From NCBI RefSeq assembly GCF_020991475.1, contig NZ_JAJMPA010000001.1, forward strand, positions 2,666,001-2,730,000: DNA of 64,000 nt. The letters are read 5' to 3'. Below the pieces are notes generated by a model. It ran no database searches, was not told the DNA's origin, and saw only the letters and a program-made list of their open reading frames with translations. The position numbers were made by a program, and so were the translations under genes. This DNA is from Pedobacter sp. MC2016-14. Its GTDB lineage: Bacteria > Bacteroidota > Bacteroidia > Sphingobacteriales > Sphingobacteriaceae. Positions 1 to 64,000 of the stretch are shown here, piece by piece; positions within the stretch are counted from its first letter, which is position 1, and each line of letters opens with the position of its first letter.

Positions 1-119
1 TTCGTTTAGCCTTGCCTGCTACGAAAATAATGCTGGTTGATGGAGAGATGTTTTCCTGGCATGGTAGCCGTTTAATTAAGGCAGTTCAGTATCACTTTCA
101 GCTTCAGAAAGAATTATGA
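1..119 (+). CDS. 3' end of an unidentified CDS
   Basis: An open frame enters from the left edge (codons in phase with base 3) and stops with TGA at 117-119. It gives 38 residues containing KIMLVDGEMFSWHG and ending FQLQKEL. I do not recognise the family. The reading rests only on the open frame and the normal-looking composition. It lies about 110 bases upstream of the tRNA-Leu gene and no clear terminator follows it. Confidence 0.45.
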   Translation, partial: RLALPATKIMLVDGEMFSWHGSRLIKAVQYHFQLQKEL

Positions 120-181
120 AAAATAATTTTGTTGGTTAACAGTGAGTTGTGGTTTTTAATGAAAAATAAATAGCAAACCTT

Positions 182-211
182 TTTGACTTATAGAAACAAT
201 CTCTATCTTTG
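182..211 (+). promoter_or_regulatory. Promoter of tRNA-Leu(UAG)
   Basis: A TTTG (182-185) and a perfect Bacteroidota -7 element TATCTTTG (204-211) are separated by 18 bases. They lie 22 bases upstream of the mature tRNA 5' end. The TAnnTTTG consensus is established for the Bacteroidota housekeeping sigma factor. Confidence 0.75.
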
Positions 212-233
212 CAGTCCTAAGAAAATCCTAACC

Positions 234-315
234 GCGGATGTGGCGTAATTGGTAGCCGCACCAGACTTAGGATCTGGCGCTTCACGGCGTGGGGGTTCGA
301 GTCCCTTCATCCGCA
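234..315 (+). tRNA. tRNA-Leu (anticodon UAG)
   Basis: The acceptor stem GCGGATG (234-240) pairs fully with CATCCGC (308-314), followed by discriminator A315. The anticodon stem CCAGA/TCTGG encloses the loop CTTAGGA, giving anticodon UAG (codon CUA). A long variable arm and the T-loop GTTCGAGTC are present, as expected for a class II leucine tRNA. The full CCA end is not encoded. Confidence 0.95.
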
Positions 316-322
316 CAATAGT

Positions 323-351
323 AAAAAGCAGCTCAAATGGGCTGCTTTTTT
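323..351 (+). terminator. Intrinsic terminator after tRNA-Leu(UAG)
   Basis: Ten-base arms AAAAAGCAGC and GCTGCTTTTT with an 8-base loop run into a T tract directly after the tRNA. Confidence 0.85.
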
Positions 352-421
352 GTTAAAAGGATACCGTGAATGCATTTGTAATTGTATAAAGTGATTATAT
401 AAAATATATTGATTCAGAAAA

Positions 422-1768
422 ATGAATATTACACAGGAAAAAATTGACGATTTAAATGCAATTGTAAAAATTAAAATTGCACCTGAAGATTATACTGAGA
501 AGCTTGAGAAGACCATCAAAGAACAAGCTAAAAAATCTACTATTCCAGGTTTCCGTAAAGGAATGGTTCCACCTTCACACATTAAAAGGATGTATGGTAA
601 AAGCATTTTGGTTGAAGAGATCAACAACTTGCTTAGTACTACTTTAAACAACTATCTTACAGAAAATAAAGTTGAAATCCTTGGTCAGCCTTTACCTATT
701 ATAGATAACGGCAAAGATTTTAAATGGGACTATACAGATGAATTTGAATTCGACTATGAGCTTGGCTTAGCTCCGGCAGTAGATGTAAAGTTGACAAACA
801 AAGATAAATTTACCCAATATAACGTTAAAGCTGATGAGGAAACTTTAGCTGCAAGGGTTAAAAATATCCGCAAAAGCTATGGCAAAATGACAAATCCAGA
901 AGTTTCGGCAGAAGATGATGTAGTTTATGCCGATTTAGCACAACTTTCTCCTGATGGTTCAGTTTTTGAAGGTGGCATAACCAATACTGGTTCTATTCGC
1001 TTAGACTTAGTTAAAGACAAAAAAGTTCTTAAATCTTTAACTGGCTTAAAAAAGGATGATGTTCTTGAACTTGATGTTCAGAAAGCATTTGAAAACAATG
1101 AGGTGGTAATTGCTAAATTGCTGAATATTGGTGAAGATGAAGCTAAAGACTTGAAATCTAAATTCCAGGTAACGGTTAAAAACATCAACCGTTTAGAGGA
1201 ATCGGATTTAAACCAGGAGTTCTTTGATAAAATATTTGGTGAAGGTGTTGTAACTGATGAAGCTGGTTTTACAGCTAAAATTACTGAAGAAGTAGAAAGT
1301 ATGTTTAAGCAGGATGCAGATCGAAAATTGCAGAATGACATCTATCTTAAAGTAATTGACAGTGTAAAGATTGATTTGCCGGATGCGTTTTTACGTAAGT
1401 GGTTAAAAGCTACCAACGAAAAATTAACGGATGCTGAATTAGAAGAAGGCTACGAAGATTTTGCGAAAAATCTGAAATGGACGTTGATCGAAAATAACAT
1501 CATTAAAGAAAATGATATTAAAATAGATTATAAAGATGTATTTGAAACTGCTAAACAACGTTTAGATGCACAGTTTAGAATGTACAGTCCGGCTCCACTT
1601 CCTGAAGATCAGCTTGCACAATACACCACCACCTTTTTACAGGAAAAAGATAATGGTAACCGTATTTTTGAAGAAGTTAAAGCTTTGAAAGTTTTTGATT
1701 ACATCAAATCTGCTGTTACCTTAGACCAAAAGGATATCGCTTATAATAAGTTTGTAGAGATGAACTAA
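422..1768 (+). CDS. tig: Trigger factor
   Basis: Ribosome-associated chaperone that binds nascent chains at the exit tunnel. The N-terminal ribosome-binding domain carries the signature loop GFRKGMVPP at residues 43-51. A central FKBP-like segment (about 150-260) follows, then a helical C-terminal substrate-cradling domain. At 448 aa it is close to the usual length. The FKBP-like segment is divergent, so prolyl isomerase activity should not be assumed. It lies upstream of clpP and clpX on the same strand, a common arrangement, but a strong hairpin (1806-1830) and about 200 bases separate it from clpP, so it is probably its own transcription unit. Confidence 0.95.
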   Translation: MNITQEKIDDLNAIVKIKIAPEDYTEKLEKTIKEQAKKSTIPGFRKGMVPPSHIKRMYGKSILVEEINNLLSTTLNNYLTENKVEILGQPLPIIDNGKDFKWDYTDEFEFDYELGLAPAVDVKLTNKDKFTQYNVKADEETLAARVKNIRKSYGKMTNPEVSAEDDVVYADLAQLSPDGSVFEGGITNTGSIRLDLVKDKKVLKSLTGLKKDDVLELDVQKAFENNEVVIAKLLNIGEDEAKDLKSKFQVTVKNINRLEESDLNQEFFDKIFGEGVVTDEAGFTAKITEEVESMFKQDADRKLQNDIYLKVIDSVKIDLPDAFLRKWLKATNEKLTDAELEEGYEDFAKNLKWTLIENNIIKENDIKIDYKDVFETAKQRLDAQFRMYSPAPLPEDQLAQYTTTFLQEKDNGNRIFEEVKALKVFDYIKSAVTLDQKDIAYNKFVEMN

Positions 1769-1805
1769 TTGTTGATTTAACAACAGTTTATTTAAAACTT
1801 AATGT

Positions 1806-1830
1806 AAGGCGGCTTTTTTAAAGCCGCCTT
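1806..1830 (+). terminator. Terminator after tig
   Basis: A perfect 11-base inverted repeat AAGGCGGCTTT / AAAGCCGCCTT with a 3-base loop, 37 bases after the tig stop codon. Confidence 0.8.
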
Positions 1831-1966
1831 ATCTGTATAAAAGAATATTCAAATTTTACAATACCACAATAAATTAGCAACTTAGTTGTGTTACTATTGA
1901 ATTAGCTTAATTAAAAAAAGAAGTAATACTTCTGCAGCATACATAAACACAGTAAAATAAGATACA

Positions 1967-2659
1967 ATGAATATAGATAAAAACGAATTTAGAAAGTACG
2001 CAGTTAAACATCATCGCATTAACGGTTTAACTGTAGATCGTTATATAGGTCATACCAACAATTCTCCTAAAAGCATGACCCCATATATTATAGAGGAACG
2101 TCAGCTAAATGTTGCACAAATGGACGTATTTTCGCGTTTAATGATGGATCGTATTATCTTTTTAGGTGATGCCATTCATGATGGAAATGCAAATATTATC
2201 CAGGCGCAGTTGTTGTTTTTGCAATCTACAGACAACAACAGAGATATCCAGATCTACATTAACTCACCTGGAGGATCGGTGTATGCTGGCTTAGGTATTT
2301 ATGATACCATGCAATACATTACGCCAGACGTAGCAACAATTTGTACAGGTATGGCGGCATCAATGGGCGCCGTGTTATTGGTAGCAGGTGCAGAAGGTAA
2401 ACGTGCGGCTTTAACGCATTCACGTGTGATGATTCACCAGCCTTCTGGTGGGGCTCAGGGCGTAGCTTCAGATATGGAGATTAACCTGAGAGAGATGCTT
2501 AAATTAAAAAAAGAATTATACGACATCATCGCAAATCACTCTGGCCAGAGTTACGAATGGGTAGAGAAAGCCTCAGATCGTGATTACTGGATGAAAGCTG
2601 ATGAAGCTAAGAGTTTTGGAATGATTGATGAGGTATTAGGCGCTAACGTTAAAAAATAA
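1967..2659 (+). CDS. clpP: ATP-dependent Clp protease proteolytic subunit
   Basis: Serine peptidase subunit that forms the double-heptamer chamber fed by ClpX or ClpA-type unfoldases. The catalytic triad is visible: Ser132 in GMAASMGA, His157 in MIHQPSGG, and an Asp at about 206 in SDRDYW. At 230 aa it has a somewhat longer N-terminus than E. coli ClpP, as is usual in Bacteroidota. Its stop codon is one base from the clpX start, so the two are surely co-transcribed. Confidence 0.97.
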   Translation: MNIDKNEFRKYAVKHHRINGLTVDRYIGHTNNSPKSMTPYIIEERQLNVAQMDVFSRLMMDRIIFLGDAIHDGNANIIQAQLLFLQSTDNNRDIQIYINSPGGSVYAGLGIYDTMQYITPDVATICTGMAASMGAVLLVAGAEGKRAALTHSRVMIHQPSGGAQGVASDMEINLREMLKLKKELYDIIANHSGQSYEWVEKASDRDYWMKADEAKSFGMIDEVLGANVKK

Positions 2660-2660
2660 A

Positions 2661-3902
2661 ATGGCAAAGCAAAGTAAAGATTCCCGCTGCTCTTTTTGTG
2701 GTTCAGGGAAGCAGGATACACTTATGCTGATTGAAGGTTTAGATGCATTTATTTGTGATAAATGTGTAACCCAGGCCAATCAGTTGCTTACCCAGGAAAT
2801 GGGAAGTAAAAAGTCAAAGGCTTTAGATCCAAATATTACCCTGTTAAAGCCTTTGGAAATTAAACAACATATTGACCAGTATGTAATTGGTCAGGATGAT
2901 GCTAAAAAGGTACTTTCTGTAGCTGTTTACAATCACTATAAACGATTGAGCCAGAAAATTGATCAGCAGGACGAAGTAGAGATCGAAAAGTCAAATATCA
3001 TGCTTGTTGGTGAAACAGGAACAGGGAAAACGCTCCTGGCAAAGACCATCGCAAAGATTCTGCATGTTCCTTTTTGTATTTGTGATGCTACGGTTTTAAC
3101 TGAAGCCGGATACGTAGGAGAGGATGTGGAGAGTATTTTGACAAGGTTGCTGCAGGCTGCAGATTATGATGTTGCGAGTGCCGAACGTGGCATTGTATAT
3201 ATTGATGAGGTAGACAAAGTGGCGCGTAAGAGCGATAATCCTTCTATTACGCGTGATGTTTCTGGAGAAGGTGTTCAGCAGGCTTTGTTGAAGATTCTTG
3301 AAGGAACAATTGTTAATGTTCCCCCTCAGGGTGGACGTAAGCATCCAGATCAGAAGATGATCCCTGTAAATACGAATAATATTTTATTTATTTGCGGAGG
3401 TGCCTTTGACGGAATTGAACGTAAAATCGCTAACAGGCTGCGTACCCAGGCCGTAGGTTATAAAGTTAAAAAAGATGATGCTGAGCTTGATCTTAAGAAC
3501 CTTTATAAGTACATCACACCACAAGATTTAAAATCTTTTGGTTTGATTCCTGAACTGATCGGTCGTGTTCCCGTACTTACACACTTAAATCCTTTAGATA
3601 AACAGGCTTTAAGGAACATACTTACAGAACCTAAAAACTCGTTGTTCCGCCAGTATGTGAAGCTATTTGAATACGAAGGTGTAAAACTGATTTTTGAAGA
3701 TGAAGTGTTAGATTTTATTGTTGATAAAGCAATGGAATATAAACTTGGTGCCAGGGGATTAAGATCCATATGTGAAGCTATTATGCTGGATGCTATGTTT
3801 GACATTCCTTCCGAAACATCCGTAACGGAGCTGAGCATCTCGCTCGATTACGCGGTTGAGAAATTTGAGAAGGCCGATTTCAAGAAACTGAAAGCCGCTT
3901 AA
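2661..3902 (+). CDS. clpX: Clp protease ATP-binding subunit ClpX
   Basis: AAA+ unfoldase that recognises, unfolds and threads substrates into ClpP. It has the N-terminal zinc-binding domain with Cys10, Cys13, Cys32 and Cys35, the Walker A GETGTGKT (117-124), the pore loop GYVGED (150-155), the Walker [10 protein letters not shown] (178-186) and the sensor-2 motif GARGLRS near the C-terminus. The length of 413 aa is normal. It begins one base after clpP and is followed at once by a terminator. Confidence 0.97.
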
Positions 3903-3903
3903 C

Positions 3904-3937
3904 AAAAAAATCCCCGCATTTGCGGGGATTTTTTTTT
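3904..3937 (+). terminator. Terminator after clpX
   Basis: GC-rich arms TCCCCGCA / TGCGGGGA flanked by A and T runs, immediately after the clpX stop codon. It is a textbook intrinsic terminator and may work in both directions. Confidence 0.9.
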
Positions 3938-3981
3938 ATATTGTTATTTCAGATACAGGTTGCAAATGATAAAAATTAAAT

Positions 3982-3987
3982 AAGGAG
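3982..3987 (+). promoter_or_regulatory. Shine-Dalgarno site of the AMP nucleosidase gene
   Basis: AAGGAG lies 6 bases upstream of the ATG at 3994. Strong Shine-Dalgarno sequences are uncommon in this group, so it supports this start. Confidence 0.7.
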
Positions 3988-3993
3988 AAATAT

Positions 3994-4857
3994 ATGAATG
4001 AAGAAAAAGACGTAAAAAAAGATGAACAGATTGTTAAAAAAGCAAAAAAAGTAAAAGAGGTAGAGTCGCCTGTAAAATCGGGATTGAAGACCAAATCTGA
4101 AATTGTAAACAATTGGTTGCCTAGATATACTGGTAGACCCTTAAGTGAGTTTGGTGAGTACATCTTACTAACTAATTTTAGCAAATACCTGCAGATGTTC
4201 TCTGAATGGAACGAGGATGCGCCTATTATGGGCCTTGATAAGCCAATGCAGAGTGTGACAGCCAATGGCATAACCATCATCAACTTTGGCATGGGGAGCC
4301 CGCTTGCTGCTACAATGATGGACTTATTAACCGCGATTATGCCTAAGGCAGTGTTGTTTTTAGGTAAGTGTGGTGGTTTAAAGAAAAAGAGCCAGTTGGG
4401 CGATTTGATTTTACCAATTGCGGCCATAAGGGGAGAAGGTACATCTAACGATTACTTGCCGCCTGAAGTTCCTGCATTGCCTTCATTTGCCTTGCAAAAG
4501 GCGATTTCGACCACAATCAGGGATCATTCCAGAGACTATTGGACCGGAACCTGTTACACAACAAACAGAAGGGTTTGGGAGCACGATAAGGAGTTTAAAA
4601 AGTATCTGAAAACCTTGAGGGCTATGGCCGTAGATATGGAAACAGCTACAATTTTTACAACTGGATTCGCTAACAAAATTCCCACCGGTGCATTGTTGTT
4701 GGTTTCAGATCAGCCAATGATCCCGGAAGGTGTTAAAACAGCAGAAAGTGATAGCTCTGTAACTACAAATTATGTAGAGACACACTTGAAAATAGGGATA
4801 GACTCTTTAAAACAGTTGATCAATAATGGTTTAACCGTGAAGCATCTTCACTTTTAA
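3994..4857 (+). CDS. amn: AMP nucleosidase
   Basis: Cleaves AMP to adenine and ribose 5-phosphate, in the nucleoside phosphorylase superfamily. The fold markers are a nucleotide-binding glycine-rich segment around GMGSPLAA (99-106), FLGKCGG (122-128) and the catalytic/ribose-binding signature AVDMETA (212-218). At 287 aa it matches the short Bacteroidota form, which lacks the large N-terminal regulatory domain of E. coli Amn. The first 30 residues are lysine-rich and probably disordered. Its 3' end overlaps the convergent sixA-like gene by 4 bases. AMP nucleosidase is the best call; another purine phosphorylase is less likely. Confidence 0.85.
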   Translation: MNEEKDVKKDEQIVKKAKKVKEVESPVKSGLKTKSEIVNNWLPRYTGRPLSEFGEYILLTNFSKYLQMFSEWNEDAPIMGLDKPMQSVTANGITIINFGMGSPLAATMMDLLTAIMPKAVLFLGKCGGLKKKSQLGDLILPIAAIRGEGTSNDYLPPEVPALPSFALQKAISTTIRDHSRDYWTGTCYTTNRRVWEHDKEFKKYLKTLRAMAVDMETATIFTTGFANKIPTGALLLVSDQPMIPEGVKTAESDSSVTTNYVETHLKIGIDSLKQLINNGLTVKHLHF

Positions 4858-5357
4858 TCCTCTTCTATACTTTTTGGGTAATCAAAAAGTTTTAATGCTC
4901 CGGTGTCAGCACTTACATGGTTCCATTTTTCAAATGGAAACTCGATAATTACAACACCACAAGTAGGGATGTTATGGATGTTCGAATCACTTAGGTAATT
5001 CGCAAACTCCGTAAATCCTGGATTGTGTCCAAACATTGCTACCATATTAAAATGATCATCCAGTTTATTTACAATACTTAGTAAGGCTGTTGTGTTGGCT
5101 TCGTAGATGGACGGCTCTTCTTTAATCTGGTCTAATGGTTTGTTCCAGACCTGCGCAAAATTTCTGGCTGTGGTTAGCGCCCTCATTGCCGGACTACTCA
5201 CTATAAGCTCTGGTATAAAATGTTTGTTAGACAAACGCGTAGCCATTTCTGGCGCATTTCTTAATCCTCTTGAGTTTAATGGACGGTCAAAATCAGCGAG
5301 GTGGCTATTTCCCCAGTCAGATTTTCCATGTCTTATCAGTAGCAGTTGCTTCGGCAT
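4854..5357 (-). CDS. SixA-like histidine phosphatase
   Basis: Small phosphoglycerate-mutase-type phosphatase. The phosphohistidine motif is LIRHG with His10, and a second active-site His111 sits in MFGHNPG. At 167 aa it fits the SixA subfamily, which dephosphorylates phosphohistidine proteins in other bacteria; the substrate here is unknown. Its start lies inside the last 41 bases of the upstream glycosyltransferase gene, so translation is probably coupled. Its stop overlaps the convergent amn gene. Confidence 0.85.
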   Translation of the reverse strand: MPKQLLLIRHGKSDWGNSHLADFDRPLNSRGLRNAPEMATRLSNKHFIPELIVSSPAMRALTTARNFAQVWNKPLDQIKEEPSIYEANTTALLSIVNKLDDHFNMVAMFGHNPGFTEFANYLSDSNIHNIPTCGVVIIEFPFEKWNHVSADTGALKLFDYPKSIEED

Positions 5358-6378
5358 CTTTGAGTTTATTTATTACTTTTTCAATAACATTATCTTCATT
5401 TAGTTGATTCATGCATGCAAAATCACCACGGTAACACGGAATATTTCCGTATACAGAACAAGGGCGGCAATAAAGAGCTATCTGCACTGCATCATCAATA
5501 GATTGGCCATAGCCTAAGAATCCTGCATAGGGATGTGTGGCTCCCCAAACAGATACCACAGGAATATTTTTTAAAGAGGCCAGGTGCATTCCAGATGAAT
5601 CCATGCTGAGCATAACATCCAGGTTAGAAATAAGTTTCAGTTCCTCTTCCATTCCTATCTTTTTAACCACAGAAAAGATGTTTTGATGCTGTTTTGCCCA
5701 GGAATCTGCCGTATTTTCTTCATCTGTAGTCCCGCCAAATATAAAAATCTGGTAGCCTATCTGTGCTAATTTTAACACTACGGCTTCCATTTTATGCAAG
5801 GGGTAAACCTTCTGAAGATGTTGGGCAAAAGGGCTTATACCTATCCATTTACCGGTTTTTTCGGGAAATAGGGGATTGCTAATCTTCTCGCACTCTGGAC
5901 AGGTTAATTGATTTGACAGCTGAAATGGAAAGCCAAGTTTTTCAAATACTGTTGCATACCGACTCACCATTAGCTGCAATGGAATTAAAACTTTGTTTTC
6001 TTTTCTGATCAAGGCTGATTTTTCTTTTCGTCCTTTATCAACAGAACTGGTTTTTACACCAGTAAATAAAAAAAGTAAGCGGATAATTTTGCTCCGAAGA
6101 TTGTTGTGAAGATCTGCCACGGCAATGATCTTCATTTTTCTGAGCTGAAAAAACAACCTGATTAACCCAAAGAATCCTTTATGCTCGTTTTTTGGGTCGA
6201 AGTTGAAAAAGCTAAGGTTTGGAATGTCATTGAAGAAAGGCCGGAAAGCTTTGCGACTTACCATCAGCAACTTTTGTTCTGGATAATTCTTTGTAAGTTC
6301 CTTTAAAATAGGCGCTGTCATAGCAACATCCCCCATGGCAGAGAAACGAATAACCAAAATTGTTGCTGATTGAGGCAT
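5317..6378 (-). CDS. Glycosyltransferase family 9 (heptosyltransferase-like)
   Basis: A GT-B fold enzyme related to ADP-heptose:LPS heptosyltransferases, acting at the inner face of the cytoplasmic membrane on lipopolysaccharide core. Support comes from the N-terminal ILVIRFSAMGDVAM pattern, the WIGISPFAQH segment, and the C-terminal donor site with MDSSGMHLA and PVVSVWGATHP. At 353 aa the length is normal. It starts 3 bases after the DUF4254 stop codon and overlaps the next gene, so it belongs to a tight reverse-strand operon. The exact sugar is not deducible. Confidence 0.87.
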   Translation of the reverse strand: MPQSATILVIRFSAMGDVAMTAPILKELTKNYPEQKLLMVSRKAFRPFFNDIPNLSFFNFDPKNEHKGFFGLIRLFFQLRKMKIIAVADLHNNLRSKIIRLLFLFTGVKTSSVDKGRKEKSALIRKENKVLIPLQLMVSRYATVFEKLGFPFQLSNQLTCPECEKISNPLFPEKTGKWIGISPFAQHLQKVYPLHKMEAVVLKLAQIGYQIFIFGGTTDEENTADSWAKQHQNIFSVVKKIGMEEELKLISNLDVMLSMDSSGMHLASLKNIPVVSVWGATHPYAGFLGYGQSIDDAVQIALYCRPCSVYGNIPCYRGDFACMNQLNEDNVIEKVINKLKDAEATATDKTWKI

Positions 6379-6381
6379 CAG

Positions 6382-6984
6382 CTATTTTATGTTATAAAGT
6401 ACAGGGTTAAGACTAGGATCGTTATACATTTTCATTTGTTTGTAGACTTTCATGTATTTAATTCCCTTTTCAATATCGCTAATCAGTTCATCCAGGCTGG
6501 TAGAAAGATCTGTTCGTTGCGTTAAAAGAACATTTAGTTTAGAAATGCAGCTGTTGATATGTTCATCTGAAGCATTATCCCTCAAAGTTTCTTCATTCAT
6601 ATGATAGACCTTTAAGGCGAGGATAGATAACCTGTCTACTACCCAGGCAGGGCTTTCCGAATTGATTTTAGCATCAGGTAAGGGGGGCACCTCTTTATAT
6701 TCTTCAAGAAAATAGCTGTCAATGTATTCAACTACATCTGTGCGTTCCTGGTTAGAAGCATCAATACGCCGTTTCCACTGTAAACCTTCCACAGGATCTA
6801 TTTGAGGGTTGCGTACAACATCTTCCATGTGCCATTGCACCGTATCTATCCAGCATTTTAAGTACAGCAGGTGTTCAAGCGTACCTATGCGATAAGGATT
6901 TAAAATAGGGTGGTCAATTTGATTATGTATATGATAATCGTTTATGGCGTCCTGAAATATTTGGTTGCAAAGCTTACTAATCAT
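6382..6984 (-). CDS. DUF4254 family protein
   Basis: A 200-aa soluble, charged, mostly helical protein of a Bacteroidota family with no established function. The recognisable block is the N-terminal LEHLLYLKCWIDTVQWH region and the aspartate-rich DVVEYID segment. In this group the family often neighbours heptosyltransferase-like genes, and here it is 3 bases upstream of one, which suggests a role linked to LPS core assembly (inference). No signal peptide or membrane segment is seen. Confidence 0.8.
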   Translation of the reverse strand: MISKLCNQIFQDAINDYHIHNQIDHPILNPYRIGTLEHLLYLKCWIDTVQWHMEDVVRNPQIDPVEGLQWKRRIDASNQERTDVVEYIDSYFLEEYKEVPPLPDAKINSESPAWVVDRLSILALKVYHMNEETLRDNASDEHINSCISKLNVLLTQRTDLSTSLDELISDIEKGIKYMKVYKQMKMYNDPSLNPVLYNIK

Positions 6985-7004
6985 GAACCAAAGGTAAGAA
7001 TTAA

Positions 7005-8681
7005 CTATTTTTTATTGTTGAAGTATTGTGAGATATCTTGAAGGGACATTGCATTTAAGCATGACTTGCTTTCCAGACCACCTTTTCTAGCTGTTAAAAT
7101 ACCATATCGCATGTCATGAAAACCTTCTGTGCGGTGGGCATCCGGATTTATGGAAAGCAGCACACCTTTTTCAAGTGCGTACTGATGCCAGCGCCAATCA
7201 AGATCTAAACGTAGCGGATTTGCATTAATTTCAATCACAACGCCGTTTGCAGCACAAGCGTCAATCACTTTAGCAAAGTTTATTGGATAGCCCTTTCTGC
7301 TGAGTAGCAGACGGCCGGTGGGATGTCCGAGTATGGTTGTATAAGGATTTTCAATTGCTTTGATCAACCTTTCTGTTGCCTTTTCCTCCGTCATACGCAA
7401 ATTGCTATGTACAGAAGCAACTACAAAATCAAAAGACTTTAGTATGGTGTCGCTGTAATCCAGCGAACCATCATTTAAGATGTCGCTTTCTATGCCTTTA
7501 AATATTTTAAAAGGGGCGAGTTTTGCATTTAATGCGTCAATTTCAAGATGTTGTGCGTATACACGTTGCTCATTTAATCCGTTGGCATAAAACGCAGATT
7601 TTGAATGGTCGCATATGCCAAAGTATTCAAGTTGCAGTGTGTCCCGGCAATATAGTGCCATTTCTTCAAGGGTATGCACACCGTCACTCCAGGTAGAGTG
7701 GTTGTGAAGGCTTCCTTTAAGATCAGCATCGGTAATGAGTACAGGCATTTGATTTGCCTTTGCCCATTCAATTTCTTTGAGACCTTCTCTCAGTTCTGGT
7801 TCAATAAAGGCCAGCCCGGCTTGCTCATAAATAGCCTGCTCGTTCTCAAATGGACCATTGCCCGCCATGCTCAGCACCTGCTGTACATGCTTTGCACTTC
7901 CTGTGATACGGAACCAGTCGAGATAGAAGTTTAGCTTATCAACAAGGTATAATTGAACTTTAATGCCATAAACACTTAGCGCTGTAAAGGTGTTATTTTC
8001 ATTTTCCTCAAAGGTAAGCCCTTCAAAAGTGCCGATCTTTTCTTTTACTTCGTTAAGCTGTGTTGCGCCGATCACAAATTCAAGGTTGTCTATAACTTCC
8101 AGGCAACGTCTGTAGTCACCAGCAATGCCAAGCAAAGGCTCATCTCCAATGTTGTTGAGCCATAATGCCAGATCGGCATAAAGCTGATTGACCATAGGTT
8201 CTGCATGAGCATACAGGAATTTACCCTGTGCTGCCATTTTAAACTCAATTATTTTCTTGATTTCTTCCTGAGTTTTAAGACCGAAACCTTTGGCTTCAAT
8301 TAAGCGGTTCTCATTGCAAGCGTAGTAAAGTTCGCCAATGTTTTCAATCCCCAGGTCTTTCCAGATTACTGCAATTTTTTTTGGCCCTATACCCTTAATG
8401 CCTAACATTTCTACAATGCCTTCGGGGGTATTGGCTAAAATGTCCTGCAGGTCGGTCATGTTTCCCGTTTCCAAAAGTTCCCAAACTTTTGCAGACATGC
8501 TTTTACCAAGTCCATCAACGGCGGCAATTTCTTCCAGCGTTTTACCTTGCAAAGCATAAGGAAGTTTATCTACTTTGAATGCTGCGTTTGCGACAGATTT
8601 TATTTTAAAGGGGTTTTCATTGTGCAACTCCATCAACTGAGAAAGCAGTCGAAGGCTACGTGCTATAGTTTTGTTTTCCAC
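7005..8681 (-). CDS. polX: PolX-family protein (polymerase-like plus PHP domain)
   Basis: Architecture of bacterial family X polymerases: helix-hairpin-helix segments (about residues 50-110), a nucleotidyltransferase-like region (about 150-310) and a C-terminal PHP phosphoesterase domain beginning GSLHNHSTWSDG (His326, His328). The PHP metal ligands look intact, so 3'-5' exonuclease or AP-site nuclease activity is plausible. The polymerase site looks degenerate: the expected GDxD is DNLE (Asn199, Glu201) and the third aspartate is Gln243. The first codon is GTG, overlapping the sppA stop by one base. The length of 558 aa is typical. Its role in base-excision repair is inferred from the family. 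Confidence 0.88.
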   Translation of the reverse strand: MENKTIARSLRLLSQLMELHNENPFKIKSVANAAFKVDKLPYALQGKTLEEIAAVDGLGKSMSAKVWELLETGNMTDLQDILANTPEGIVEMLGIKGIGPKKIAVIWKDLGIENIGELYYACNENRLIEAKGFGLKTQEEIKKIIEFKMAAQGKFLYAHAEPMVNQLYADLALWLNNIGDEPLLGIAGDYRRCLEVIDNLEFVIGATQLNEVKEKIGTFEGLTFEENENNTFTALSVYGIKVQLYLVDKLNFYLDWFRITGSAKHVQQVLSMAGNGPFENEQAIYEQAGLAFIEPELREGLKEIEWAKANQMPVLITDADLKGSLHNHSTWSDGVHTLEEMALYCRDTLQLEYFGICDHSKSAFYANGLNEQRVYAQHLEIDALNAKLAPFKIFKGIESDILNDGSLDYSDTILKSFDFVVASVHSNLRMTEEKATERLIKAIENPYTTILGHPTGRLLLSRKGYPINFAKVIDACAANGVVIEINANPLRLDLDWRWHQYALEKGVLLSINPDAHRTEGFHDMRYGILTARKGGLESKSCLNAMSLQDISQYFNNKK

Positions 8682-10447
8682 TAGTTAACTTTTATTTCAA
8701 AAGGCATGCGTGCCTGTAATCCTGTATTTAACATCACTTTTTTCATTTGCTGGTAAATGACGTATTGCTCACCAAGCTCCTGCTTAGCGTAATAAGTTTT
8801 TACTTTATCTGATCCGCTATCTAAAAGAGATTTGAAAGGGTCTTCTTTTTCAGGATATTCCACAACCGTATAATCGCTTAGTTTAGCCTTTTTGCTTGCA
8901 GCAGTAATGGCGTCATGGAAACTACCCAACCTGTCTGCCAGACCGATTTTAACGGCATCTGTACCTACCCAAACACGGCCACCACCTATAGAATTAACAT
9001 ATTCTTTTGTTTTTTTACGTCCCTCGGCTACCCGTGCGGTAAAAGTATCGTAAACATGGTTCACATCATTTTGGATGATGAAACGCTCGCCAGATGTTAA
9101 TGGTCTGTTCGCACTCATAATATCTGCATACTGTCCCGTTTTAACGCCGTCAAAAGTTACCCCGAGCTTATTTGTTAACAGGTTTTGCAAGTTAGGAATA
9201 AGGCCAAACACACCAATTGATCCTGTAATGGTATTTGGCTGTACAAAAATAGAGTCTGCGGCACAGGCGATGTAATAACCACCAGAAGCGGCCACATCAC
9301 CAAAAGAAGCGATTACTGGTTTTACCTTTTTGCTGAGCACAATCTCTCTCCATATTACATCAGATGCCAATGCACTGCCACCGCCAGAGTTAACTCTCAG
9401 TACAATGGCTTTAATGTTATCATCCTGTCTTGCTTTCCTTATTGCTCTTGAAATACGTTCAGAGCCAATTGATTCGTCAGAACCTTCTCCACCTGTAATG
9501 TCACCATTGGCATAAATTACGGCAATTTTATCATCTTCAGAACCTTCATCATCTACATTTTTAGCGTATTCATTAATAGATACTGTACTTAATTTATCTG
9601 ATTTAATTTTGCCGCTTAGCTTTTTAAGTTCATCAAGCAGTTCGTCCTTATAGCGCAGGCCATCAATCATTTTTAACCTAAGCGCGTCTGTAGGTTGCTG
9701 AATGGTATAAAGATTTGCCCAGTTACGTAAACTGTCTACAGGTAATTTCCTGGTTTCAGCAATGCCCTCTAAAAAAACATTATACAAACCACCAACATAT
9801 GCAGTAACCTGTTCCCTGTTGTAATCGCTCATTTTATCTGCAATAAAAGGTTCAACAGCACTTTTAAAATTACCAACCCTGATTACCTGAACTTCCACGC
9901 CAATTTTTTCCAGTGTGCCTTTAAAAAAAGTCAGCTGGCTGCTAAAACCCTTAAATTCGAGGCTGCCCTGCGGATTCAGATAAACTTTAGTTGCTGCAGA
10001 AGCAAGGTAATAAGCATCCTGCGAATAAACTTCGCTATAAGCAATAATTTGCTTCCTGCTTTTTCTAAAGTCCAGTAGAGCATCTCTTACTTCTTTTAAA
10101 GTAGCTTTACCTGCATTTGGAGACGAAACATTTAAATAGATACATTTAATCTTATCATCAGTTTTAGCTTCTTTTAACGCTAAAATCAAGTCATTAAAGC
10201 CAATACTTTTGCCAGAGCCGGAACCTATAATTGGTAGATTGTCAAATTTGCTGTCTGGAGTACGTTCTTTAATTTCCTGATCCAGATTTAGATATAAAAC
10301 GCTGTTATTAGCAACATCTGATTTTTTTTGGTCGCTTACAGAAGCGACAATTCCTATAATACTTATAACAAAAAGTACGACTATAGCCACTAAAGAGATT
10401 GCTACACCGACCACAGTGGCTAAAACGTATTTAAAAAATTCTTTCAT
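8681..10447 (-). CDS. sppA: Signal peptide peptidase SppA, 67K type
   Basis: Membrane-anchored serine/lysine protease that degrades cleaved signal peptides. An N-terminal membrane helix (about residues 8-35) is followed by two tandem S49 domains. The catalytic dyad is visible as Lys195 in VGNFKSAVEP and Ser388 in DVAASGGYY. At 588 aa it is the double-domain form. It is first in the reverse-strand run and overlaps polX by one base. It is divergent from folK across a 30-base gap. Confidence 0.93.
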   Translation of the reverse strand: MKEFFKYVLATVVGVAISLVAIVVLFVISIIGIVASVSDQKKSDVANNSVLYLNLDQEIKERTPDSKFDNLPIIGSGSGKSIGFNDLILALKEAKTDDKIKCIYLNVSSPNAGKATLKEVRDALLDFRKSRKQIIAYSEVYSQDAYYLASAATKVYLNPQGSLEFKGFSSQLTFFKGTLEKIGVEVQVIRVGNFKSAVEPFIADKMSDYNREQVTAYVGGLYNVFLEGIAETRKLPVDSLRNWANLYTIQQPTDALRLKMIDGLRYKDELLDELKKLSGKIKSDKLSTVSINEYAKNVDDEGSEDDKIAVIYANGDITGGEGSDESIGSERISRAIRKARQDDNIKAIVLRVNSGGGSALASDVIWREIVLSKKVKPVIASFGDVAASGGYYIACAADSIFVQPNTITGSIGVFGLIPNLQNLLTNKLGVTFDGVKTGQYADIMSANRPLTSGERFIIQNDVNHVYDTFTARVAEGRKKTKEYVNSIGGGRVWVGTDAVKIGLADRLGSFHDAITAASKKAKLSDYTVVEYPEKEDPFKSLLDSGSDKVKTYYAKQELGEQYVIYQQMKKVMLNTGLQARMPFEIKVN

Positions 10448-10477
10448 GTGAGGGTTTAATATTTAATTTGTAAATAT

Positions 10478-10996
10478 ATGAAACAAGCATCAGCCTTTTC
10501 TATACAATTGGATGGCAAAATCGTTTATTTGTTACTGGGTAGCAACCTTGGAGACAGCCAAAGCATACTTGAAGCCTCTTTAGTTTACATTGAAGAAAAT
10601 ATTGGTCCTATAATCAGCCGCTCTTCTCTTTACAGGACTGCTGCATGGGGCAAAACAGATCAGGCTGATTTTCTGAACCAGGCAGTTGGTGTAGAAACTG
10701 TGTTAAAACCCTTAGAATTGCTGAACAAAGTGCTGTGGATAGAACAGGAACTTGGAAGAGTAAGGTTGGAAAGATGGGGCGCACGATTTATTGATATCGA
10801 CATCATTTTATATGGAGATGAAATTATAACCATTAAAGATCAGTTGGAGGTTCCACACATTCATATGCACGAGCGGAGATTTGTGCTGGAGCCATTGGCA
10901 GAGATTGCAGGCAATGTGCTGCATCCTGTATTAAATAAAACAGTAACAGAAATATTAAAAGAATTATCTGATAATTTAGAAGTATCAAAAATATAA
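10478..10996 (+). CDS. folK: 2-amino-4-hydroxy-6-hydroxymethyldihydropteridine pyrophosphokinase
   Basis: Transfers pyrophosphate from ATP to the pterin in folate synthesis. The family patterns are YLLLGSNLGD near the N-terminus, RWGARFIDIDIILYGD in the centre with the metal-binding DIDI, and the terminal HERRFVLEPLAEIA. At 172 aa the length is usual. Only 30 bases separate it from the divergent sppA, and 17 bases from the following Hpt gene. Confidence 0.95.
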   Translation: MKQASAFSIQLDGKIVYLLLGSNLGDSQSILEASLVYIEENIGPIISRSSLYRTAAWGKTDQADFLNQAVGVETVLKPLELLNKVLWIEQELGRVRLERWGARFIDIDIILYGDEIITIKDQLEVPHIHMHERRFVLEPLAEIAGNVLHPVLNKTVTEILKELSDNLEVSKI

Positions 10997-11013
10997 ATTC
11001 CTAATTTTGTTGT

Positions 11014-11391
11014 ATGATTGACATCAATAAAAATAATGCCCCTCTTGATTTATCTTATTTGAGAGACATGTCTGGAGACAGTGCTGAGTTCATGATTGAA
11101 ATGATAGACATGTTTAAGCAGCAAACACCTTTATATATGTCAGATTTGGAGCAGGCGCTTCAAGAGAAGGACTGGTTAAAAGTTTCCAGCTGTGCACATA
11201 AAATAAAACCTACGTTTGCTTACGTTGGAAGAGAAGATGCTAAAGACCATATGCAAATTATGGAAAGTAGTGCAAAAGAACTTAAAAACGTAGAAGGTTT
11301 AAGTACTGCTTATCAGGAGATTAATGAGTTTGTGCAGGTGTTGTATCGTCAGCTGGACGAAGCGAGAAACCAACTGTCAAAAGAGCTTTAA
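11014..11391 (+). CDS. Hpt domain phosphotransfer protein
   Basis: A 125-aa stand-alone histidine phosphotransfer domain. The phosphorylatable histidine is His62 in the motif CAHKIKPT, within a four-helix bundle pattern. Such proteins shuttle phosphate between hybrid kinases and response regulators. No partner kinase is adjacent. It follows folK by 17 bases and may be co-transcribed with it. Its stop abuts the convergent pssA gene. Confidence 0.88.
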   Translation: MIDINKNNAPLDLSYLRDMSGDSAEFMIEMIDMFKQQTPLYMSDLEQALQEKDWLKVSSCAHKIKPTFAYVGREDAKDHMQIMESSAKELKNVEGLSTAYQEINEFVQVLYRQLDEARNQLSKEL

Positions 11392-12081
11392 TTAAAGTAA
11401 GTTTTGTTTTTTTCTGAAGTGTAAAATGGAACTACTGATGTAAAGAATCAGGATAAAAGGTATTGCCACAAATTTCAAAATTGCAATTAATATAGCTGAT
11501 AAAATCAAAAAGATAAATTTTGCTTTGTTATCAGCCCATTTCATAGAGCCAAATTTAAGCGAAAAGATCCTGATCTCGCTAATTAACAACCAGCTCATTA
11601 GCAGGGTTAAAAAGATTAAAAGCAGCGTAGAGCCTAGTAACTCAGGGAAGTCTCGTTGTATAAATGGCAAAGAAACTATAAATAGCGTATTCATTGGGGT
11701 GTTTAATCCAATAAAGTCTTCAGTTTGTCGGGTATCGATGTTAAATTTTGCCAATCTGAGGGCAGAAAATATGGTAATGATAAACCCAAAATAAGGCAAA
11801 TAAGGGGAGGAGTAATTGCTTTGCAATAGCAGCTGAAACATGACAACTCCGGGTAAAAATCCAAAGCTAACCATGTCGGCAAGTGAGTCAAGTTCTTTGC
11901 CAATTGTTGACTTCACGTTTAATAATCGTGCAGAAAAGCCATCAAAGAAATCAAAAATGCCAGCTAGCAGTACCATGTATGCAGTAATATCCAGCTGGCT
12001 TTTAAATGCAAAAACAATTCCTACACAGCCGCAAAGTAAATTGGCACAGGTTAAGAAGTTTGGAATTTGCTTTTTTATCAT
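11392..12081 (-). CDS. pssA: CDP-diacylglycerol-serine O-phosphatidyltransferase
   Basis: Integral membrane enzyme making phosphatidylserine, the precursor of phosphatidylethanolamine. The CDP-alcohol phosphotransferase signature is complete: Asp47-Gly48, Ala51-Arg52, Gly61, Asp65 and Asp69. Six to seven hydrophobic segments are evident. I chose the ATG at 12081; the frame could begin one codon earlier at a TTG. It is convergent with the Hpt gene and lies 23 bases downstream of rho on the same strand. Confidence 0.92.
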   Translation of the reverse strand: MIKKQIPNFLTCANLLCGCVGIVFAFKSQLDITAYMVLLAGIFDFFDGFSARLLNVKSTIGKELDSLADMVSFGFLPGVVMFQLLLQSNYSSPYLPYFGFIITIFSALRLAKFNIDTRQTEDFIGLNTPMNTLFIVSLPFIQRDFPELLGSTLLLIFLTLLMSWLLISEIRIFSLKFGSMKWADNKAKFIFLILSAILIAILKFVAIPFILILYISSSILHFRKKQNLL

Positions 12082-12106
12082 CAATAGTTGTGCTTAAATC
12101 TTTGAA

Positions 12107-13837
12107 TTAACCGTTCATCGAAGTTAAGAATTCCTCATTAGATTTTGTATTTCTGATTTGAGCCTGAACAAACTCCATCGCTTCCTGGGCATTCATGTCT
12201 GCCAGGTGATTTCTTAAAATCCAAACGCGTTGAAGGGTATCTCTATCATGCAATAAATCATCTCTTCTGGTACTTGAGGCCGTAATGTCAATTGCAGGGA
12301 ATATCCGTTTGTTAGACAATTTACGGTCAAGCTGTAGTTCCATATTTCCGGTACCTTTAAACTCTTCAAAGATCACCTCGTCCATTTTAGAACCTGTTTC
12401 TGTTAGAGCCGTGGCTAGAATGGTAAGGGAACCACCTTTTTCAATATTACGGGCTGCACCAAAGAAACGTTTCGGTTTATGAAGTGCGTTTGCATCCACA
12501 CCACCAGACAAAATTTTACCAGATGCAGGAGCAGTAGTATTATAGGCACGGGCTAAACGTGTAATCGAATCCAGCAAAATCACAACATCGTGACCACATT
12601 CTACCAAACGTTTTGCTTTTTCTAAAACGATATTTGCAATTTTAACATGGCGTTCTGCAGGTTCATCAAAAGTTGAAGCAATAACTTCAGCCCTTACACT
12701 TCTTGCCATATCTGTAACCTCTTCCGGACGTTCGTCAATTAACAAAATGATCAGGTAAACTTCAGGATGGTTTTTTGCAATTGCATTTGCAACCTCTTTA
12801 AGGAGGTTAGTTTTACCAGTTTTTGGCTGGGCTACAATCAGACCACGCTGACCTTTACCAATTGGGGTAAACAGGTCAATAATACGTGTACTGTAATTAT
12901 TGGTTTCTGTGAAAAGGTTTAATCTTTCTGTAGGGAAAAGTGGCGTTAGGTAGTCAAAAGGAACACGATCTCTAACCTCTGCCGGTAAGCGGCCATTGAT
13001 GGCCTCAACTTTTACCAGTGGAAAATACTTTTCACCTTCTTTTGGCGGACGGATACTTCCACGTACGGTATCGCCTGTTTTTAAACCAAAAAGTTTAATT
13101 TGTGATTGCGATACATAGATATCATCAGGAGAAGAAAGGTAATTGTAATCAGCTGATCTTAGAAAACCATAGCTGTCTGGCATAATTTCCAGTACGCCTT
13201 CATTGGTAATGGTATTGTCGAAATCCAGGTTTGAATAGCTGTTTTCAGCTTGTTTCTGGTTTCCGTTGTTATTGCCATTGCCATTATTGTTGTTTTGATT
13301 TTTTTGTCGCTGCTCGTCTCTTTGTGGCCTGTTTTTAATTTGCTGTGGCGCATTAACAACATTGTTATTTTGAGATGGTGCCGATTGCAGAGGCGCAGCC
13401 TTTGCAATTACTGTTTTTTCAGGTGCAAGTACAGCCTCAGCAGCAACTATTGGTTCCGGTTCCGGTTTATTCTTTTTAAAATGCGCCGTTAAGGATTCTT
13501 GTAATTCAACTTCAGAAAGAACTTCAGGTGCTTTTTCATCAAACAGTGTAGGCTTTTCAGCAACGTCCGGCTGTACTTCCTTGTCGTCTTTAGCAATGCG
13601 TGTTCTTTTTCTTAAAGGCTTTTCGGCGGTAGCTGCCTTCGCCAATTTAGCAGGCACTGGTTTAGAAGCTGGCTTAGCATCTTCTGCTACGGTTGCCGGC
13701 TCAAGCTCGGTAATCTGAGCCATAATTTCTACCAGTTCTGCTTTACGTAATTCATCAGCGTTTAGTATACCCTGGGCTTTAGCCAACTCACGCAATTCGG
13801 CAGTGAGCTTTTCATTTAGTTCGCTTTTATTAAACAT
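12107..13837 (-). CDS. rho: Transcription termination factor Rho
   Basis: Hexameric RNA helicase that terminates transcription. An N-terminal Rho/SAP-like helical region (about 1-45) is followed by a long low-complexity insert (about 50-205) rich in Glu, Ala and Pro and ending in an Asn/Gln/Gly stretch. Then come the cold-shock-type RNA-binding domain starting [12 protein letters not shown] and the RecA-like ATPase with P-loop PKTGKTNL. At 576 aa it is far longer than the 419-aa E. coli protein; long inserts are common in Bacteroidota Rho. The 358-base upstream region is long enough for a leader, and rho is autoregulated in other bacteria. Confidence 0.96.
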
Positions 13838-14195
13838 TATCTAGATGTAGAGAAATTTTATTATGAAGGTATTGTTCATGTGTAAATTATTTTAAAGTTC
13901 ATCGGTTTCTGAAGCTGTTATGAATTAAGTTTTATAAAAACCGTAGTTTTAAGACATAACAAGATCAATTGTACAAAACAAAAAAAAGGACTGAAAATTG
14001 AGTAGAACAAGTTTTAAGGAGTTTTTTCTGATTGTCCAGATGAACGATAGAGAATTTGTGCTGCAATTGTATGTAATAATAAGCTAAATTCCAAACCTAA
14101 AATATAAAATGTTTAAAATAAATAATGGGAATGTTTAAAATTACTCATCTATAGAAAGCTTAAAATTGGCATCTTTGCGCACAAATTAGCTGTAA
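13838..14195. other. Divergent intergenic region between rho and pyrF
   Basis: A 358-base AT-rich stretch. A CATCTTTG element at 14170-14177 is a plausible -7 box for pyrF. The remainder would be the rho promoter and leader on the reverse strand. I see no ORF, tRNA or clear hairpin. Confidence 0.5.
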
Positions 14196-15026
14196 ATGAA
14201 TAAAGAGCAACTGTTTACCCAAATTCAAAAGAAAAAGTCGTTTTTGTGTGTAGGGCTTGATCCGGTATTGGAGCAAATACCTGTACACCTGTTAAAATAC
14301 AATGATCCAATTTTGGAATTTAACAAGCAAATTATAGATGCTACCAAAGATTTATGTGTAGCCTATAAGCCTAATACAGCTTTTTATGAGTGCAGGGGCG
14401 CTAAAGGTTGGGCAACACTCACAGATACCTGGCAATACATCCCTGAAGATCTATTTACCATTGCTGATGCGAAACGCGGAGACATTGGCAATACCTCTGC
14501 CATGTACGCTGATGCATTTTTCAATAAAGATAAGACGGAAATGAGCTTTGATGCCATTACCGTAGCGCCATATATGGGCAAAGACTCCGTAAGCCCATTT
14601 TTAAAATATTCTGATAAATGGGTGATTTTACTGGCCTTAACGTCCAACGAAGGACATGCTGATTTTCAACTTTTAGAGACCGGGAATGGCAAATTGCATG
14701 AAGAGGTAATCCGGGCTTCCTCTAAATGGGCTAACAGCGATCAGCTCATGTATGTAGTTGGCGCAACACGCGGTTCGGCATTTAAAGAAATTAGAAGACT
14801 GGCTCCTGATAATTTTCTTCTTGTACCAGGGGTTGGTGCACAGGGGGGGAGCCTTGCAGATGTTTGCGAGTTTGGGTTCAATGATAAATGCGGATTATTG
14901 GTGAATTCTTCAAGGGGAATTATATTTGCGGGTAAGGGCGAAGATTTTGCTGAAAAGGCAAGAGAGGAGGCGCTTAAACTTCAGCAAGAAATGGAGGTTC
15001 TTCTTAAGGCAGCCTCACTAATCTAG
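14196..15026 (+). CDS. pyrF: Orotidine 5'-phosphate decarboxylase (type 2)
   Basis: Last step of de novo UMP synthesis. The catalytic Asp-x-Lys-x-x-Asp cluster is D91-A-K93-R-G-D96 in [12 protein letters not shown]. The 5' segment FLCVGLDPV and the phosphate-binding [11 protein letters not shown] segment also fit. At 276 aa it is the longer subfamily found in Bacteroidota, Actinobacteria and Myxococcus. It has its own promoter (CATCTTTG at 14170). Confidence 0.95.
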
Positions 15027-15139
15027 TGGTTTTTTAATAATTTGTTTTTTCACTTATTAATTACTTCAAATTAGCTTTCTTTTGCTAACATAAAGTTTAT
15101 ATTTAATTGTAATTCAGTAGACTGTATTAAGTTTACTGA

Positions 15140-16420
15140 ATGGATTTTAAAGAGGATTTTCTCCATTTTTTATGGAGATTCAGACTTTTTGCCGGTTCCG
15201 ACCTACATTGTACTACTGGCGAAAAACTTGTAATCGTACATCCCGGCATCTTAAATTCAGATGCAGGCCCGGATTTTAGTGAGGCAAAATTACAGATAGG
15301 TAACACCATATGGGTTGGCCATGTAGAACTTCATTTACGTTCTTCTTATTGGTTTATGCATCATCATCAGTACGATGATGCTTACGATTCTGTTGTTCTG
15401 CATGTAGTTTATGAGCATGATGCTACAGTTTATCGAAAGGATGGGAGCCACATTCCTTGTTTTGTATTAAAAGGTCTTTTTAAAACTCAGTTGTTGCTTA
15501 CTTACCAGCAATTTCTAAATTCAGCTCAATCTTTTCCCTGCGAAAAGCAAATTGCAGAGGTTCCTTCAGTGTATGTAAATGGTTTTATGGCCCGTTTAAT
15601 CACTGAGCGGTTAAACACTAAAGCTCAACAAATTTATAGTAAGCTTAAATCCAGCCAGGGCAACTGGGCCAAAGTTTTTTATTGTTTTATGGCGGCAAAT
15701 TTTGGTTTAAAGGTCAACACCATTCCATTCGAATTGCTTGCAGATTCGATCCCTTATCAACTTTTTGATAAGCATAGCAATGAACCCATGCTAATTGAAG
15801 CATTAATTTTTGGGCAGGCAGGATTTTTAAATGGACATTTTGTTGAGGCTTATCCCTTAAAATTAAAGCAAGAATACAATTACCTGCAGCAGAAATATCA
15901 ATTAAAACCAATTGCTGTTTCGCTTTGGAAATTTTTAAGAATGCGTCCGCAAAGTTTTCCAACCATACGGCTTGCGCAGTTTTCAGCATTACTGGCAAGC
16001 TCTACTCATTTATTTTCTAAACTAATGGACATCAGTGATGTAAAAGTAATGCAGCAAATGTTTTTAAATTTACCTGTACACCCTTATTGGAACACACATT
16101 ATCATTTTGGTAAACCAACAGCCCCTAAAAATAACCAACTGGGTATGGTGACTGTAAATGGCTTAATTATTAATGGCGTTATCTTATTTTTGTATGCGTA
16201 TGGAAAATACATCAATGATACCATGTTGGTAGAAAGAGCGTTAAATTTATTAGAACAATTGCCGGCAGAAAAGAATGCTGTGGTAAAAAAATATGAAGAT
16301 GCTGGATTGGTTATTGCTAGTGCATTTGAGTCACAAGCCTTGCTTCAATTAAATAAAAATTATTGTACTCAAAAAAAATGCTTAAATTGTGTTGTCGGAA
16401 TAAAAATTTTAAACAAGTAG
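15140..16420 (+). CDS. DUF2851 family protein
   Basis: A 426-aa protein of a Bacteroidota family of unknown function. The characteristic N-terminal block is visible: HPGILNSDAGPDF, then WVGHVELH and SYWFMHHH, with conserved Asp, His and Glu residues that look like a metal site. The C-terminus carries a Cys pair pattern (CTQKKCLNC). No signal peptide is seen. The PspC-domain gene begins one base after its stop codon, so the two are coupled. Confidence 0.85.
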   Translation: MDFKEDFLHFLWRFRLFAGSDLHCTTGEKLVIVHPGILNSDAGPDFSEAKLQIGNTIWVGHVELHLRSSYWFMHHHQYDDAYDSVVLHVVYEHDATVYRKDGSHIPCFVLKGLFKTQLLLTYQQFLNSAQSFPCEKQIAEVPSVYVNGFMARLITERLNTKAQQIYSKLKSSQGNWAKVFYCFMAANFGLKVNTIPFELLADSIPYQLFDKHSNEPMLIEALIFGQAGFLNGHFVEAYPLKLKQEYNYLQQKYQLKPIAVSLWKFLRMRPQSFPTIRLAQFSALLASSTHLFSKLMDISDVKVMQQMFLNLPVHPYWNTHYHFGKPTAPKNNQLGMVTVNGLIINGVILFLYAYGKYINDTMLVERALNLLEQLPAEKNAVVKKYEDAGLVIASAFESQALLQLNKNYCTQKKCLNCVVGIKILNK

Positions 16421-16421
16421 T

Positions 16422-16643
16422 ATGTTTCAGCGTATAGTTACTTTTTTCGAAAAACAGAGTTTTGGGGTATGTACCTATCTTGCTGAACGGCTAAATATGT
16501 CTATCAGTAAAATCAGGCTGTTTTTTATTTATTCGTCTTTTTTAGCAGTTGGTTTTCCAATTGTATTTTATGTTTTGGCGGCTCTTGTGCTGGATGTGCG
16601 GCATTATGTTAAAAAAATCAGGCTTCGCATCTGGGATGTTTAA
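16422..16643 (+). CDS. PspC-domain small membrane protein
   Basis: 73 aa. A short cytoplasmic lead with FGVCTYLAERLNMS is followed by one hydrophobic helix (about residues 32-58) and a basic tail. This is the PspC/phage-shock-C domain pattern, though no psp operon is nearby. It follows DUF2851 by one base and may act with it at the membrane (inference). Confidence 0.8.
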   Translation: MFQRIVTFFEKQSFGVCTYLAERLNMSISKIRLFFIYSSFLAVGFPIVFYVLAALVLDVRHYVKKIRLRIWDV

Positions 16644-16729
16644 TGCAAATCATAAGTTTTAAGGCAATGCTCATGAATAGCACGGTATATGTTTTTATAT
16701 TTGCTAATTATTAATACGATTAACTACAA

Positions 16730-19342
16730 ATGGCGCTAAAGGGAAACCAGTTTAAGTCCAATTCATTTAAAAACGAATCTGCCGAGGGCGAAGGGGGAAA
16801 GCGCGGTAGCAAACCGCAAAAGGATCGGGTTGTTCATCTGCCTTCGTTTGATTTTCAGGATGGGCGGTTCATCAAAATCCTTGGACTTTTCTTTATTGTT
16901 CTGTCGCTATATTTTTTAATTGCATTTACCTCTTATCTTTTTACCTGGCAAGATGATTACAGTTATGTAATTGATGCCAATGGAGGGTGGAGTAATCTTT
17001 TTAAAAGTTTAGAAGAACTTAAGTCGGCCAATGTAACTCCAGTTGTTCAAAACTGGTTGGGTAAATTTGGTGCTTTACTGGCACATCAGTTCATCTTTGA
17101 GTGGTTTGGTGTGGCTTCTTTTTTATTTGCCTTCGTTTTCTTTGTAGTAGGCTATCGCCTTTTGTTTAAGGTTAAGATTTTTCCACTCGAAAAAACACTG
17201 GGTTATAGTTTGTTCTTTTTGCTGCTTATTTCTCTTACACTGGGTTTTTCTCATTCCTTTTTTGCAGAAGCACCGCATTATCTGGAAGGAGAATTTGGGT
17301 ATTGGACCAATAAACTACTGCTGGTTCAAATTGGTGTTGCTGGTGTGGGCGGCTTAATTGCTTTTCTTATACTCACCATACTTATTATCGCCTATAATAT
17401 AGACTTTAAAATACCAGAGCGTAAGCACATTATTGATGAAGTTGTGCCGGAACCTGAATTTGATAATGTCCGGATGCCTCAAAATATGCCACAACAAGAT
17501 TTGGTAGAAAACGTTCCGCCGGCTCCTGTAGAATTTAGTGTGAATGACCGTTACGCTCAACAACAAAAGAAAGAACAAAATATCGTTCTCACCCCAAGCC
17601 GTTTTGAAGAAAAGCCAGAGGTTGAAGAGATTTTACTTCCGGTAGCGCCTGTTGTCAATACCTTAAGTGTTCCAGCTTCATTGTCCTTAACTATCGAAAA
17701 TCCGGCAGATCTTGAAGAAGCTGTTGAACCATTAGAAAAAGAAGATGAAGAGCCTGTAAGTCCAGCTTTAACGATCGCTAAAACCGCAGAAGAAAAAACC
17801 TCTGAGGATCTGGTTGAACAGTTTGGAGCTTATGATCCTACTTTAGATTTGGCAAGTTATAAGTACCCTACGCTGGATTTACTTGAAAATTACGGTTCCA
17901 ATAAAATCTCTGTAAATGCAGATGAACTGGAAGCCAATAAAAATAAAATTGTAGAAACTTTAAACCACTACAATATAGAAATTGACAAAATTAAGGCTAC
18001 TATAGGTCCAACTGTAACCTTGTACGAAATTATTCCAGCTCCAGGTGTAAGGATTTCTAAGATCAAAAATCTTGAAGATGATATCGCCCTTAGTTTAGCT
18101 GCATTGGGTATTCGTATTATAGCGCCTATGCCAGGTAAGGGTACTATTGGTATTGAGGTGCCTAACATGCATCCAGAAATGGTTTCTATGCGCAGTATCC
18201 TTGCTACAGAGAAGTTTCAACAAAATGATATGGAATTGCCTATTGCCCTTGGTAAAACAATTTCAAATGAGGTTTATATTGGCGATCTAGCTAAGATGCC
18301 CCATTTATTAGTTGCAGGAGCTACGGGTCAGGGTAAATCTGTAGGTATCAATTCCATTTTGGTTTCGCTTCTATATAAAAAGCATCCCTCACAGCTAAAG
18401 TTCGTGCTAGTAGATCCTAAAAAGGTAGAGCTTACTTTGTTTAATAAAATTGAGCGGCATTTTCTGGCTAAACTTCCCGGTGAAGCAGACGCGATTATAA
18501 CCGATACAAAAAAGGTAATTCATACCTTAAATTCCTTATGTATTGAAATGGACCAGCGGTATGATTTGTTAAAAGATGCCCAGGTTAGGAACTTGAAGGA
18601 GTATAACGAAAAGTTCATCAAGAGAAAGCTGAACCCAAATAATCTGCATCGTTTTTTACCTTATATTGTACTGATTGTTGATGAGTTTGCAGATTTAATG
18701 ATGACAGCTGGTAAAGAAGTTGAGACACCGATAGCGCGTTTGGCCCAGTTGGCGCGTGCAGTTGGAATCCACTTGGTATTGGCTACCCAACGTCCTTCGG
18801 TAAACATTATTACTGGTACCATTAAGGCCAATTTCCCGGCAAGGCTAGCCTTTAGGGTATTGTCCAAAATAGATTCCAGGACTATTCTAGATAGTGGAGG
18901 AGCAGATCAATTAATTGGAAGGGGAGATATGTTGCTTTCTACCGGAAATGACCTGATTCGTTTACAGTGTGCTTTTGTTGATACCCCTGAGGTAGATCGT
19001 ATCTCCGAATTTATTGGTAACCAGAGAGGTTATCCAGAAGCTTATCAGCTTCCTGAATATCTGGATGAAGCAGCGGAAAACGCCAAGATGGATTTTGATG
19101 CTTCAGACCGTGACAGTATGTTTGAAGATGCGGCAAGATTAATTGTGATGCACCAGCAGGGTTCTACTTCGCTTATTCAGCGTAAGCTGAAGTTGGGATA
19201 TAACCGGGCAGGTAGAATTATTGATCAACTGGAAGCTGCCGGGGTGGTAGGTCCTTTTGAAGGTAGCAAAGCCAGGGAAGTATTACTTCCTGATGAATAC
19301 GCTTTGGAACAGTTTTTGGACAACATGAAGAATGATCAATAA
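16730..19342 (+). CDS. ftsK: DNA translocase FtsK
   Basis: Septal DNA pump that clears chromosome ends during division. The N-terminal part (to about residue 230) has four or so membrane helices. A charged linker (about 230-370) follows, then the RecA-like motor with P-loop GATGQGKSV (about 529-537) and the Walker B YIVLIVDEFADL. The C-terminal winged-helix gamma domain contains STSLIQRKLKLGYNRA and guides it to KOPS-like sites. At 870 aa it is the usual Bacteroidota length. The lolA gene starts directly after it. Confidence 0.96.
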   Translation: MALKGNQFKSNSFKNESAEGEGGKRGSKPQKDRVVHLPSFDFQDGRFIKILGLFFIVLSLYFLIAFTSYLFTWQDDYSYVIDANGGWSNLFKSLEELKSANVTPVVQNWLGKFGALLAHQFIFEWFGVASFLFAFVFFVVGYRLLFKVKIFPLEKTLGYSLFFLLLISLTLGFSHSFFAEAPHYLEGEFGYWTNKLLLVQIGVAGVGGLIAFLILTILIIAYNIDFKIPERKHIIDEVVPEPEFDNVRMPQNMPQQDLVENVPPAPVEFSVNDRYAQQQKKEQNIVLTPSRFEEKPEVEEILLPVAPVVNTLSVPASLSLTIENPADLEEAVEPLEKEDEEPVSPALTIAKTAEEKTSEDLVEQFGAYDPTLDLASYKYPTLDLLENYGSNKISVNADELEANKNKIVETLNHYNIEIDKIKATIGPTVTLYEIIPAPGVRISKIKNLEDDIALSLAALGIRIIAPMPGKGTIGIEVPNMHPEMVSMRSILATEKFQQNDMELPIALGKTISNEVYIGDLAKMPHLLVAGATGQGKSVGINSILVSLLYKKHPSQLKFVLVDPKKVELTLFNKIERHFLAKLPGEADAIITDTKKVIHTLNSLCIEMDQRYDLLKDAQVRNLKEYNEKFIKRKLNPNNLHRFLPYIVLIVDEFADLMMTAGKEVETPIARLAQLARAVGIHLVLATQRPSVNIITGTIKANFPARLAFRVLSKIDSRTILDSGGADQLIGRGDMLLSTGNDLIRLQCAFVDTPEVDRISEFIGNQRGYPEAYQLPEYLDEAAENAKMDFDASDRDSMFEDAARLIVMHQQGSTSLIQRKLKLGYNRAGRIIDQLEAAGVVGPFEGSKAREVLLPDEYALEQFLDNMKNDQ

Positions 19343-19343
19343 A

Positions 19344-20000
19344 ATGAAAGGGAGATTTTTTCTCATCTTGTTAATCGCCGGATTTACAACAATTGCATTT
19401 GCACAAAATGACAAAGATGCAAAGGCTAAGGGCATCTTAAGCGAAGTAAGTAAAAAGTATAAAACCTATACTGCTGTTAAAACAGGTTTTTCTCTAACTA
19501 TCTTTGACCCGCAAACCAAAACAAACCATGTTGAAAATGGAACTTTGTATGTTAAGGCCAATACCAATAAATACAAAATGGTGATGAAGGATCGAGAATT
19601 GATTAGCGATGGAAAAAATCAGTGGTCTTATAATAAAGAAGATAAGGAAGTTCAGCTAACAACTGTAGATAAAAGCAGCGATGCCATTAATCCTGCACAG
19701 CTGTTTACCATTTATGAAAAAGGGTATAAATATCTTTTTACTGGCGAGAGTAAAATAGCGGGAAAAGTTTACCAAAACATAGACTTGTCGCCAACGGATG
19801 CTAAGGCAACCTATTTCAAGATTAAACTCAGTATTGATAAAGCTGCAAAGCAAATCAGTAGTATTACTGTACTTGAAAAAACAGGTAGTAAGGTTACTTA
19901 TGCAATAAAATCATTTACGGCAAATGGTGCTATACCGGAGAGTTATTTTACTTTCGATACTAAAAAAAATCCAGGTGTTGAAGTCGTGGATTTAAGGTAA
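19344..20000 (+). CDS. lolA: Outer membrane lipoprotein carrier protein LolA-like
   Basis: Periplasmic chaperone that ferries lipoproteins to the outer membrane. It has a signal peptide (MKGRFFLILLIAG... cleaved near AFAQ) and a beta-rich body with a typical Tyr/Lys-rich strand pattern such as GTLYVKANTNKYKMV. I chose the ATG at 19344, one base after the ftsK stop; an in-frame ATG at 19332 would overlap ftsK and put a polar lead before the signal peptide. The ftsK-lolA order matches that of many bacteria. Confidence 0.87.
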   Translation: MKGRFFLILLIAGFTTIAFAQNDKDAKAKGILSEVSKKYKTYTAVKTGFSLTIFDPQTKTNHVENGTLYVKANTNKYKMVMKDRELISDGKNQWSYNKEDKEVQLTTVDKSSDAINPAQLFTIYEKGYKYLFTGESKIAGKVYQNIDLSPTDAKATYFKIKLSIDKAAKQISSITVLEKTGSKVTYAIKSFTANGAIPESYFTFDTKKNPGVEVVDLR

Positions 20001-20006
20001 TTTCTT

Positions 20007-20014
20007 TACTTTTG
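20007..20014 (+). promoter_or_regulatory. -7 element upstream of the metallo-hydrolase gene
   Basis: TACTTTTG matches TAnnTTTG and lies 26 bases before the TTG start at 20041. Confidence 0.5.
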
Positions 20015-20040
20015 ATCATGACGATTAGAGCTGCTCAATT

Positions 20041-20802
20041 TTGAAAATCACGTTTTTAGGTACAGGTACTTCTCAGGGCGTTCCGGTAATCACTTGTCGT
20101 TGCGAGGTATGCAGCTCTTCTGATTTTAGGGATAAGCGGTTACGTACCTCCGTTTTAGTGCAAACAACTGATAAAACTTTTACTATAGATAGCGGGCCGG
20201 ATTTTCGTTATCAAATGTTGCGTGCCGGCGTTCAGGATCTTGACGCGATTATTTATACGCATGAGCATAAAGATCATATTGCAGGACTAGATGACATCAG
20301 ACCTTTTAACTATCTGCTCAATAAAACCATTGATATTTACGCCACAACGGCGGTACAGGGTGCTTTACGCAGAGAGTTCTCTTATATTTTTGCTGATGTA
20401 AGGTATCACGGCTTGCCGCAAATCAGCTTGCATACCATCAGTTCTGAAGCTTTTGATATTGGTAATACCACCATTATTCCCTTAGATGTGATGCATTTTA
20501 AGCTTCCAATTTTAGGTTTCAGAATTAATGATTTTACCTATATCACAGATGCTAAAACCATTTCTAATGAAACGATTGCTAAAATAAAGGGTACAAAGAT
20601 CTTGGTCATTAATGCACTTCAGTTGGAGCACCATATTTCTCATTTTACTTTTGAAGAAGCTATTGCCTTTGCCAAATTGATTGACGCAGAAAAAACTTAT
20701 TTTACACATATCAGCCATAACTTGGGTAAACATGAAGACGTGGAAACGCTTTTACCTCCAAACATCAGGCTTGCATACGATGGCTTAATACTGGAGCTTT
20801 AA
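20041..20802 (+). CDS. MBL-fold metallo-hydrolase, PhnP-like
   Basis: A 253-aa metallo-beta-lactamase-fold hydrolase. The N-terminal FLGTGTSQGVPV and the metal motif H74-E-H76-K-D78-H79 are intact, and further His ligands (MHFKLP, THISH) are present. It resembles PhnP-type cyclic phosphodiesterases, though the substrate is not provable. The start codon is TTG; an upstream ATG at 20018 runs into a stop after a few codons, so TTG is the only sensible start. It is followed by tRNA-Leu(GAG). Confidence 0.85.
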   Translation: MKITFLGTGTSQGVPVITCRCEVCSSSDFRDKRLRTSVLVQTTDKTFTIDSGPDFRYQMLRAGVQDLDAIIYTHEHKDHIAGLDDIRPFNYLLNKTIDIYATTAVQGALRREFSYIFADVRYHGLPQISLHTISSEAFDIGNTTIIPLDVMHFKLPILGFRINDFTYITDAKTISNETIAKIKGTKILVINALQLEHHISHFTFEEAIAFAKLIDAEKTYFTHISHNLGKHEDVETLLPPNIRLAYDGLILEL

Positions 20803-20840
20803 AAATGTAAATTAACGCTATGATCTATTCTGAATAAATC

Positions 20841-20848
20841 TATCTTTG
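20841..20848 (+). promoter_or_regulatory. -7 element of tRNA-Leu(GAG)
   Basis: A perfect TATCTTTG, 11 bases before the mature 5' end. The same element precedes the other tRNA-Leu. Confidence 0.75.
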
Positions 20849-20859
20849 CAGAACCTTAC

Positions 20860-20943
20860 ACCCGGGTGGCGAAATTGGTAGACGCACCAGCTTGAGGGGC
20901 TGGCGCTGGCAACGGCGTGGCAGTTCGAATCTGCTCTCGGGTA
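20860..20943 (+). tRNA. tRNA-Leu (anticodon GAG)
   Basis: The acceptor stem ACCCGGG (20860-20866) pairs with CTCGGGT (20936-20942) with one G-T pair, then discriminator A20943. The anticodon stem CCAGC/GCTGG encloses TTGAGGG, giving anticodon GAG. A long variable arm and GTTCGAATC T-loop are present. It stands at the boundary between core genes and the accessory region. Confidence 0.95.
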
Positions 20944-20944
20944 C

Positions 20945-20980
20945 AACCGCACTTTGAATATCTTAAAGTGCGGTTTTTTT
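20945..20980 (+). terminator. Terminator after tRNA-Leu(GAG)
   Basis: Perfect 11-base arms AACCGCACTTT / AAAGTGCGGTT followed by seven T. Confidence 0.9.
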
Positions 20981-21013
20981 ATGCAAAATCATTGTTTTTT
21001 GCTATCTAGGCAT

Positions 21014-21030
21014 TGTTCAAAGTATTCCTG
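21014..21030. repeat. 17-bp direct repeat, left copy
   Basis: TGTTCAAAGTATTCCTG is identical to 34764-34780. On the reverse strand both copies read in the same codon frame (QEYFE), so they may be remnants of one duplicated gene fragment. The two copies bracket a 13.7-kb accessory segment. Confidence 0.5.
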
Positions 21031-21098
21031 ATCATGGTCAATCTGGTAAAGGGGGAAGAGGAGATTAGCTTAGAACATATTTTGACCGGTGAATAAAT

Positions 21099-21640
21099 TC
21101 ATTTAATAGTTGGAGCTTTTCCAAAAGCTTTTTTATAGGCAAACGAAAAATGAGAGAAATCAACAGATCCCAAATCCATATAGATATCCCTTGGCCTCAG
21201 TTTTTTTCATTGATCAACAGGTTGGCCTCTACTAACCTCCTTTGTTGTATCCAGCGGCTTGGGGTTTGATTGAATAGGGCCTGAAAGTCACGTTTAAAAG
21301 TTGAAAGGCTTCTGCCTGTGAGATAGGCCATACTTTCCAGATCAATATTGAATTTATAATGATCATTGATATAGGCTTCCAGATCGATCTTATGGGGATC
21401 TCTAAAATCAAATAAAAGTCCCTTTAGTGAGGGGTTTGTTTCTATTAGTACATAGATCGCCTCTCTGACCTTGATTGCTGTAAGTACCTCACTATGTATA
21501 ATTCCTGGATCCATATAGGGGCTTAGCGAACCTATTAAATTCTTAAGAAGATTGCTGGATTTTAAGACTAAATTATGTTCTCCATAATAGGGAACGGCTG
21601 GCAACATTGTTTCGTCCTTGCTAATTTCACGGAGGATCAC
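21099..21640 (-). pseudogene. AraC-family regulator, broken
   Basis: The frame from 21640 to 21197 encodes the C-terminal half of an AraC regulator, including the first helix-turn-helix (MAYLTGRSLSTFKRDFQ). It stops early after LINEKN. Adding one A to the A7 run near 21205-21211 restores the second helix region (RDIYMDLG ... FSHFSFAYKKAFG) to a natural stop at 21099-21101. Upstream of 21640 the frame continues (KTITIHLDD) for about 25 codons and then meets an in-frame TAG, so most of the N-terminal sensing domain is also missing. The gene is most likely inactive; a sequencing error could explain only the A-run defect. Confidence 0.8.
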
Positions 21641-21983
21641 ATCATCCAGATGGATGGTGATGGTTTTAACGTGTCCAGATGAGCTGGCATTTTTTTGTTT
21701 GATAAGCTATGTCGTTATGAAGCGGTCCTTGGTCAAGTGTATTTATCAGATTATCAGTGGTACAGGATGCCATCAAGATCAGTATGATGAGCAATTGAAG
21801 TTTATAGATATGCTACTCCAAAAATCTATGCAATTGGAACTGCAACGATATGGTGTATTTTATTGTCTTTTCGATACGGTGGGTTTTGCAAGACTGTTGA
21901 AACTGATGTTTAACTTTATACCAATACTGAGTAAGTAAGGATTATTTTATAAATTGCAGGCATTTATTTCAATTAATAACCAA
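21641..21983. other. Region with degraded coding sequence, leader of the Crp/Fnr gene
   Basis: No intact gene is visible. On the forward strand a stretch FDKLCRYEAVLGQVYLSDYQ (about 21696-21760) and, in another frame, DEQLKFIDMLLQKSMQLEL (about 21785-21840) look protein-like, as though one gene had been frameshifted. I do not recognise the family. The last 40 bases would hold the promoter of the Crp/Fnr gene. Confidence 0.35.
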
Positions 21984-22565
21984 ATGCACCAACAGCTCAT
22001 TAACTATATCAATAGTCACAGTACCTTGCCACTTACAGGTGTGGAGGAAGAACTGATCGTAGCTGGCTTTCAATACAAAAGGCTTAGGAAAAGGCAATAT
22101 TTTTTACAGCAGGGAGATGTATGCAAATATACCGGTTTCATTGTAAAGGGTGCAATGCGGCAATATACTGTAGATGAAAAGGGAGTAGAGCATATTGTGC
22201 ATCTTTTCATTGAAAATTATTGGGCAACCGACAGGGAAAGTATGATCATGCTGACCCCATCTGCCTATAATATTGATGCATGGGAAGAGGCGGAAATACT
22301 CACCATTACCAGAGCAGATATGCTTGACTTGATGAATAAAATACCTGCCCTGGTAGAGATGATACTTCTGATGGACGAAAGAAATGCTATTGCCAATCAA
22401 AGAAGGTTGAGTTCTACCATCAGCAGTACGGCCGAAAAGCGCTATGAGGAATTTTCCATTCACCACCCTCAGTTCATTCAACGGTTCCCGCAGCACATCA
22501 TTGCTTCTTACTTGGGTATTACTAAGGAAACTTTAAGCAGGGTAAGGAAACAGTCTGTCCGCTAA
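21984..22565 (+). CDS. Crp/Fnr-family transcriptional regulator
   Basis: 193 aa from the ATG at 21984 (the frame also opens at a TTG 30 bases earlier). An N-terminal cyclic-nucleotide-binding-like beta barrel (about 25-120, with FLQQGDVCKYTGFIVKG) is followed by a helix and a C-terminal helix-turn-helix. The recognition helix reads ITKETLSRVRK. The E-x-x-S-R arrangement is that of E. coli FNR, which contacts TTGAT-N4-ATCAA. No FNR-type cysteine cluster is visible, so oxygen sensing by Fe-S is unlikely. A perfect TTGAT-N4-ATCAA palindrome lies 29 bases after its stop and recurs before two further operons. Confidence 0.85.
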   Translation: MHQQLINYINSHSTLPLTGVEEELIVAGFQYKRLRKRQYFLQQGDVCKYTGFIVKGAMRQYTVDEKGVEHIVHLFIENYWATDRESMIMLTPSAYNIDAWEEAEILTITRADMLDLMNKIPALVEMILLMDERNAIANQRRLSSTISSTAEKRYEEFSIHHPQFIQRFPQHIIASYLGITKETLSRVRKQSVR

Positions 22566-22590
22566 CTCATTTAACTTTTGTTTTTTCCGA

Positions 22591-22620
22591 AACGTTGATT
22601 ATTATCAACGTTTTTTTTTA
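22591..22620 (+). promoter_or_regulatory. FNR-like palindrome / terminator-like hairpin, copy 1
   Basis: Nine-base arms AACGTTGAT / ATCAACGTT with a 4-base centre, then a T run. The core TTGATTATTATCAA (22595-22608) is a perfect FNR-type box. It can end the upstream regulator gene and also lies in the promoter of the SnoaL-like gene, 95 bases before its start. A CAATTTTG -7 element (22655-22662) begins 53.5 bp after the palindrome centre. Confidence 0.65.
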
Positions 22621-22654
22621 TCAAACCTCATCGTCAGGCAGCCTGTTTCTGTTG

Positions 22655-22662
22655 CAATTTTG
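22655..22662 (+). promoter_or_regulatory. -7 element of the SnoaL-like gene
   Basis: CAATTTTG, one mismatch to TAnnTTTG. A conserved TCATCGT (22628-22634) sits 27 bases upstream, as in copies 2 and 3 of this promoter type. Confidence 0.55.
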
Positions 22663-22703
22663 TATTGTCAAATCAATAAAGATTAAAACAAAATTTAAAG
22701 ACA

Positions 22704-23138
22704 ATGGAAACTACCAATTCAAAAAATAGCAGTGCCGTACAACTTCTGCGCAACAGTTTAGATACTTTTTTAGCCAAGGATATGAAAGGCTGGTCCGAGC
22801 TTTGTGCTGAGGACATAGTGGCCGAATTCCCATTTGCCCCGGAAGGTTCACAGGCCAGGTTTGAGGGCAAAGAAGCACTTTATGCTTATCTGAAGGACTA
22901 TCCAAGTTATATCGATGTAAAATCATTGCCAACTTTAAAAATCTATGGAACTGATGATGTGAACGTTGCGGTTGCAGAGTGGAGCGCTTCGGGTGTGGTC
23001 ATAGGCAATGGTAATCCCTATGAAATGAGCTATGCCACTTTCGTGACCTTCCGTGACGGCCTTATTGTGAACTACCGTGAATACTGGAACCCACAGGCCT
23101 TTCAAAAAGCGATGAGCGGTGGAAGTTTTGCTGAATAA
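22704..23138 (+). CDS. SnoaL-like / nuclear transport factor 2 family protein
   Basis: 144 aa with the cone-shaped NTF2-like pattern: an N-terminal helix (LLRNSLDTFLAKDMKGWSEL), then FEGKEALYAYL, then strands ending DGLIVNYREYWNPQAF. Members are small hydrolases, isomerases or binding proteins, so the reaction cannot be given. It forms a single-gene unit behind the first FNR-like promoter. A weaker inverted repeat at 23158-23188 follows and may end transcription. Confidence 0.82.
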   Translation: METTNSKNSSAVQLLRNSLDTFLAKDMKGWSELCAEDIVAEFPFAPEGSQARFEGKEALYAYLKDYPSYIDVKSLPTLKIYGTDDVNVAVAEWSASGVVIGNGNPYEMSYATFVTFRDGLIVNYREYWNPQAFQKAMSGGSFAE

Positions 23139-23157
23139 GTGATATCAACTAACTGAC

Positions 23158-23188
23158 AGAAATCGTTGATGTCTGTTAACGGTTTCTG
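23158..23188 (+). terminator. Imperfect hairpin after the SnoaL-like gene
   Basis: Arms AGAAATCGTT / AACGGTTTCT with one imperfect pair, 20 bases after the stop codon. The core CGTTGAT..GTTAACG resembles the FNR-like palindromes but is not symmetric. Confidence 0.45.
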
Positions 23189-23195
23189 TTTATAT

Positions 23196-23247
23196 AATGA
23201 AGTAAATCCACAATCAATTAACAAATTGATTGTGGATTTACTTCATT
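23196..23247. repeat. 24-bp perfect inverted repeat with 4-base loop
   Basis: The arm at 23196-23219 is the exact reverse complement of 23224-23247, around the loop AACA. The right arm includes the stop codon of the HxlR remnant. It could act as a terminator for either strand, but no long T run follows and the stem is longer than other terminators in this window. Confidence 0.8.
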
Positions 23248-23383
23248 TTGCCATAGCTTCCAGCACAAGTAACAGTGTTTTGCCTTTTTCAGACAAATAA
23301 TATTCTACCTGTAGAGGAACAATTTCTTTTGCCTTCCCGAACACCATGCTATCATAATATTCAATATTTTTCAAATTAATCGC
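23243..23383 (-). pseudogene. HxlR-family regulator, C-terminal remnant
   Basis: Reverse-strand frame ending at 23243 reads NIEYYDSMVFGKAKEIVPL, then QVEYYLSEKGKTLLLVLEAM and AK. The VEYxLSEKGKTLL...LEAM part is the typical HxlR/MarR-like C-terminal wing and helix. The rest of the gene, including the helix-turn-helix, is absent: upstream DNA changes at once into the second FNR-like promoter. It is a remnant and not expected to work. Confidence 0.65.
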
Positions 23384-23418
23384 AAATCCGTTGACATTTA
23401 TCAACGGATTTTTTTATC
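23384..23418 (+). promoter_or_regulatory. FNR-like palindrome, copy 2
   Basis: Eleven-base perfect arms AAATCCGTTGA / TCAACGGATTT around CATTTA, then a T run. The core TTGAC-ATTT-ATCAA is at 23391-23404. The palindrome centre (23397.5) lies 53.5 bp before the -7 element at 23451. It precedes the DoxX-pirin-OYE-azoreductase unit. Confidence 0.65.
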
Positions 23419-23450
23419 ATAACTCATCGTTTCGGGCCTTGATAAGGGCG

Positions 23451-23458
23451 CATCTTTA
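23451..23458 (+). promoter_or_regulatory. -7 element of the doxX-pirin unit
   Basis: CATCTTTA, two mismatches to TAnnTTTG, with TCATCGT 27 bases upstream (23424-23430) exactly as in copy 1. Confidence 0.5.
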
Positions 23459-23490
23459 CAAAATCAAACAACTAAAATTGAAACAGGAAA

Positions 23491-23853
23491 ATGAAAACAA
23501 ATAAAATTATTTATTGGACGACTACAGGGATTATTACGTTAATGATGCTATTCAGCGCATTCGGCTACTTCACCAATCCCGATATGAAAGCGGCATTCGT
23601 CCATTTGGGCTTTCCAGATTATTTCCGGATTGAGCTGGGTATTTTAAAAGTAGTGGGCGCCTTGGCCCTGATCCTTCCAATGGTTCCAGAAAAGGCAAAG
23701 TCATTTGCCTATTTCGGTTTTGTCCTTACCTTCATTTCAGCATTTATAGCCCATATTGCCAGTGGAGACCCTATTTCTGTAGCCGTTATGCCGATCATCT
23801 TTCTGGTGATCTTATTGGTTTCCTATGTGTTCTATCGTAAAGTAAAAGCATAA
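23491..23853 (+). CDS. DoxX-like membrane protein
   Basis: 120 aa with four hydrophobic helices (about 8-26, 46-66, 70-90, 95-115). The DoxX-type pattern includes FRIELGILKVVGALALILP. DoxX proteins are linked in other bacteria to quinone or thiol redox balance, for example with SodA and SseA in Mycobacterium; the role here is inferred. It is first in a unit with pirin (10 bases to the ATG at 23864), OYE and a broken azoreductase. Confidence 0.82.
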   Translation: MKTNKIIYWTTTGIITLMMLFSAFGYFTNPDMKAAFVHLGFPDYFRIELGILKVVGALALILPMVPEKAKSFAYFGFVLTFISAFIAHIASGDPISVAVMPIIFLVILLVSYVFYRKVKA

Positions 23854-23863
23854 TTTTTTGAGC

Positions 23864-24730
23864 ATGAAAAAGGCAACCAGCTTTTCGACAAAGGGCAGCT
23901 CCACCTCCGTTGGCCCTTTAAAGATCCAACGAATGCTACCGAACCGTTATGCAGGTCAGGTTGGGCCGTTTGTGTTCCTTGATTACGTAGCGCCAGCGAT
24001 AAAGAACGAAATCACAAAAAAGGGGATGGGTGCGCATCCACATCGGGGCATTGCCACCTTGACCTATATCCTGCAAGGTGAAGTGGAACATTTTGACAGC
24101 GCGGGTAATGGCGGTAAAATCTTTTCGGGCGGTGCACAATGGATGAAGGCTGGTAACGGAATTATCCATGACGAAAATTTCAATTATGATAGCCAGACAG
24201 ATAGCAAATACATCCAGGGCTTCCAGTTTTGGATCAACCTGCCGGCAAAAAACAAAGCCGAAAAGCCCGAGCACATTGCCATTCAGGCCAATGAAATTCC
24301 ACAAATAGCGTTGGAAGATGAAAGTGGCTGGCTAAAAATAATTGTAGGCAATTACGAAGGATTGAGTTCGAAAATCCCAAATTATGCGGAGCAGTTTCTC
24401 TACCACGTCCAACTGAAGGCAGGAAAGCAGTTTCTGTTAGAAATAGCAGATAAAATCGAAGTGGCTGCATTTCTGCCTACAGCAGGTGCGCAATTGAATA
24501 ACGCCGAATTTCAAAAGGGAGAATTTATAGAATTTGATAAGAATGCAGGCGAAATCGAGCTAAGAAATACTTTTGGGCAGCCTATCGATATCATCCTTTT
24601 TGGAGGAGAGGCTTATACAGAACCCATTGTTGCAGAAGGTCCTTTTGTAATGAATACGAAAGAGGAAATTATTGGTGCCTATCATGATTTTTATGCTGGG
24701 AAATACGGCGAGATCAATTTAACAGCATAG
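23864..24730 (+). CDS. Pirin-family protein
   Basis: 288 aa from the ATG at 23864; a TTG two codons earlier is also open. The bicupin fold is marked by GAHPHRGIATLTYILQGEVEH, with metal ligands in the HPHRG and EH motifs, and GGAQWMKAGNGIIHDE. Bacterial pirins may act as quercetin dioxygenase-like enzymes or as redox-sensing binding proteins; neither can be decided here. The C-terminal cupin ends with IILFGGEAYTEPIVAEGPFVMNT, which is typical. Confidence 0.9.
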   Translation: MKKATSFSTKGSSTSVGPLKIQRMLPNRYAGQVGPFVFLDYVAPAIKNEITKKGMGAHPHRGIATLTYILQGEVEHFDSAGNGGKIFSGGAQWMKAGNGIIHDENFNYDSQTDSKYIQGFQFWINLPAKNKAEKPEHIAIQANEIPQIALEDESGWLKIIVGNYEGLSSKIPNYAEQFLYHVQLKAGKQFLLEIADKIEVAAFLPTAGAQLNNAEFQKGEFIEFDKNAGEIELRNTFGQPIDIILFGGEAYTEPIVAEGPFVMNTKEEIIGAYHDFYAGKYGEINLTA

Positions 24731-24791
24731 ACGAACATTAGGGTTTTTTAAACCGCAACGACTTAATAAAAATGATTAACATATCTTAAGC

Positions 24792-25883
24792 ATGAAACTT
24801 TTACAAACAAATAAATTAGGAAACCTACCGCTGAAAAATAGTGTGGCCATGGCCCCAATGACTCGTGCCCGTGCAGAAGGCAACGGAACGGTAAACGAAT
24901 CTACCGTTACTTACTATACACAGAGAGCAAGTGCAGGTTTAATCATTTCAGAGGGCATCAATATTTCTGAACAGGCCGTTGGTAGCCCCTACACGCCAGG
25001 GATTTATACGAAAGAACAAATTGAAAGCTGGAAAAAAGTCACTGATTCCGTTCATGGAAAAGGCGGTAAGATTTTTGCCCAGCTTTGGCATACAGGTCGT
25101 GTTTCGCATTCAGTAGATAAAAATGGGGTATTGCCAGTTGCGCCGTCAGCGTTGGCCATTGTAGGACAGCAGCATTTTTCTTCGCAAGGACCTAAAGATT
25201 ACGAAGTACCAAGAGCCCTGGAAACCGCGGAAGTAAAACGGGTGGTTCAAGATTATAAACAGGCAGCCATTAACGCCATTGAAGCAGGTTTTGACGGCGT
25301 TGAACTGCACGCAGCAACAGGATATTTGCCCAATCAGTTTTTGGCAGAAAGTTCAAATATCCGTACAGACGAATACGGTGGCAACATTGAAAACCGCAGC
25401 CGTTTTATCCTGGAAGTAATGGAGGCAATAACAGCTGCTGTTGGCGAAGGAAAAGCGGGAATCAAGTTATCGCCAAGCATTCCGTACAATAGCATTATAG
25501 AAAGCGATCCGATTGCAGCCTATTCTTATGTGATAAAAGAATTAGACAAGTTGCCTTTGGCATACATCCAATTGATGAACCCGTTATTTCTGCCCGAAGA
25601 AGGGTTTGGGCAATATCCAAAAGACGTAATGGGAACATTTGGAATTTTAACCCAGCATACGGTAATTGCCAACGTTGGATATACAAGAGAAACTGCCGAA
25701 GCCGAATTGCAAAAAGGCATTGCCAAAATCATTTCTTTCGGTGTTCCGTTTATTGCCAATCCAGACCTTATAAAACGATTTGAACTAAACGCTGAACTTA
25801 ACCAGCCCGACCGTTCTACCTTCTACGGCGGCAATGAAAAAGGATATATCGATTATCCGTTTTTAGATCAATCAGTTGTCTAA
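24792..25883 (+). CDS. Old yellow enzyme family flavin reductase
   Basis: 363 aa FMN-dependent alkene reductase of the NemA/OYE type, reducing activated double bonds and electrophiles with NAD(P)H. Motifs: [11 protein letters not shown] (19-28), [10 protein letters not shown] (94-103), RTDEYGG and the C-terminal phosphate site [15 protein letters not shown]. The substrate-anchoring pair is unusual: H173-A-A-T176-G-Y178 instead of H-x-x-N/H-x-Y. The stop codon lies inside the azoreductase pseudogene start (8-base overlap). Confidence 0.9.
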
Positions 25884-26369
25884 AATGAAAATCTTACACA
25901 TCATATCAAGCCCGAGGGGCGAAGCTTCGCAAACCATTCAACTAAGTGAGGCTATCATTCAAAAATTACAAGCTAAAAATAGCAATGCATTTGTTACTGT
26001 TCGAAATCTTACCACAGATCCGTTGCCTTATATTGCAGGTCATCATATCCAATCATTTAATACGCCAGCGGAAAACCGTTCCGAAGAACAGTTGGAAGCC
26101 ATTAAGCTTTCGGATGAACTGCTTGCTGAAGTAAAAAATGCAGCTATAATTGTAATCGGAGCCCCAATGTACAATTTTGGGATTCCTGCTTTCTTGAAAA
26201 GCTGGATAGACCATTTGGCAAGAGCTGGCGTTTCTTTTACCTATACAGCTGATGGCCCTGTTGCTTAATCAAAGGAAAAAAAGTTTATTTGGCTATTGGA
26301 ACAGGTGGTGTTTATAGCGAAGGAGACTATTCATTCCCAGTCAGCTTAATTACAAAGTATTTAAATTAA
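25876..26369 (+). pseudogene. azoR: FMN-dependent NADH-azoreductase, frameshifted and truncated
   Basis: The first 130 residues are a clear flavodoxin-fold azoreductase ([38 protein letters not shown]). The frame stops at 26266-26268 after DGPVA. Inserting one base there restores [20 protein letters not shown] in a +1 frame, which ends at 26369. About 45 C-terminal residues of the family are missing. The end of the reading frame falls exactly at the start of the third FNR-like palindrome, suggesting that the 3' part was replaced by a recombination event. Confidence 0.85.
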
Positions 26370-26403
26370 AATCCGTTGACATTTGTCAATAGATTTTTTT
26401 ATC
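26369..26403 (+). promoter_or_regulatory. FNR-like palindrome, copy 3
   Basis: Arms AAATCCGTTGA / TCAATAGATTT with two mismatched positions, then a T run. The core TTGAC-ATTT-GTCAA is at 26376-26389, centre 26382.5, which is 53.5 bp before the -7 element at 26436. Confidence 0.65.
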
Positions 26404-26435
26404 GTTTGTCATCTCTTTAAGCTTTTCATCTAAGG

Positions 26436-26443
26436 TAATTTTG
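26436..26443 (+). promoter_or_regulatory. -7 element of the GMC oxidoreductase unit
   Basis: TAATTTTG is a perfect TAnnTTTG. A related TCATCTC begins 27 bases upstream (26409), in register with the other two promoters. Confidence 0.65.
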
Positions 26444-26471
26444 GAGTATTAAATCATTAAAATTTAAAGAT

Positions 26472-27983
26472 ATGTCATCGCAAAATTCAACCACAAAAAG
26501 ATATGATTTTATCATTGTAGGAGGCGGTTCTGCAGGAGCGGTAATGGCTTCACGTTTGAGCGAAAATAAAAGCAAAAATATTTTATTAATAGAAGGTGGA
26601 AACGCTTATCAGTCTTGGGATTATCCAAGTGCAATCTACAGCGCCAACAGTCCTGGGGGAGATGCAGCACACAATTGGGGCTTCCAATCGGAACCAACCC
26701 CTTATGGCAACAAAATAGACTTGCCAAGAGGAAAAGTATTGGGTGGAAGTTCGGCCATCAACGGAGCGGTTGCCTTGCGGGCAAGACCAGAAGATTTTAA
26801 GAAATGGAATCTTCAGGGCTGGTCTTATGAAGAAATGCTTCCTTATTTTAAGAAATTAGAATCAAGCGATTCAGGCGATAAAGAACTTCACGGGTTTGAT
26901 GGGCCTTTGCCCGTTCGCCAATTGTTACGAAGCGATTTAACTTCGGTTCAAAGAGCATTTGTAGATGCAACAGTTAATATTGGTTACAAACTTATCGAAG
27001 ATTTTGATAGCAAAGATGCCAATGGTGTAGGCCCTTACCGAATGAACGTAGTAAACGGCGTTCGTGTAAACACAGGAATGGCCTATCTGCCCAATGAGGT
27101 GCGCAAACGTGAAAACCTGACTATTTTACCTCAGTCTATTGCTGACCGTGTTTTGTTCCAGGGTAAAAAAGCAATAGGCATTTTGCTCGCAAACGGAGAA
27201 GAGTTTTTTGCTAATGAAATCATCCTTTCGGGAGGTACTTATGGAAGTGCAGCTATCTTACTTAGGTCTGGTATTGGAACAAAGGCTGATTTGGAACAAT
27301 TATCAATACCTGTTGTCGCCAATCTGCCTGTTGGAAAAAATGTGAAAGACCATCCTTTTCACTATGCAGCTTTTGCGCTGAATAAAGAAATGGTTGAAAG
27401 CAAAACACCTCCAATTGCTGCTAAGTTATGGACTTCAGCGTTTGATACGGATGAACTGGATATTCATATTACAGCTACCCATCTTTTTCCAGATGAATAC
27501 AGTCCCACACAAAGCGGATTTGTTTTAGGAGTAGCAGTGACCACGCCCAATTCAAAAGGAAAAGTTTGGATAGAAACAACCGATCCAAACGTAAATCCAA
27601 AAGTTGACCTTAATTTCCTCGATGATAAGGAAGATGCCAGAAGAATGATCGAGGGCGCCAAGATTGCAAGACGTATTGCTGCCACTGCTCCTTTTTCTGA
27701 ATTTATCCATTCCGAAATCGCCCCGGGTATTGCAGTGCAAACAGATGAGGATCTGGAAGTGGCCATCAAACAGCATATAGCAAGCTATGCACACCCTACA
27801 AGTAGCGCTCCAATGGGAGAATCCAGTTCGAAAGAAGCCGTAGTGGATTTAGAAGGCAGGGTGCATCAGGTAGAATCTCTTCGCGTAGTGGATGCCTCTA
27901 TTTTTCCGGATATCATTTCAGCAGCTACCAACATCACTGTAATTGCGGTTGCAGAAAAAATAGCCGATAAAATCTTGAAATAA
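26472..27983 (+). CDS. GMC-family oxidoreductase (choline dehydrogenase-like)
   Basis: 503 aa FAD-dependent alcohol oxidoreductase. The FAD-binding motif is FIIVGGGSAGAVMASRLSE (14-32), followed by the GMC signature GKVLGGSSAINGAV. The C-terminal catalytic region has SYAHPTSSAPMG with the active-site His and ends VVDASIFPDIISAATNITVI. No signal peptide is seen, so it should be cytoplasmic. The substrate alcohol is unknown. The next gene (a broken hydrolase) begins one base after its stop. Confidence 0.92.
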   Translation: MSSQNSTTKRYDFIIVGGGSAGAVMASRLSENKSKNILLIEGGNAYQSWDYPSAIYSANSPGGDAAHNWGFQSEPTPYGNKIDLPRGKVLGGSSAINGAVALRARPEDFKKWNLQGWSYEEMLPYFKKLESSDSGDKELHGFDGPLPVRQLLRSDLTSVQRAFVDATVNIGYKLIEDFDSKDANGVGPYRMNVVNGVRVNTGMAYLPNEVRKRENLTILPQSIADRVLFQGKKAIGILLANGEEFFANEIILSGGTYGSAAILLRSGIGTKADLEQLSIPVVANLPVGKNVKDHPFHYAAFALNKEMVESKTPPIAAKLWTSAFDTDELDIHITATHLFPDEYSPTQSGFVLGVAVTTPNSKGKVWIETTDPNVNPKVDLNFLDDKEDARRMIEGAKIARRIAATAPFSEFIHSEIAPGIAVQTDEDLEVAIKQHIASYAHPTSSAPMGESSSKEAVVDLEGRVHQVESLRVVDASIFPDIISAATNITVIAVAEKIADKILK

Positions 27984-27984
27984 C

Positions 27985-28540
27985 ATGGGAAATACCAATT
28001 TTGATAAAAACGCAAGCACTTCCTTACCTCAAGGTTATAAAATGGATAGGGAGGTTAGTGAGGCCATGGGGAATTTTATGGCACAGCACCCGCTAGGGGC
28101 ATTTCCTGAAAAGCGCGACTGGCTAGAGCTGAGAGATACTTTAAATGAGTTTTATGCCAATCCAAGTCAGCAATTTCCTGTTCATCCCGAGGTTAACAAA
28201 AGAGATTTTACTATCAAGACAAGAGATGGGAAAGAGAAATTACCCGGGTTGGACGGCATCACTTGGCGCAGAAAGAGGTGGCAATAACAACTCGGCAATA
28301 GCGGCACCTGGCCGTCTTACACAGTTCGAAGGCTTGGCACCGGCTTTTATTTCGGTTGGTGATTTGGATATTTTCCGAAACGAAAGCTTGGATTATGCCG
28401 GAAAATTGGCAAAAGCAGGCGTTCCGATTGAGTTCCATTTACATGCGGGAGTACCGCATGGCTTTGATTCTATTGCGCCCGATGCCGCCATATCCAAAAG
28501 AGCTATGGCAGATTACGTTCGTGTAATCAACTCCGTTTAA
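27985..28540 (+). pseudogene. Alpha/beta hydrolase (HSL-type esterase), internally deleted
   Basis: The first frame (27985-28287) gives an esterase N-terminus ending KRDFTIKTRDGKEKLPG. The other frame (to 28540) gives the matching C-terminus: AAPGRLTQFEGLAPAFISVG, then DLDIFRNESLDYAGKLAKAG and VPHGFD, which contains the catalytic Asp and His. The centre with the oxyanion HGGG and the nucleophile GDSAG is missing, and the two halves are out of frame. An internal deletion of roughly 100-150 codons explains this. It cannot be catalytic. Confidence 0.85.
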
Positions 28541-28575
28541 AGTATAATTTATAAAAATTGATAAATAAAATAATT

Positions 28576-29322
28576 ATGTCACACTCCCAACAAAAAGTAG
28601 CGCTCATTACAGGAGCTGCCACAGGAATAGGAAAGGCAATTGCTATCCGTTTGGCCAAAGACGGAATCGCCATAGCCGTTAATTATATAGGTGACCCAAC
28701 ATTGGCGATAGGGGTGGTCAAAGAAATAAAAGATGCGGGTGGGACGGCGGGTGCATTTGAAGCAAATGTAGGTGCTGTCCCGGAAATCATCAGCCTTTTT
28801 GATAATGTGATCAGTGAATTTGGAGGGATAGATATTGTGGTAGCCAATGCAGGTATTGCTAAGATGGGAATCCCCATTGCTGAAGTTACCGAAGCTGATT
28901 TCGACCGCATCAATGCTGTAAATTATAAGGGGACCTATTTTGTGCTGCAGCAAGCAGCCAAACACGTTAGAAACGGCGGAAGAATTATTCAGATTTCTTC
29001 AACAAGTTCGCTATATCCGGCAGCTGGTTTGGGAATTTATTCCCCAAGTAAAGCCGCTGGTAAAGTAGTTACCGAAATATTGGCACAAGAACTTGGTCCA
29101 CGCCAAATATCCGTAAATAGTGTTTTCCCAGGGCCTACAAGAACACCTTTGATGGAAAAAGAAGCTTCGAAGGAAGAACTTGAAAGGATTGGACAAAGTA
29201 TGAACCTTGGAAGAATGGGCGAACCGGAAGATATCGCAGGTGTGGTTGCTTTTCTAGCCGGTCCAGAGGGTGGCTGGGTAAATGGACAGCAGATTATTGC
29301 TAATGGCGGTGGGAGAATTTAA
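28576..29322 (+). CDS. SDR-family oxidoreductase
   Basis: 248 aa from the ATG at 28576; the frame is open six codons further upstream. A classical short-chain dehydrogenase: cofactor motif TGAATGIG, NAG motif in VVANAGIAKMG, catalytic Ser with Y-x-x-x-K in IYSPSKAAGK, and a C-terminal GGWVNGQQIIANGGG. It is of the 3-oxoacyl-reductase/glucose dehydrogenase-like type. It lies in the GMC-hydrolase-SDR-LLM unit. Confidence 0.9.
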   Translation: MSHSQQKVALITGAATGIGKAIAIRLAKDGIAIAVNYIGDPTLAIGVVKEIKDAGGTAGAFEANVGAVPEIISLFDNVISEFGGIDIVVANAGIAKMGIPIAEVTEADFDRINAVNYKGTYFVLQQAAKHVRNGGRIIQISSTSSLYPAAGLGIYSPSKAAGKVVTEILAQELGPRQISVNSVFPGPTRTPLMEKEASKEELERIGQSMNLGRMGEPEDIAGVVAFLAGPEGGWVNGQQIIANGGGRI

Positions 29323-29334
29323 CTTAAAAATACG

Positions 29335-30372
29335 ATGGAAATAGGAATAGACAGTTTTGCATCTGGCACCATTCAAAAAAACGCTGATGGCGCAAATATA
29401 TTAGAAGAATTATTGACCAGGATAGAATATGCCGACCAGGCGGGGCTTTCCAGTTTTGGTATTGGCGAACACCATCGTCGGGAATTTTTTGATTCCGCTC
29501 CGGCTGTTATTTTGGCCGCCGCTGCAGCAAGAACCAAAAAAATCAGGCTTGCCAGTGCCGTTACTGTTTTGAGTGCAGCTGATCCGGTTCGTGTTTTTCA
29601 GGAGTTTGCAACACTGGACCTCATTTCAAAGGGAAGAACCGATTTAGTGGTAGGACGCGGTTCTTTTACGGAGTCATTTCCGCTTTTTGGATATAACCTT
29701 CAGGATTACGATCAACTTTTTATGGAGAAACTGGAATTATTAATCCAAATTCAAAATAATGAAAAGGTCACCTGGTCGGGAAAATTCAGGCAGCCTTTAT
29801 ACGACCAACCCGTATATCCAAGACCATTTAATGATCAACTGCCGTTGTGGATTGGCGTCGGAGGTACTACCGCATCATTCGTAAGAGCAGGCCAATTGGG
29901 GATTCCGCTGATGATTGCCATTATAGGCGGAGAAACTAGACGTTTTAGAGGTTTGGTAGATTTATACAGAGAAGCGGGCATAAAAGCAGGGCATTCGCCG
30001 GAAAAATTAAAAGTAGGAGTACATTCTTTAGGTTATGTTGCGACCAGTAGAACTAAGGTGTTGTCTGATTATTATCCTGGTTATGCCGAAACCTTTACCA
30101 GAATGGGAAGGGAAAGAGGTTGGCCACCGATTACAACAGCTCATTTCGACGCGCAAGTAGGCAGGAACGGTGCATTGCTAGTTGGTGAACCAGATGAGGT
30201 TGCGGATAAATTACTACGTTTCAGTGAAGATTTGGGCGGTGTATCCAGATTTACGTTTCAAATGGACAATGCAGGCTTAACGCATGCCCAATTGATGGAA
30301 TCTATCGAATTAATTGGCAGTAAGGTAATTCCTATTGTTTGTACTTCTCGACCTGGTATCATCATAAAATGA
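29335..30372 (+). CDS. LLM-class flavin-dependent oxidoreductase
   Basis: 345 aa luciferase-like monooxygenase with TIM-barrel pattern: FGIGEHHRREF near the N-terminus, VTVLSAADPVRVFQEFATLD, and RTDLVVGRGSFTESFPLFGY. The C-terminal segment PDEVADKLLRFSEDLGG is typical. It uses reduced flavin supplied by a reductase; the substrate is unknown. Its stop codon overlaps the next start (ATGA). Confidence 0.9.
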   Translation: MEIGIDSFASGTIQKNADGANILEELLTRIEYADQAGLSSFGIGEHHRREFFDSAPAVILAAAAARTKKIRLASAVTVLSAADPVRVFQEFATLDLISKGRTDLVVGRGSFTESFPLFGYNLQDYDQLFMEKLELLIQIQNNEKVTWSGKFRQPLYDQPVYPRPFNDQLPLWIGVGGTTASFVRAGQLGIPLMIAIIGGETRRFRGLVDLYREAGIKAGHSPEKLKVGVHSLGYVATSRTKVLSDYYPGYAETFTRMGRERGWPPITTAHFDAQVGRNGALLVGEPDEVADKLLRFSEDLGGVSRFTFQMDNAGLTHAQLMESIELIGSKVIPIVCTSRPGIIIK

Positions 30373-30875
30373 CAAAAAAAGTTATAATAGTGGAGTTGCT
30401 TGAAGCAATTATGTATGGGATGCCCAGCTGGGGATTGCTTCCCTTTAGCGTATTGCACATGGAGCCGACAAATGTTAGAATCCCAAAAATAAGTGGAGAT
30501 ATCATGGCCGGGAATATGTTGCTCTTTCTGCTTCGTGGGGATTATACAACTGGAGATGCCCTAGATTATATCAGAAACAGCGAAGAGATGCAATGTCTGT
30601 CCGAATCTGGCAAGAGGGACATGATGTTCTATTTTTTTCGCAAGTTCGGTGATGACCGGGAGTTTTTGTTATGGAAACAGCAGCGCATTGCCATGGCAAT
30701 TGGGATCATGTTCGCTGAGGCCAGAAAATTGAATCTTAGCATCATTGAACACCGGATGGATCTGTCTGCTATAAAAGAACTCAACCAGATGCATGGGTTT
30801 AGTGCCAGAGCAACTCTTCGAGATAAGCTGACCGTTGATTGGGAAAATAAAGCAGACTTTTTACTAATTTGCTAA
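30369..30875 (+). CDS. Divergent nitroreductase-like protein
   Basis: 168 aa from the ATG at 30369, which overlaps the LLM stop as ATGA and is preferred to an upstream in-frame start. The segments MYGMPSWGLLPFSVLHMEP and LLWKQQRIAMAIGIMFAEAR with the following Asp-rich helix resemble nitroreductase fold blocks (W-x-PSS-x-x-QP and the A-x-G-x-x-L-x-A helix). The FMN-phosphate arginines at the N-terminus are absent, so it may not bind flavin. The identification is weak; it could be an unrelated small protein. Confidence 0.4.
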   Translation: MTKKVIIVELLEAIMYGMPSWGLLPFSVLHMEPTNVRIPKISGDIMAGNMLLFLLRGDYTTGDALDYIRNSEEMQCLSESGKRDMMFYFFRKFGDDREFLLWKQQRIAMAIGIMFAEARKLNLSIIEHRMDLSAIKELNQMHGFSARATLRDKLTVDWENKADFLLIC

Positions 30876-30939
30876 TATTATTAAATCGAAATTTATGCAG
30901 ATATTTAATCTATTGATTTTTGCCTGATGGCTGAACCTT

Positions 30940-31521
30940 ATGAAAGAGCTGCTCAAACAAAATATCTCCAATCATATTTCTCTGTCCGAAGAAGAAACAG
31001 AAGGATTTTGTAACTTGTTTGAGCGGAAATTGATCAAAAAAAAGAGTTTTTTGTTGAGGGCAGGGGAAATTTGCAGGTTCGAGGGATTTGTGACTAAAGG
31101 ACTTTTTAGGGTTTACCATATCGACAAGGATGGGTTTGAACAAGTCCTCTATTTTGCTACAGAAAACTGGTGGGTTACAGATATCGACAGCTTTACAAAT
31201 GAAATTCCCTCACAACTTTTTATAGAGGCTTTGGAGGACAGCGAAGTACTCCTGATTTCAAAAAAAGATAAAGAATTTGCCTATACGAGTTTGCCCAGAA
31301 TAGAGAAATTATTTCGGGTAATGACCCAAAAAACGCACACTGCACTGCAAAGAAGAATGATCGACAGTATGAGCAAAAACGCAGAGCAGCGCTACCTTGA
31401 GTTTTCAGAAAAATATCCACAGCTTGTTCAGCGCCTCTCCAATATTCAGGTCGCAGCTTATTTGGGAATCACCAATGTCTTTTTAAGCAATATCCGAAAG
31501 AAAATCACGACCAAAAAATAA
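30940..31521 (+). CDS. Crp/Fnr-family transcriptional regulator
   Basis: 193 aa, cNMP-binding-like barrel (FLLRAGEICRFEGFVTKGLFR) plus C-terminal helix-turn-helix. It is a paralogue of the regulator at 21984, but its recognition helix reads ITNVFLSNIRKK and lacks the Glu and Arg of the FNR-type E-x-x-S-R motif. It should therefore bind a different DNA site or bind poorly. It is a separate unit 64 bases after the nitroreductase-like gene, with no FNR-like box in front of it. Confidence 0.85.
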   Translation: MKELLKQNISNHISLSEEETEGFCNLFERKLIKKKSFLLRAGEICRFEGFVTKGLFRVYHIDKDGFEQVLYFATENWWVTDIDSFTNEIPSQLFIEALEDSEVLLISKKDKEFAYTSLPRIEKLFRVMTQKTHTALQRRMIDSMSKNAEQRYLEFSEKYPQLVQRLSNIQVAAYLGITNVFLSNIRKKITTKK

Positions 31522-31623
31522 TACTTTCTACTGCTTTTATTAAACTACTTTAAACTTTACGTCCTTATTTATTGGCAGCTTTGTATAGAATTACAAGAGT
31601 AATCGATCATTAAAAATAGAAAG

Positions 31624-32253
31624 ATGAGCAAACTGATTTATATAATGGATCCGCTTTGTGGATGGTGCTATGGAAACAGTTCCAACACACAAAAATTGTA
31701 TGATAAATATAAAAATGTGCTTGATTTTGAAATTTTACCTGCGGGAATGTGGACTGGTACCAATGCCAGGAAACAATCCAAACAAATGGCACAATTTATC
31801 AAAAAGCACGACCCGCAGGTACAGCAAACTACAGGAACTGAATTCGGTAAAGAGTATTTTGAATTTATAGAAAATGAAGAGGTTGCTTTGGATAGCGAAG
31901 TGCCGTCAAGAGCCATTGTGAGCATAAAAAAACTATGGGCTTCGCAAGCAATTCCATTCGCTGTTGAAGTGCAGAAAGCAAGATACTGGTACGGAAAAGA
32001 CCTAAATGAGGACGAAACCTATTTGAGGATCTGTGAAAAGTTTGGATTGGACAAAACGGAGTTTCTACAAGTATTCCACTCTGAAATAATTAAAAAAGAA
32101 ACGCAGCAAACCTTTGCTTTAGCGAAACAATACGCCAGTTCTTATCCTACGCTTTTGGCAGAAAAAGAAGGCAAATATTATGTCTTGGAGCAAGGCTATG
32201 CCAGTTTTGAAACCATCTCAAATAGAATAGATGAAATTCATTTATTAAACTAG
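31624..32253 (+). CDS. DsbA-family (FrnE-like) protein
   Basis: 209 aa thioredoxin-fold protein with active-site C12-G-W-C15 in MDPLCGWCYG, a helical insertion and no signal peptide, so it is cytoplasmic. FrnE-like DsbA proteins act as disulfide isomerases or glutathione/thiol-linked reductases in oxidative stress. A short intergenic space with a CAGCTTTG element (31576-31583) suggests its own promoter. It precedes an MBL-fold gene and a SnoaL-like lipoprotein gene. Confidence 0.87.
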   Translation: MSKLIYIMDPLCGWCYGNSSNTQKLYDKYKNVLDFEILPAGMWTGTNARKQSKQMAQFIKKHDPQVQQTTGTEFGKEYFEFIENEEVALDSEVPSRAIVSIKKLWASQAIPFAVEVQKARYWYGKDLNEDETYLRICEKFGLDKTEFLQVFHSEIIKKETQQTFALAKQYASSYPTLLAEKEGKYYVLEQGYASFETISNRIDEIHLLN

Positions 32254-32280
32254 TTTAAAGTTTTTTCATTCAAATGACAC

Positions 32281-32288
32281 CAATTTTG
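32281..32288 (+). promoter_or_regulatory. Putative -7 element of the MBL/SnoaL unit
   Basis: CAATTTTG lies 25 bases before the ATG at 32314. One mismatch to TAnnTTTG. Confidence 0.45.
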
Positions 32289-32313
32289 CAACAGTAATTT
32301 TAAACAGAATAAA

Positions 32314-33204
32314 ATGAAAAAATTGATTTCAACAGTAGCACTAACTACATTAATTTTATTGAATATGGAAACACAAGCACAAAGTTTCAAGACCATTGAA
32401 GCAAGCAATTTGAAATTGGAAGTTTACAACGCTTCAGAAAACAGTTTCGGGGTAGCATCGGTAATCGTATCGGGAAAAACAGATGCCGTATTGATTGATG
32501 CTCAATTTACTTTGGCAGATGCCGAAAAAGTAGCGCAGGAAATAAAAGCAAGTGGCAAAAAATTGACCACTATTTATGTTTCCCACGCCGATCCTGATTA
32601 TTATTTTGGATTGGAAGTTTTCAAAAATTACTTTCCTGATGTGGTAGCCTATGCTTCACCAGCTTCGGTAGAAGCCATTAAGGCTACGGCTCAAAAGAAA
32701 TTAGACGTTTGGGGCGAAAGATTAGGAAAAGCGATTACGTCTAACGTGGTATTGCCTCAGGTCTTGAAAGGTAACAGCATTGAATTGGAGGGGCAGAAAT
32801 TAGAAATTGTTGGCTTGGAAGAGTTTCCGAAAAAAACTTTTGTATGGATTCCAAGCATCAAAGCGGTTGTTGGGGGAATCAATGTTTTTGGTACCACTTT
32901 CAATCTTTGGATGGCAGATGCACAAACGCCTGAAGCCCGCAAACAATGGATAGCTGTTCTGGATAAAATCGAAGCTTTGCATCCGGCAATTGTAATTCCC
33001 GCTCATGCAAATAATGCAAGTCCATTCGATGTTTCCGCTGTAAAACATACCAGAAGTTACATCCAGTTTTACGAAGAAGCATTGAAAACCAACAAAACTT
33101 CTGAAGAATTGATCAAAGCGATCAAGGCAAAATATCCTGCGCTAACTTTTGAAACTGCATTGCAGATTGGTGCCAAGGTAAATACCGGCGAAATGAAATG
33201 GTAA
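32314..33204 (+). CDS. Secreted MBL-fold protein with altered metal site
   Basis: 296 aa. A signal peptide (MKKLISTVALTTLILLNMET, cleaved near AQA) points to the periplasm. The metallo-beta-lactamase fold is recognisable, but the usual HxHxDH motif reads H91-A-D93-P-D95-Y96, so two histidine ligands are lost. This HADPDYYFG form belongs to a subgroup of the family, and its metal content or activity cannot be inferred. The start codon of the next gene overlaps its end. Confidence 0.82.
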   Translation: MKKLISTVALTTLILLNMETQAQSFKTIEASNLKLEVYNASENSFGVASVIVSGKTDAVLIDAQFTLADAEKVAQEIKASGKKLTTIYVSHADPDYYFGLEVFKNYFPDVVAYASPASVEAIKATAQKKLDVWGERLGKAITSNVVLPQVLKGNSIELEGQKLEIVGLEEFPKKTFVWIPSIKAVVGGINVFGTTFNLWMADAQTPEARKQWIAVLDKIEALHPAIVIPAHANNASPFDVSAVKHTRSYIQFYEEALKTNKTSEELIKAIKAKYPALTFETALQIGAKVNTGEMKW

Positions 33205-33662
33205 AACTTAAAATTATATTCGGCCTGATGCTGCTTGTTACAGCGTCGGGCTGTTTATCAAAACAAACGGAAATGACAAATCTTGAAATTGTAAAAAGTA
33301 CCTACGAAGGAAAAACTTCGGAAGAAAATGGTAAAAACCTCGCTAAATATGTAGCGGATGATATTTCGTGGACAGAAGCCAAGGGTTTTCCGTATGCCGG
33401 AACTTATATTGGCCTTGACGAAGTGACCAAAAATGTTTTTAGCAGATTGGGAAGCGAATGGATCGATTATAAATTTACTCCAGAAGATTATGTGGCTAGT
33501 GATGACAAAGTAGTGGCTTACGGAACTTACACAGGAACGTACAAAATAACTGGCAAACCGTTCTCCGCAAGGGTAGCACATATCTGGAAACTGAAAAATA
33601 GCAGAATTATTAGTTTTGAGCAGTTTGTGGATAGTAAAACAGTAGTTGATGTGATGAAGTAA
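33198..33662 (+). CDS. SnoaL-like lipoprotein
   Basis: 154 aa. The N-terminal signal ends in a lipobox TASGC, predicting a lipoprotein. The body is a nuclear-transport-factor-2-like domain (VKSTYEGKTSEENGKNLAKY, then TYIGLDEVTKNVF and the C-terminal RVAHIWKLKNSRIISFEQF). It overlaps the MBL gene by 7 bases, so the two are translated together and probably work together in the cell envelope. Confidence 0.82.
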   Translation: MVKLKIIFGLMLLVTASGCLSKQTEMTNLEIVKSTYEGKTSEENGKNLAKYVADDISWTEAKGFPYAGTYIGLDEVTKNVFSRLGSEWIDYKFTPEDYVASDDKVVAYGTYTGTYKITGKPFSARVAHIWKLKNSRIISFEQFVDSKTVVDVMK

Positions 33663-33698
33663 GCTCAAAGAAATAGTAAATAAATATAACTTACCAAG

Positions 33699-34553
33699 AT
33701 GAAGATCCTCAAGCAAATTATAGCAGAAATAAAGCATACCAAATATGAGAATACAGACCATTTGCAGGATCTGATATTGCGGTATATCTGTTATGCTCCA
33801 AAGATGCCGTTGAGAATTTTTCAGGAAAACTTGATTGGACGTGCTGAAAAGACAACTCTGAAGGTGTATGATGAGTATTTCTCTGGACAGGAGTTGAATT
33901 TTCAAGCCTTCAAATGGGGAAATGGTAGCCGTAAAATACTGCTTACCCATGGATGGGGCTCAAAAGCGGCCGATCTTTATGAAATCATAATGGCTTTGGA
34001 ACAGGTTGATGATTTGGAAATTATTGCTTTCGACGCTCCGGGTAATGGTTCATCTGAAGGCACACTTTCTAGTCTGCTGCTGTTTGTCGAGGGTGTAAAG
34101 GCGATTGTCGCCGACTATGGCATACCCGAGGTAACGATAGGGCATTCATTGGGCGCAATGGCGAACATCGTTGCTATGAAACAGATGAAAATTCATCCCA
34201 AACATTTTTTCAGCATTGCCCCATTGATCGATCTGGGGAAAAATTTCGAGGCCAGTATGGACGCACTGGATATCCCAAAAGATATTCAGCATACTTTTTT
34301 TAGAAGTTTTGAAGAACGGTTTAAGAAACCAGTTTTCCACTACAATCTCAATGATTGGTCGGCCTTTAGTACTGAACTATCCAAACATTGGATCGCTTAC
34401 GATCCAAATGACCTAGTTTCCCCCTACACCTTTATGAAAGCCTTTTTGGAATCGAACGTTCTGATTGACGCAAACGATTATCTTGATGCCGGACATGAAC
34501 GGATCATCAAATCGCCGATTATGATTGAGGATCTGTTGAAGATTTTAGGCTAA
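33699..34553 (+). CDS. Alpha/beta hydrolase
   Basis: 284 aa soluble hydrolase. The oxyanion segment LTHGWGSKAADLYE and the nucleophile elbow GHSLGAMAN (Ser in GHSLG) are intact, as is a C-terminal GHERI supplying the His. The substrate is unknown. It has no signal peptide. It follows the SnoaL gene by 36 bases and may be in the same unit; a hairpin at 34651-34683 ends it. Confidence 0.87.
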   Translation: MKILKQIIAEIKHTKYENTDHLQDLILRYICYAPKMPLRIFQENLIGRAEKTTLKVYDEYFSGQELNFQAFKWGNGSRKILLTHGWGSKAADLYEIIMALEQVDDLEIIAFDAPGNGSSEGTLSSLLLFVEGVKAIVADYGIPEVTIGHSLGAMANIVAMKQMKIHPKHFFSIAPLIDLGKNFEASMDALDIPKDIQHTFFRSFEERFKKPVFHYNLNDWSAFSTELSKHWIAYDPNDLVSPYTFMKAFLESNVLIDANDYLDAGHERIIKSPIMIEDLLKILG

Positions 34554-34650
34554 TGTCCCTTTAATGACACGGGCCACATTACATTCACACGAAGTTTAGC
34601 ATTACTGATGATTTTCACATTTGCCAATTTTTTTGTTCTATTATAATCTG

Positions 34651-34683
34651 GTCAAGGTGATCTAAATCAAAAATCACCTTGAC
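34651..34683. terminator. Bidirectional hairpin after the alpha/beta hydrolase
   Basis: Perfect 11-base arms GTCAAGGTGAT / ATCACCTTGAC with an 11-base loop, followed by TTTTG. It lies between convergent reading frames. Confidence 0.6.
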
Positions 34684-34696
34684 TTTTGCCGCTTTA

Positions 34697-34888
34697 TTAA
34701 ATGAATTTTTTTCTCTCTAAATCTTCGATAATGGGCTCAATAAGCAGCAAAAAGCGATTTAAATGTTCAAAGTATTCCTGCTGATCGGTACTAACCAGAT
34801 TCATGGTTAATTTTTTAAAGGATTGCTCATTAAAAAGCGACCCTTTCTCATTGACTTTCAGTAGGTTGTCGTGAAAGGTTCTGTCCAA
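34697..34888 (-). pseudogene. Short ORF, probable remnant
   Basis: A 63-codon frame that opens at a TTG and is preceded in frame by a stop 4 codons upstream. It reads HDNLLKVNEKGSLFNEQSF and ends IEPIIEDLERKKFI, a helical, charged sequence that I do not recognise. It has no ATG and no promoter. The 17-bp repeat shared with 21014-21030 lies inside it, so it is likely the tail of a larger lost gene. Confidence 0.35.
34764..34780. repeat. 17-bp direct repeat, right copy
   Basis: TGTTCAAAGTATTCCTG, identical to 21014-21030, inside the short remnant ORF. Confidence 0.5.
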
Positions 34889-35062
34889 TGTTTTGTTCTA
34901 AATGAACTCTAACCCCATACCAGACTATCTTTGAACAGACCTCTGATTAAAGTGTGCTTTTGGGTACTCCAACAGCTATTCCTGGATAGAGAATCTTCAT
35001 TAGATTCGGGAATAAAAAAACGAAACTAACTCCACTATAGAGAATAATACCCGAATTAGTAA

Positions 35063-35476
35063 CTATAAATGTTCTGCCAGCTCAGCGGTTTTATTCCTTA
35101 TAAATGCATCTTTATCTTTTTTCACTTCCTTAAGTATTTCAATCCTGTCTGGTGGAAGCGTAAAATATTTATCCGCCCACAAGTTTATTTCAATCATCAC
35201 CGGAAGTAAATCAACACCTTTTTGGGTTAGTTTATATAAAACTTTGGCTTTACTTTCCGGGTGATCCTGTTTGGTAATTACTCCAGCTGTTTCCAGCATT
35301 TGTAGTCGGGACGCCAAGATATTAGTGGCTATCTTTTCATCTGATTTTAGAAAGTCGCCATAAGTACATTGCTTGGAAAACATTAAGTCCCTAACAATAA
35401 GCAAAGACCACTTGTCTCCCCAGATATCTAATGAGCTGCTAATGGGGCAGTCAGACCGCTTTTTTATATCCATCAT
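35063..35476 (-). CDS. HxlR-family transcriptional regulator
   Basis: 137 aa winged helix-turn-helix repressor or activator. The HxlR pattern is complete: DCPISSSLDIWGDKWSLLIV with the single N-terminal Cys often used as a redox/electrophile sensor (Cys10), the HTH around NILASRLQMLETAGVI, and the wing YKLTQKGVDLLPVM. It is divergent from an OYE gene with a repeat-rich operator between them, as in YodB/CatR/NemR-type regulation of flavin reductases (analogy). Confidence 0.9.
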   Translation of the reverse strand: MMDIKKRSDCPISSSLDIWGDKWSLLIVRDLMFSKQCTYGDFLKSDEKIATNILASRLQMLETAGVITKQDHPESKAKVLYKLTQKGVDLLPVMIEINLWADKYFTLPPDRIEILKEVKKDKDAFIRNKTAELAEHL

Positions 35477-35493
35477 AAAATAAATTATAAAAA

Positions 35494-35539
35494 CACTTGC
35501 AAATTAAAAGTTGTTTATATATTTGCACTTGCAAAGTGC
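35494..35539. promoter_or_regulatory. Operator/promoter between the HxlR and OYE genes
   Basis: CACTTGCAAA occurs at 35494-35503 and again at 35526-35535, 32 bp apart, about three helical turns. The second copy forms the palindrome GCACTTGCAAAGTGC (35525-35539). A perfect -7 element TATATTTG (35518-35525) for the OYE gene lies between the copies. A regulator bound here would sit on the promoter. Confidence 0.65.
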
Positions 35540-35571
35540 AAGCAAATTTACAGAATTTAATTATAGATACA

Positions 35572-36672
35572 ATGGAAACAGCAATAATTTTTGAACCTTA
35601 TAGCCTAAAAGGACTAGTATTGAATAATCGAATAGCCATGGCACCCATGACCAGAAGCCGTTCCGCAAATACAGGTAATGTAGCTACGGAACTTACAGCC
35701 CTATATTACAAACAACGTGCAACTGCCGGCCTCATTATTACCGAGGGAACCTTCGTCAGTAAAGAGGCTGTTGGGGTGGTAAATGTACCAGGTATTTATA
35801 GTGAAGAGCAGATAAAGGGATGGAAATTGACGACAGATGCAGTACACAGCGAAGGTGGAAAAATATTTGCCCAGCTTTGGCATACCGGAGCATATTCCCA
35901 TCCTGATCTTCACGATGGTAAAAAGCCTTTGGCTCCTTCGGGTGTGAATCCTGAGCAACAGGTGTTTACGGCAGCAGGCTTTAAGCCGTCTCAAGCGCCC
36001 CAACCAATGACTATCGAAGATATTAAAAGAACGGTTAATGATTTTAAACAGGCCGCGGTTAATGCATTTGAAGCTGGATTTGATGGTGTCGAATTGCATG
36101 GTGCTAACGGCTATCTTCTCCAGCAATTCTTTAGCAAAAACAGTAATCTACGTACAGACGAATATGGAGGTTCTGTTGAAAACCGTGCACGTATTCTATT
36201 TGATATTTTGGATGAACTGAAAGAAGTTGTCGATATGCAGCGTGTTGCAGTTCGCTTGAACCCATCGCTTAACGGAATTATGGGTGTTTTAGTGGATGAT
36301 GAAACCAAGACTTTATATGACTATGTTGTAAATAGGCTGAATGATTATGGCCTTGCCTATATCCACCTGATAGAGCCTTTTACAGATGTTTCTGCAATTC
36401 CTGATGCTATTCAAGAAGTGGCAAAACATTTCCGCAAAATCTATAAGGGCACCATTATTATCAACAGGGCTTTTACCAAGGAAACAGCTCATAAGGTATT
36501 GAGCGATGGAGATGCCAACCTGGTTTCTTTTGGTGTTCCATTTATTGCAAACCCTGATTTAGTAGCACGTTTTATGACAGACGCGGTTCTCAATCAACCA
36601 GATCAAACTACATTTTACACTCCCGGCGAAAAAGGATACACAGATTATCCTACACTAAATGACAACAAATAG
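35572..36672 (+). CDS. Old yellow enzyme family flavin reductase
   Basis: 366 aa from the ATG at 35572. A longer frame opens at 35497 but would begin upstream of the promoter, so it is rejected. NemA-type alkene reductase with [25 protein letters not shown] and the standard anchoring residues H176-x-x-N179-x-Y181 in LHGANGYL. It heads a unit with two SDR genes and a quinone-oxidoreductase-like gene, and is presumably controlled by the divergent HxlR regulator. Confidence 0.93.
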   Translation: METAIIFEPYSLKGLVLNNRIAMAPMTRSRSANTGNVATELTALYYKQRATAGLIITEGTFVSKEAVGVVNVPGIYSEEQIKGWKLTTDAVHSEGGKIFAQLWHTGAYSHPDLHDGKKPLAPSGVNPEQQVFTAAGFKPSQAPQPMTIEDIKRTVNDFKQAAVNAFEAGFDGVELHGANGYLLQQFFSKNSNLRTDEYGGSVENRARILFDILDELKEVVDMQRVAVRLNPSLNGIMGVLVDDETKTLYDYVVNRLNDYGLAYIHLIEPFTDVSAIPDAIQEVAKHFRKIYKGTIIINRAFTKETAHKVLSDGDANLVSFGVPFIANPDLVARFMTDAVLNQPDQTTFYTPGEKGYTDYPTLNDNK

Positions 36673-36695
36673 GTTTTAAAATTAAAAAGAGAATC

Positions 36696-37424
36696 ATGAA
36701 AACAACTGGAAATACAGTGTTCATTAGCGGAGGAAGTGCTGGAATTGGTCTGGCGATTGCTAAAAAACTACAAGCAGCGGGCAACAAGATCATCCTCAAT
36801 GGTAGAAATGAAGAACGCTTGCAAAGTGCCTTAAAAGAATTGGATGATGCCGTTGCCATTCAGGGTGATTTATCAGTAGCAGCAGATAGAATCCGCATTA
36901 CGAAAGAGCTGAAAACGAATTACCCAAAATTGAATATCATCATCAATAATGCCGGTGCGGCTTTTATGAATGATCTAAGTGATAGCAATAACAATTCGGC
37001 AGAAAAAGCTTTCGAGGAAATCAATACCAATTACATAAGTGTTATCGATTTTACGGCACTTACTTTACCCTTGCTTTTACAACAAGAAGAGGCAGCCATC
37101 GTAAATGTTTCATCTATAGCGGTATTTAGATCGAATAAATACTTGCCTACTTACTCGGCAAGTAAAGCCGCACTGCACAGCTACACACAGGGGCTGAGAG
37201 ATACCTTTTCAGAAAATGAAAGCCTTAATGTGTATGAACTTTATCCCCCTTTGGTAAATACTGAATTCTCAGCAGAAATTGGTGGAGCAAACGGTATACC
37301 ACCATCAGAAGTAGCTGATGAATTGTATATTGCGCTGGAAAAAAATCAATTTGAGATTCCGGTAGGTGACACTAAAAAAATCCATGAACTGGTTATTCCA
37401 ATTACAGAACAGGTTCCTCATTAA
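36696..37424 (+). CDS. SDR-family oxidoreductase (DltE-like)
   Basis: 242 aa. Cofactor motif SGGSAGIG, NAG motif IINNAGAAF and catalytic YSASKAAL. The C-terminal part (YELYPPLVNTEF) matches the DltE/YbbO-like short-chain dehydrogenases, whose substrates are mostly unknown. It lies 23 bases after the OYE gene and 12 bases before the next SDR gene. Confidence 0.88.
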   Translation: MKTTGNTVFISGGSAGIGLAIAKKLQAAGNKIILNGRNEERLQSALKELDDAVAIQGDLSVAADRIRITKELKTNYPKLNIIINNAGAAFMNDLSDSNNNSAEKAFEEINTNYISVIDFTALTLPLLLQQEEAAIVNVSSIAVFRSNKYLPTYSASKAALHSYTQGLRDTFSENESLNVYELYPPLVNTEFSAEIGGANGIPPSEVADELYIALEKNQFEIPVGDTKKIHELVIPITEQVPH

Positions 37425-37436
37425 TATCAAACAGCT

Positions 37437-38204
37437 ATGAATTTAAATGGTAAAACAATCCTGATCACTGGCGGAGGATCAGGAATAGGGCTTGAAGCTG
37501 CAAGGCAGTTTTTGCAAATTGGCTCAAAGGTGATCATTACGGGAAGAAATCAGCAAAAACTAGATGCCGCAAAAAAAGCGTATCCAACCCTAGTATGTTT
37601 ACAGAGCGATGCGGGTAATGAAAAAGATGCTTTCGCTCTTTTTGAAAAGGTCAAGGAACTCGGTGGCATCGATATTCTGTATAATAATGCAGGTGTTGGT
37701 GTTCCTCCCAAAAATTTAGGCATTGCAAATGATGCGCATTTAAAAGGAGCTACTTATGAAATGGAAGTTAATTATCTTGGCGTTATCCGGTTGAATAATC
37801 TTTTTATGGAAATGTTAAAATCCAGAAAGGAAAGCGCGATCATCAATACCACTTCCATTTTGAGCATGGTACCTTCGTTGGTAGAAGCTACTTATTCGGC
37901 ATCAAAAGTCGCTCTGGCTTTTTATACAAAATCGTTAAGGGAACACCTGAAAATTACAGGTACCCGAGTGAAGGTTTTTGAACTCTTGCCACCTTTGGTC
38001 GATACCGATATGGTGGCCGATAGGGATGATAAAAAGATAAGCACCAAGCAACTGATTAAGGGATTGATACAGGGACTCAAGAAAGATCAATATACCATTC
38101 GGGTAGGTGATTCTAGGCTGATTTACATCTTCAGCCGTTTTTTTCCTAAGTTTACCTTTGGGCTGATTAATCCGAAGAAAATAAATCTAACATTAAGATC
38201 ATAA
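37437..38204 (+). CDS. SDR-family oxidoreductase
   Basis: 255 aa. Cofactor motif TGGGSGIG, NNAG motif YNNAGVGVPP and catalytic YSASKVAL, with the same C-terminal ELLPPLVDTDM block as its upstream neighbour. The two SDRs are diverged tandem paralogues. It is 10 bases before the quinone-oxidoreductase-like gene. Confidence 0.88.
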   Translation: MNLNGKTILITGGGSGIGLEAARQFLQIGSKVIITGRNQQKLDAAKKAYPTLVCLQSDAGNEKDAFALFEKVKELGGIDILYNNAGVGVPPKNLGIANDAHLKGATYEMEVNYLGVIRLNNLFMEMLKSRKESAIINTTSILSMVPSLVEATYSASKVALAFYTKSLREHLKITGTRVKVFELLPPLVDTDMVADRDDKKISTKQLIKGLIQGLKKDQYTIRVGDSRLIYIFSRFFPKFTFGLINPKKINLTLRS

Positions 38205-38214
38205 AAGTCATAAA

Positions 38215-39216
38215 ATGAAAGCATTCACAATAAAGAAATACGATAAAAAAGTAGCCCTTAAGCTAGTTGATATGCCTCTTTCAATCTTAAAGGAAAATGA
38301 TGTTATGGTCGAAATCCATGCTTCCGGGCTCAACCTTCTGGATTCCAAGATCAAGTCTGGTGAATTCAAATTGATCTTGCCCTATAAATTGCCACTTACT
38401 TTAGGGCATGATGCAGCGGGGGTAATTACACAGGTGGGAAAAAATGTAAAACAGTTCAAAGTAGGTGATGAGGTTTATTCACGCCCATCAGATTTCAGCA
38501 TCGGTACATTTGCGCAGTTCATTGCGGTGAATGAAAAAGATATAGCCTTAAAGCCGAAGAACCTTTCCATGAACGAAGCGGCCTCTATCCCCTTGGTTGC
38601 CCTTACTGCCTGGCAAGCCCTGGTAGAAAAAGCAAATCTAAAAAAGGGGCAGAAAGTTTTTATTCAGGCCGGCTCCGGTGGTGTAGGAACAATTGCCATA
38701 CAATTGGCGAAACATCTGGGGGCAACTGTCGCTACAACAGCAAGTGAAAAGAGCTTTGCAATGCTCAAAGATCTTGGAGCTGATGTACTGATCGATTACA
38801 AAAGAGAAGATTTTGAAATTATCCTAAAAGATTACGATGTAGTGTTGAACAGTCAGGATACAAAGACACTCGAAAAATCACTGCGGATCTTAAAACCTGG
38901 AGGAAAGGCGATTTCAATCTCGGGACCACCAACACCGGATTTTGCTAAAGCAATTAGCGCCCCTTGGTTTGTTAAGATTATTCTATCACTGATCAGCTCA
39001 GGTATACGCAGAAAAGCAAAGAAACTGGGCATAGACTATTCATTTCTGTTTATGAGGGCTGATGGAATGCAATTGAGAGAGATTTCGAAACTGATTGAAC
39101 AACAGGTGATCAGACCCGTGGTAGATAGGGTATTTAGTTTTGAGCAGACCAATAATGCTTTGCAGTATGTAGAAAGTGGACGTGCAAAAGGTAAAGTGGT
39201 AATTAAAATAAAATAG
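38215..39216 (+). CDS. NADP-dependent oxidoreductase, quinone reductase-like MDR
   Basis: 333 aa medium-chain dehydrogenase/reductase of the zinc-independent quinone-oxidoreductase type. The GroES-like domain has LGHDAAGVITQVGKNV, and the Rossmann motif is QAGSGGVGTIAIQLAK. The zinc-ligand cysteines are absent. Last gene of the OYE-SDR-SDR-MDR unit. It likely reduces quinones or alkenals with NADPH (family inference). Confidence 0.9.
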   Translation: MKAFTIKKYDKKVALKLVDMPLSILKENDVMVEIHASGLNLLDSKIKSGEFKLILPYKLPLTLGHDAAGVITQVGKNVKQFKVGDEVYSRPSDFSIGTFAQFIAVNEKDIALKPKNLSMNEAASIPLVALTAWQALVEKANLKKGQKVFIQAGSGGVGTIAIQLAKHLGATVATTASEKSFAMLKDLGADVLIDYKREDFEIILKDYDVVLNSQDTKTLEKSLRILKPGGKAISISGPPTPDFAKAISAPWFVKIILSLISSGIRRKAKKLGIDYSFLFMRADGMQLREISKLIEQQVIRPVVDRVFSFEQTNNALQYVESGRAKGKVVIKIK

Positions 39217-39260
39217 TTTATTTGAGTATTTTTGCTTAATCGTAATTAAATAAAAAAAAC

Positions 39261-39560
39261 ATGGCCAGGAACTTATTAATTGTATCACTATTATTTCTAG
39301 TATTTGGTTGTAAAAAATACAGTGACGATGACACTACTTTTTTTAAATGGAAAAGAGACTTGTATAGAGCAAGAGTGCAGAATGATAACCCTGCCTTGTT
39401 TTACTCAAGAGATCCAAAGATTTCGGGCAACCCAGATGCAATTTTTTTAAGTACCGACTTTGTTGTTTTGACCGAATACCGAAAGGATTTACAGCAAGAT
39501 AGCATCTATAAAGCTAGCGGTGGGATGCAAGTCTATAAATATAATAAAGTAGACAATTGA
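39261..39560 (+). CDS. Small hypothetical lipoprotein
   Basis: 99 aa. The N-terminus MARNLLIVSLLFLVFGCKK has a typical lipobox (VFGC) followed by KKYSDDD, the kind of acidic stretch found in surface-exposed Bacteroidota lipoproteins. The rest (YSRDPKISGNPDAIFLSTDF) is not recognised. It is 44 bases after the MDR gene and could be separate. Confidence 0.6.
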   Translation: MARNLLIVSLLFLVFGCKKYSDDDTTFFKWKRDLYRARVQNDNPALFYSRDPKISGNPDAIFLSTDFVVLTEYRKDLQQDSIYKASGGMQVYKYNKVDN

Positions 39561-39598
39561 TTCTTCCAAAATTTAATGCCTTAACCAACCCTTTGATA

Positions 39599-39619
39599 CT
39601 AGGTGTGACGCATACCTAG
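39599..39619. promoter_or_regulatory. Palindrome CTAGGT-N9-ACCTAG
   Basis: Six-base perfect outer arms separated by GTGACGCAT, in the 210-base space before the GH43 gene. It may be a dimer-binding operator. The rest of this space shows no gene and no clear -7 element. Confidence 0.35.
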
Positions 39620-39770
39620 ACCAGCATTATATTCGGCATAAATCCGTCTAATACTTGCAGATCATTAGCATATTTTAACCTATGTTGTAAACACAAATTG
39701 ATCTGAAGTGGTTATTGTGCAATTTGAACTAAATTTTTGAACACACGTTTTACATATTTAGATTTAACCA

Positions 39771-40745
39771 ATGAACACTTGCAGAATCTTCCTCTTCATA
39801 TTATTGCTTACAGCAGGTCATAAATTGTTGGCACAACCTACCACCAAATTCAGTTCAAAAGGCAACCCCATCATTACACATCAGTACACTGCAGACCCAG
39901 CGGCGCTGGTAAAAGGAGATACCCTCTGGTTGTATGCAGGGCACGATTTTGCAGGGGGACAGAAGAATTATAAAATGAAAGACTGGCTGGTGTATTCCAC
40001 AACAGATTTAAAAAACTGGACTGAATACAAAGTGCCTTTAAAAATCACTGATTTTGAGTGGGCAAAAAGCGGAGATGCCTTTGCGGGCCAAGTTATAGAA
40101 AGGAACGGGAAATACTATTGGTATGTAAGCACCAATTGGTCCGGAATAGGAGTGGCTGTGGCAGATCGTCCGGAAGGTCCCTTTAAAGATGCCCTAGGTA
40201 AGCCTTTGCTTACCAATAAAGATTGTTTTGCTTCAAAGCATTCCTGGGCTTGTATAGATCCCACTGTATTTATAGATAACGATGGCCAGGCCTGGTTATT
40301 CTGGGGTAATAGGGAGTGCTACTATGCAAAGTTGAAAGCAAACATGATGGAGATTGATGGCCCTGTAAAACAAATGGCTTTTGAAGGATTTCAATTTACC
40401 GAGGCACCCTGGATCCATAAATATGCGGGTAAATACTATTTAAGTTATGCTACAGGTTTTCCTGAAAAAATTGCCTATGCTACGGCCAATAAAATTGACG
40501 GGCCTTACACCTACAAAGGGATATTAAATGAGCTTGCAGGCAATAGCAATACCAATCACCAGGCAATTGTAGATTTTAAAGGCCAATGGTATTTTATTTA
40601 CCACAACGGCGCAATAGAAACAGATGGCGGAAGCTTTAGCCGCTCTATTTGTATAGACAGACTACAATACAATAAAGATGGTACAATAAAAAGAATTGTA
40701 ATGACTTCAGAAGGTAGTAGCTTTGTCCAAAAGAAGGTCAAATGA
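39771..40745 (+). CDS. Glycoside hydrolase family 43 protein
   Basis: 324 aa five-bladed beta-propeller hydrolase acting on arabinan, xylan or related side chains. A signal peptide (cleaved near LLAQP) predicts export. The three family carboxylates are visible: Asp42 in YTADPA, Asp163 in CIDPTVF and Glu211 in FTEAPWIHK. It stands alone, without SusC/SusD partners. It is followed 37 bases later by a barstar-like gene. A GH28 pectinase gene lies at the end of the window. Confidence 0.9.
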   Translation: MNTCRIFLFILLLTAGHKLLAQPTTKFSSKGNPIITHQYTADPAALVKGDTLWLYAGHDFAGGQKNYKMKDWLVYSTTDLKNWTEYKVPLKITDFEWAKSGDAFAGQVIERNGKYYWYVSTNWSGIGVAVADRPEGPFKDALGKPLLTNKDCFASKHSWACIDPTVFIDNDGQAWLFWGNRECYYAKLKANMMEIDGPVKQMAFEGFQFTEAPWIHKYAGKYYLSYATGFPEKIAYATANKIDGPYTYKGILNELAGNSNTNHQAIVDFKGQWYFIYHNGAIETDGGSFSRSICIDRLQYNKDGTIKRIVMTSEGSSFVQKKVK

Positions 40746-40782
40746 AAATTTGAAAATTTTAGGACGAAAACACGCATTACAG

Positions 40783-41172
40783 ATGAAACAGCTAATTATT
40801 GAAGGAGACCAGATTAATGACATTGCTTCATTTTACGAAGAAATAAACCGGGTGTTTATGCCAAACGAAGATTGGCAAATGGGACAAAGTTTAGATGCAC
40901 TAAGTGATTTGCTGTACGGTGGTTACGGAGAAATAAAAGGCAATGAGCCCATACAAATTGTTTGGAACAATATTAGAAAAGCTGAAACGGTGCTGGGCTT
41001 ACAGGAAACAATAGCGTTTTACACCGAAAAACTTCAACATCCAGATACCTATAATGTTAAATGGATAAACGAAAAATTAGATGCGCTGCAAAAGGGACAA
41101 GGTCAAACCTATTTCGAGATCATCATGGAGATTTTCAATGAACACCCAAATATTCAATTACTAAGAAATTAA
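40783..41172 (+). CDS. Barstar-family ribonuclease inhibitor-like protein
   Basis: 129 aa from the ATG at 40783; the longer frame opening at a TTG inside the GH43 gene is not credible. The barstar pattern is clear: KQLIIEGDQINDIASFYEEI, then LDALSDLLYGGYG with the acidic binding helix. Barstar blocks the RNase barnase. No barnase-like gene is nearby. It overlaps the convergent FAD protein gene by 12 bases. Confidence 0.8.
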   Translation: MKQLIIEGDQINDIASFYEEINRVFMPNEDWQMGQSLDALSDLLYGGYGEIKGNEPIQIVWNNIRKAETVLGLQETIAFYTEKLQHPDTYNVKWINEKLDALQKGQGQTYFEIIMEIFNEHPNIQLLRN

Positions 41173-42573
41173 GCTACTCAATATCCGTTCGGCAAGCTTT
41201 TGTGCCTGTAGCCTTAGCTCAGGTACAGCAGTGCTTTCCCAGAGTGAGCCTTTCAAGTTACTGCCAATAACAAATAAATTTTCCTTTACATTTCCATCCG
41301 CACTAATCACGCAATGGTCATCAGCAGAAGTCTTTATGCCAATATGATGCGGGCCTCTGCAAATTAGGCCTGCTTTTTCCATGTTAAACAGTAATGTTCC
41401 GCTTTGTTTTTTAATATCCGTATTCGGCCCAGTACAGTTAATGATGCGTTGTACATTAAGTTGTTCTGTTTTGCCATTACAATTTAAGGTAGCAGTAACC
41501 ACTCCGGCCTCTTCTTTTGTATTTACGATAAAACCTTTATGGGTAATCAGTTTTTTATGGTGCTGGTATTTCTCAAGCGTAAAATAGGTTTGCAACGGAA
41601 GCCGGTGCCTTGAACTGCTCCATACCGAATTTATGCGTTTTATAAACTGTTGCTTCTCCTGATCATCAAAGGAATTCCATATTTTCTGGGCATGCGGGCG
41701 TACGGCATCAATACCCTGATAAATGGACTGACTTAAGCCATCCGCAATTTTACGGTGCTTGTTAAATGCATTTAAAAGTGTTAGCAAATTATCTTTATCC
41801 TTCAATAAAGAAGGGATGTCTAAAGACAAATAAGGTTCCTTATCCTCTTTAGATGGTTTTAGTTGATAACCCCGGGGCGAAACGGTATGGATGGTAGCCT
41901 TAAAGCCAGCATCAACAAGTGTTAACACGGTATCTGCCATTGTTAAACCATTGCCAATAATCAAAAGGTCTTCATCTTCCTTAAATTCAGTAATACAGGC
42001 CTCGTCCCAGGGATTGCCAAAGTAATATTTACTTTGCTGCAATGCCGTATCAATTCCATTTGGAATGCCCGGTAGTTGATTGCCAGTGGCCAGTATCACT
42101 ACATCAGCACTCAAAGAAGAAGTGCCAGACAAATGAACTTCAAAGCCGTGCTCAGCTTCACAAACCTGCATTGCATACGCATCATAAATCTTAACCGATT
42201 TAGAGGAAGGGATTTGTTGCAGGGCATCCAGCCATAAAGCGTTGATGTAATTTCCATACTCCCTTCGTGTAGAAAACTGGGCCGAAAGATCGGCAGGCTC
42301 TTCATTGCAGTCATCTCCGTTTCGCTTAAGCCAATCTGTATAATGCTCTGGAATTTCGGCAAAAGCACTCATCCTGCCATTGGGCACATTTAACAAAAGA
42401 GAAGAATGATAAGGATCATAAGCTACACCTTTTCCAATCGCACTCCCTTTATGCACCAGATGAATATTGATGGAAACATCTTGCTCTTTCAGTAAGTGGA
42501 TGGCAGTTAAGGCGCCGCAAAAGCCGCCACCAATAATAACTAGGTTTAATGGATTAGGATGCTGTTTAATCAA
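41161..42573 (-). CDS. FAD/NAD(P)-binding protein
   Basis: 470 aa. N-terminal FAD motif LVIIGGGFCGALTAIHLL and a second dinucleotide motif IGNGLTMADT; the family is the PF13454-type FAD-NAD(P)-binding proteins, whose function is mostly unknown, some being linked to siderophore or quinone metabolism. The start codon is a TTG (42571-42573), since no ATG lies upstream before a stop. It is convergent with the barstar gene and divergent from the response regulator. Confidence 0.85.
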   Translation of the reverse strand: MIKQHPNPLNLVIIGGGFCGALTAIHLLKEQDVSINIHLVHKGSAIGKGVAYDPYHSSLLLNVPNGRMSAFAEIPEHYTDWLKRNGDDCNEEPADLSAQFSTRREYGNYINALWLDALQQIPSSKSVKIYDAYAMQVCEAEHGFEVHLSGTSSLSADVVILATGNQLPGIPNGIDTALQQSKYYFGNPWDEACITEFKEDEDLLIIGNGLTMADTVLTLVDAGFKATIHTVSPRGYQLKPSKEDKEPYLSLDIPSLLKDKDNLLTLLNAFNKHRKIADGLSQSIYQGIDAVRPHAQKIWNSFDDQEKQQFIKRINSVWSSSRHRLPLQTYFTLEKYQHHKKLITHKGFIVNTKEEAGVVTATLNCNGKTEQLNVQRIINCTGPNTDIKKQSGTLLFNMEKAGLICRGPHHIGIKTSADDHCVISADGNVKENLFVIGSNLKGSLWESTAVPELRLQAQKLAERILSSLIS

Positions 42574-42734
42574 GATTGCCGCTTAAAAATAATAGTAATG
42601 AAATTGTACTGGTAAAATGCTAATATCCGTATATATGGCGATATTCAATGTCACAATCCTGATTAATTATTTTCCACATTCATTTTACATTCCCTAAGTA
42701 TCATAAATTGCTTGCTTTTTGTATCTTACCCGCA

Positions 42735-43421
42735 ATGAAAATTCTGTTGATAGAGGATGAACCAGCATTGGTGTCCGTAATTGTTAGAGGTTTGGCCGAA
42801 TCAGGTATAGAAGTGAGTGCAGCTACAGATGGGCATACGGGTTTAGAAATGGCGCTTAAGCACCAGTTTGATTTGATCATTTTAGATTTGATGCTTCCCG
42901 GTATGGGTGGGGTACAAGTTTGCCGCGAATTACGGAAAACAAATACAGAGGTTCCGGTAATTATGCTTACTGCACTCTCCAGTACAGAGAATATTGTCAC
43001 CGGACTGGATAGCGGGGCAGATGATTACCTGGTTAAACCCTTTAAATTTGCAGAACTGGAGGCCCGCATCCGCACCCATGTCAGACGAAGCCAGAAGGAT
43101 GTTAAGCCAAAAAATGTAATTGTCATTGCAGATCTGGAGATTGACGTGTTATCCCGTACCGCACATAGAAGTGGCAAACCCATCCAACTTACCGCCACAG
43201 AATACAGATTGTTAGAATATTTTGCACAGCATCAAGGCATGGTGCTCTCCCGGATTCAAATTCTGGAAAATGTATGGGATATCGATTTTAACATGGGTAC
43301 CAATGTAGTAGATGTTTATGTCAATTACCTCCGGAAAAAAGTAGACAATGGTTACCCAAATAAATTAATCCATACTGTTTTTGGCATGGGCTATATGTTT
43401 AAGGAAAAGCCTGGTCAATGA
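42735..43421 (+). CDS. OmpR/PhoB-family response regulator
   Basis: 228 aa from the ATG at 42735. Receiver domain with phosphorylatable Asp51 in LIILDLMLPGMGG and acidic pocket ED at 7-8, then a winged-helix DNA-binding domain (TATEYRLLEYFAQHQGMVLS). It overlaps the kinase gene by 4 bases (ATGA). OmpR-type regulators bind tandem 11-bp repeats, and such repeats lie at 44805-44848 just after the kinase gene. Confidence 0.95.
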   Translation: MKILLIEDEPALVSVIVRGLAESGIEVSAATDGHTGLEMALKHQFDLIILDLMLPGMGGVQVCRELRKTNTEVPVIMLTALSSTENIVTGLDSGADDYLVKPFKFAELEARIRTHVRRSQKDVKPKNVIVIADLEIDVLSRTAHRSGKPIQLTATEYRLLEYFAQHQGMVLSRIQILENVWDIDFNMGTNVVDVYVNYLRKKVDNGYPNKLIHTVFGMGYMFKEKPGQ

Positions 43422-44803
43422 AAATACAAACCAAAATCACCTTATTCTTTTTCATCATAGCCACCGTTGGGCTTATGTTGCTCAACGCTTCTATTTTTTA
43501 TTTCGTTTCTGAGTTCAGTTTTGAAGATTTTTTTAAACGATTGGAAGCAAGGGTAAACCTGGCCGCAGAAATTAAGATAAATCCAGACAGTAAATCTGCG
43601 GCTTACCAGGAGGTGAGGAGCAAGTACCTGGAAAAATTAGAACAAGAAAAAGATTACATCATTCCAGTAAATCATTTAAAAGACAATACTTTCATTAAAC
43701 CATTGCCCTTGCCAGATCAGTTTTATCAATCTATTATCAAAGTAGGTAAAGCAAGGTATAATGAAAATAACCATTTTTATGTAGGTGCCTTTTTCAAAAA
43801 AGACAATGCCAGTTATATCGTTATTGTTGCCGCAGAAGACCCTTATGGATTTAAAGAACTCGAGCAGTTAAAAAAAGTACTGCTAATTATATTCTTTATC
43901 TCTATCGTTCTCACCTATATTGCCGGTAAAATCTTTTCATGGTACATCATACAGCCCGTTACAACCATCATCAACAGGGTTAAAACCATTACGGCAAACA
44001 ATTTGAATTCAAGACTTACAGAATTAAAAGGTAAAGATGAAATTGCAGAACTTGTGCTCACCTTTAATAACATGCTTACCCGTTTGGAAACTTCATTTGA
44101 AACCCAAAACAATTTTGTGAGTAATGCTTCCCATGAGTTAAGAACCCCGCTCACCATCATCACCAGTGAGGCCGAAATATTGCTCAATAGCACTCAGCTG
44201 GAGCCAAACCATCAGGAAGCGGTTAAAACCATTTTTGCAGAAGCAGAAAAACTCGGTCATATTTTAAGCAGCCTGCTTGGCCTTGCACAAACGGGTTTTA
44301 ACGGGAAAAAGCAGAACTGGGAAAGTATCAGGATAGATGAGCTGGTGGTTAGTGTGGCAGAAGCGGTTAAGAAAATTGAATCCGAGTCCAAGATTAACCT
44401 GGATTTTTCTGGCCTTCCAGACAACGAATCCATGATGTATACCGAAGGGAACCTTAACCTGCTCCAGCTTGCAATCAGCAACATTGTACTCAATGCCTGT
44501 AAATACTCAAATAACAGTCCGGTCGTAATCCGCGTGTCATCAGCGGGTAACAGAATTACAATTGCTGTATCAGATCAGGGGATTGGAATTCCAGAAGAAG
44601 ATCAGTCGCACATCTTTGAGCCTTTTTTCAGGGCTTCTAATACCACAGATTTTCAGGGATATGGAATTGGCCTTCCGCTTACTTTAAATATCATTCGTTT
44701 GCATAAAGGTACCATAGGCATCCGCTCAGAAGAGCAGGTAGGTACAGAAATCCAGATCCTCTTGCCCATCCAGCAATTAGGTACTACAGAAGTTAGTTTG
44801 TAA
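43418..44803 (+). CDS. Sensor histidine kinase (CusS-like)
   Basis: 461 aa membrane kinase partner of the preceding regulator. Two membrane helices (about 8-28 and 150-172) flank a periplasmic domain of about 120 residues. HAMP (to about 225), the phosphoacceptor in NASHELRTPLT, and the ATPase N and G boxes (NIVLNACKYS, DQGIGIPEED) follow. The signal is unknown; the architecture resembles metal and envelope-stress sensors. Confidence 0.94.
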   Translation: MKIQTKITLFFFIIATVGLMLLNASIFYFVSEFSFEDFFKRLEARVNLAAEIKINPDSKSAAYQEVRSKYLEKLEQEKDYIIPVNHLKDNTFIKPLPLPDQFYQSIIKVGKARYNENNHFYVGAFFKKDNASYIVIVAAEDPYGFKELEQLKKVLLIIFFISIVLTYIAGKIFSWYIIQPVTTIINRVKTITANNLNSRLTELKGKDEIAELVLTFNNMLTRLETSFETQNNFVSNASHELRTPLTIITSEAEILLNSTQLEPNHQEAVKTIFAEAEKLGHILSSLLGLAQTGFNGKKQNWESIRIDELVVSVAEAVKKIESESKINLDFSGLPDNESMMYTEGNLNLLQLAISNIVLNACKYSNNSPVVIRVSSAGNRITIAVSDQGIGIPEEDQSHIFEPFFRASNTTDFQGYGIGLPLTLNIIRLHKGTIGIRSEEQVGTEIQILLPIQQLGTTEVSL

Positions 44804-44804
44804 T

Positions 44805-44848
44805 CTAATTAAATTCTAATAAGTATCTTATTTCCTTCTAATAAGTAG
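44805..44848 (+). promoter_or_regulatory. Four tandem 11-bp repeats, response-regulator box
   Basis: Four consecutive 11-mers start at 44805, 44816, 44827 and 44838: CTAATTAAATT, CTAATAAGTAT, CTTATTTCCTT and CTAATAAGTAG. The last ends 4 bases before a near-consensus -7 element TACTCTTG (44853-44860). This is the PhoB-box layout for OmpR-type regulators and lies between the two-component genes and the stress-protein gene. Confidence 0.65.
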
Positions 44849-44901
44849 GTGCTACTCTTGTATAGTCAGTTAATTAAAGTTAAACCTTAAAAATACTACC
44901 T

Positions 44902-45390
44902 ATGCAAACCATCCTTATTCCAACAGATTTTAATACCGCTGCGCTTGATTGTATTCCCTCACTTTGCAAGCAACATAAAGATCAGGAGCTGCGCTTTAAT
45001 TTTGTGCATATGTTCAAACTGTCCGATTCTATTGGAGAGTTGCTTATGCTATCCAGACGCAATCGCGAATTTGAGCAGGTTAGCGATGAGTTTTATAGCC
45101 GTTGCAACCAACTTAAAGCCGAGTACAAACAGATCAAGGCCATTAAGATTGATTTTCTATATGGAAGTACACTGAGTTACTTCAAGAATTACCTGGAAAA
45201 CAATGAGATAGACGCCGTGTTAGATGCTTCTGATTGCTTTGTTGGTAAAATCAACAAGTCTAGCATAGATCCTCAAATCCTGGTGCAAAAATCTGGTTTA
45301 CCTATTGTTTCAGTTCTGCCTCAGGCTGTAGAAGAAGAGCTCAGTACTCAGGCTCATCCTATGTATGATCATGAACTTTCAGCAGTCTGA
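44902..45390 (+). CDS. Universal stress protein-like (UspA) protein
   Basis: 162 aa alpha/beta UspA-type fold beginning MQTILIPTDFNTAALDC. The ATP-binding G-x2-G-x9-G(S/T) motif is not evident, so it may be a non-ATP-binding form. It is the first gene after the tandem-repeat promoter and lies 33 bases before the bestrophin gene, so both probably belong to the two-component regulon. Confidence 0.8.
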   Translation: MQTILIPTDFNTAALDCIPSLCKQHKDQELRFNFVHMFKLSDSIGELLMLSRRNREFEQVSDEFYSRCNQLKAEYKQIKAIKIDFLYGSTLSYFKNYLENNEIDAVLDASDCFVGKINKSSIDPQILVQKSGLPIVSVLPQAVEEELSTQAHPMYDHELSAV

Positions 45391-45423
45391 TTTTTCTATT
45401 CATTTACCTAAAAAACACAAATT

Positions 45424-46350
45424 ATGCTATTAAAAGAGAATATACCAGTTTCCTATGTATTTGGAAAGATTTGGAAAGAGATGCTCCTGGTTACTGCCTA
45501 TGCTGCATTGATAGCAGTTTTATACAACACTTATCACTTTACCCGAATATCAATCCCTATCGCCGTACCTACAATTTTAGGTACCGTAATTTCCCTGCTG
45601 CTGGCTTTTAAATCCAATCAGGCCTATGACCGCTGGTGGGAAGCACGCACCATTTGGGGAGGTATTGTGAACGATTCAAGAACACTGACCCGGCAGCTAC
45701 TCACCTTTGTAGACAGCCCTTATGAGCTGGAAAAGGAAAGAGCATTTTGTGAGCGCATGGCAAAAAGACAAATTGCCTGGAGCCACAGCCTAAGCAGGCA
45801 TTTGCGTGGACAAGATCCTTTGCAGGGTTTACAACGCTTACTCTCCGAAGAAGATTTTGAAACCATTCAGCGGTATAACAATGTGCCTATGGCATTGTTG
45901 GAATTACAAGGGTCTGATTTGAGGAATGCCTATAAATTAGGCTGGATCAATGAATTTCAGCAGGTAGAAATGGACAATACCCTAACACGTTTCTCTAATG
46001 AAATGGGGGGCTGCGAACGGATCAAAAACACCATATTTCCTGCAACATACAGTACCTATATCCACTTTTCCGTATTGCTGTTTATTTTACTGTTGCCTTT
46101 CGGATTAATTGAATTCTTTGGTGTAGTTGAAATTCCATTGGTGATTGCCATTTCATGTTCCTTCTTCCTGATTGAGAAAATGGCCATTCATCTGCAAGAT
46201 CCTTTTGAAAACAAACCTACAGATACGCCTACCAGTGCCATTTCACAAACCATAGAGCGCGACATTCGACAAATGCTTAAAGAGAATTACAAACAGGAAG
46301 AAAAACATGGGGCCAGTCCTAAAGCTTCAAAAGTTTTCTACGTCCTTTAA
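45424..46350 (+). CDS. Bestrophin-family ion channel
   Basis: 308 aa, family UPF0187/bestrophin. Hydrophobic helices at about 15-35, 42-62, 205-225 and 225-250, and the characteristic FKSNQAYDRWWEARTIWGGIVNDSR block. Bacterial homologues form pentameric cation or anion channels in the inner membrane. A terminator follows directly. Confidence 0.88.
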   Translation: MLLKENIPVSYVFGKIWKEMLLVTAYAALIAVLYNTYHFTRISIPIAVPTILGTVISLLLAFKSNQAYDRWWEARTIWGGIVNDSRTLTRQLLTFVDSPYELEKERAFCERMAKRQIAWSHSLSRHLRGQDPLQGLQRLLSEEDFETIQRYNNVPMALLELQGSDLRNAYKLGWINEFQQVEMDNTLTRFSNEMGGCERIKNTIFPATYSTYIHFSVLLFILLLPFGLIEFFGVVEIPLVIAISCSFFLIEKMAIHLQDPFENKPTDTPTSAISQTIERDIRQMLKENYKQEEKHGASPKASKVFYVL

Positions 46351-46380
46351 ACACCTTTCTAACCAAAACCACTATCAACA

Positions 46381-46417
46381 AAAAAGCCCTTCAGGATTTT
46401 ATTCCTAAAGGGCTTTC
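46381..46417. terminator. Bidirectional terminator
   Basis: Arms AAAGCCCTT / AAGGGCTTT with an extended imperfect stem (TCAGGA / TTCCTA), between the convergent bestrophin and inositol synthase genes. Confidence 0.85.
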
Positions 46418-46435
46418 TATTGAGCTTTTATAAAA

Positions 46436-47641
46436 TTAAGCAGCTACTTCTTTTTTCAATTGTTTTCTTGTCGAAGCGGTCAGTTCACGTTTCGCAAGTG
46501 CATGACACTCATAAATAGCGTCGCTAAACATCATTTGCTCTGGTGGAGTTTTTTGAGTAGATGCAGAAGGACCTCTTAAAGCACCAACTAAACCTAATTC
46601 TCTGGCTACATATACGTAACGGATGGCGTCAATTACTACACCCGCAGAGTTCGGAGAATCCTGTACCGAAAGCTGTGCGTCAAAAACTACTGGTGCACCC
46701 ATAAAACCTTCAAGTTCCAAACGGAAATTCGCTACTTTGTTATCGCCATAGAAAGCAATATATTCAGAAGGACCAGCATGAAGGAAACTATCTTCGGTAG
46801 AAATACCGCGGATATCATTCTGAGCACGGATTACATTCTCTTTTGAAATCTTTTTAGATTTTAAACGGTTTTTATCTTCCATGTTCAGGAAGTCGGTGTT
46901 ACCGCCAACATTACGCTGAATGTGGGCTTTCACATGATGACCTCTTTCAAAAGCAAGTTCCTGCAACATTTGAGAAACGATACTTGCACCAAACTGGCTA
47001 CGCATATCATCACCAATAATTGGAATACCAGCATCAATGAACCTTTGCTCCCAAACAGGATCAGAAGCAATGAATACAGGAATACAGTTTACAAGGGATA
47101 TACCTAGTTCAATACAGATCTCCGCGTAAAATTCTGTGGCCAGTTGAGATCCTACAGGTAGGTAATTGATTAATACCTCAACTTCATGTTCAACCAATCT
47201 GTCAATGATTTCTTTGCGAATGGTATAAACTAAATCTTTATCGTAAGTGATTCCGTCAATTAAAGAGTCAGTTGTTTTTAACTCTTCCTTAACTACAAAA
47301 CGGTTAGCTTCAGGATACGCAATCATTTGTGGTGAAACACCATCAATTACAGGAGACCTGTAAACAGGAGCTTCAGTTCTGATGTCGCTGTTTAAAATGA
47401 TGGTACAGTTTGGTTTAGCAAAAATAGCATCTTTTAATGGCAGGCCAATCTTTCTTTCATCAACATCGAATCCACAAACAAACTCAATGTTCGCGGCATG
47501 GTATCCACCAATGTTATCAGCCATTAAGCCTGATGTTTTATCCGTAAACTTCGTATAATATTCCACTCCCTGTACAAGAGAGCTGGCGCAGTTTCCTACA
47601 CCTAAAATTGCAACTTTGATTTTGTTTTCTGGGTTTTGCAT
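46436..47641 (-). CDS. ino1: Myo-inositol-1-phosphate synthase
   Basis: 401 aa NAD-dependent enzyme converting glucose 6-phosphate to inositol 1-phosphate. The N-terminal Rossmann motif is VAILGVGNCASSLVQG. The Ino1 catalytic region is present as NYLPVGSQLATEF, IIGDDMRSQFGAS and RNVGGNTDFLNM. The length fits the mycobacterial/Bacteroidota type. It is a single-gene unit; inositol may feed inositol-phospholipid or sphingolipid synthesis in this group (inference). Confidence 0.9.
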   Translation of the reverse strand: MQNPENKIKVAILGVGNCASSLVQGVEYYTKFTDKTSGLMADNIGGYHAANIEFVCGFDVDERKIGLPLKDAIFAKPNCTIILNSDIRTEAPVYRSPVIDGVSPQMIAYPEANRFVVKEELKTTDSLIDGITYDKDLVYTIRKEIIDRLVEHEVEVLINYLPVGSQLATEFYAEICIELGISLVNCIPVFIASDPVWEQRFIDAGIPIIGDDMRSQFGASIVSQMLQELAFERGHHVKAHIQRNVGGNTDFLNMEDKNRLKSKKISKENVIRAQNDIRGISTEDSFLHAGPSEYIAFYGDNKVANFRLELEGFMGAPVVFDAQLSVQDSPNSAGVVIDAIRYVYVARELGLVGALRGPSASTQKTPPEQMMFSDAIYECHALAKRELTASTRKQLKKEVAA

Positions 47642-47883
47642 TATTTGAATTCTTGTTATTCTTTTTATTTATAAGCTTTTGTATAAAGGGTGAAGACCTC
47701 TAGATTCCTGACCTTAACCCAACATTCGTCAAAAATATTGATTTTCATTCTAATTTCAGTTATCCTCAAAAGAAAAACAAGCAAGAATGTTGCCGATAAC
47801 TGCAAACTTTACATTTCGATAACTATAAAGTTATACATCAGATGATTTTAATTGTAACTTTAATCCAACTAAATATATCCGTT
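47642..47883. other. Divergent region between ino1 and the DUF2147 gene
   Basis: About 240 bases, AT-rich. It holds a TAACTTTA -7-like element (47855-47862) for the DUF2147 gene. No gene or strong hairpin is seen. Confidence 0.45.
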
Positions 47884-48315
47884 ATGAAATACATATCTTT
47901 CTTACTGCTCCTTACAGCAGTTACATTTTCGGGGTTTTCACAAAGTAAAGATGCCGTTTTAGGCAAATGGGTCAACTCCAGTGGCGAAGCTAACATTGAA
48001 ATTTTCAAAAAAGGCGATCAGTATTTTGGTAAAATCGTCTGGTTAAAAAATCCGAAAGACGATAAGGGTAATGTTAAAACAGACCTTAAAAATCCTGAAG
48101 AAAAATTAAAAACCAGGCCAATTTTAGGTCTGCAAATACTTAATAATTTTGTTTATGATGGTTCAAAATGGACAGATGGCAAAATTTATGATCCAAAATC
48201 AGGTAAAACCTACAGTTGCAACATGACGTTTAACGATGCCGGAGATTTAAACATCCGGGGTTATGTTGGCGTTGCACTTCTGGGTAGAACAGACATCTGG
48301 AAAAGAGTTAAATAA
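47884..48315 (+). CDS. DUF2147 family secreted protein
   Basis: 143 aa from the ATG at 47884; an earlier ATG at 47842 lies upstream of the likely -7 element. A signal peptide (MKYISFLLLLTAVTFSGFSQ) is followed by the DUF2147 lipocalin-like domain: VLGKWVNSSGEANIEIF, FGKIVWLKNP, GKIYDPKSGKTYSC and the terminal LGRTDIWKR. Function unknown, periplasmic. Its stop codon abuts the stop of the convergent TrxR-like gene. Confidence 0.88.
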   Translation: MKYISFLLLLTAVTFSGFSQSKDAVLGKWVNSSGEANIEIFKKGDQYFGKIVWLKNPKDDKGNVKTDLKNPEEKLKTRPILGLQILNNFVYDGSKWTDGKIYDPKSGKTYSCNMTFNDAGDLNIRGYVGVALLGRTDIWKRVK

Positions 48316-49977
48316 TTAAACCTCACTAAGGTACTGGTGTACCAGGCTAATAGACATGGAGCCTTCGCCTACGGCGGAGGTTACCCTGTTCATCGCTCCC
48401 GCACGCACATCACCTGCAGCAAAAATTCCAGGTGAACTCGTTTCCAGTAAAAATGGATCCCTGCTATTTTTCCAAACCTGCTTAAATTCAGGATAGTTAT
48501 TCATCTCCCTTCCGGTTTCTATAAAACCTTTGTCGTTCTTAATAATCTCCAGGCCAATCCAGTCGGTATAGGGTCTGGCACCAATAAAAATAAAAAGTGC
48601 ATCTGCCTTTACCGTACGTGAGGTATTTGTAGTTGCATCCATAATTTCCATGTGCTCCAAATGCCCGTCCCCAGTCGCCTTAGTAATCTCTGTATTGCCC
48701 AATACCTCAATGTTTGCTGTATTCCCAATCTGATCTATCAAGTATTGAGACATGGATGAGCTAAGGTCTGGTTTCCGAACAATAATATAAATGTGCTCGG
48801 CAAATTTAGATAAGTACATCGCAGCCTGGCCCGCAGAATTTCCTCCACCCAGAATGTAAACCTCCTTATTTTTACAAGAAGTAGCCTCCGTACTGGCTGC
48901 ACCATAGTAAATACCTTTTCCTGTAAAATCTTCCACACCCTCCGTTTCCAGTTTTCTGTAATCTACACCAGTTGTAATTACCACCGCTTTGGCATTTATT
49001 TCTGTATCGTCTTCCAGTACAATGGTTTTATACTGGTCTTTAAGCTTAATTTCCTTTACAGATTGTGGCGAAAGGAATTCTGTTCCAAATCTTGTAGCCT
49101 GGGTAATGGCCCTCCTGGTCAGGTCCGAACCACTTAAACCGGAAGGGAAACCCAAATAATTCTCAATTCTGGAACTCGTGCCCGCCTGTCCGCCGGGCGC
49201 TTTTCTTTCTATCAATAAAGTGCTTAGTCCTTCAGAAGCACCATAAACAGCAGCAGACAAGCCAGCCGGGCCGGCACCTATGATGATCACGTCATAAACC
49301 TGCTGCTTTACGGTAGCATTTAACCCAATTTTAGAAGAGATATCAATCAATGAAGGGTTTTTTAACAATTCACCATCTTCAAAAAATATCACCGGAAAAT
49401 CCACTGCCTGCAGGTTATTTGTAGTGCAGAGCTGCTTAGCCAGTTCGCTTGATCCGATGTCCATCCATTGATAGGGTACCAGGTTGCCTGCTAAAAAGTC
49501 TTTAACCTTATGCGAATTTGGTGAAAACTGATAGCCTATCACTTTGATGCCCTTAAAATCTGGTTTATAATTCGCCTGCCAGTCGTTCAAAAGCTCATCA
49601 ATTGCAGGGTATAATTTCTCCTCAGGTGGATCCCATGGTTTCATTAAATAATAATCCAGTTGCACGTCATTAATCGCTTTAATGGCAGCCTCTGTGTCAG
49701 AATAAGCTGTAAGCAGTACCTTCTTGGCATCAGGAAAAAGTGTCATGGCCTTTTGTAGAAAGTCAACACCCTGCATCTCCGGCATACGCTGATCAGAAAT
49801 AAAAATGGCAATTTCTTCTCCTTTGTTTTGTAGCGCAAGCAGGCTCTCCAGCGCATCCTTTACAGAGCTGGTGTTTAATATTTTATAAGTGTCTTTATAT
49901 TGCGTTTTAAGGTCACGGCTTATCGCCCTTAATACCTGAGCGTCATCGTCAATACAAAAAATAATAGGTAATCCCAT
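48316..49977 (-). CDS. Fused response regulator / glutaredoxin-like / thioredoxin-reductase-like protein
   Basis: 553 aa in three parts. Residues 1-135 are a receiver with Asp62 in FISDQRMPEM. About 143-210 is a glutaredoxin-like domain whose CPxC site reads S152-P-N-S155. From 228 on is a thioredoxin-reductase-like FAD/NADPH module with GAGPAG (234-239) and GGGNSAG (377-383). The redox CxxC of TrxR is also absent (YGAASTEATSC, 359-369). Both thiol sites are thus gone, and the output may be flavin-based. It is 11 bases after the upstream kinase gene, so they form a pair. Confidence 0.9.
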   Translation of the reverse strand: MGLPIIFCIDDDAQVLRAISRDLKTQYKDTYKILNTSSVKDALESLLALQNKGEEIAIFISDQRMPEMQGVDFLQKAMTLFPDAKKVLLTAYSDTEAAIKAINDVQLDYYLMKPWDPPEEKLYPAIDELLNDWQANYKPDFKGIKVIGYQFSPNSHKVKDFLAGNLVPYQWMDIGSSELAKQLCTTNNLQAVDFPVIFFEDGELLKNPSLIDISSKIGLNATVKQQVYDVIIIGAGPAGLSAAVYGASEGLSTLLIERKAPGGQAGTSSRIENYLGFPSGLSGSDLTRRAITQATRFGTEFLSPQSVKEIKLKDQYKTIVLEDDTEINAKAVVITTGVDYRKLETEGVEDFTGKGIYYGAASTEATSCKNKEVYILGGGNSAGQAAMYLSKFAEHIYIIVRKPDLSSSMSQYLIDQIGNTANIEVLGNTEITKATGDGHLEHMEIMDATTNTSRTVKADALFIFIGARPYTDWIGLEIIKNDKGFIETGREMNNYPEFKQVWKNSRDPFLLETSSPGIFAAGDVRAGAMNRVTSAVGEGSMSISLVHQYLSEV

Positions 49978-49988
49978 AAGTTAAAATC

Positions 49989-51389
49989 TTAATTGTTAAT
50001 TGGAAAACAGATCATAAACTCCGTTTTTCCAGGCTCAGAACTTACGCTCACAGAACCATTATGTTGTTTTACAATTCTCGAAACAACATCCAGTCCAAGG
50101 CCTGTTCCTTTGCCAATTGCTTTTGTTGTAAAAAATGGATCAAAAATCCTTGCTTGTTTATCTTTGGGAATCCCAGGCCCGTTATCTGTAATGTAAACAT
50201 GCACATCATTGTGGTCTTTCCTGGTTTTAATGGTTAACGTAGCCTGTTGCTGTCCATCCAGAACATCCGTTGCATTGTCAATGATATTGGTCCAAACCTG
50301 GTTTAATTCTCCGGGTAAGGCTTTAATAAGCGGTAGCGAGGCATCAAAATCCTCAATCACGGTAATGCCAGATTTCTTAATTTTATATTGCATCATCGCA
50401 AGGGTATTCCTGATGCCTGAATGAAGGTCCACAAAACTTTTGTCACCTCCGCCATCCATATGCGTGTATATCTTTACAGCACCCACCAAATCCGCTATTC
50501 TTTTCGAAGCTTCCTGAATATCGGCAACCATTTGTTCTGTAATCAAGCTATTGTTGGTCCAGGTGAGTACAGATTGAAGATGGCCTTCGGGTAAATGGCT
50601 ATTAAATTCATCAAGATCTTTAGCTAAAATGCCAAAAGCCACAAAGTTTTCAGCCATGTCTGCAGCATCCCTAATTTCATGTTCATCCAGCCAGTCACTT
50701 ACTTCATCTTCTAATTCATTGCGCTGAAGCATAGTTAGATGCGGTCGGTTAGGATTGCTTACTGCTGACACTAAGGTGCCATGTATCAAATCAATTTCTT
50801 CTTTCTGAATATTTAAAGAAATCAGCTCCTTAAAAACATCGGGAATTGACTTCAGGTGACTCTTTAAAGATGAGGAACTACGTACAATAGCTGCGGCAGG
50901 GTTATTCAGCTCATGGGCCAATCCGGCAGATAGTTTTCCCAAAGCCATCATTTTTTCGCCTTGCTGAGCAAGCTCTGTAAATTCCCTTACACGAGAAGTC
51001 ATCACATGTACCAGTGCCTGGGTGAGCTCATAGTGCCTTACAATAAGTTCTTTTAAGTTTTCTTTAAAGCAGGCCATCACTTTGGCAGTGCTGAGCGCCT
51101 GGCAATAACCCATTGCCACAGTCGCCCTTGAAAAAGGGAGCAGGCCTGTAATGTTGCCCTTATGAAAAATTGCTACGCTGGCTTTGTTGTTACTTTGCAA
51201 GCGGTAGAGTTCCAAATCGCCACTTAAAATGATAAACATCCTGTCTACAGGATCACCTTCTTCAAAAATAAATTCCCCGGGCTGCAGATCAAAACATGTA
51301 CTGTTGTCAAACAGCCACTGCAGCTGATCTGCCGGAACATCTGTAAAAACTTCAAGGTTTTGTAAATCCGCTAAACAAGTTTCCTGCAT
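49989..51389 (-). CDS. Histidine kinase with cyclic-nucleotide-binding domain
   Basis: 466 aa, cytoplasmic. An N-terminal cNMP-binding-like barrel (about 10-125, FDLQPGEFIFEEGDPVDRMF) precedes the dimerisation helix with phosphoacceptor His159 in AHELNNPAA and the HATPase domain (NIIDNATDVLDG, DNGPGIPKD, GKGTGLGLDVV). No membrane helix is present, so it senses an internal signal. It should phosphorylate the receiver of the downstream fused protein. Confidence 0.9.
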   Translation of the reverse strand: MQETCLADLQNLEVFTDVPADQLQWLFDNSTCFDLQPGEFIFEEGDPVDRMFIILSGDLELYRLQSNNKASVAIFHKGNITGLLPFSRATVAMGYCQALSTAKVMACFKENLKELIVRHYELTQALVHVMTSRVREFTELAQQGEKMMALGKLSAGLAHELNNPAAAIVRSSSSLKSHLKSIPDVFKELISLNIQKEEIDLIHGTLVSAVSNPNRPHLTMLQRNELEDEVSDWLDEHEIRDAADMAENFVAFGILAKDLDEFNSHLPEGHLQSVLTWTNNSLITEQMVADIQEASKRIADLVGAVKIYTHMDGGGDKSFVDLHSGIRNTLAMMQYKIKKSGITVIEDFDASLPLIKALPGELNQVWTNIIDNATDVLDGQQQATLTIKTRKDHNDVHVYITDNGPGIPKDKQARIFDPFFTTKAIGKGTGLGLDVVSRIVKQHNGSVSVSSEPGKTEFMICFPINN

Positions 51390-51439
51390 TTCTGATTATT
51401 TTAGCTAAAGGTATCAAAAATCACGGAAAGAAGGTTCCC

Positions 51440-52168
51440 TTAATCTTTCAAAGTAGGGAGTTCTTCATGTGCACCTGGTTTTTTACGCTGAATCTGATAG
51501 GTGAAGTTGATGATCAGATTGTTTTTGGCGTTGGTGCCGGCCAAAGCATTATTATATTGATAAACCCAGCCCGCCTGTGCAGTAATTGATTTTGAAAATT
51601 GGTAGCCTAATGAAGTAGATACACGGTTGCGCTCAAAATTAGGCTGTTTGTTGTTCAGGAATATTTCATTAAAAGCAGAAACAAATGCAGTTCCTGCCTT
51701 CATCTTCTTTTCATTTAAAGGTACAACCAAATTTAAACGGTACCTGAAACGGTTTCGGTAAGCCTGGTTTACCCAGCGCTGTTCCACCCGGTATCGGTGC
51801 TCAATTTTTATACGACTAAGGTATTGTGTAAAGGTCATCTGTTCCCATACCCGGTTTTCCGTTATCGTTGGCCCTTTATCAAAATCCAGGTAGTCATAAG
51901 TAGTATAACGCCCTGTTCCAATTAAGGCCACATAATTGTTGTCTATCGCATAACTTAACCCGCCTTTAAATTCATGGTAGAATAATTTACCAAAAAATAA
52001 TTCATCAGTCCTTGCCTGGCTTTCAAAATATCCACCCCAGCGGTGGTCTGTATTGCTGGGCAGCACCACCGTAAATAATCCCCAGGTTCCAGTTTTTTTG
52101 GATTGAGTGTAAGCAGATTGACTGGAAAATAAAAGTAAGAAGAGGCTGAGTCTTAAAAACCGGTGCAT
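51440..52168 (-). CDS. DUF2490 family outer-membrane-type protein
   Basis: 242 aa. Signal peptide (MHRFLRLSLFLLLFSSQSAYTQ) then alternating beta strands with many aromatic residues (WGGYFESQARTDELFFGKLF, HRYRVEQRWVNQAYRNRFRY). This is the DUF2490 pattern, thought to be outer membrane beta-barrel-like; function unknown. It has its own -7 element (TATATTTG, reverse strand, 52201-52208) and could lead into the kinase gene 50 bases downstream. Confidence 0.85.
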   Translation of the reverse strand: MHRFLRLSLFLLLFSSQSAYTQSKKTGTWGLFTVVLPSNTDHRWGGYFESQARTDELFFGKLFYHEFKGGLSYAIDNNYVALIGTGRYTTYDYLDFDKGPTITENRVWEQMTFTQYLSRIKIEHRYRVEQRWVNQAYRNRFRYRLNLVVPLNEKKMKAGTAFVSAFNEIFLNNKQPNFERNRVSTSLGYQFSKSITAQAGWVYQYNNALAGTNAKNNLIINFTYQIQRKKPGAHEELPTLKD

Positions 52169-52200
52169 GTATTTAATGTTAATTTAGTATTAACAGGGCG

Positions 52201-52208
52201 CAAATATA
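52201..52208 (-). promoter_or_regulatory. -7 element of the DUF2490 gene
   Basis: CAAATATA on the forward strand, i.e. a perfect TATATTTG on the reverse strand, 33 bases before the start. Confidence 0.65.
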
Positions 52209-52264
52209 GGATATTTATTAACTATTTTATTCTTGAGTATGTGAGCACCTATTCATGAAATGAT

Positions 52265-52272
52265 TAACTTTA
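52265..52272 (+). promoter_or_regulatory. -7-like element of the YCF48-like gene
   Basis: TAACTTTA, one mismatch to TAnnTTTG, 15 bases before the ATG at 52288. Confidence 0.5.
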
Positions 52273-52287
52273 TCCAAAATAAAATTT

Positions 52288-53307
52288 ATGCTTCGCTTCT
52301 TTTTAACCGTATTGCTGTTTGCACCCTTCACTGGTTTCTGTCAAAGTTATGAACTCTCCTCTCTTAATATGGATACCAAAACAAGTATCCGCGGCCTTTC
52401 CGTTGTTTCAGATAGTGTAGCCTGGGTAAGTGGCAGCAATGGCTTTATCGGTAAAACCATTGATGGTGGCGAAAACTGGAAATGGATTCAACCGGCAGGT
52501 TATGAAAAACTGGATTTTAGAGATATTGAGGCCTTTGACGCAGATCGGGCGGTGATTGTAAACGCAGGCTCTCCTGCGTATATTTTACTAACTATTGATG
52601 GGGGTAAGACCTGGAAGGAAACTTATAAAAATGTAGACTCTGCTATATTTTTGGATGGTATGGATTTCTGGAGTGAAAAGCGTGGTATTGCATTTGGCGA
52701 TCCTATCCAAAACCGGCTGCAATTGCTGATTACAGATGATGGTGGACAAAGTTGGGCTGATATTACTGCTAAGTTGCCTTTTGAGATGGAAAAAGGGGAG
52801 GCAGGATTTGCCGCAAGCGGCAGCACCATTAAAACTTTACCTGGCGGAAAAGTTTGGATTGCCACAGGGGGCACCAAGTCTAATATTTATACTTCAGATG
52901 ATTACGGCATGAACTGGAAAAAGTTTGAATGCCCCATTCTTCAAGGTGCCAATAGTACGGGTGTTTTTGGGATGGATTTTTATGATGGAAATATTGGCGT
53001 AGTTGTCGGCGGAGATTATACTAAAGATAAAGAGAACAGCAATAATGTATTAACTACTACAGATGGGGGCAAAACTTGGCGTAAGCCATCAAGAGCTGTT
53101 TCTGGTTTCCGGTCATCTGTACTTATGTATAACGATAAAAGTTGCATCGCCACAGGTACTTCTGGTACAGATGTTTCCAAAGATGCTGGTCAAAGCTGGT
53201 ATCATATTTCAGATGAAAGTTTTAATGTGATAAAACGTGCAAAAAATGGTGGTTTGGTACTGCTCGCAGGTGATAAGGGATTGATTTATAGTTTCGCCAT
53301 CAAATAG
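52288..53307 (+). CDS. YCF48/BNR-like beta-propeller protein
   Basis: 339 aa with signal peptide (cleaved near GFCQ). Repeated blade motifs with Asp-box-like ends: TIDGGENWKWI, TIDGGKTWKE, TDDGGQSWAD, TSDDYGMNWKK, TTDGGKTWRK and SKDAGQSWYH. This fits the YCF48-type photosynthesis-assembly-like/WD40-like propellers commonly called 'oxidoreductase' in annotations. No catalytic site is known; likely a periplasmic binding or assembly protein. Confidence 0.85.
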   Translation: MLRFFLTVLLFAPFTGFCQSYELSSLNMDTKTSIRGLSVVSDSVAWVSGSNGFIGKTIDGGENWKWIQPAGYEKLDFRDIEAFDADRAVIVNAGSPAYILLTIDGGKTWKETYKNVDSAIFLDGMDFWSEKRGIAFGDPIQNRLQLLITDDGGQSWADITAKLPFEMEKGEAGFAASGSTIKTLPGGKVWIATGGTKSNIYTSDDYGMNWKKFECPILQGANSTGVFGMDFYDGNIGVVVGGDYTKDKENSNNVLTTTDGGKTWRKPSRAVSGFRSSVLMYNDKSCIATGTSGTDVSKDAGQSWYHISDESFNVIKRAKNGGLVLLAGDKGLIYSFAIK

Positions 53308-53339
53308 GCTTCCTTAGCCGGTGGTAAGGAGTAAATAAA

Positions 53340-53365
53340 AAAAGCCTTCCGGGAGGGAGGCTTTT
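53340..53365. terminator. Bidirectional terminator
   Basis: Eleven-base arms AAAAGCCTTCC / GGGAGGCTTTT with one T-G pair and a 4-base loop, between the YCF48-like gene and the reverse-strand tRNA-Gly. The terminal T-run also overlaps the tRNA CCA end. Confidence 0.85.
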
Positions 53366-53367
53366 GG

Positions 53368-53440
<73 letters not shown>

Positions 53441-53460
53441 ATTGGTTATTTTTGACGATG

Positions 53461-53468
53461 CAAATATA
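53461..53468 (-). promoter_or_regulatory. -7 element of tRNA-Gly
   Basis: A perfect TATATTTG on the reverse strand, 20 bases upstream of the tRNA 5' end. Confidence 0.65.
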
Positions 53469-53576
53469 CGAATTCTAAAGCATTCTGGAAATCATTTGGA
53501 TTTTTTTGCGTTAATTAGTCTAAAATAGCTTCTAATTAATTCAGATACAGTCAGAAATTTATTTAAATAAAATGGT

Positions 53577-54140
53577 ATGGACACTCAAAAACAGTTATCA
53601 CCCGCACAACAGGAAGAGCTACTCGGTATTCTAAAAATTCGATTTGAGAAAAACACAAGCCGCCACCAAGGGCTGGAATGGACAAAAGTGCAGGCAAAAC
53701 TGGAATTAAATGCAGAAAAACTTTGGGCGCTTGATGAGATGGAGCAAACCGGTGGTGAACCTGATGTTGTTGCTTATGATGAAAATACTGGTGAGTACGT
53801 TTTTTATGATTGCTCGGCAGAGAGTCCAAAGGGGCGTAGAAGTATTTGCTATGATCATTTGGCACTAGCAGCCAGAAAAGAACATAAACCTGCAGACAGT
53901 GCTTTGAACATGGCAGAAAACATGGGCATTCAAATATTAACGGAAGAAGAATACCGGAATTTGCAACAACTAGGGAGTTTTGATTTAAAAACATCCAGTT
54001 GGGTAGCCACACCTGCCGACATTAGAAAACTAGGAGGTGCTATTTTTTGTGATCGTCGCTATAACACTGTTTTCACTTACCATAACGGTGCCGAATCTTA
54101 TTACGGAGCAAGGGCCTTCCGCGGATCATTGAGGGTGTAA
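53577..54140 (+). CDS. DUF4256 family protein
   Basis: 187 aa soluble protein. The family block is visible: ARKEHKPADSALNMAE and the earlier LDEMEQTGGEPDVVAYDENT with YVFYDCSAESPKGRRSICYD, ending ATPADIRKLGGAIFCDRRYN. Function unknown. It is a single gene, with its stop 10 bases from the convergent PAS protein stop. Confidence 0.85.
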   Translation: MDTQKQLSPAQQEELLGILKIRFEKNTSRHQGLEWTKVQAKLELNAEKLWALDEMEQTGGEPDVVAYDENTGEYVFYDCSAESPKGRRSICYDHLALAARKEHKPADSALNMAENMGIQILTEEEYRNLQQLGSFDLKTSSWVATPADIRKLGGAIFCDRRYNTVFTYHNGAESYYGARAFRGSLRV

Positions 54141-54152
54141 ACTTTAGCAACA

Positions 54153-54713
54153 TTATGCCTTGTAAATTTCCCTTACTACATCATCCAGATCGCTGGCGCT
54201 TTGCAGAATCATTTTCGCGGCACTTTGTACATCTCCAATATCAGCTGTGTCCTGGATCAATTTGCCGAGACCAATTAAATTTGCCACATGCCGGCGAATC
54301 AGGTGGGAATGGTTGTGTTTCACTTCATCAAGTTCACCGATGGTTTGCATCCACTCGGTAATGTCATGACCGATACAAAAAATTCCGGCAGGGGCACCGG
54401 CATGATCAAACATGGCTTTATATTCCCATCTGGTAATGATAAATCCACCCTTTCCGTCATGTTTACGCAAAGTGGCCGGAAATATTGATTCCGGATAGTT
54501 AAAGGCCATTTGCGAAACAATTTTACAGGTTTGCTGGTCCTCAGGATGCATCGTGACAGCGTAAAACTTTCCAACCAAATCCCCATGAATGGGTTCAAAA
54601 ACATCTGCATAGTGCCTGTTCAGGTAGCTATAATTAGAGTTCATATCTACAGCTATCAAATAATATGTCGCCGAATCGCCTAATAGGGCTTTAATTTCCT
54701 CAAATTGCTGCAT
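54153..54713 (-). CDS. PAS-domain protein
   Basis: 186 aa with a PAS domain (about 10-130; DMNSNYSYLNRHYADVF, then FIITRWEYKAMFDHAGAPAG and FCIGHDITEW) and a C-terminal helical region resembling a dimerisation helix (HNHSHLIRRHVANLIGLGKL). No ATPase or DNA-binding domain follows. It may be a truncated or auxiliary sensor. It lies between DUF4256 and cspA, downstream of the cspA terminator. Confidence 0.85.
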   Translation of the reverse strand: MQQFEEIKALLGDSATYYLIAVDMNSNYSYLNRHYADVFEPIHGDLVGKFYAVTMHPEDQQTCKIVSQMAFNYPESIFPATLRKHDGKGGFIITRWEYKAMFDHAGAPAGIFCIGHDITEWMQTIGELDEVKHNHSHLIRRHVANLIGLGKLIQDTADIGDVQSAAKMILQSASDLDDVVREIYKA

Positions 54714-54740
54714 AGTATTGTCTCAATAAGATTGATAAAC

Positions 54741-54777
54741 AAAAAAAAACACCCACTTGTTTAAGGTGGATGTTTTT
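54741..54777 (-). terminator. Terminator after the cold-shock gene
   Basis: On the reverse strand arms ACATCCAC / GTGGGTGT (one mismatch) are followed by nine T, just after the cspA stop codon. Confidence 0.75.
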
Positions 54778-54799
54778 ATCAATTATGAAGGAAATCTAA

Positions 54800-54991
54800 T
54801 TAACCGATCTTAACATTAATTGCGTTCAAGCCTTTTTTACCTTGCTCGATGTCGTAGCTTACAGAATCATTCTCACGAATGTTATCAATTAAGCCAGAAG
54901 AATGAACAAAGATTTCGCTATCACCATTCGCTGGTACGATAAATCCAAAACCTTTTGTCTCATTGAAAAATTTTACTGTTCCTTGTTGCAT
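54800..54991 (-). CDS. cspA: Cold-shock protein
   Basis: 63 aa single cold-shock domain with RNP1 KGFGFI and RNP2 EIFVHSS, a nucleic-acid chaperone. The length is the usual 63-70 aa. It has a perfect -7 element TACCTTTG on its strand at 55014-55021, giving a short 5' leader of about 17 bases, and a strong terminator. Confidence 0.95.
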   Translation of the reverse strand: MQQGTVKFFNETKGFGFIVPANGDSEIFVHSSGLIDNIRENDSVSYDIEQGKKGLNAINVKIG

Positions 54992-55013
54992 TATATTGTA
55001 TTTAATTATTTTT

Positions 55014-55021
55014 CAAAGGTA
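55014..55021 (-). promoter_or_regulatory. -7 element of cspA
   Basis: TACCTTTG on the reverse strand (CAAAGGTA forward), matching TAnnTTTG. Confidence 0.65.
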
Positions 55022-55146
55022 GTAAGTATTTTAATATAAATTAATATTTTGTATTTATTTATTTTATTGAGTATAATTTTTAATTAAATAGCTTGAATAG
55101 AGCCCCGGAAACACCTATTTCGGCACAATACTAGCTGTAATTGCGC

Positions 55147-58119
55147 ATGCACAAAAATCTGTCGTTTTTACAGGGCGGTGGCCAGCTTGGCGAGTTGATC
55201 AGAAATAAAGACTGGTCTGCCACCGATTTAGATGCTCCGGTTAACTGGCCGGAAAGCCTGCGCTCTGCTATAACCATTTCATTAAATTCGGGATTTCCGA
55301 TTGCCATCTACTGGGGGCAGAATTTTGTATTGCTGTATAACGATGCCTGGAGCAGCATACCAGGTGATAAGCACCCATGGGCACTGGGTAATCCTGGTCC
55401 AACGGTATGGCCGGAAATATGGGATGGGCTTAAGGATGAATTTGAGAGTGTATTAAATGAGGGAAAATCCTATCGAAGGCCAGATGCCCCATTGTATATG
55501 TACCGATATGGTTACACTGAAGAATGTTATTTCGACTATACGTTATCACCCATCGTTGCAGTAGATGGAAGTGTTGATGGTGTATTTAATGCTGTCGTAG
55601 AAACAACGTACCGTGTCATCAACGAACGGAGAAACGGAATCCGAAGTGCTTTCCTCAGTCAGGCCCATACTTCTGCAACCCGTGCAGCAGCCTACAATAA
55701 AATTAATGATTTACTGCAAAATGCAGTGTTGGATATTAGTTTTTTTGCATTTTATAAGGTAGGTGCGGGCACAAATGAAGATGAACTTGTTTTAAGCAAA
55801 GGCCTCAATGAACTGCAATTGCAGCATTTGCATGCACTAATTGGCGCTGAACAAGCAGAGCTTAAGGATTTAGATCAATTGCTGCCTGAACCCGTTTTTG
55901 CATATTGGCCAGAACCCGTTACTGAAGCAATGGTGGTACCCATTTACAATGGGGAAGGCAGAATAAACGTAATGCTCGTTTTAGGGGCTTCTGCCAGAAA
56001 ACGTATAGATGAAGATTACAGGCAGTTTTTACAAGCTGTTGCGGCCAATTCTGGTGCCATGCTCAACAATGCATTTGCTGCGGAGCTCAACCTCGCTTAC
56101 CAGAAAGAATTGATGCTAAATGCCGAGTTATTTGAAGAGCAGCAGGCACTTAATGAAGAAATCTCGGCAGCTAATGAGGAGCTGTCCGCTTCTAACGAGG
56201 AACTTGCCACCACCAATGAGGAATTGAGCGAAACACAGGCGCAGCTTAATGAAACGCTGAGTTGGCTGGGGGAGAGTGAGCAGCGCTTTCGGAACCTGAT
56301 CAGAGAAGCTACAGTAGGTGTCATTTTGCTAATGGGCCCTAATTTGATTGTTGATGTTGTGAACGATGCCTATGCTAAATTAATTGGACGTAGTATCGAA
56401 GATTTAATCAATAAACCCTTATTTGACATCATCCCAGAGGCAGAAGAAGCTTTTAAAAAAGTAATAGAACCGGTGATGAATACCGGAGAAGCAGCATACT
56501 TATATGAGCAAGCCTATTTTGTACATAACGATGAAGCTAAAATTGAAGGTCTCTTAAACCTAACTTATCAGCCATATAGAGAGAGTGATGGTAAAATTAC
56601 AGGGGTCATGGTACTGTGTCAGGACGTTACTGCTCAGGTGAAGGCCAGACAGCAAGTGGAGGCAACGGAGCGTCGTTTTCAATTTATGCTCAATGCCATC
56701 CCACAGCAGGTCTGGACGGCAACCCCGGAAGGATCGTTGAATTATGTGAACCAGGTAGTGGCAGATGATTTTGGCGTCAACTCAGATGTAATTGTCAATA
56801 CTGGCTGGTCATCTTTTATCCATCCCGATGACCTTCCTTCTTCAACGCTTAGCTGGAATCGTTCGCTAAAAAGTGGTGAAGAATACCTCACCGAATTCAG
56901 GCTTAAATTTGCCGATGGTACATACATCTGGCACCTTGCCCGTGCAGTTCCTTTAATAGAAAATGGAGAGATCACGCTTTGGTTAGGTACCAATACCAAT
57001 ATCGAAGCACAAAAGGAAAACGAACAGCGCAAAGATGAATTCCTCTCCATTGCCAGTCATGAACTGAAAACACCGCTTACCGGAATAAAGGCATTTAACC
57101 AATTGATGCGCAAAAGCAAAGACCAGGAACGTACCGCATCATATATAGAAAAATCAAGTGAAAACATATACAGGTTAGAGAAACTCATTAACGACTTGTT
57201 GGATGTCACTAAAATCAATGCCGGTAAGTTAACCTACGATTTTCAATCCTTCAATTTCTCAGAGATGCTCAGGGAGAGCGTGGAAAGCGTACAATTAACC
57301 ACAAGCACACATCAGCTTGTTCTGGACCAAGTTGATGAACTGTTCATTACCGGAGATCGTTTAAGGCTGGAACAGGTAATTAACAATTTTTTAAGTAATG
57401 CCATTAAATACTCTCCAGGTGGAAAACAGGTCATCATTAAAAGTCAGGTAGATGGTCAGGGACTAATTGTTTCTGTAAAAGATTTTGGTATTGGTATTCA
57501 GGCGCAGCACATTCAGCGTTTGTTTGACCGTTATTACCGTATCGACAATACAGCCATGCGCTTTGAAGGCCTTGGATTGGGTTTGTTTATCTCTTCCGAG
57601 ATCTTGAAAAGGCATATGGGTACATTTTGGATTGAAAGTCAACCCAACGAGGGCTCAACCTTTTACTTCCGCCTGCCGCTTGCCGAAGCAAAGCTTAAAG
57701 AGCCAATTATTGAAGATGATGATAAATTCTATAAAGATGAACACATTACCATCATTCAGAATAAAGAAGCTGCTTGGCTTGAGGTGGATTGGAAAGGATT
57801 TCAGACCGTAGAAGCTGTAAAAGCAGGAGGTATGCGGATGCTTGCTATGCTAAAAGCTGGTGGTTTTAGTAAAGTATTGAATGACAATACCCATGTAGTG
57901 GGTACTTGGTCTGAAGCATCTGACTGGGCCGGACAAGAATGGTTCCCTATGATGGAAGAAGCCGGACTTAAGTATTTTGCCTGGATTTATTCTCCAAGTG
58001 CTTTCAGCAGGCTTTCCGCAGAAAAGGCGGTAGATGTAAAAGTTGGAAATTCAATTATTCAGTTCTTCACAGACCTTGAATCGGCTAAGAAATGGCTAGC
58101 CGATAGGAGGGATATTTAA
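55147..58119 (+). CDS. PAS/GAF sensor histidine kinase with C-terminal STAS-like domain
   Basis: 990 aa, cytoplasmic. An N-terminal PAS-like domain (to about 170), a GAF-like region (about 175-315), a coiled coil with repeated NEEL units (about 325-375), two PAS domains (about 380-500 and 505-625), the phosphoacceptor in SIASHELKTPLTG (about 637) and the HATPase domain (NFLSNAIKYSPG, GLGLGLFIS). About 110 extra C-terminal residues resemble STAS/SpoIIAA-like folds. No adjacent regulator is present. I chose the ATG at 55147 over the TTG two codons earlier. Confidence 0.9.
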   Translation: MHKNLSFLQGGGQLGELIRNKDWSATDLDAPVNWPESLRSAITISLNSGFPIAIYWGQNFVLLYNDAWSSIPGDKHPWALGNPGPTVWPEIWDGLKDEFESVLNEGKSYRRPDAPLYMYRYGYTEECYFDYTLSPIVAVDGSVDGVFNAVVETTYRVINERRNGIRSAFLSQAHTSATRAAAYNKINDLLQNAVLDISFFAFYKVGAGTNEDELVLSKGLNELQLQHLHALIGAEQAELKDLDQLLPEPVFAYWPEPVTEAMVVPIYNGEGRINVMLVLGASARKRIDEDYRQFLQAVAANSGAMLNNAFAAELNLAYQKELMLNAELFEEQQALNEEISAANEELSASNEELATTNEELSETQAQLNETLSWLGESEQRFRNLIREATVGVILLMGPNLIVDVVNDAYAKLIGRSIEDLINKPLFDIIPEAEEAFKKVIEPVMNTGEAAYLYEQAYFVHNDEAKIEGLLNLTYQPYRESDGKITGVMVLCQDVTAQVKARQQVEATERRFQFMLNAIPQQVWTATPEGSLNYVNQVVADDFGVNSDVIVNTGWSSFIHPDDLPSSTLSWNRSLKSGEEYLTEFRLKFADGTYIWHLARAVPLIENGEITLWLGTNTNIEAQKENEQRKDEFLSIASHELKTPLTGIKAFNQLMRKSKDQERTASYIEKSSENIYRLEKLINDLLDVTKINAGKLTYDFQSFNFSEMLRESVESVQLTTSTHQLVLDQVDELFITGDRLRLEQVINNFLSNAIKYSPGGKQVIIKSQVDGQGLIVSVKDFGIGIQAQHIQRLFDRYYRIDNTAMRFEGLGLGLFISSEILKRHMGTFWIESQPNEGSTFYFRLPLAEAKLKEPIIEDDDKFYKDEHITIIQNKEAAWLEVDWKGFQTVEAVKAGGMRMLAMLKAGGFSKVLNDNTHVVGTWSEASDWAGQEWFPMMEEAGLKYFAWIYSPSAFSRLSAEKAVDVKVGNSIIQFFTDLESAKKWLADRRDI

Positions 58120-58145
58120 GTTATCCTTCCTGTCGGCAAGCCATG

Positions 58146-59621
58146 TTAATTCTGGCCCATTACTTGTCTTGTTCCTGCTTTGTAATATAACTCGGCAAGT
58201 GTTTTTTGGTAGCCGGCCACCATGCTTTCCTTTTTAATTTTCATGTCAATCAATTTAGTCTCCCTGCTGTTGATTAAAAAAAGTGTACTCTCGCCCAGGC
58301 TAAACTTTTGATTTTCGCCATTCACCAGGATCTGCTGGTTTTCAATACTTCTTACCTGCACAGACAGTTGCGAAGCATAGGCTGACAAGTCATTATAGGC
58401 GGCCCTGATGTTGTTTTTAATTTCCCTGCCAAATTGTTGCACATCATAATTTAACTCCTGTTGTTTAATTTTTACTTCACGGAGTTTACCTCTTTCCGAT
58501 CTTAAAAACAATGGAAAGGCAAATTCAAGACCCAGCTTGTAATTGCTCCAGTTAAAATCATAGTACCCCGGAATGGTGCTGTTAAAGTCCGTTCTGCTAG
58601 AGATCAAATTTCCTGTAATGTTAAGTTTTGGTTTAAGCAATTCCTGGCGGTAGCTTCTTTCAATCTCAAGTTGTGCGCCCTTACTGCGTAGTTTTACCAG
58701 TTCGGGATGTTCATCAGCTGCCCTGCCCAATAAAGTATCCAGGATTAATGGATTTGGCTGCCTGATGCTTTCGCTAACCTGCTGAGGTAAGGCCTCTAAA
58801 GGAAGTTCCAGCGGATTACCACTTTCGTTCCAAAGGTGATTGGAGAGCACCAGTCTGGCATTTTGCAACTCAATCGCAGTCTTTTCTTTTTGAATCATCC
58901 GCTCTTGTACCGTAATGTAAGCCTCAACAGAATCAATTTGAGGTTTATCACCCAGCAGCATTTGCCTGTTCAAAGCCTTCAATCTTCGTTCCGCCAGGTC
59001 CAGGCCTTCGTTTACCAACTCAAATTGTTTATAAGCGTAATACCAGTTCCAGTAATCTTTAGCTACGGTGTACCAAATGCTGTTAATTTCTTTCAGTTGA
59101 TCGGCCTCGGCGTATTGGACCATTATCTTTGCTTGCCTGAGTGTATTGCGGCGCGCATCAATCAGTAAACCTTGTCCCAATGGAATACTTAAGCCAATAG
59201 CCGATAAACCTTGAGAATTGGTGCGACTTTCGGGATTTACATAGGTCCCCACATTCCGGTCGTAGCCAACTTTTAAATCGGCACCAGCAAGCCAGAGTGG
59301 AATTTTAAGTTCAGAATTCCATTTGTTGTAATATTCCGTATCGCCAAATAACTTCCTCCCAAAGCCAGCTTTTAGCTCCGGGTCAAAATAACCCAGGGAC
59401 TGTAATACATTGGCCCTTGCCGATTCTCCTAATAATGCTGCCTGCTTAATGATAGGGTGGTATCTGAACACCATTACCTGTAAATCTTCCAGGCTAAACC
59501 TTTTTCCAGTATCTGCAACGGTTTCAACTTTAATGGGCTTTTGGGGCTGGGCAAAACTCATTTTACCAGCCAGCAATAGTAGGTTTGTCAGGATGGCAAA
59601 TAACTTTAAATTTCTATACAT
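58146..59621 (-). CDS. TolC-family outer membrane protein
   Basis: 491 aa from the ATG at 59621, where a good signal peptide begins (MYRNLKLFAILTNLLLLAG). A longer frame to 59660 would overlap the hlyD-like stop and adds no signal. Two repeats of long helices and the usual LGQGLLIDARRNTLRQAKI block support a TolC-type exit duct. It is the last gene of the ABC/HlyD/TolC operon. Confidence 0.88.
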   Translation of the reverse strand: MYRNLKLFAILTNLLLLAGKMSFAQPQKPIKVETVADTGKRFSLEDLQVMVFRYHPIIKQAALLGESARANVLQSLGYFDPELKAGFGRKLFGDTEYYNKWNSELKIPLWLAGADLKVGYDRNVGTYVNPESRTNSQGLSAIGLSIPLGQGLLIDARRNTLRQAKIMVQYAEADQLKEINSIWYTVAKDYWNWYYAYKQFELVNEGLDLAERRLKALNRQMLLGDKPQIDSVEAYITVQERMIQKEKTAIELQNARLVLSNHLWNESGNPLELPLEALPQQVSESIRQPNPLILDTLLGRAADEHPELVKLRSKGAQLEIERSYRQELLKPKLNITGNLISSRTDFNSTIPGYYDFNWSNYKLGLEFAFPLFLRSERGKLREVKIKQQELNYDVQQFGREIKNNIRAAYNDLSAYASQLSVQVRSIENQQILVNGENQKFSLGESTLFLINSRETKLIDMKIKKESMVAGYQKTLAELYYKAGTRQVMGQN

Positions 59622-59637
59622 GCGGTTTCCTCCAGTA

Positions 59638-61002
59638 TTATTTTGAATCCTTACCTGCATCAGCCGGTTCTTTCTCTAAACTTGGCGGAAAGCCGTTCAG
59701 TTGTCGCCAAATCTCGTACCAAAGGGGTACAGACCTCAGGATGACCCGTCCGTAAACACCAGAGCCCTGACGCAGCTGCGGAGGCCAGGGTTCATCTTTT
59801 GAGGGTACTGGATTCGTTTGACTAACCAATACCCGATATTTGCCACCAGTGCTGCTAATCCTGTCAATAGAAAAGATTTTACCCGCAAAAGTACCAACCG
59901 CAACAGAAGGCCATCCTGAAAACTGTACCGAAGGCCAGCCTTCAAACTGGAGTCTCACATCACTCGTATCCAGAATTAAAGGAACGTCCATTGCACTCAC
60001 GTATAGCTCTACCGCAACCAAAGGCGATTTAGGCTGTAAGGTAGCCACAGATTCACCTTCTTTAATGTTTTCTCCAATCCCTGCTTTAAGTGTTTTCACC
60101 ACAAATCCACTCTGTGGTGCCCTTACCACGTAAAGTCCTCTTCTTATACTGATATTGGAAATGTCGTTTCTCAGTTTTGCGATATCTCCCTGCGCAGTAG
60201 CCCGGCTGGAAATTGCAGTACTCATGTCAGATTGCGCTTTAGATATTGATTCCTGATATTTTGCGCGAATGTTATCTAACTCTATGGTAGAATTCAGCAA
60301 ATTCTGAACGGAGTTGTTGAGCTTATTTTGCTGGCTAATTACCTTTGCGTTGTCTTCCTGTAATTTAAGTCTACGGGTCTCAATGTCTGTTAAAGAGAAA
60401 AGTCCGTTTTTGTATCCCGTTTCATAACGCTCCAATCTCACCTTAGTGGTCTCGTAAAACTTTTGTACAGCTAAAAGTTCCGCACTATCAATGCTTACAT
60501 AATTTTGGGCCTGATGTACTTTATTTTCCGCTGCCTGCATCTGATAACGTAAACCATCATTCATTGCCTTCATTTGTGCTTTTGTGGCATCAATTTTTTG
60601 TACAGCAGCAGTCTCACTGCCACGCTTGGCATCCAGTTGTTCATTTAACCTGGTAGGCAATTCGGGGTCAAAATACGATTGACTCGTCTCAGAGATCACC
60701 AGGATGGTGTCTCCTTTTTGCACTTCCTGACCTTCACGGACGGCCCAATGCTCAATCCGGCCGCCTATCTGGTTCTGCACCGTTTGCGGCCGGTCTTCCG
60801 GGCGTAGCGCGGTAACTGTTCCCCGGCCAGGAATGGTTTGACGGTAGGGGAGAAAGAGCAATATCCCGAAGAAAAGGAATATAAATATGGCTACCCTGCC
60901 CAGCATTTCAGGCCCCTTAACGTTTAAAATTTTGCTGTTGGCCTGAACAGCAAGTTCTTCCCAGTTTTTAAGCTGCGCTAAATTCTTATTCATCTTAGCC
61001 AT
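59638..61002 (-). CDS. HlyD-family membrane fusion protein
   Basis: 454 aa periplasmic adaptor of type I secretion or efflux. One membrane helix (about 30-50), lipoyl-like halves (EGQEVQKGDTILVIS and GLYVVRAPQSGFVVKTLKAG), long coiled-coil arms (about 110-300) and a C-terminal beta domain. It overlaps the ABC membrane gene by 8 bases. Confidence 0.9.
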   Translation of the reverse strand: MAKMNKNLAQLKNWEELAVQANSKILNVKGPEMLGRVAIFIFLFFGILLFLPYRQTIPGRGTVTALRPEDRPQTVQNQIGGRIEHWAVREGQEVQKGDTILVISETSQSYFDPELPTRLNEQLDAKRGSETAAVQKIDATKAQMKAMNDGLRYQMQAAENKVHQAQNYVSIDSAELLAVQKFYETTKVRLERYETGYKNGLFSLTDIETRRLKLQEDNAKVISQQNKLNNSVQNLLNSTIELDNIRAKYQESISKAQSDMSTAISSRATAQGDIAKLRNDISNISIRRGLYVVRAPQSGFVVKTLKAGIGENIKEGESVATLQPKSPLVAVELYVSAMDVPLILDTSDVRLQFEGWPSVQFSGWPSVAVGTFAGKIFSIDRISSTGGKYRVLVSQTNPVPSKDEPWPPQLRQGSGVYGRVILRSVPLWYEIWRQLNGFPPSLEKEPADAGKDSK

Positions 61003-61999
61003 GGTTCAGCGCTCCTTCCTCCAGTTCAAGATCAGTAACTACGGCAAGCTTCTCGCTCCCTGTTACCATATCAAATACCGTATTTAAATTGGTCATTAAT
61101 TTTTCTATGGCATAGCTAATTTGTACAATAATCACTTCAGCGGCCACAAACTGGCCAAAAGTTATTTCTCTTTCCACCACAAAATAAGAACCCAACAGCA
61201 GTAGTGAACCCATGAGTATGGTACGCATGGCTACCGCGCTCACAAAAAACCTTTTTAACACACTAAAGTGATCGTTACGCGCCTGAATGTAGTTGGCCGT
61301 AATTTCATCTGTGCGGGTAATGATTTCTTTGCGTTTTTCTTCACTTTCCCTGTAAGTGTCTAAATCGGCTGCAATTTCTTCCAGGTAACCCACAACTTCA
61401 TATTTATAGCCAGATTCTTCAATACTGGTTTGTACACCCTGGCGGTAATACAATATCAATATTAAAATGATAGCGATAAGCACAAACATCCCGAAGGCCA
61501 TAAAAACCGGGTGATAGAAAGAAAGTAAGATCACACTAAAAAAGATCTGTACCGCTGCAGCTACAATATCCACCAGTAGTTTGGTCAATCCTTTCTGAAT
61601 GGTCAGGATATCGAAAAAGCGGTTGATCAGTTCAGATGGGTTTTCACCTTCCAGGGCTTTCTTTTTTATCCTTGGCAGTCGAAATGCAAATTCCAGGGCA
61701 GCTTTAGCAAAAATTTTCTGCTCTATAAATTCAACTAGAGTAAGCTGTCCTATTAACAATAAACCACCTACAACAATGCCCACCAAAATTACGGCAATCA
61801 GGATGTAAGTAGAGCTGTACATCGCACCGTTAGAAAGGAGGTTGAATACCGCCGTGGTACCAAGTGGTAAAGAGAGGCCTATTAAGCCGATGAGCATGGC
61901 GTAAACGTAAATATAATTGATCGTTTTCCTTTCGTAGTGAAGTAAACGGACCAGTCTTTGCCATGGCGTAGGCGCGCCAGCAACATGATGATTCTTCAT
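60995..61999 (-). CDS. ABC exporter membrane domain lacking the ATPase domain
   Basis: 334 aa. Six membrane helices of the type I ABC exporter fold (segments around 35-55, 65-85, 140-185, 255-300) and a stop right after the linker EKLAVVTDLELEEG, where the nucleotide-binding domain normally begins. The sequence is otherwise intact. It needs an ATPase from elsewhere or works as a non-ATPase membrane partner. It is coupled to hlyD-like and tolC-like genes. Confidence 0.85.
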   Translation of the reverse strand: MKNHHVAGAPTPWQRLVRLLHYERKTINYIYVYAMLIGLIGLSLPLGTTAVFNLLSNGAMYSSTYILIAVILVGIVVGGLLLIGQLTLVEFIEQKIFAKAALEFAFRLPRIKKKALEGENPSELINRFFDILTIQKGLTKLLVDIVAAAVQIFFSVILLSFYHPVFMAFGMFVLIAIILILILYYRQGVQTSIEESGYKYEVVGYLEEIAADLDTYRESEEKRKEIITRTDEITANYIQARNDHFSVLKRFFVSAVAMRTILMGSLLLLGSYFVVEREITFGQFVAAEVIIVQISYAIEKLMTNLNTVFDMVTGSEKLAVVTDLELEEGALNHG

Positions 62000-62062
62000 A
62001 TATAAAATAGTATAGGTAATTGTAAAATTTATCTCAATGGATAAAATCTATTATCTGTGCAA

Positions 62063-62401
62063 CTACGCGCAGTAGTTAGGAGGGGGAGTAGGAACATTCC
62101 TCGGTGGAAAATTCCCTATGCGCAAGCGCTGAAGTAAGGTATGTAAGGGTAAAAACTTTGTTCCTGTAGGGTGCTCATAAAGAACCACCGACGATTCATG
62201 ATGAAGCAGTTTTTTCTTGGCCTTATCTAAAGATTCCTCTTCTTTATCTTTATTTTCTTCGGCCCCTTTTTCAATAGCATAGCTGCGGTTCACAGAAGAA
62301 AAGGCATAAATGGAGAAGGCGCAAAATTTTAGCAGCAATATGCCCAATAGCAGCATGCCGAAAATGCCTTTTAAGAAATTGTTCCTAAATACCCTCATCA
62401 T
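62063..62401 (-). CDS. Hypothetical membrane-anchored protein
   Basis: 112 aa from the ATG at 62401 (62398 also possible); the frame opens earlier at 62422 but that would overlap a perfect -7 element (TATATTTG, reverse strand, 62409-62416). One hydrophobic helix (LLLGILLLKFCAF) then a Lys/Glu-rich helix and a proline-rich end (PPRNVPTPPPNYCA). Not recognised. It lies 63 bases upstream of the ABC/HlyD/TolC genes and may be the first gene of that operon. Confidence 0.6.
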   Translation of the reverse strand: MMRVFRNNFLKGIFGMLLLGILLLKFCAFSIYAFSSVNRSYAIEKGAEENKDKEEESLDKAKKKLLHHESSVVLYEHPTGTKFLPLHTLLQRLRIGNFPPRNVPTPPPNYCA

Positions 62402-62408
62402 TCTTATG

Positions 62409-62416
62409 CAAATATA
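62409..62416 (-). promoter_or_regulatory. -7 element upstream of the 62401 gene
   Basis: CAAATATA forward, a perfect TATATTTG on the reverse strand. Confidence 0.5.
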
Positions 62417-62500
62417 AATCAATCACTCATTTTCTATGAACACAGCATGTTTTTGTTACGCATTTTTATAGTGCTTTTATATATTTTGGTAATTTGATGA

Positions 62501-62532
62501 CAAAGTTGCCCTACTTATTAGAAAGTTATTAG
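62501..62532 (-). promoter_or_regulatory. Two tandem 11-bp CTAATAA repeats, second response-regulator box candidate
   Basis: On the reverse strand CTAATAACTTT (62532-62522) and CTAATAAGTAG (62521-62511) are followed 2 bases later by CAACTTTG (62508-62501), a near-consensus -7 element. CTAATAAGTAG is identical to the fourth unit at 44838. It points towards the ABC/HlyD/TolC operon. Confidence 0.5.
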
Positions 62533-62682
62533 GATAAGAGGTGTGGTTAAAAAATCCTGTATTGATAGTTTTTAAACCTATTTACTTGCATTCAAACCCT
62601 TCCTGCTGCTTTAATCAGTTAATATTGTGTCGGTGCTAAAAGAGTATTTCTTGACAGCCCGATAACCATTTATAATTTCTGT

Positions 62683-64000
62683 ATGATTAAGAAGCTACTG
62701 TTTTTAATGATCCTGTTTTCAGGAATTTCATTTCCCATAGCAAAAGCAGGTTCACCCTATTATAACGTACGCGACTTTGGTGTAGTTGCAGATGGTAAGA
62801 CGGTGACAACCGCAGCTATACAAGCGGTGATAGAAAAATGCGCTAAAGCCGGAGGAGGCAAAATTGTATTCCCGGCGGGCAATTACCTAACAGGGCCTTT
62901 GTTTATGCGCAGTAATATAGAAATAGAGATTCTGGCTGGCGCTACGTTGATATTTCACGATGATATTTTAAATACGCCAGTAATTGAGGGCTCCTGGGAA
63001 GGTATTGAAAGAAAAGTTTATGCTGCTCTTTTTACCGGTCACAACCTAAAAAATATTGCCATTACCGGACGCGGCAGGTTAGAAGGCAGAGGAAGTACAT
63101 GGTGGAAAGCTTACCGTGAAACGGAAGCCATCAGGATCAGATTAGGCATTACCGAAAGAGAGCCTGATAATCCAAAAGATAGCCCCTTACCGTTTCCCCG
63201 TCCAAAAATGATCAATTTTTACAATTGCGAAGATATATTAATCAGTGGGATTACCATCAATAATTCAACATCCTGGACCATACACCCGGTTTTTTGCAGA
63301 AATATTGAAATCAATGGTATTTCAATTGTGCAACCCTATGACTCTCCAAATACAGATGGCATCAACCCGGAGGCTTGTCATAACGTAAGAATTTTCAATT
63401 GTTTTATCGATTGTGGCGATGACTGTATTACCCTAAAATCTGGTTATAACGAACATGGCAGAAAAAAGGGCATTCCTTGCGAAAATATTGTCATTGCCAA
63501 TTGCACCTTTGCGCACGGCCGTAGTGCTGTAGGTATTGGCAGCGAAATGTCGGGGGGCGTTCGAAATGTAACCATCAGCAATTGTGTTTTTAAGGGCACT
63601 AGACGGGGTTTACGCATCAAGAGTAAACGCGATAGAGGCGGAGTAGTTGAAAATATATTAGCTACAGGCATCATTATGGAAGACATTGAAGAGGCCATAT
63701 CCATTGATATGTATTACGAGACCAAATCTGATGCAGCAGAACCTATCAGCGAAAAAACACCTTTGTTTCGAAACATTAGGTTCAGTAATATCATAGGCAG
63801 CAACATAGACCAGCCCATCAATGTTTGGGGCTTGCCAGAATCGCCAATTGAAGGTTTGGTACTCGAAAATATCCGCATGGAATCAAAAAAGGGCATGGAT
63901 GCTAAATTTGTGAAGGACTTAAGGCTCCATAATGTCGAAATTATAAATGAGGATGGAAAGGTCCCTTTTTATATTCGGAATGGCTACAAAGTAGAGGTTT
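62683..64000 (+). CDS. Polygalacturonase (GH28), 3' end beyond the window
   Basis: 439 codons from the ATG at 62683 to the right edge without a stop. Signal peptide (MIKKLLFLMILFSGISF) then NVRDFGVVADGKTVTTAAIQ and a right-handed beta-helix. GH28 catalytic motifs: NTDG (about 223-226), GDD (about 245-247), HGRSAVGIGSEMSGG and RIK (about 311-313). It should cleave pectin or rhamnogalacturonan and is probably secreted. The GH43 gene at 39771 is a possible pathway neighbour. Confidence 0.93.
   Translation, partial: MIKKLLFLMILFSGISFPIAKAGSPYYNVRDFGVVADGKTVTTAAIQAVIEKCAKAGGGKIVFPAGNYLTGPLFMRSNIEIEILAGATLIFHDDILNTPVIEGSWEGIERKVYAALFTGHNLKNIAITGRGRLEGRGSTWWKAYRETEAIRIRLGITEREPDNPKDSPLPFPRPKMINFYNCEDILISGITINNSTSWTIHPVFCRNIEINGISIVQPYDSPNTDGINPEACHNVRIFNCFIDCGDDCITLKSGYNEHGRKKGIPCENIVIANCTFAHGRSAVGIGSEMSGGVRNVTISNCVFKGTRRGLRIKSKRDRGGVVENILATGIIMEDIEEAISIDMYYETKSDAAEPISEKTPLFRNIRFSNIIGSNIDQPINVWGLPESPIEGLVLENIRMESKKGMDAKFVKDLRLHNVEIINEDGKVPFYIRNGYKVEV

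Follow-up and report, generated by a model that had tools for sequence, protein, structure and literature searches.

Three adjoining gene units in the genome of Pedobacter sp. MC2016-14 are headed by a near-identical layout of predicted operator and promoter, and the same predicted layout is found beside relatives of a neighbouring Crp/Fnr-family regulator, here called Crp1, throughout the phylum Bacteroidota. We consider it highly likely that the three palindromes are Crp1 operators centred at about -65.5, from which the protein would activate the three promoters in a class I-like manner, as a local regulon. The window is the whole 64,000-nt stretch of DNA that was analysed (assembly GCF_020991475.1, contig NZ_JAJMPA010000001.1, positions 2,666,001-2,730,000, forward strand). 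In window coordinates, the features on which the argument turns are:

21984-22565, + strand: Crp1, short Crp/Fnr-family regulator with helix ETLSRVR (Pfam cNMP_binding, 3DN7, FNR alignment at ETISRL)
22594-22609, no strand: predicted operator 1, GTTGATTATTATCAAC; doubles as a hairpin stem with a T-tract behind
22619-22633, + strand: conserved block of module 1 (TATCAAACCTCATCG region), spanning +17 to +31 relative to the centre of the operator
22655-22662, + strand: -7 element 1, CAATTTTG, predicted start ~22667; fixed offset in relatives, box position from PMC9723704
22704-23138, + strand: SnoaL-like protein, target 1 (SnoaL_2 1.2e-14)
23390-23405, no strand: predicted operator 2, GTTGACATTTATCAAC; doubles as a hairpin stem with a T-tract behind
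23415-23429, + strand: conserved block of module 2 (TATCATAACTCATCG region)
23451-23458, + strand: -7 element 2, CATCTTTA, predicted start ~23463; fixed offset in relatives
23491-25883, + strand: target unit 2 (Pfam), DoxX 23491-23853, pirin 23858-24730, Old Yellow Enzyme (OYE) 24792-25883
26375-26390, no strand: predicted operator 3, GTTGACATTTGTCAAT; doubles as a hairpin stem with a T-tract behind
26400-26414, + strand: conserved block of module 3 (TATCGTTTGTCATCT)
26436-26443, + strand: -7 element 3, TAATTTTG, predicted start ~26448; fixed offset
26472-30372, + strand: target unit 3 (Pfam), GMC oxidoreductase, broken alpha/beta hydrolase, SDR, luciferase-like monooxygenase
30940-31521, + strand: Crp2, second short Crp/Fnr regulator, helix VFLSN
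32244-32259, no strand: proposed Crp2 operator ATTAAACTAGTTTAAA, TTTG at +33, class II-like, predicted start ~32293, 5' of the metallo-beta-lactamase-fold gene at 32314-33204

Three modules of one geometry in the window

The three palindromes are of the GTTGAY-N4-RTCAA type, with centres at 22601.5, 23397.5 and 26382.5, and since the -7 elements begin at 22655, 23451 and 26436, the distance is 53.5 bp in every case. TCATC begins at 22628, 23424 and 26409, exactly 27 bp ahead of each -7 element. The palindrome positions and both spacings had been listed in a first-pass annotation of this DNA, and all proved exact on recount in the window sequence. Matches to TTGAYNNNNRTCAA number three in the window against 0.61 expected, a count reached in none of 100 shuffles, and the three palindromes account for all of them. 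The leaders can be aligned without gaps from the hairpin through the -7 box, over about 100 bp; beyond the T-tract, 22 of 61 columns are identical in all three, compared with 5.1 +- 2.1 in shuffles, and this agreement is seen at zero offset only.

Bacteroidota promoters use a -7 box. Its textbook form is present only at the GMC promoter (TAATTTTG), while the boxes of the other two promoters (CAATTTTG and CATCTTTA) depart from TAnnTTTG. Flavobacterium DoxX promoters carry TTTTA at the offset of -7 element 2.

Across the 5.04-Mb genome the palindrome alone is no commoner than background (34 matches against 31 in a reversed control). A 78-bp profile of the whole module, made from sequence only and built from 28 sites, returned three strong matches in 5.04 Mb, all in the window (E 3.5e-17, 9.1e-17 and 1.3e-12). 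These scores are partly high by construction, because the three window sites belong to the training set, and the informative part of the search is the absence of other strong matches in the genome. The next matches (E 0.004 and 0.011) are window palindromes read on the opposite strand. Such confinement of strong-scoring modules to the window locus is consistent with the small local regulon that had been suggested at first pass. Matches elsewhere in the genome with E > 0.05 were rejected; there is no palindrome at L099 or L100. At C1:1144078 (E 0.013), an ESLSR paralogue and a YceI gene flank the downstream block and TTTTG, with no GTTGA box. An Rfam search returned tRNAs only and no known RNA element. 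The palindromes also match sigma-70-type promoters (TTGACA ... TATCAT); these matches were set aside, because they occur at the same rate as in shuffles and the phylum uses a -7 box.

Recurrence of box and spacing beside Crp1 relatives

We fetched 71 loci by protein similarity to Crp1 alone, applying no DNA criterion; many of these loci are related, including six from Flavobacterium. When 5-mer inverted repeats in the intergenic DNA of these loci were counted without bias, GTTAA-N6-TTAAC ranked highest, in 30 loci; TTGAT-N4-ATCAA and GTTGA-N6-TCAAC came next, with 18 loci each. GTTGA-N6-TCAAC was observed 30 times in the closer group against 0.4 expected, where permuted half-sites gave a median of 0; there the GTTGA/TCAAC pairing is found almost only at spacing 6; the other group has GTTAA-N6-TTAAC 31 times against 3.4. 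The sites lie mostly 80-105 bp ahead of a start codon, in both tandem and divergent arrangements.

Of 43 GTTGA-type sites, 23 have TTTG at +57 from the palindrome centre, every other offset being found 5 times at most, and all 28 GTTAA-type sites have it at +56; these are class I-like positions. Class II-like sites have TTTG at +33/+34 or TAnnTTTR at +29/+30, the latter in L034, L035, L036, L037 and L040, with L032 as a less clear case. With the flavobacterial -7 box published at -12 to -5 (PMC9723704), the palindrome centres are placed at about -65.5 and -41.5/-42.5, which would match class I-like and class II positions. The activator-type site near -65 proposed in the first-pass annotation is supported by the predicted centre at -65.5, and by the recurrence of box and spacing beside homologues in many genera.

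The regulator, its recognition helix and its probable half-site

The Crp1 frame opens at TTG 21954, and the likely start is ATG 21984. Its N-terminal domain is of the cyclic-nucleotide-binding type (Pfam PF00027, cNMP_binding, 4.3e-9, over the cut-off), and the nearest solved structure by sequence is PDB 3DN7 (5.6e-37), followed by FNR (about 1e-5). The C-terminal helix-turn-helix is present, with a recognition helix, KETLSRV, that aligns with VETISRL of FNR, whose E..SR residues read TTGA. Since the protein stops seven residues past ETLSR, it lacks the wing (beta-hairpin). Relatives of Crp1 also end within a few residues of the recognition helix, as does 3DN7, and because homology runs along the whole length, the missing wing would be a trait of the subgroup, with Crp1 still a member of the CRP/FNR superfamily. 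Crp1 has a single cysteine, Cys57, retained in 80 of the 88 proteins aligned, as against the four iron-sulphur cysteines, and is therefore not an iron-sulphur FNR; on the NCBIfam FNR model it scores 32.9 bits against a cut-off of 228. Its half-site, assigned by association, is GTTGA and not the TGTGA of CRP proper, within a symmetric operator of the TTGA-N6-TCAA type. Cys57 and the nature of the target genes invite the guess that this residue is a candidate sensor, perhaps of a redox or electrophile signal.

Half-site and helix vary together. GTTGA or TTGAY accompanies 24 of 30 ETLSR regulators, none of which has GTTAA, and the remaining 6 have no exact site within 1.5 kb; GTTAA accompanies 28 of 40 EFLSK regulators, with GTTGA in 2 and no GTTAA site for 12. 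Fisher's test of ETLSR/EFLSK against half-site gives 2e-13 with relatedness uncorrected, and the nominal p-values reported here are too strong, because the loci are related and a single split accounts for most of the ETLSR/EFLSK contrast, leaving few evolutionary events behind the comparison. VFLSN regulators have TTAAACNNGTTTAA, with a TTAAAC half-site, in 7 of 7 cases, and all seven of these proteins, Crp2 included, have TTAAACTAGTTTAA nearby with TTTG at +34 (+33 in the window). This Crp2-type sequence has a single match in the genome, at 32245-32258. The R position of the helix contacts the G in FNR, and replacement of R by K or N at this G-contacting position goes with loss of that G. A correlation between helix and base in the Crp/Fnr family has been reported earlier (PMC1274295).

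Whether a site is present goes with the regulator, not with the target. Of the DoxX homologues that lack a nearby ETLSR regulator, all from other genomes of the genus, 0 of 13 have the box; of those with such a regulator nearby (the window, L023, L024 and L027), 4 of 4 have it. At E 1e-20, no other genome among the 41 searched has a SnoaL orthologue. The converse search for the module in 59 genomes gave 12 further matches, 6 of them with a Crp/Fnr gene no more than 1.5 kb away, against an expectation of ~0.7% for each match (nominal p 7e-11). The Pedobacter genome itself holds nine short Crp/Fnr paralogues, several of the ETLSR type, and three such palindromes lie near two other ETLSR paralogues (nominal p 4e-4): that at C3:302148 precedes an SDR gene, the nearby paralogue being at C3:304202, and those at C4:4034 and 4057 lie directly ahead of the paralogue at C4:4096. 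Since paralogues may share sites, Crp1 may not be the sole reader of its own. The covariation of helix and half-site, the tracking of regulator by site and the return of Crp/Fnr genes from the converse search all argue for the earlier assignment of the palindromes to the Crp/Fnr protein at 21984.

Alternative explanations, proposed mechanism and known systems

The hairpins themselves offer another account, in which the palindromes are merely intrinsic terminators of the upstream genes and the fixed spacing is incidental. All three in the window are stable (-11.8, -13.4 and -9.9 kcal/mol, z -4.1 to -5.9) and have T-tracts behind them, as expected of intrinsic terminators, and among the relatives stems (p 0.01) and T-tracts (p 0.002) are longer at sites <=60 bp behind a gene than at other sites, an effect driven mostly by Flavobacterium and weaker without it. 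However, the box is also present, with weak hairpins, in divergent and distant contexts, its half-site letters track the recognition helix, the fourth site at C3:302148 has no clean T-tract, and the site at 23391 is not directly behind a same-strand gene. EFLSK-type sites are tandem, yet their median hairpin is -4.5 kcal/mol, with position and -7 spacing unchanged. Because these weak-hairpin GTTAA-type sites keep both, termination alone cannot explain the conservation, and we regard it as a very unlikely full account. The first-pass view that terminators alone are insufficient is upheld to that extent, with the amendment that sites in tandem probably have the added effect of ending the transcript from upstream. 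A reading of the hairpins as recombination sites or mobile cassettes, prompted by the broken genes that two sites abut, was dropped because the boxes lie at a fixed distance from promoters. The gapless alignment over about 100 bp could also mean that the three leaders are recent duplicates, alike by copying and not by function, and this we find scarcely credible. A comparison of nine genera gives mean identities of 0.78 for the operator, 0.65 for the T-tract, 0.63 for the +17..+31 block and 0.72 for the -7 element, the last partly by selection, since the genera were picked for TTTG or TTTA at +57, a choice that leaves the block and the operator flanks free; spacer and upstream DNA, in contrast, are at chance identity (0.27 each). 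Conservation distributed in this way argues for selection on the elements and not for whole-leader copying, and the pattern also recurs in unrelated promoters of many genera.

CRP/FNR family activators are positioned near -65.5 and -41.5, while repressor sites usually overlap the core promoter. On this general knowledge the predicted positions of -65.5 and -41.5 are those of activators, which speaks against the possibility that the sites are Crp/Fnr operators at which the protein represses, or at which another paralogue is the main regulator. The number of paralogues in the genome, several of them ETLSR-type, leaves room for such an arrangement, and the box that some homologues have ahead of their own gene fits either sign, but the strong module is confined to the window locus, and we consider this alternative improbable.

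For Crp1 as activator, we infer binding, activation and transcription starts as follows. A Crp1 dimer would read GTTGAY-N4-RTCAAC through two FNR-like E..SR recognition helices, in promoters that run from the operator through a T-rich tract and, in the -33 region, a ATCATATCTCATCG-type block to the -7 box at a fixed offset. Bound at ~-65.5, it would activate three separate promoters in a class I-like manner, the outcome being a local regulon whose genes are of the oxidoreductase and detoxification type, and where a site sits just behind a gene, stem and T-tract would probably double as the end of the preceding transcript. The genes behind the boxes encode SnoaL-like, DoxX, pirin, OYE, GMC and SDR proteins, zinc-type quinone/alcohol dehydrogenase, aldehyde dehydrogenase, NmrA and YceI, and in four loci the regulator itself; this target set suggests the handling of small reactive or reducible compounds. 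We tentatively put forward a broader reading, possible rather than probable, in which a Bacteroidota promoter class depends on a wingless Crp/Fnr clade: the palindrome would serve as operator for the next unit and tandem terminator of the preceding gene (often the regulator), the ATCATATCTCATCG-type block would replace the -33 element, and ETLSR, EFLSK and VFLSN helices would read GTTGA, GTTAA and TTAAAC, respectively.

The FNR box and activation by Crp/Fnr proteins are already known, and the window system is an unusual regularity within a known Crp/Fnr operator type. It shares with the FNR/DNR box (TTGATnnnnATCAA) the TTGA core and 4-bp gap, an E-T-x-S-R helix that aligns with that of Crp1, and class I and class II-like positions. 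Crp1 differs from FNR in having one cysteine in place of the iron-sulphur set and no wing after the recognition helix, and the system differs from FNR/DNR in its target genes and its Bacteroidota -7 promoter. Nearly identical to the window box is the consensus of HcpR from delta-proteobacteria, wyTTGACnnnnGTCAArw, although HcpR regulates hcp and frdX (PMC1274295) whereas the window targets are SnoaL, DoxX, pirin, OYE, SDR and GMC; neither hcp nor frdX is among the target genes found near the boxes. Within the same phylum, the Bacteroides Crp-like protein BT4338 has a predicted Crp-family operator, TATGTTnTAnAACATA, found by footprinting (PMC3878776), but controls a global sugar regulon through another consensus, whereas in the window the regulon is local and its spacing fixed at a single value. 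PDB 3DN7, a cyclic nucleotide binding regulatory protein with no known target, resembles Crp1 in length and wingless end, and its helix, EYLSE, makes another DNA specificity probable. Among open-licence papers we found no description of an operator for the short Crp/Fnr clade.

Short Crp/Fnr paralogues are numerous in Bacteroidota genomes, with nine in the present case, and the module would give several of them operators, promoters and target genes at once. It also predicts the residues that set specificity, and could be used for regulon annotation in other genomes. If the broader promoter-class reading is true, it would provide a readable helix/half-site code for a large, uncharacterised family of paralogues.

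A second regulator and its proposed operator

32245-32258, TTAAACTAGTTTAA, proposed Crp2 operator, at a class II-like position 5' of a metallo-beta-lactamase-fold gene
30940-31521, Crp2, the second Crp/Fnr regulator, with helix VFLSN

We propose that TTAAACTAGTTTAA is Crp2's own operator; the pairing of a VFLSN-type regulator with this site was found again in six Flavobacterium loci.

The SnoaL-gene hairpin and the ESLSR paralogue locus

Positions 23155-23190, 3' of the SnoaL gene, form a strong hairpin (-18.4 kcal/mol) containing GTTGATGTCTGTTAAC, a hybrid of the GTTGA and GTTAA half-sites, and neither a promoter block nor a gene lies directly downstream of it. At locus L097, the interval between an ESLSR paralogue and a YceI gene (1470-1580) carries the downstream promoter block and TTTTG and lacks a GTTGA box.

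Broken or apparently broken genes and probable origin of the cluster

23240-23375, minus strand, C-terminal remnant of an HxlR-family regulator (Pfam HxlR, 3.4e-4)
25876-26368, azoreductase-type flavodoxin-fold gene, interrupted (stop at 26266)
27985-28540, alpha/beta hydrolase gene, split between two overlapping frames

The broken end of the HxlR-family remnant adjoins operator 2, and the truncated end of the azoreductase-type gene directly precedes operator 3. The alpha/beta hydrolase gene is also apparently broken.

The regulator whose frame opens at 21954 (Crp1) shares 76-78% identity between Pedobacter sp. MC2016-14 and Flavobacterium, and the SnoaL gene had no match at E 1e-20 in the 40 other genomes searched. 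Judging by these two observations, the cluster (21954-24000 in the window; loci L021-L027) has probably been transferred between orders.

Follow-up and report, generated by a model that had tools for sequence, protein, structure and literature searches.

We describe an array of four tandem 11-bp repeats which very probably serves as the operator of a Usp-bestrophin operon in Pedobacter sp. MC2016-14, and from which the response regulator encoded at 42735 would, once phosphorylated, bind and activate that operon. The array was found in a window of 64 kb, by which we mean the whole stretch of DNA that was analysed. An earlier note on this DNA had predicted that the regulator controls the UspA-like protein and the bestrophin channel, and this prediction gains support from synteny in several families, from a fixed period, number of units and distance to the -7 element, and from the way in which the array follows the operon. 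The genes concerned are the following:

42735..43421, + strand: response regulator of the OmpR/PhoB class (PF00072, 1.1e-30; PF00486, 5.6e-25).
43418..44803, + strand: sensor histidine kinase (HAMP, HisKA and HATPase_c by Pfam; H-box SHELRTPL).
44902..45390, + strand: divergent Usp-fold protein of 162 aa, gene 1 of the output operon (assigned by Pfam matches of its family and by fold).
45424..46350, + strand: Bestrophin_2 channel of 308 aa, gene 2 of the output operon (PF25539, 1.4e-67).

The protein encoded at 42735 joins a receiver domain (Response_reg) to a C-terminal Trans_reg_C winged helix, and is thus a member of the OmpR/PhoB family, as the earlier note had implied. Its recognition helix starts with GTN190-VVDVY, and its closest named relatives in the regulator tree are from Pedobacter, with Pedobacter metabolipauper the nearest. 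The nearest NCBIfam model is TIGR01387 (heavy-metal regulator, CzcR/SilR/CopR), with 252.2 bits, below the cut-off of 279.2; for the kinase it is TIGR01386 (CzcS/SilS/CopS), with 182.6 bits, below the cut-off of 292.55. The start of the kinase gene overlaps the stop codon of the regulator gene (ATGA), and its own stop codon, 44801-44803, ends 2 bp before the first repeat unit, counted from the C of that unit.

The 162-aa protein of the window has no Pfam match of its own, and PF00582 is matched by 9 of the 22 members of its family (E <= 0.1), the best at 1.2e-9. In a Foldseek search its AlphaFold2 model (mean pLDDT 81.8, pTM 0.74) found 2dum first (3.1e-7), followed by YnaF, MJ0577, TeaD and others, mostly named Usp structures; the 42 PDB chains at E <= 0.001 were nearly all Usp, which identifies the fold. 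The label UspA-like was therefore right, in the sense of a divergent Usp. The bestrophin label was right as well: the second protein reaches 228.6 bits against PF25539 (Bestrophin_2), where the gathering score is 27. To our knowledge, the physiological role and the control of the bestrophin family in bacteria are poorly known.

In the register first proposed for the repeats, the units CTAATTAAATT, CTAATAAGTAT, CTTATTTCCTT and CTAATAAGTAG occupy 44805-44815, 44816-44826, 44827-44837 and 44838-44848 without gaps, and the array end at 44848 is followed by the four bases GTGC and by TACTCTTG at 44853-44860. The letters and coordinates of four gap-free 11-bp repeats ending 4 bp before TACTCTTG are hereby confirmed. 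The proposed consensus unit CTAATAA proved too narrow, since the constant core across relatives is TCTAAT, and TCTTA in unit 3. The features in the conserved register are:

44804..44814, + strand: array unit 1, TCTAATTAAAT (the CTAATTAAATT of the earlier note starts one base later, at 44805).
44815..44825, + strand: array unit 2, TCTAATAAGTA, aligned with the arrays of relatives.
44826..44836, + strand: array unit 3, TCTTATTTCCT, with the T in fourth place kept in 71 of 78 aligned arrays.
44837..44847, + strand: array unit 4, TCTAATAAGTA, promoter-proximal, aligned with the arrays of relatives.
44853..44860, + strand: putative -7 element TACTCTTG, one mismatch from the sigma-A consensus TAnnTTTG (TAnnCTTG in the window).

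Taken from the window alone, the periodicity is not significant and lies within chance. The lag-11 identity within the 44 bp is 0.48, a value equalled somewhere by 3726 of 20,000 mononucleotide shuffles of the 98-bp gap, and when any lag from 8 to 14 is admitted, 2560 of 4000 shuffles of this gap match the repeat identity of the array. The claim therefore rests on comparison with relatives. When the unit is written as T[CTG]T[AT]A[TC], the array is the sole four-unit 11-bp array with at most 2 mismatches on both strands of the 64-kb window, and none of 60 simulated windows held a four-unit array at <=1 mismatch; this unit was derived after seeing the relatives, so the window-scale uniqueness test is partly circular.

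The comparison was performed by scanning 1.4 kb before each bestrophin gene with the same unit, at a four-unit threshold of <=3 mismatches of 24. In 108 of 114 loci (101 of 107 distinct genomes, 7 of the loci duplicating a genome reached by two routes) the orthologous Usp-bestrophin operon is preceded by a period-11 array, while the same scan at periods 8, 9, 10, 12, 13 and 14 gave 1, 0, 1, 0, 0 and 3 of the 114 loci, respectively. When 80 named loci were scanned over their whole length, period 11 gave 114 matches in 76 loci, every other period between 8 and 15 at most 9, and a reversed unit, used as a control, 6 at period 11. The conservation in 108 of 114 loci settles that the array is real, and direct repeats with an 11-bp period, together with the period controls, are those expected of an OmpR/PhoB operator. 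The six loci that miss the threshold are weak (L072, L246, L247), recognisable with 4 mismatches (L125, L241), or rearranged (L146).

Column statistics were drawn from 78 arrays with <=2 mismatches, exactly four units, no duplicate genomes and, at +49/+50, a T with A, G or T after it; columns +49/+50 are thus partly selected by this rule, and +54 to +56 are not. The units read TCTAAT / TCTAAT / TCTTA. /.TTAAT, with linkers of 5 variable bases between them; AT also precedes the hexamer in units 1 and 2, and T, T and A are invariant at several unit positions (78 of 78). Units 3-4 are altered in flavobacterial relatives (f54).

Some bestrophin match was present in 30 of 41 genomes (the own genome and 40 relatives), and a Usp match in 20. 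Within 12-kb regions, the order regulator-kinase-Usp-bestrophin was kept in 17 of 20 relatives, the exceptions being one locus without the Usp gene (L071, genome G018) and two in which no kinase was matched next to the regulator (L053 and L072, the latter having a divergent Usp-like gene). The genes also stand together in nearly all of the 80 named loci, from Pedobacter, Mucilaginibacter, Rufibacter, Rhodocytophaga, Chitinophaga and others. Here the exceptions are three Mucilaginibacter loci without a nearby regulator-kinase pair (L126, L131, L132), three in which the pair is divergently oriented (L164, L184, L187), one without the Usp gene (L150) and a short contig without the regulator (L148). 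The array, its period, its fixed promoter distance, its conservation and the synteny can all be read directly from the sequences.

Two of these loci deserve separate mention. At L053, where the kinase is absent beside the regulator, a second partial array lies between the regulator and the Usp gene, and on a different contig (G002:C15) of the same genome (G002) a kinase match covers residues 133-454 with one in-frame stop. At L146, from Arcticibacter eurypsychrophilus, the N-terminal part of the regulator is fused directly into the Usp gene and the bestrophin is split over two frames; the rest of this genome yielded no ortholog of the regulator or the kinase, and the locus is decayed or misassembled.

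The -7 element TACTCTTG begins with a T that lies 49 bases past the first T of unit 1. Among the 108 loci within the mismatch threshold (the 6 others of the 114 being excluded), this offset of +49 is found in 87, and +71, two units further, in 10 others. PMC9723704 gives TAnnTTTG as the sigma-A -7 consensus of Bacteroidota and places the -7 box at -12 to -5 in Flavobacterium transcription maps. If the box is placed likewise here, the hexamers would fall at about -61/-56, -50/-45, -39/-34 and -28/-23, and the promoter-proximal units 3-4 might stand in for a -33 element. The phosphorylated 42735 regulator would then bind head-to-tail, each 11-bp unit taking up a single DNA-binding domain, and probably in the form of two neighbouring dimers, on units 1-2 and units 3-4; the bound regulator would recruit RNA polymerase to the non-consensus -7 element. 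Binding, activation and the dependence on phosphorylation are what we infer from this arrangement, the direction of control being deduced from the promoter geometry. The sign of control is not readable from the letters as such, and the array comes within 10 bp of the -7 element, near enough for a steric block, so that the regulator might bind the array and yet repress the operon, for example by obstructing the polymerase, with phosphorylation either relieving or strengthening the effect. We regard such repression as unlikely, because the units stand in whole 11-bp steps upstream of the -7 element, at one fixed distance and ending before it, which is the geometry of OmpR/PhoB activators, and because the -7 element is off consensus. 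As for autoregulation, no comparable array was seen by eye in the 160 bp 5' of the regulator gene in the window and 20 relatives; one weak match, with 2 mismatches, lies upstream of the regulator gene at L240.

The reading of the array as the operator of this operon is also supported by its distribution, which tracks the output genes. In the Pedobacter locus without a Usp gene (G018/L071), it stands directly ahead of the bestrophin gene. In the three Mucilaginibacter genomes of L126, L131 and L132 it remains at the Usp-bestrophin operon; the orthologous regulator and kinase are kept elsewhere (70-71% and 60-63% identity, respectively), and no array was found within 10 kb around these displaced pairs (L225-L227). 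Among 25 genomes of the genus, all 20 with a bestrophin ortholog have the array at the operon, with 0-1 mismatches of 18, while the five without the ortholog (G005, G012, G015, G016, G022) have no array below 2 mismatches. At E <= 1e-60 the regulator is missing from four of these five, and the fifth, G012, contains just a 48% paralog. Nor is there an array at seven bestrophin paralog loci that lack the two-component genes. At <=2 mismatches, the array pattern gave 56 matches in the 25 genomes and its reversed control 24, which means that 2-mismatch matches are mostly background. One match of this class is conserved at another site in six genomes, G019, G023, G013, G006 (TCTAATGAATTTCTAATGAATTTCTGTT), G001 and G009 (near variants), and at this site (L233 in G019) there is no recognised regulator-kinase pair adjoining.

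The same distribution bears on the notion that some other OmpR-type regulator binds the array while the adjacent pair acts elsewhere. The arrays of the three Mucilaginibacter and of G002 are not beside an intact regulator-kinase pair, and paralogous regulators have similar TTTAAT/TCTAAT units. Still, the three Mucilaginibacter retain the orthologous pair, G002 retains the regulator, and those genomes of the genus that lack the array and the bestrophin ortholog lack the regulator too. We therefore consider this notion very improbable, the more so in view of the agreement between regulator and array described in what follows.

Among the bestrophin-linked regulators, Asn190 accompanies CTAAT-type arrays, with T-rich sixth places, in 91 of 91 cases, and Lys190 accompanies CTTAC-type arrays, with C-rich sixth places, in 17 of 17; none of the 108 rows (102 different sequences) is discordant. 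The Lys190 loci often have six units. On the regulator tree one change of each trait suffices (support of the Lys190 group, 11), and since this is a single event, the agreement has no independent statistical weight. Residue 190 aligns with Asn212 of Mycobacterium tuberculosis PhoP (NVVDVY versus NVVESY), which, according to PMC4832192, makes contact with four bases at the centre of the half-site. Asn188 of PmrA, whose equivalence to residue 190 was matched by eye, is listed among the DNA-specific contacts in PMC3973317. In 7 of 8 Chitinophaga genomes tested the paralog arrays are of the T-type beside Asn190 and the bestrophin array is of the C-type beside Lys190, which argues against another regulator reading the bestrophin array. 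Asn occupies position 190 in all 35 paralogous regulators examined. As paralogs in the same genome keep Asn and T-type arrays, genome base composition is not the cause of the CTTAC arrays. A DNA pattern search for the Lys190 signature TK[VIM][VIM]DVY(V/L/I..)N gave no hit in 395 genomes of the class. Independent repeats of the Asn-to-Lys change were thus absent from the 395 class genomes and the 35 paralogs, and the covariation stays one event.

It is tempting to generalise, if only tentatively, that CusR-type systems in Bacteroidota have a private local address of four to six 11-bp units behind the kinase, whose unit sequence would be read by residue 190, with Asn specifying CTAAT and one Asn-to-Lys change in the Chitinophaga lineage going together with a rewriting of the array to CTTAC. 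If this were so, the bestrophin regulator and its operator would have switched specificity jointly, while paralogs in the same cell kept the old code, insulating the parallel systems from each other. The remaining explanation takes the repeats for a chance product of AT-richness, or for an intrinsic UP-like or DNA-bending element with no dedicated protein. It could appeal to the shuffles reported above and has a negligible probability, being refuted, as far as sequence can do so, by the period controls, the -7 distance and the column conservation: particular letters, not mere A+T, recur in phase from one genus to the next, and period 11 alone shows this.

Systems of this kind, in which an OmpR/PhoB regulator acts on tandem 11-bp units, are already well known. 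The PmrA (BasR) box of Klebsiella and Salmonella is likewise bound by an OmpR/PhoB regulator, with Asn188 in the place that residue 190 takes here. However, it consists of two half-sites rather than the four to six units found here, the PmrA regulon concerns polymyxin resistance, and the 42735 regulator gives 149.1 bits with the PmrA equivalog model, whose cut-off is 330. The PHO boxes of PhoB/PhoP in Escherichia coli and Streptomyces are built of 11-nt direct repeat units with effector domains head-to-tail, as proposed here, and their unit number varies in S. coelicolor (both from PMC4415409). By contrast, they serve global phosphate regulons and have another unit sequence, where the present array serves one operon beside the regulator's own genes, and the 42735 regulator stays below the PhoB equivalog cut-offs. 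The M. tuberculosis PhoP site, as described in PMC4832192, combines a 7-bp motif with a strict 4-bp spacer, giving the same 11-bp period, but it has two units, the motif TCACAGC and another regulon. CusRS/CzcRS are the nearest NCBIfam subfamilies for both proteins (TIGR01387, TIGR01386), yet with scores below the cut-offs; paralogs in this genome and in relatives precede efflux genes and have an array of the same sort, whereas the output in the window is a Usp and a bestrophin.

In the open-access literature, searched at the level of abstracts, we found no two-component system controlling a bestrophin and no report of the array type of the window. As far as these searches show, the new elements are the circuit from kinase to Usp and bestrophin, its breadth, the rigid promoter architecture of four to six units, and the covariation of regulator and array. 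A bacterial bestrophin would be tied to a dedicated sensor kinase, and since this kinase can be deleted or swapped, the signal that calls for the bestrophin becomes testable. Moreover, one contact residue and a whole operator array differ together, with same-genome paralogs as controls for two-component insulation.

The expectation of further targets held in part: array-bearing sites do exist, but only as paralogous systems with arrays of their own. When the four-unit pattern is relaxed, the 5.04-Mb genome of the window yields three arrays at 0-1 mismatches, the window array among them. A pattern of units 3-4 plus the -7 element gives 15 matches against 18 for its reversed control: one perfect match, which is the window array, one with 1 mismatch, at an efflux paralog, and 13 with 2 mismatches, no more than the 18 of the control. 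A wider regulon in this genome was thus rejected, only the window site and the paralog array exceeding the control background.

The efflux paralog (L218, G000:C2:242846-244930) consists of a regulator-kinase pair, a TTTAAT four-unit 11-bp array behind the kinase, and efflux-type genes of a metal-efflux system; the -7 geometry is that of the window array. Across this genome and relatives, arrays just 3' of the kinase and before CzcCBA-type efflux genes, named from reading translations, occur at L218, L220, L222, L224 and L236. Another 29 kinase paralogs were chosen by score in 15 named genomes: an array with <=3 mismatches lies within 360 bp of the kinase end in 18 of them and is absent in 11; 8 others of the 37 paralog loci, chosen earlier and some of them for holding arrays, were left out of this count.

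Some single loci add to the picture of what such arrays precede, their products again being recognised from translations. At L223 (G038:C9), a pair and an array precede a SulP-like permease and a Usp-like protein of 269 aa, giving a second locus whose output is a transporter and a Usp. At L231 (G014:C297), five TCTAAT-type units separate a regulator-kinase pair from an outer-membrane-type protein of 447 aa. The third four-unit array of the window genome (L219, G000:C1:2076443-2076481), of the TTTAAT type with 1 mismatch and no recognised regulator-kinase pair adjoining, lies 5' of a 1084-aa protein that resembles a TonB-dependent receptor.
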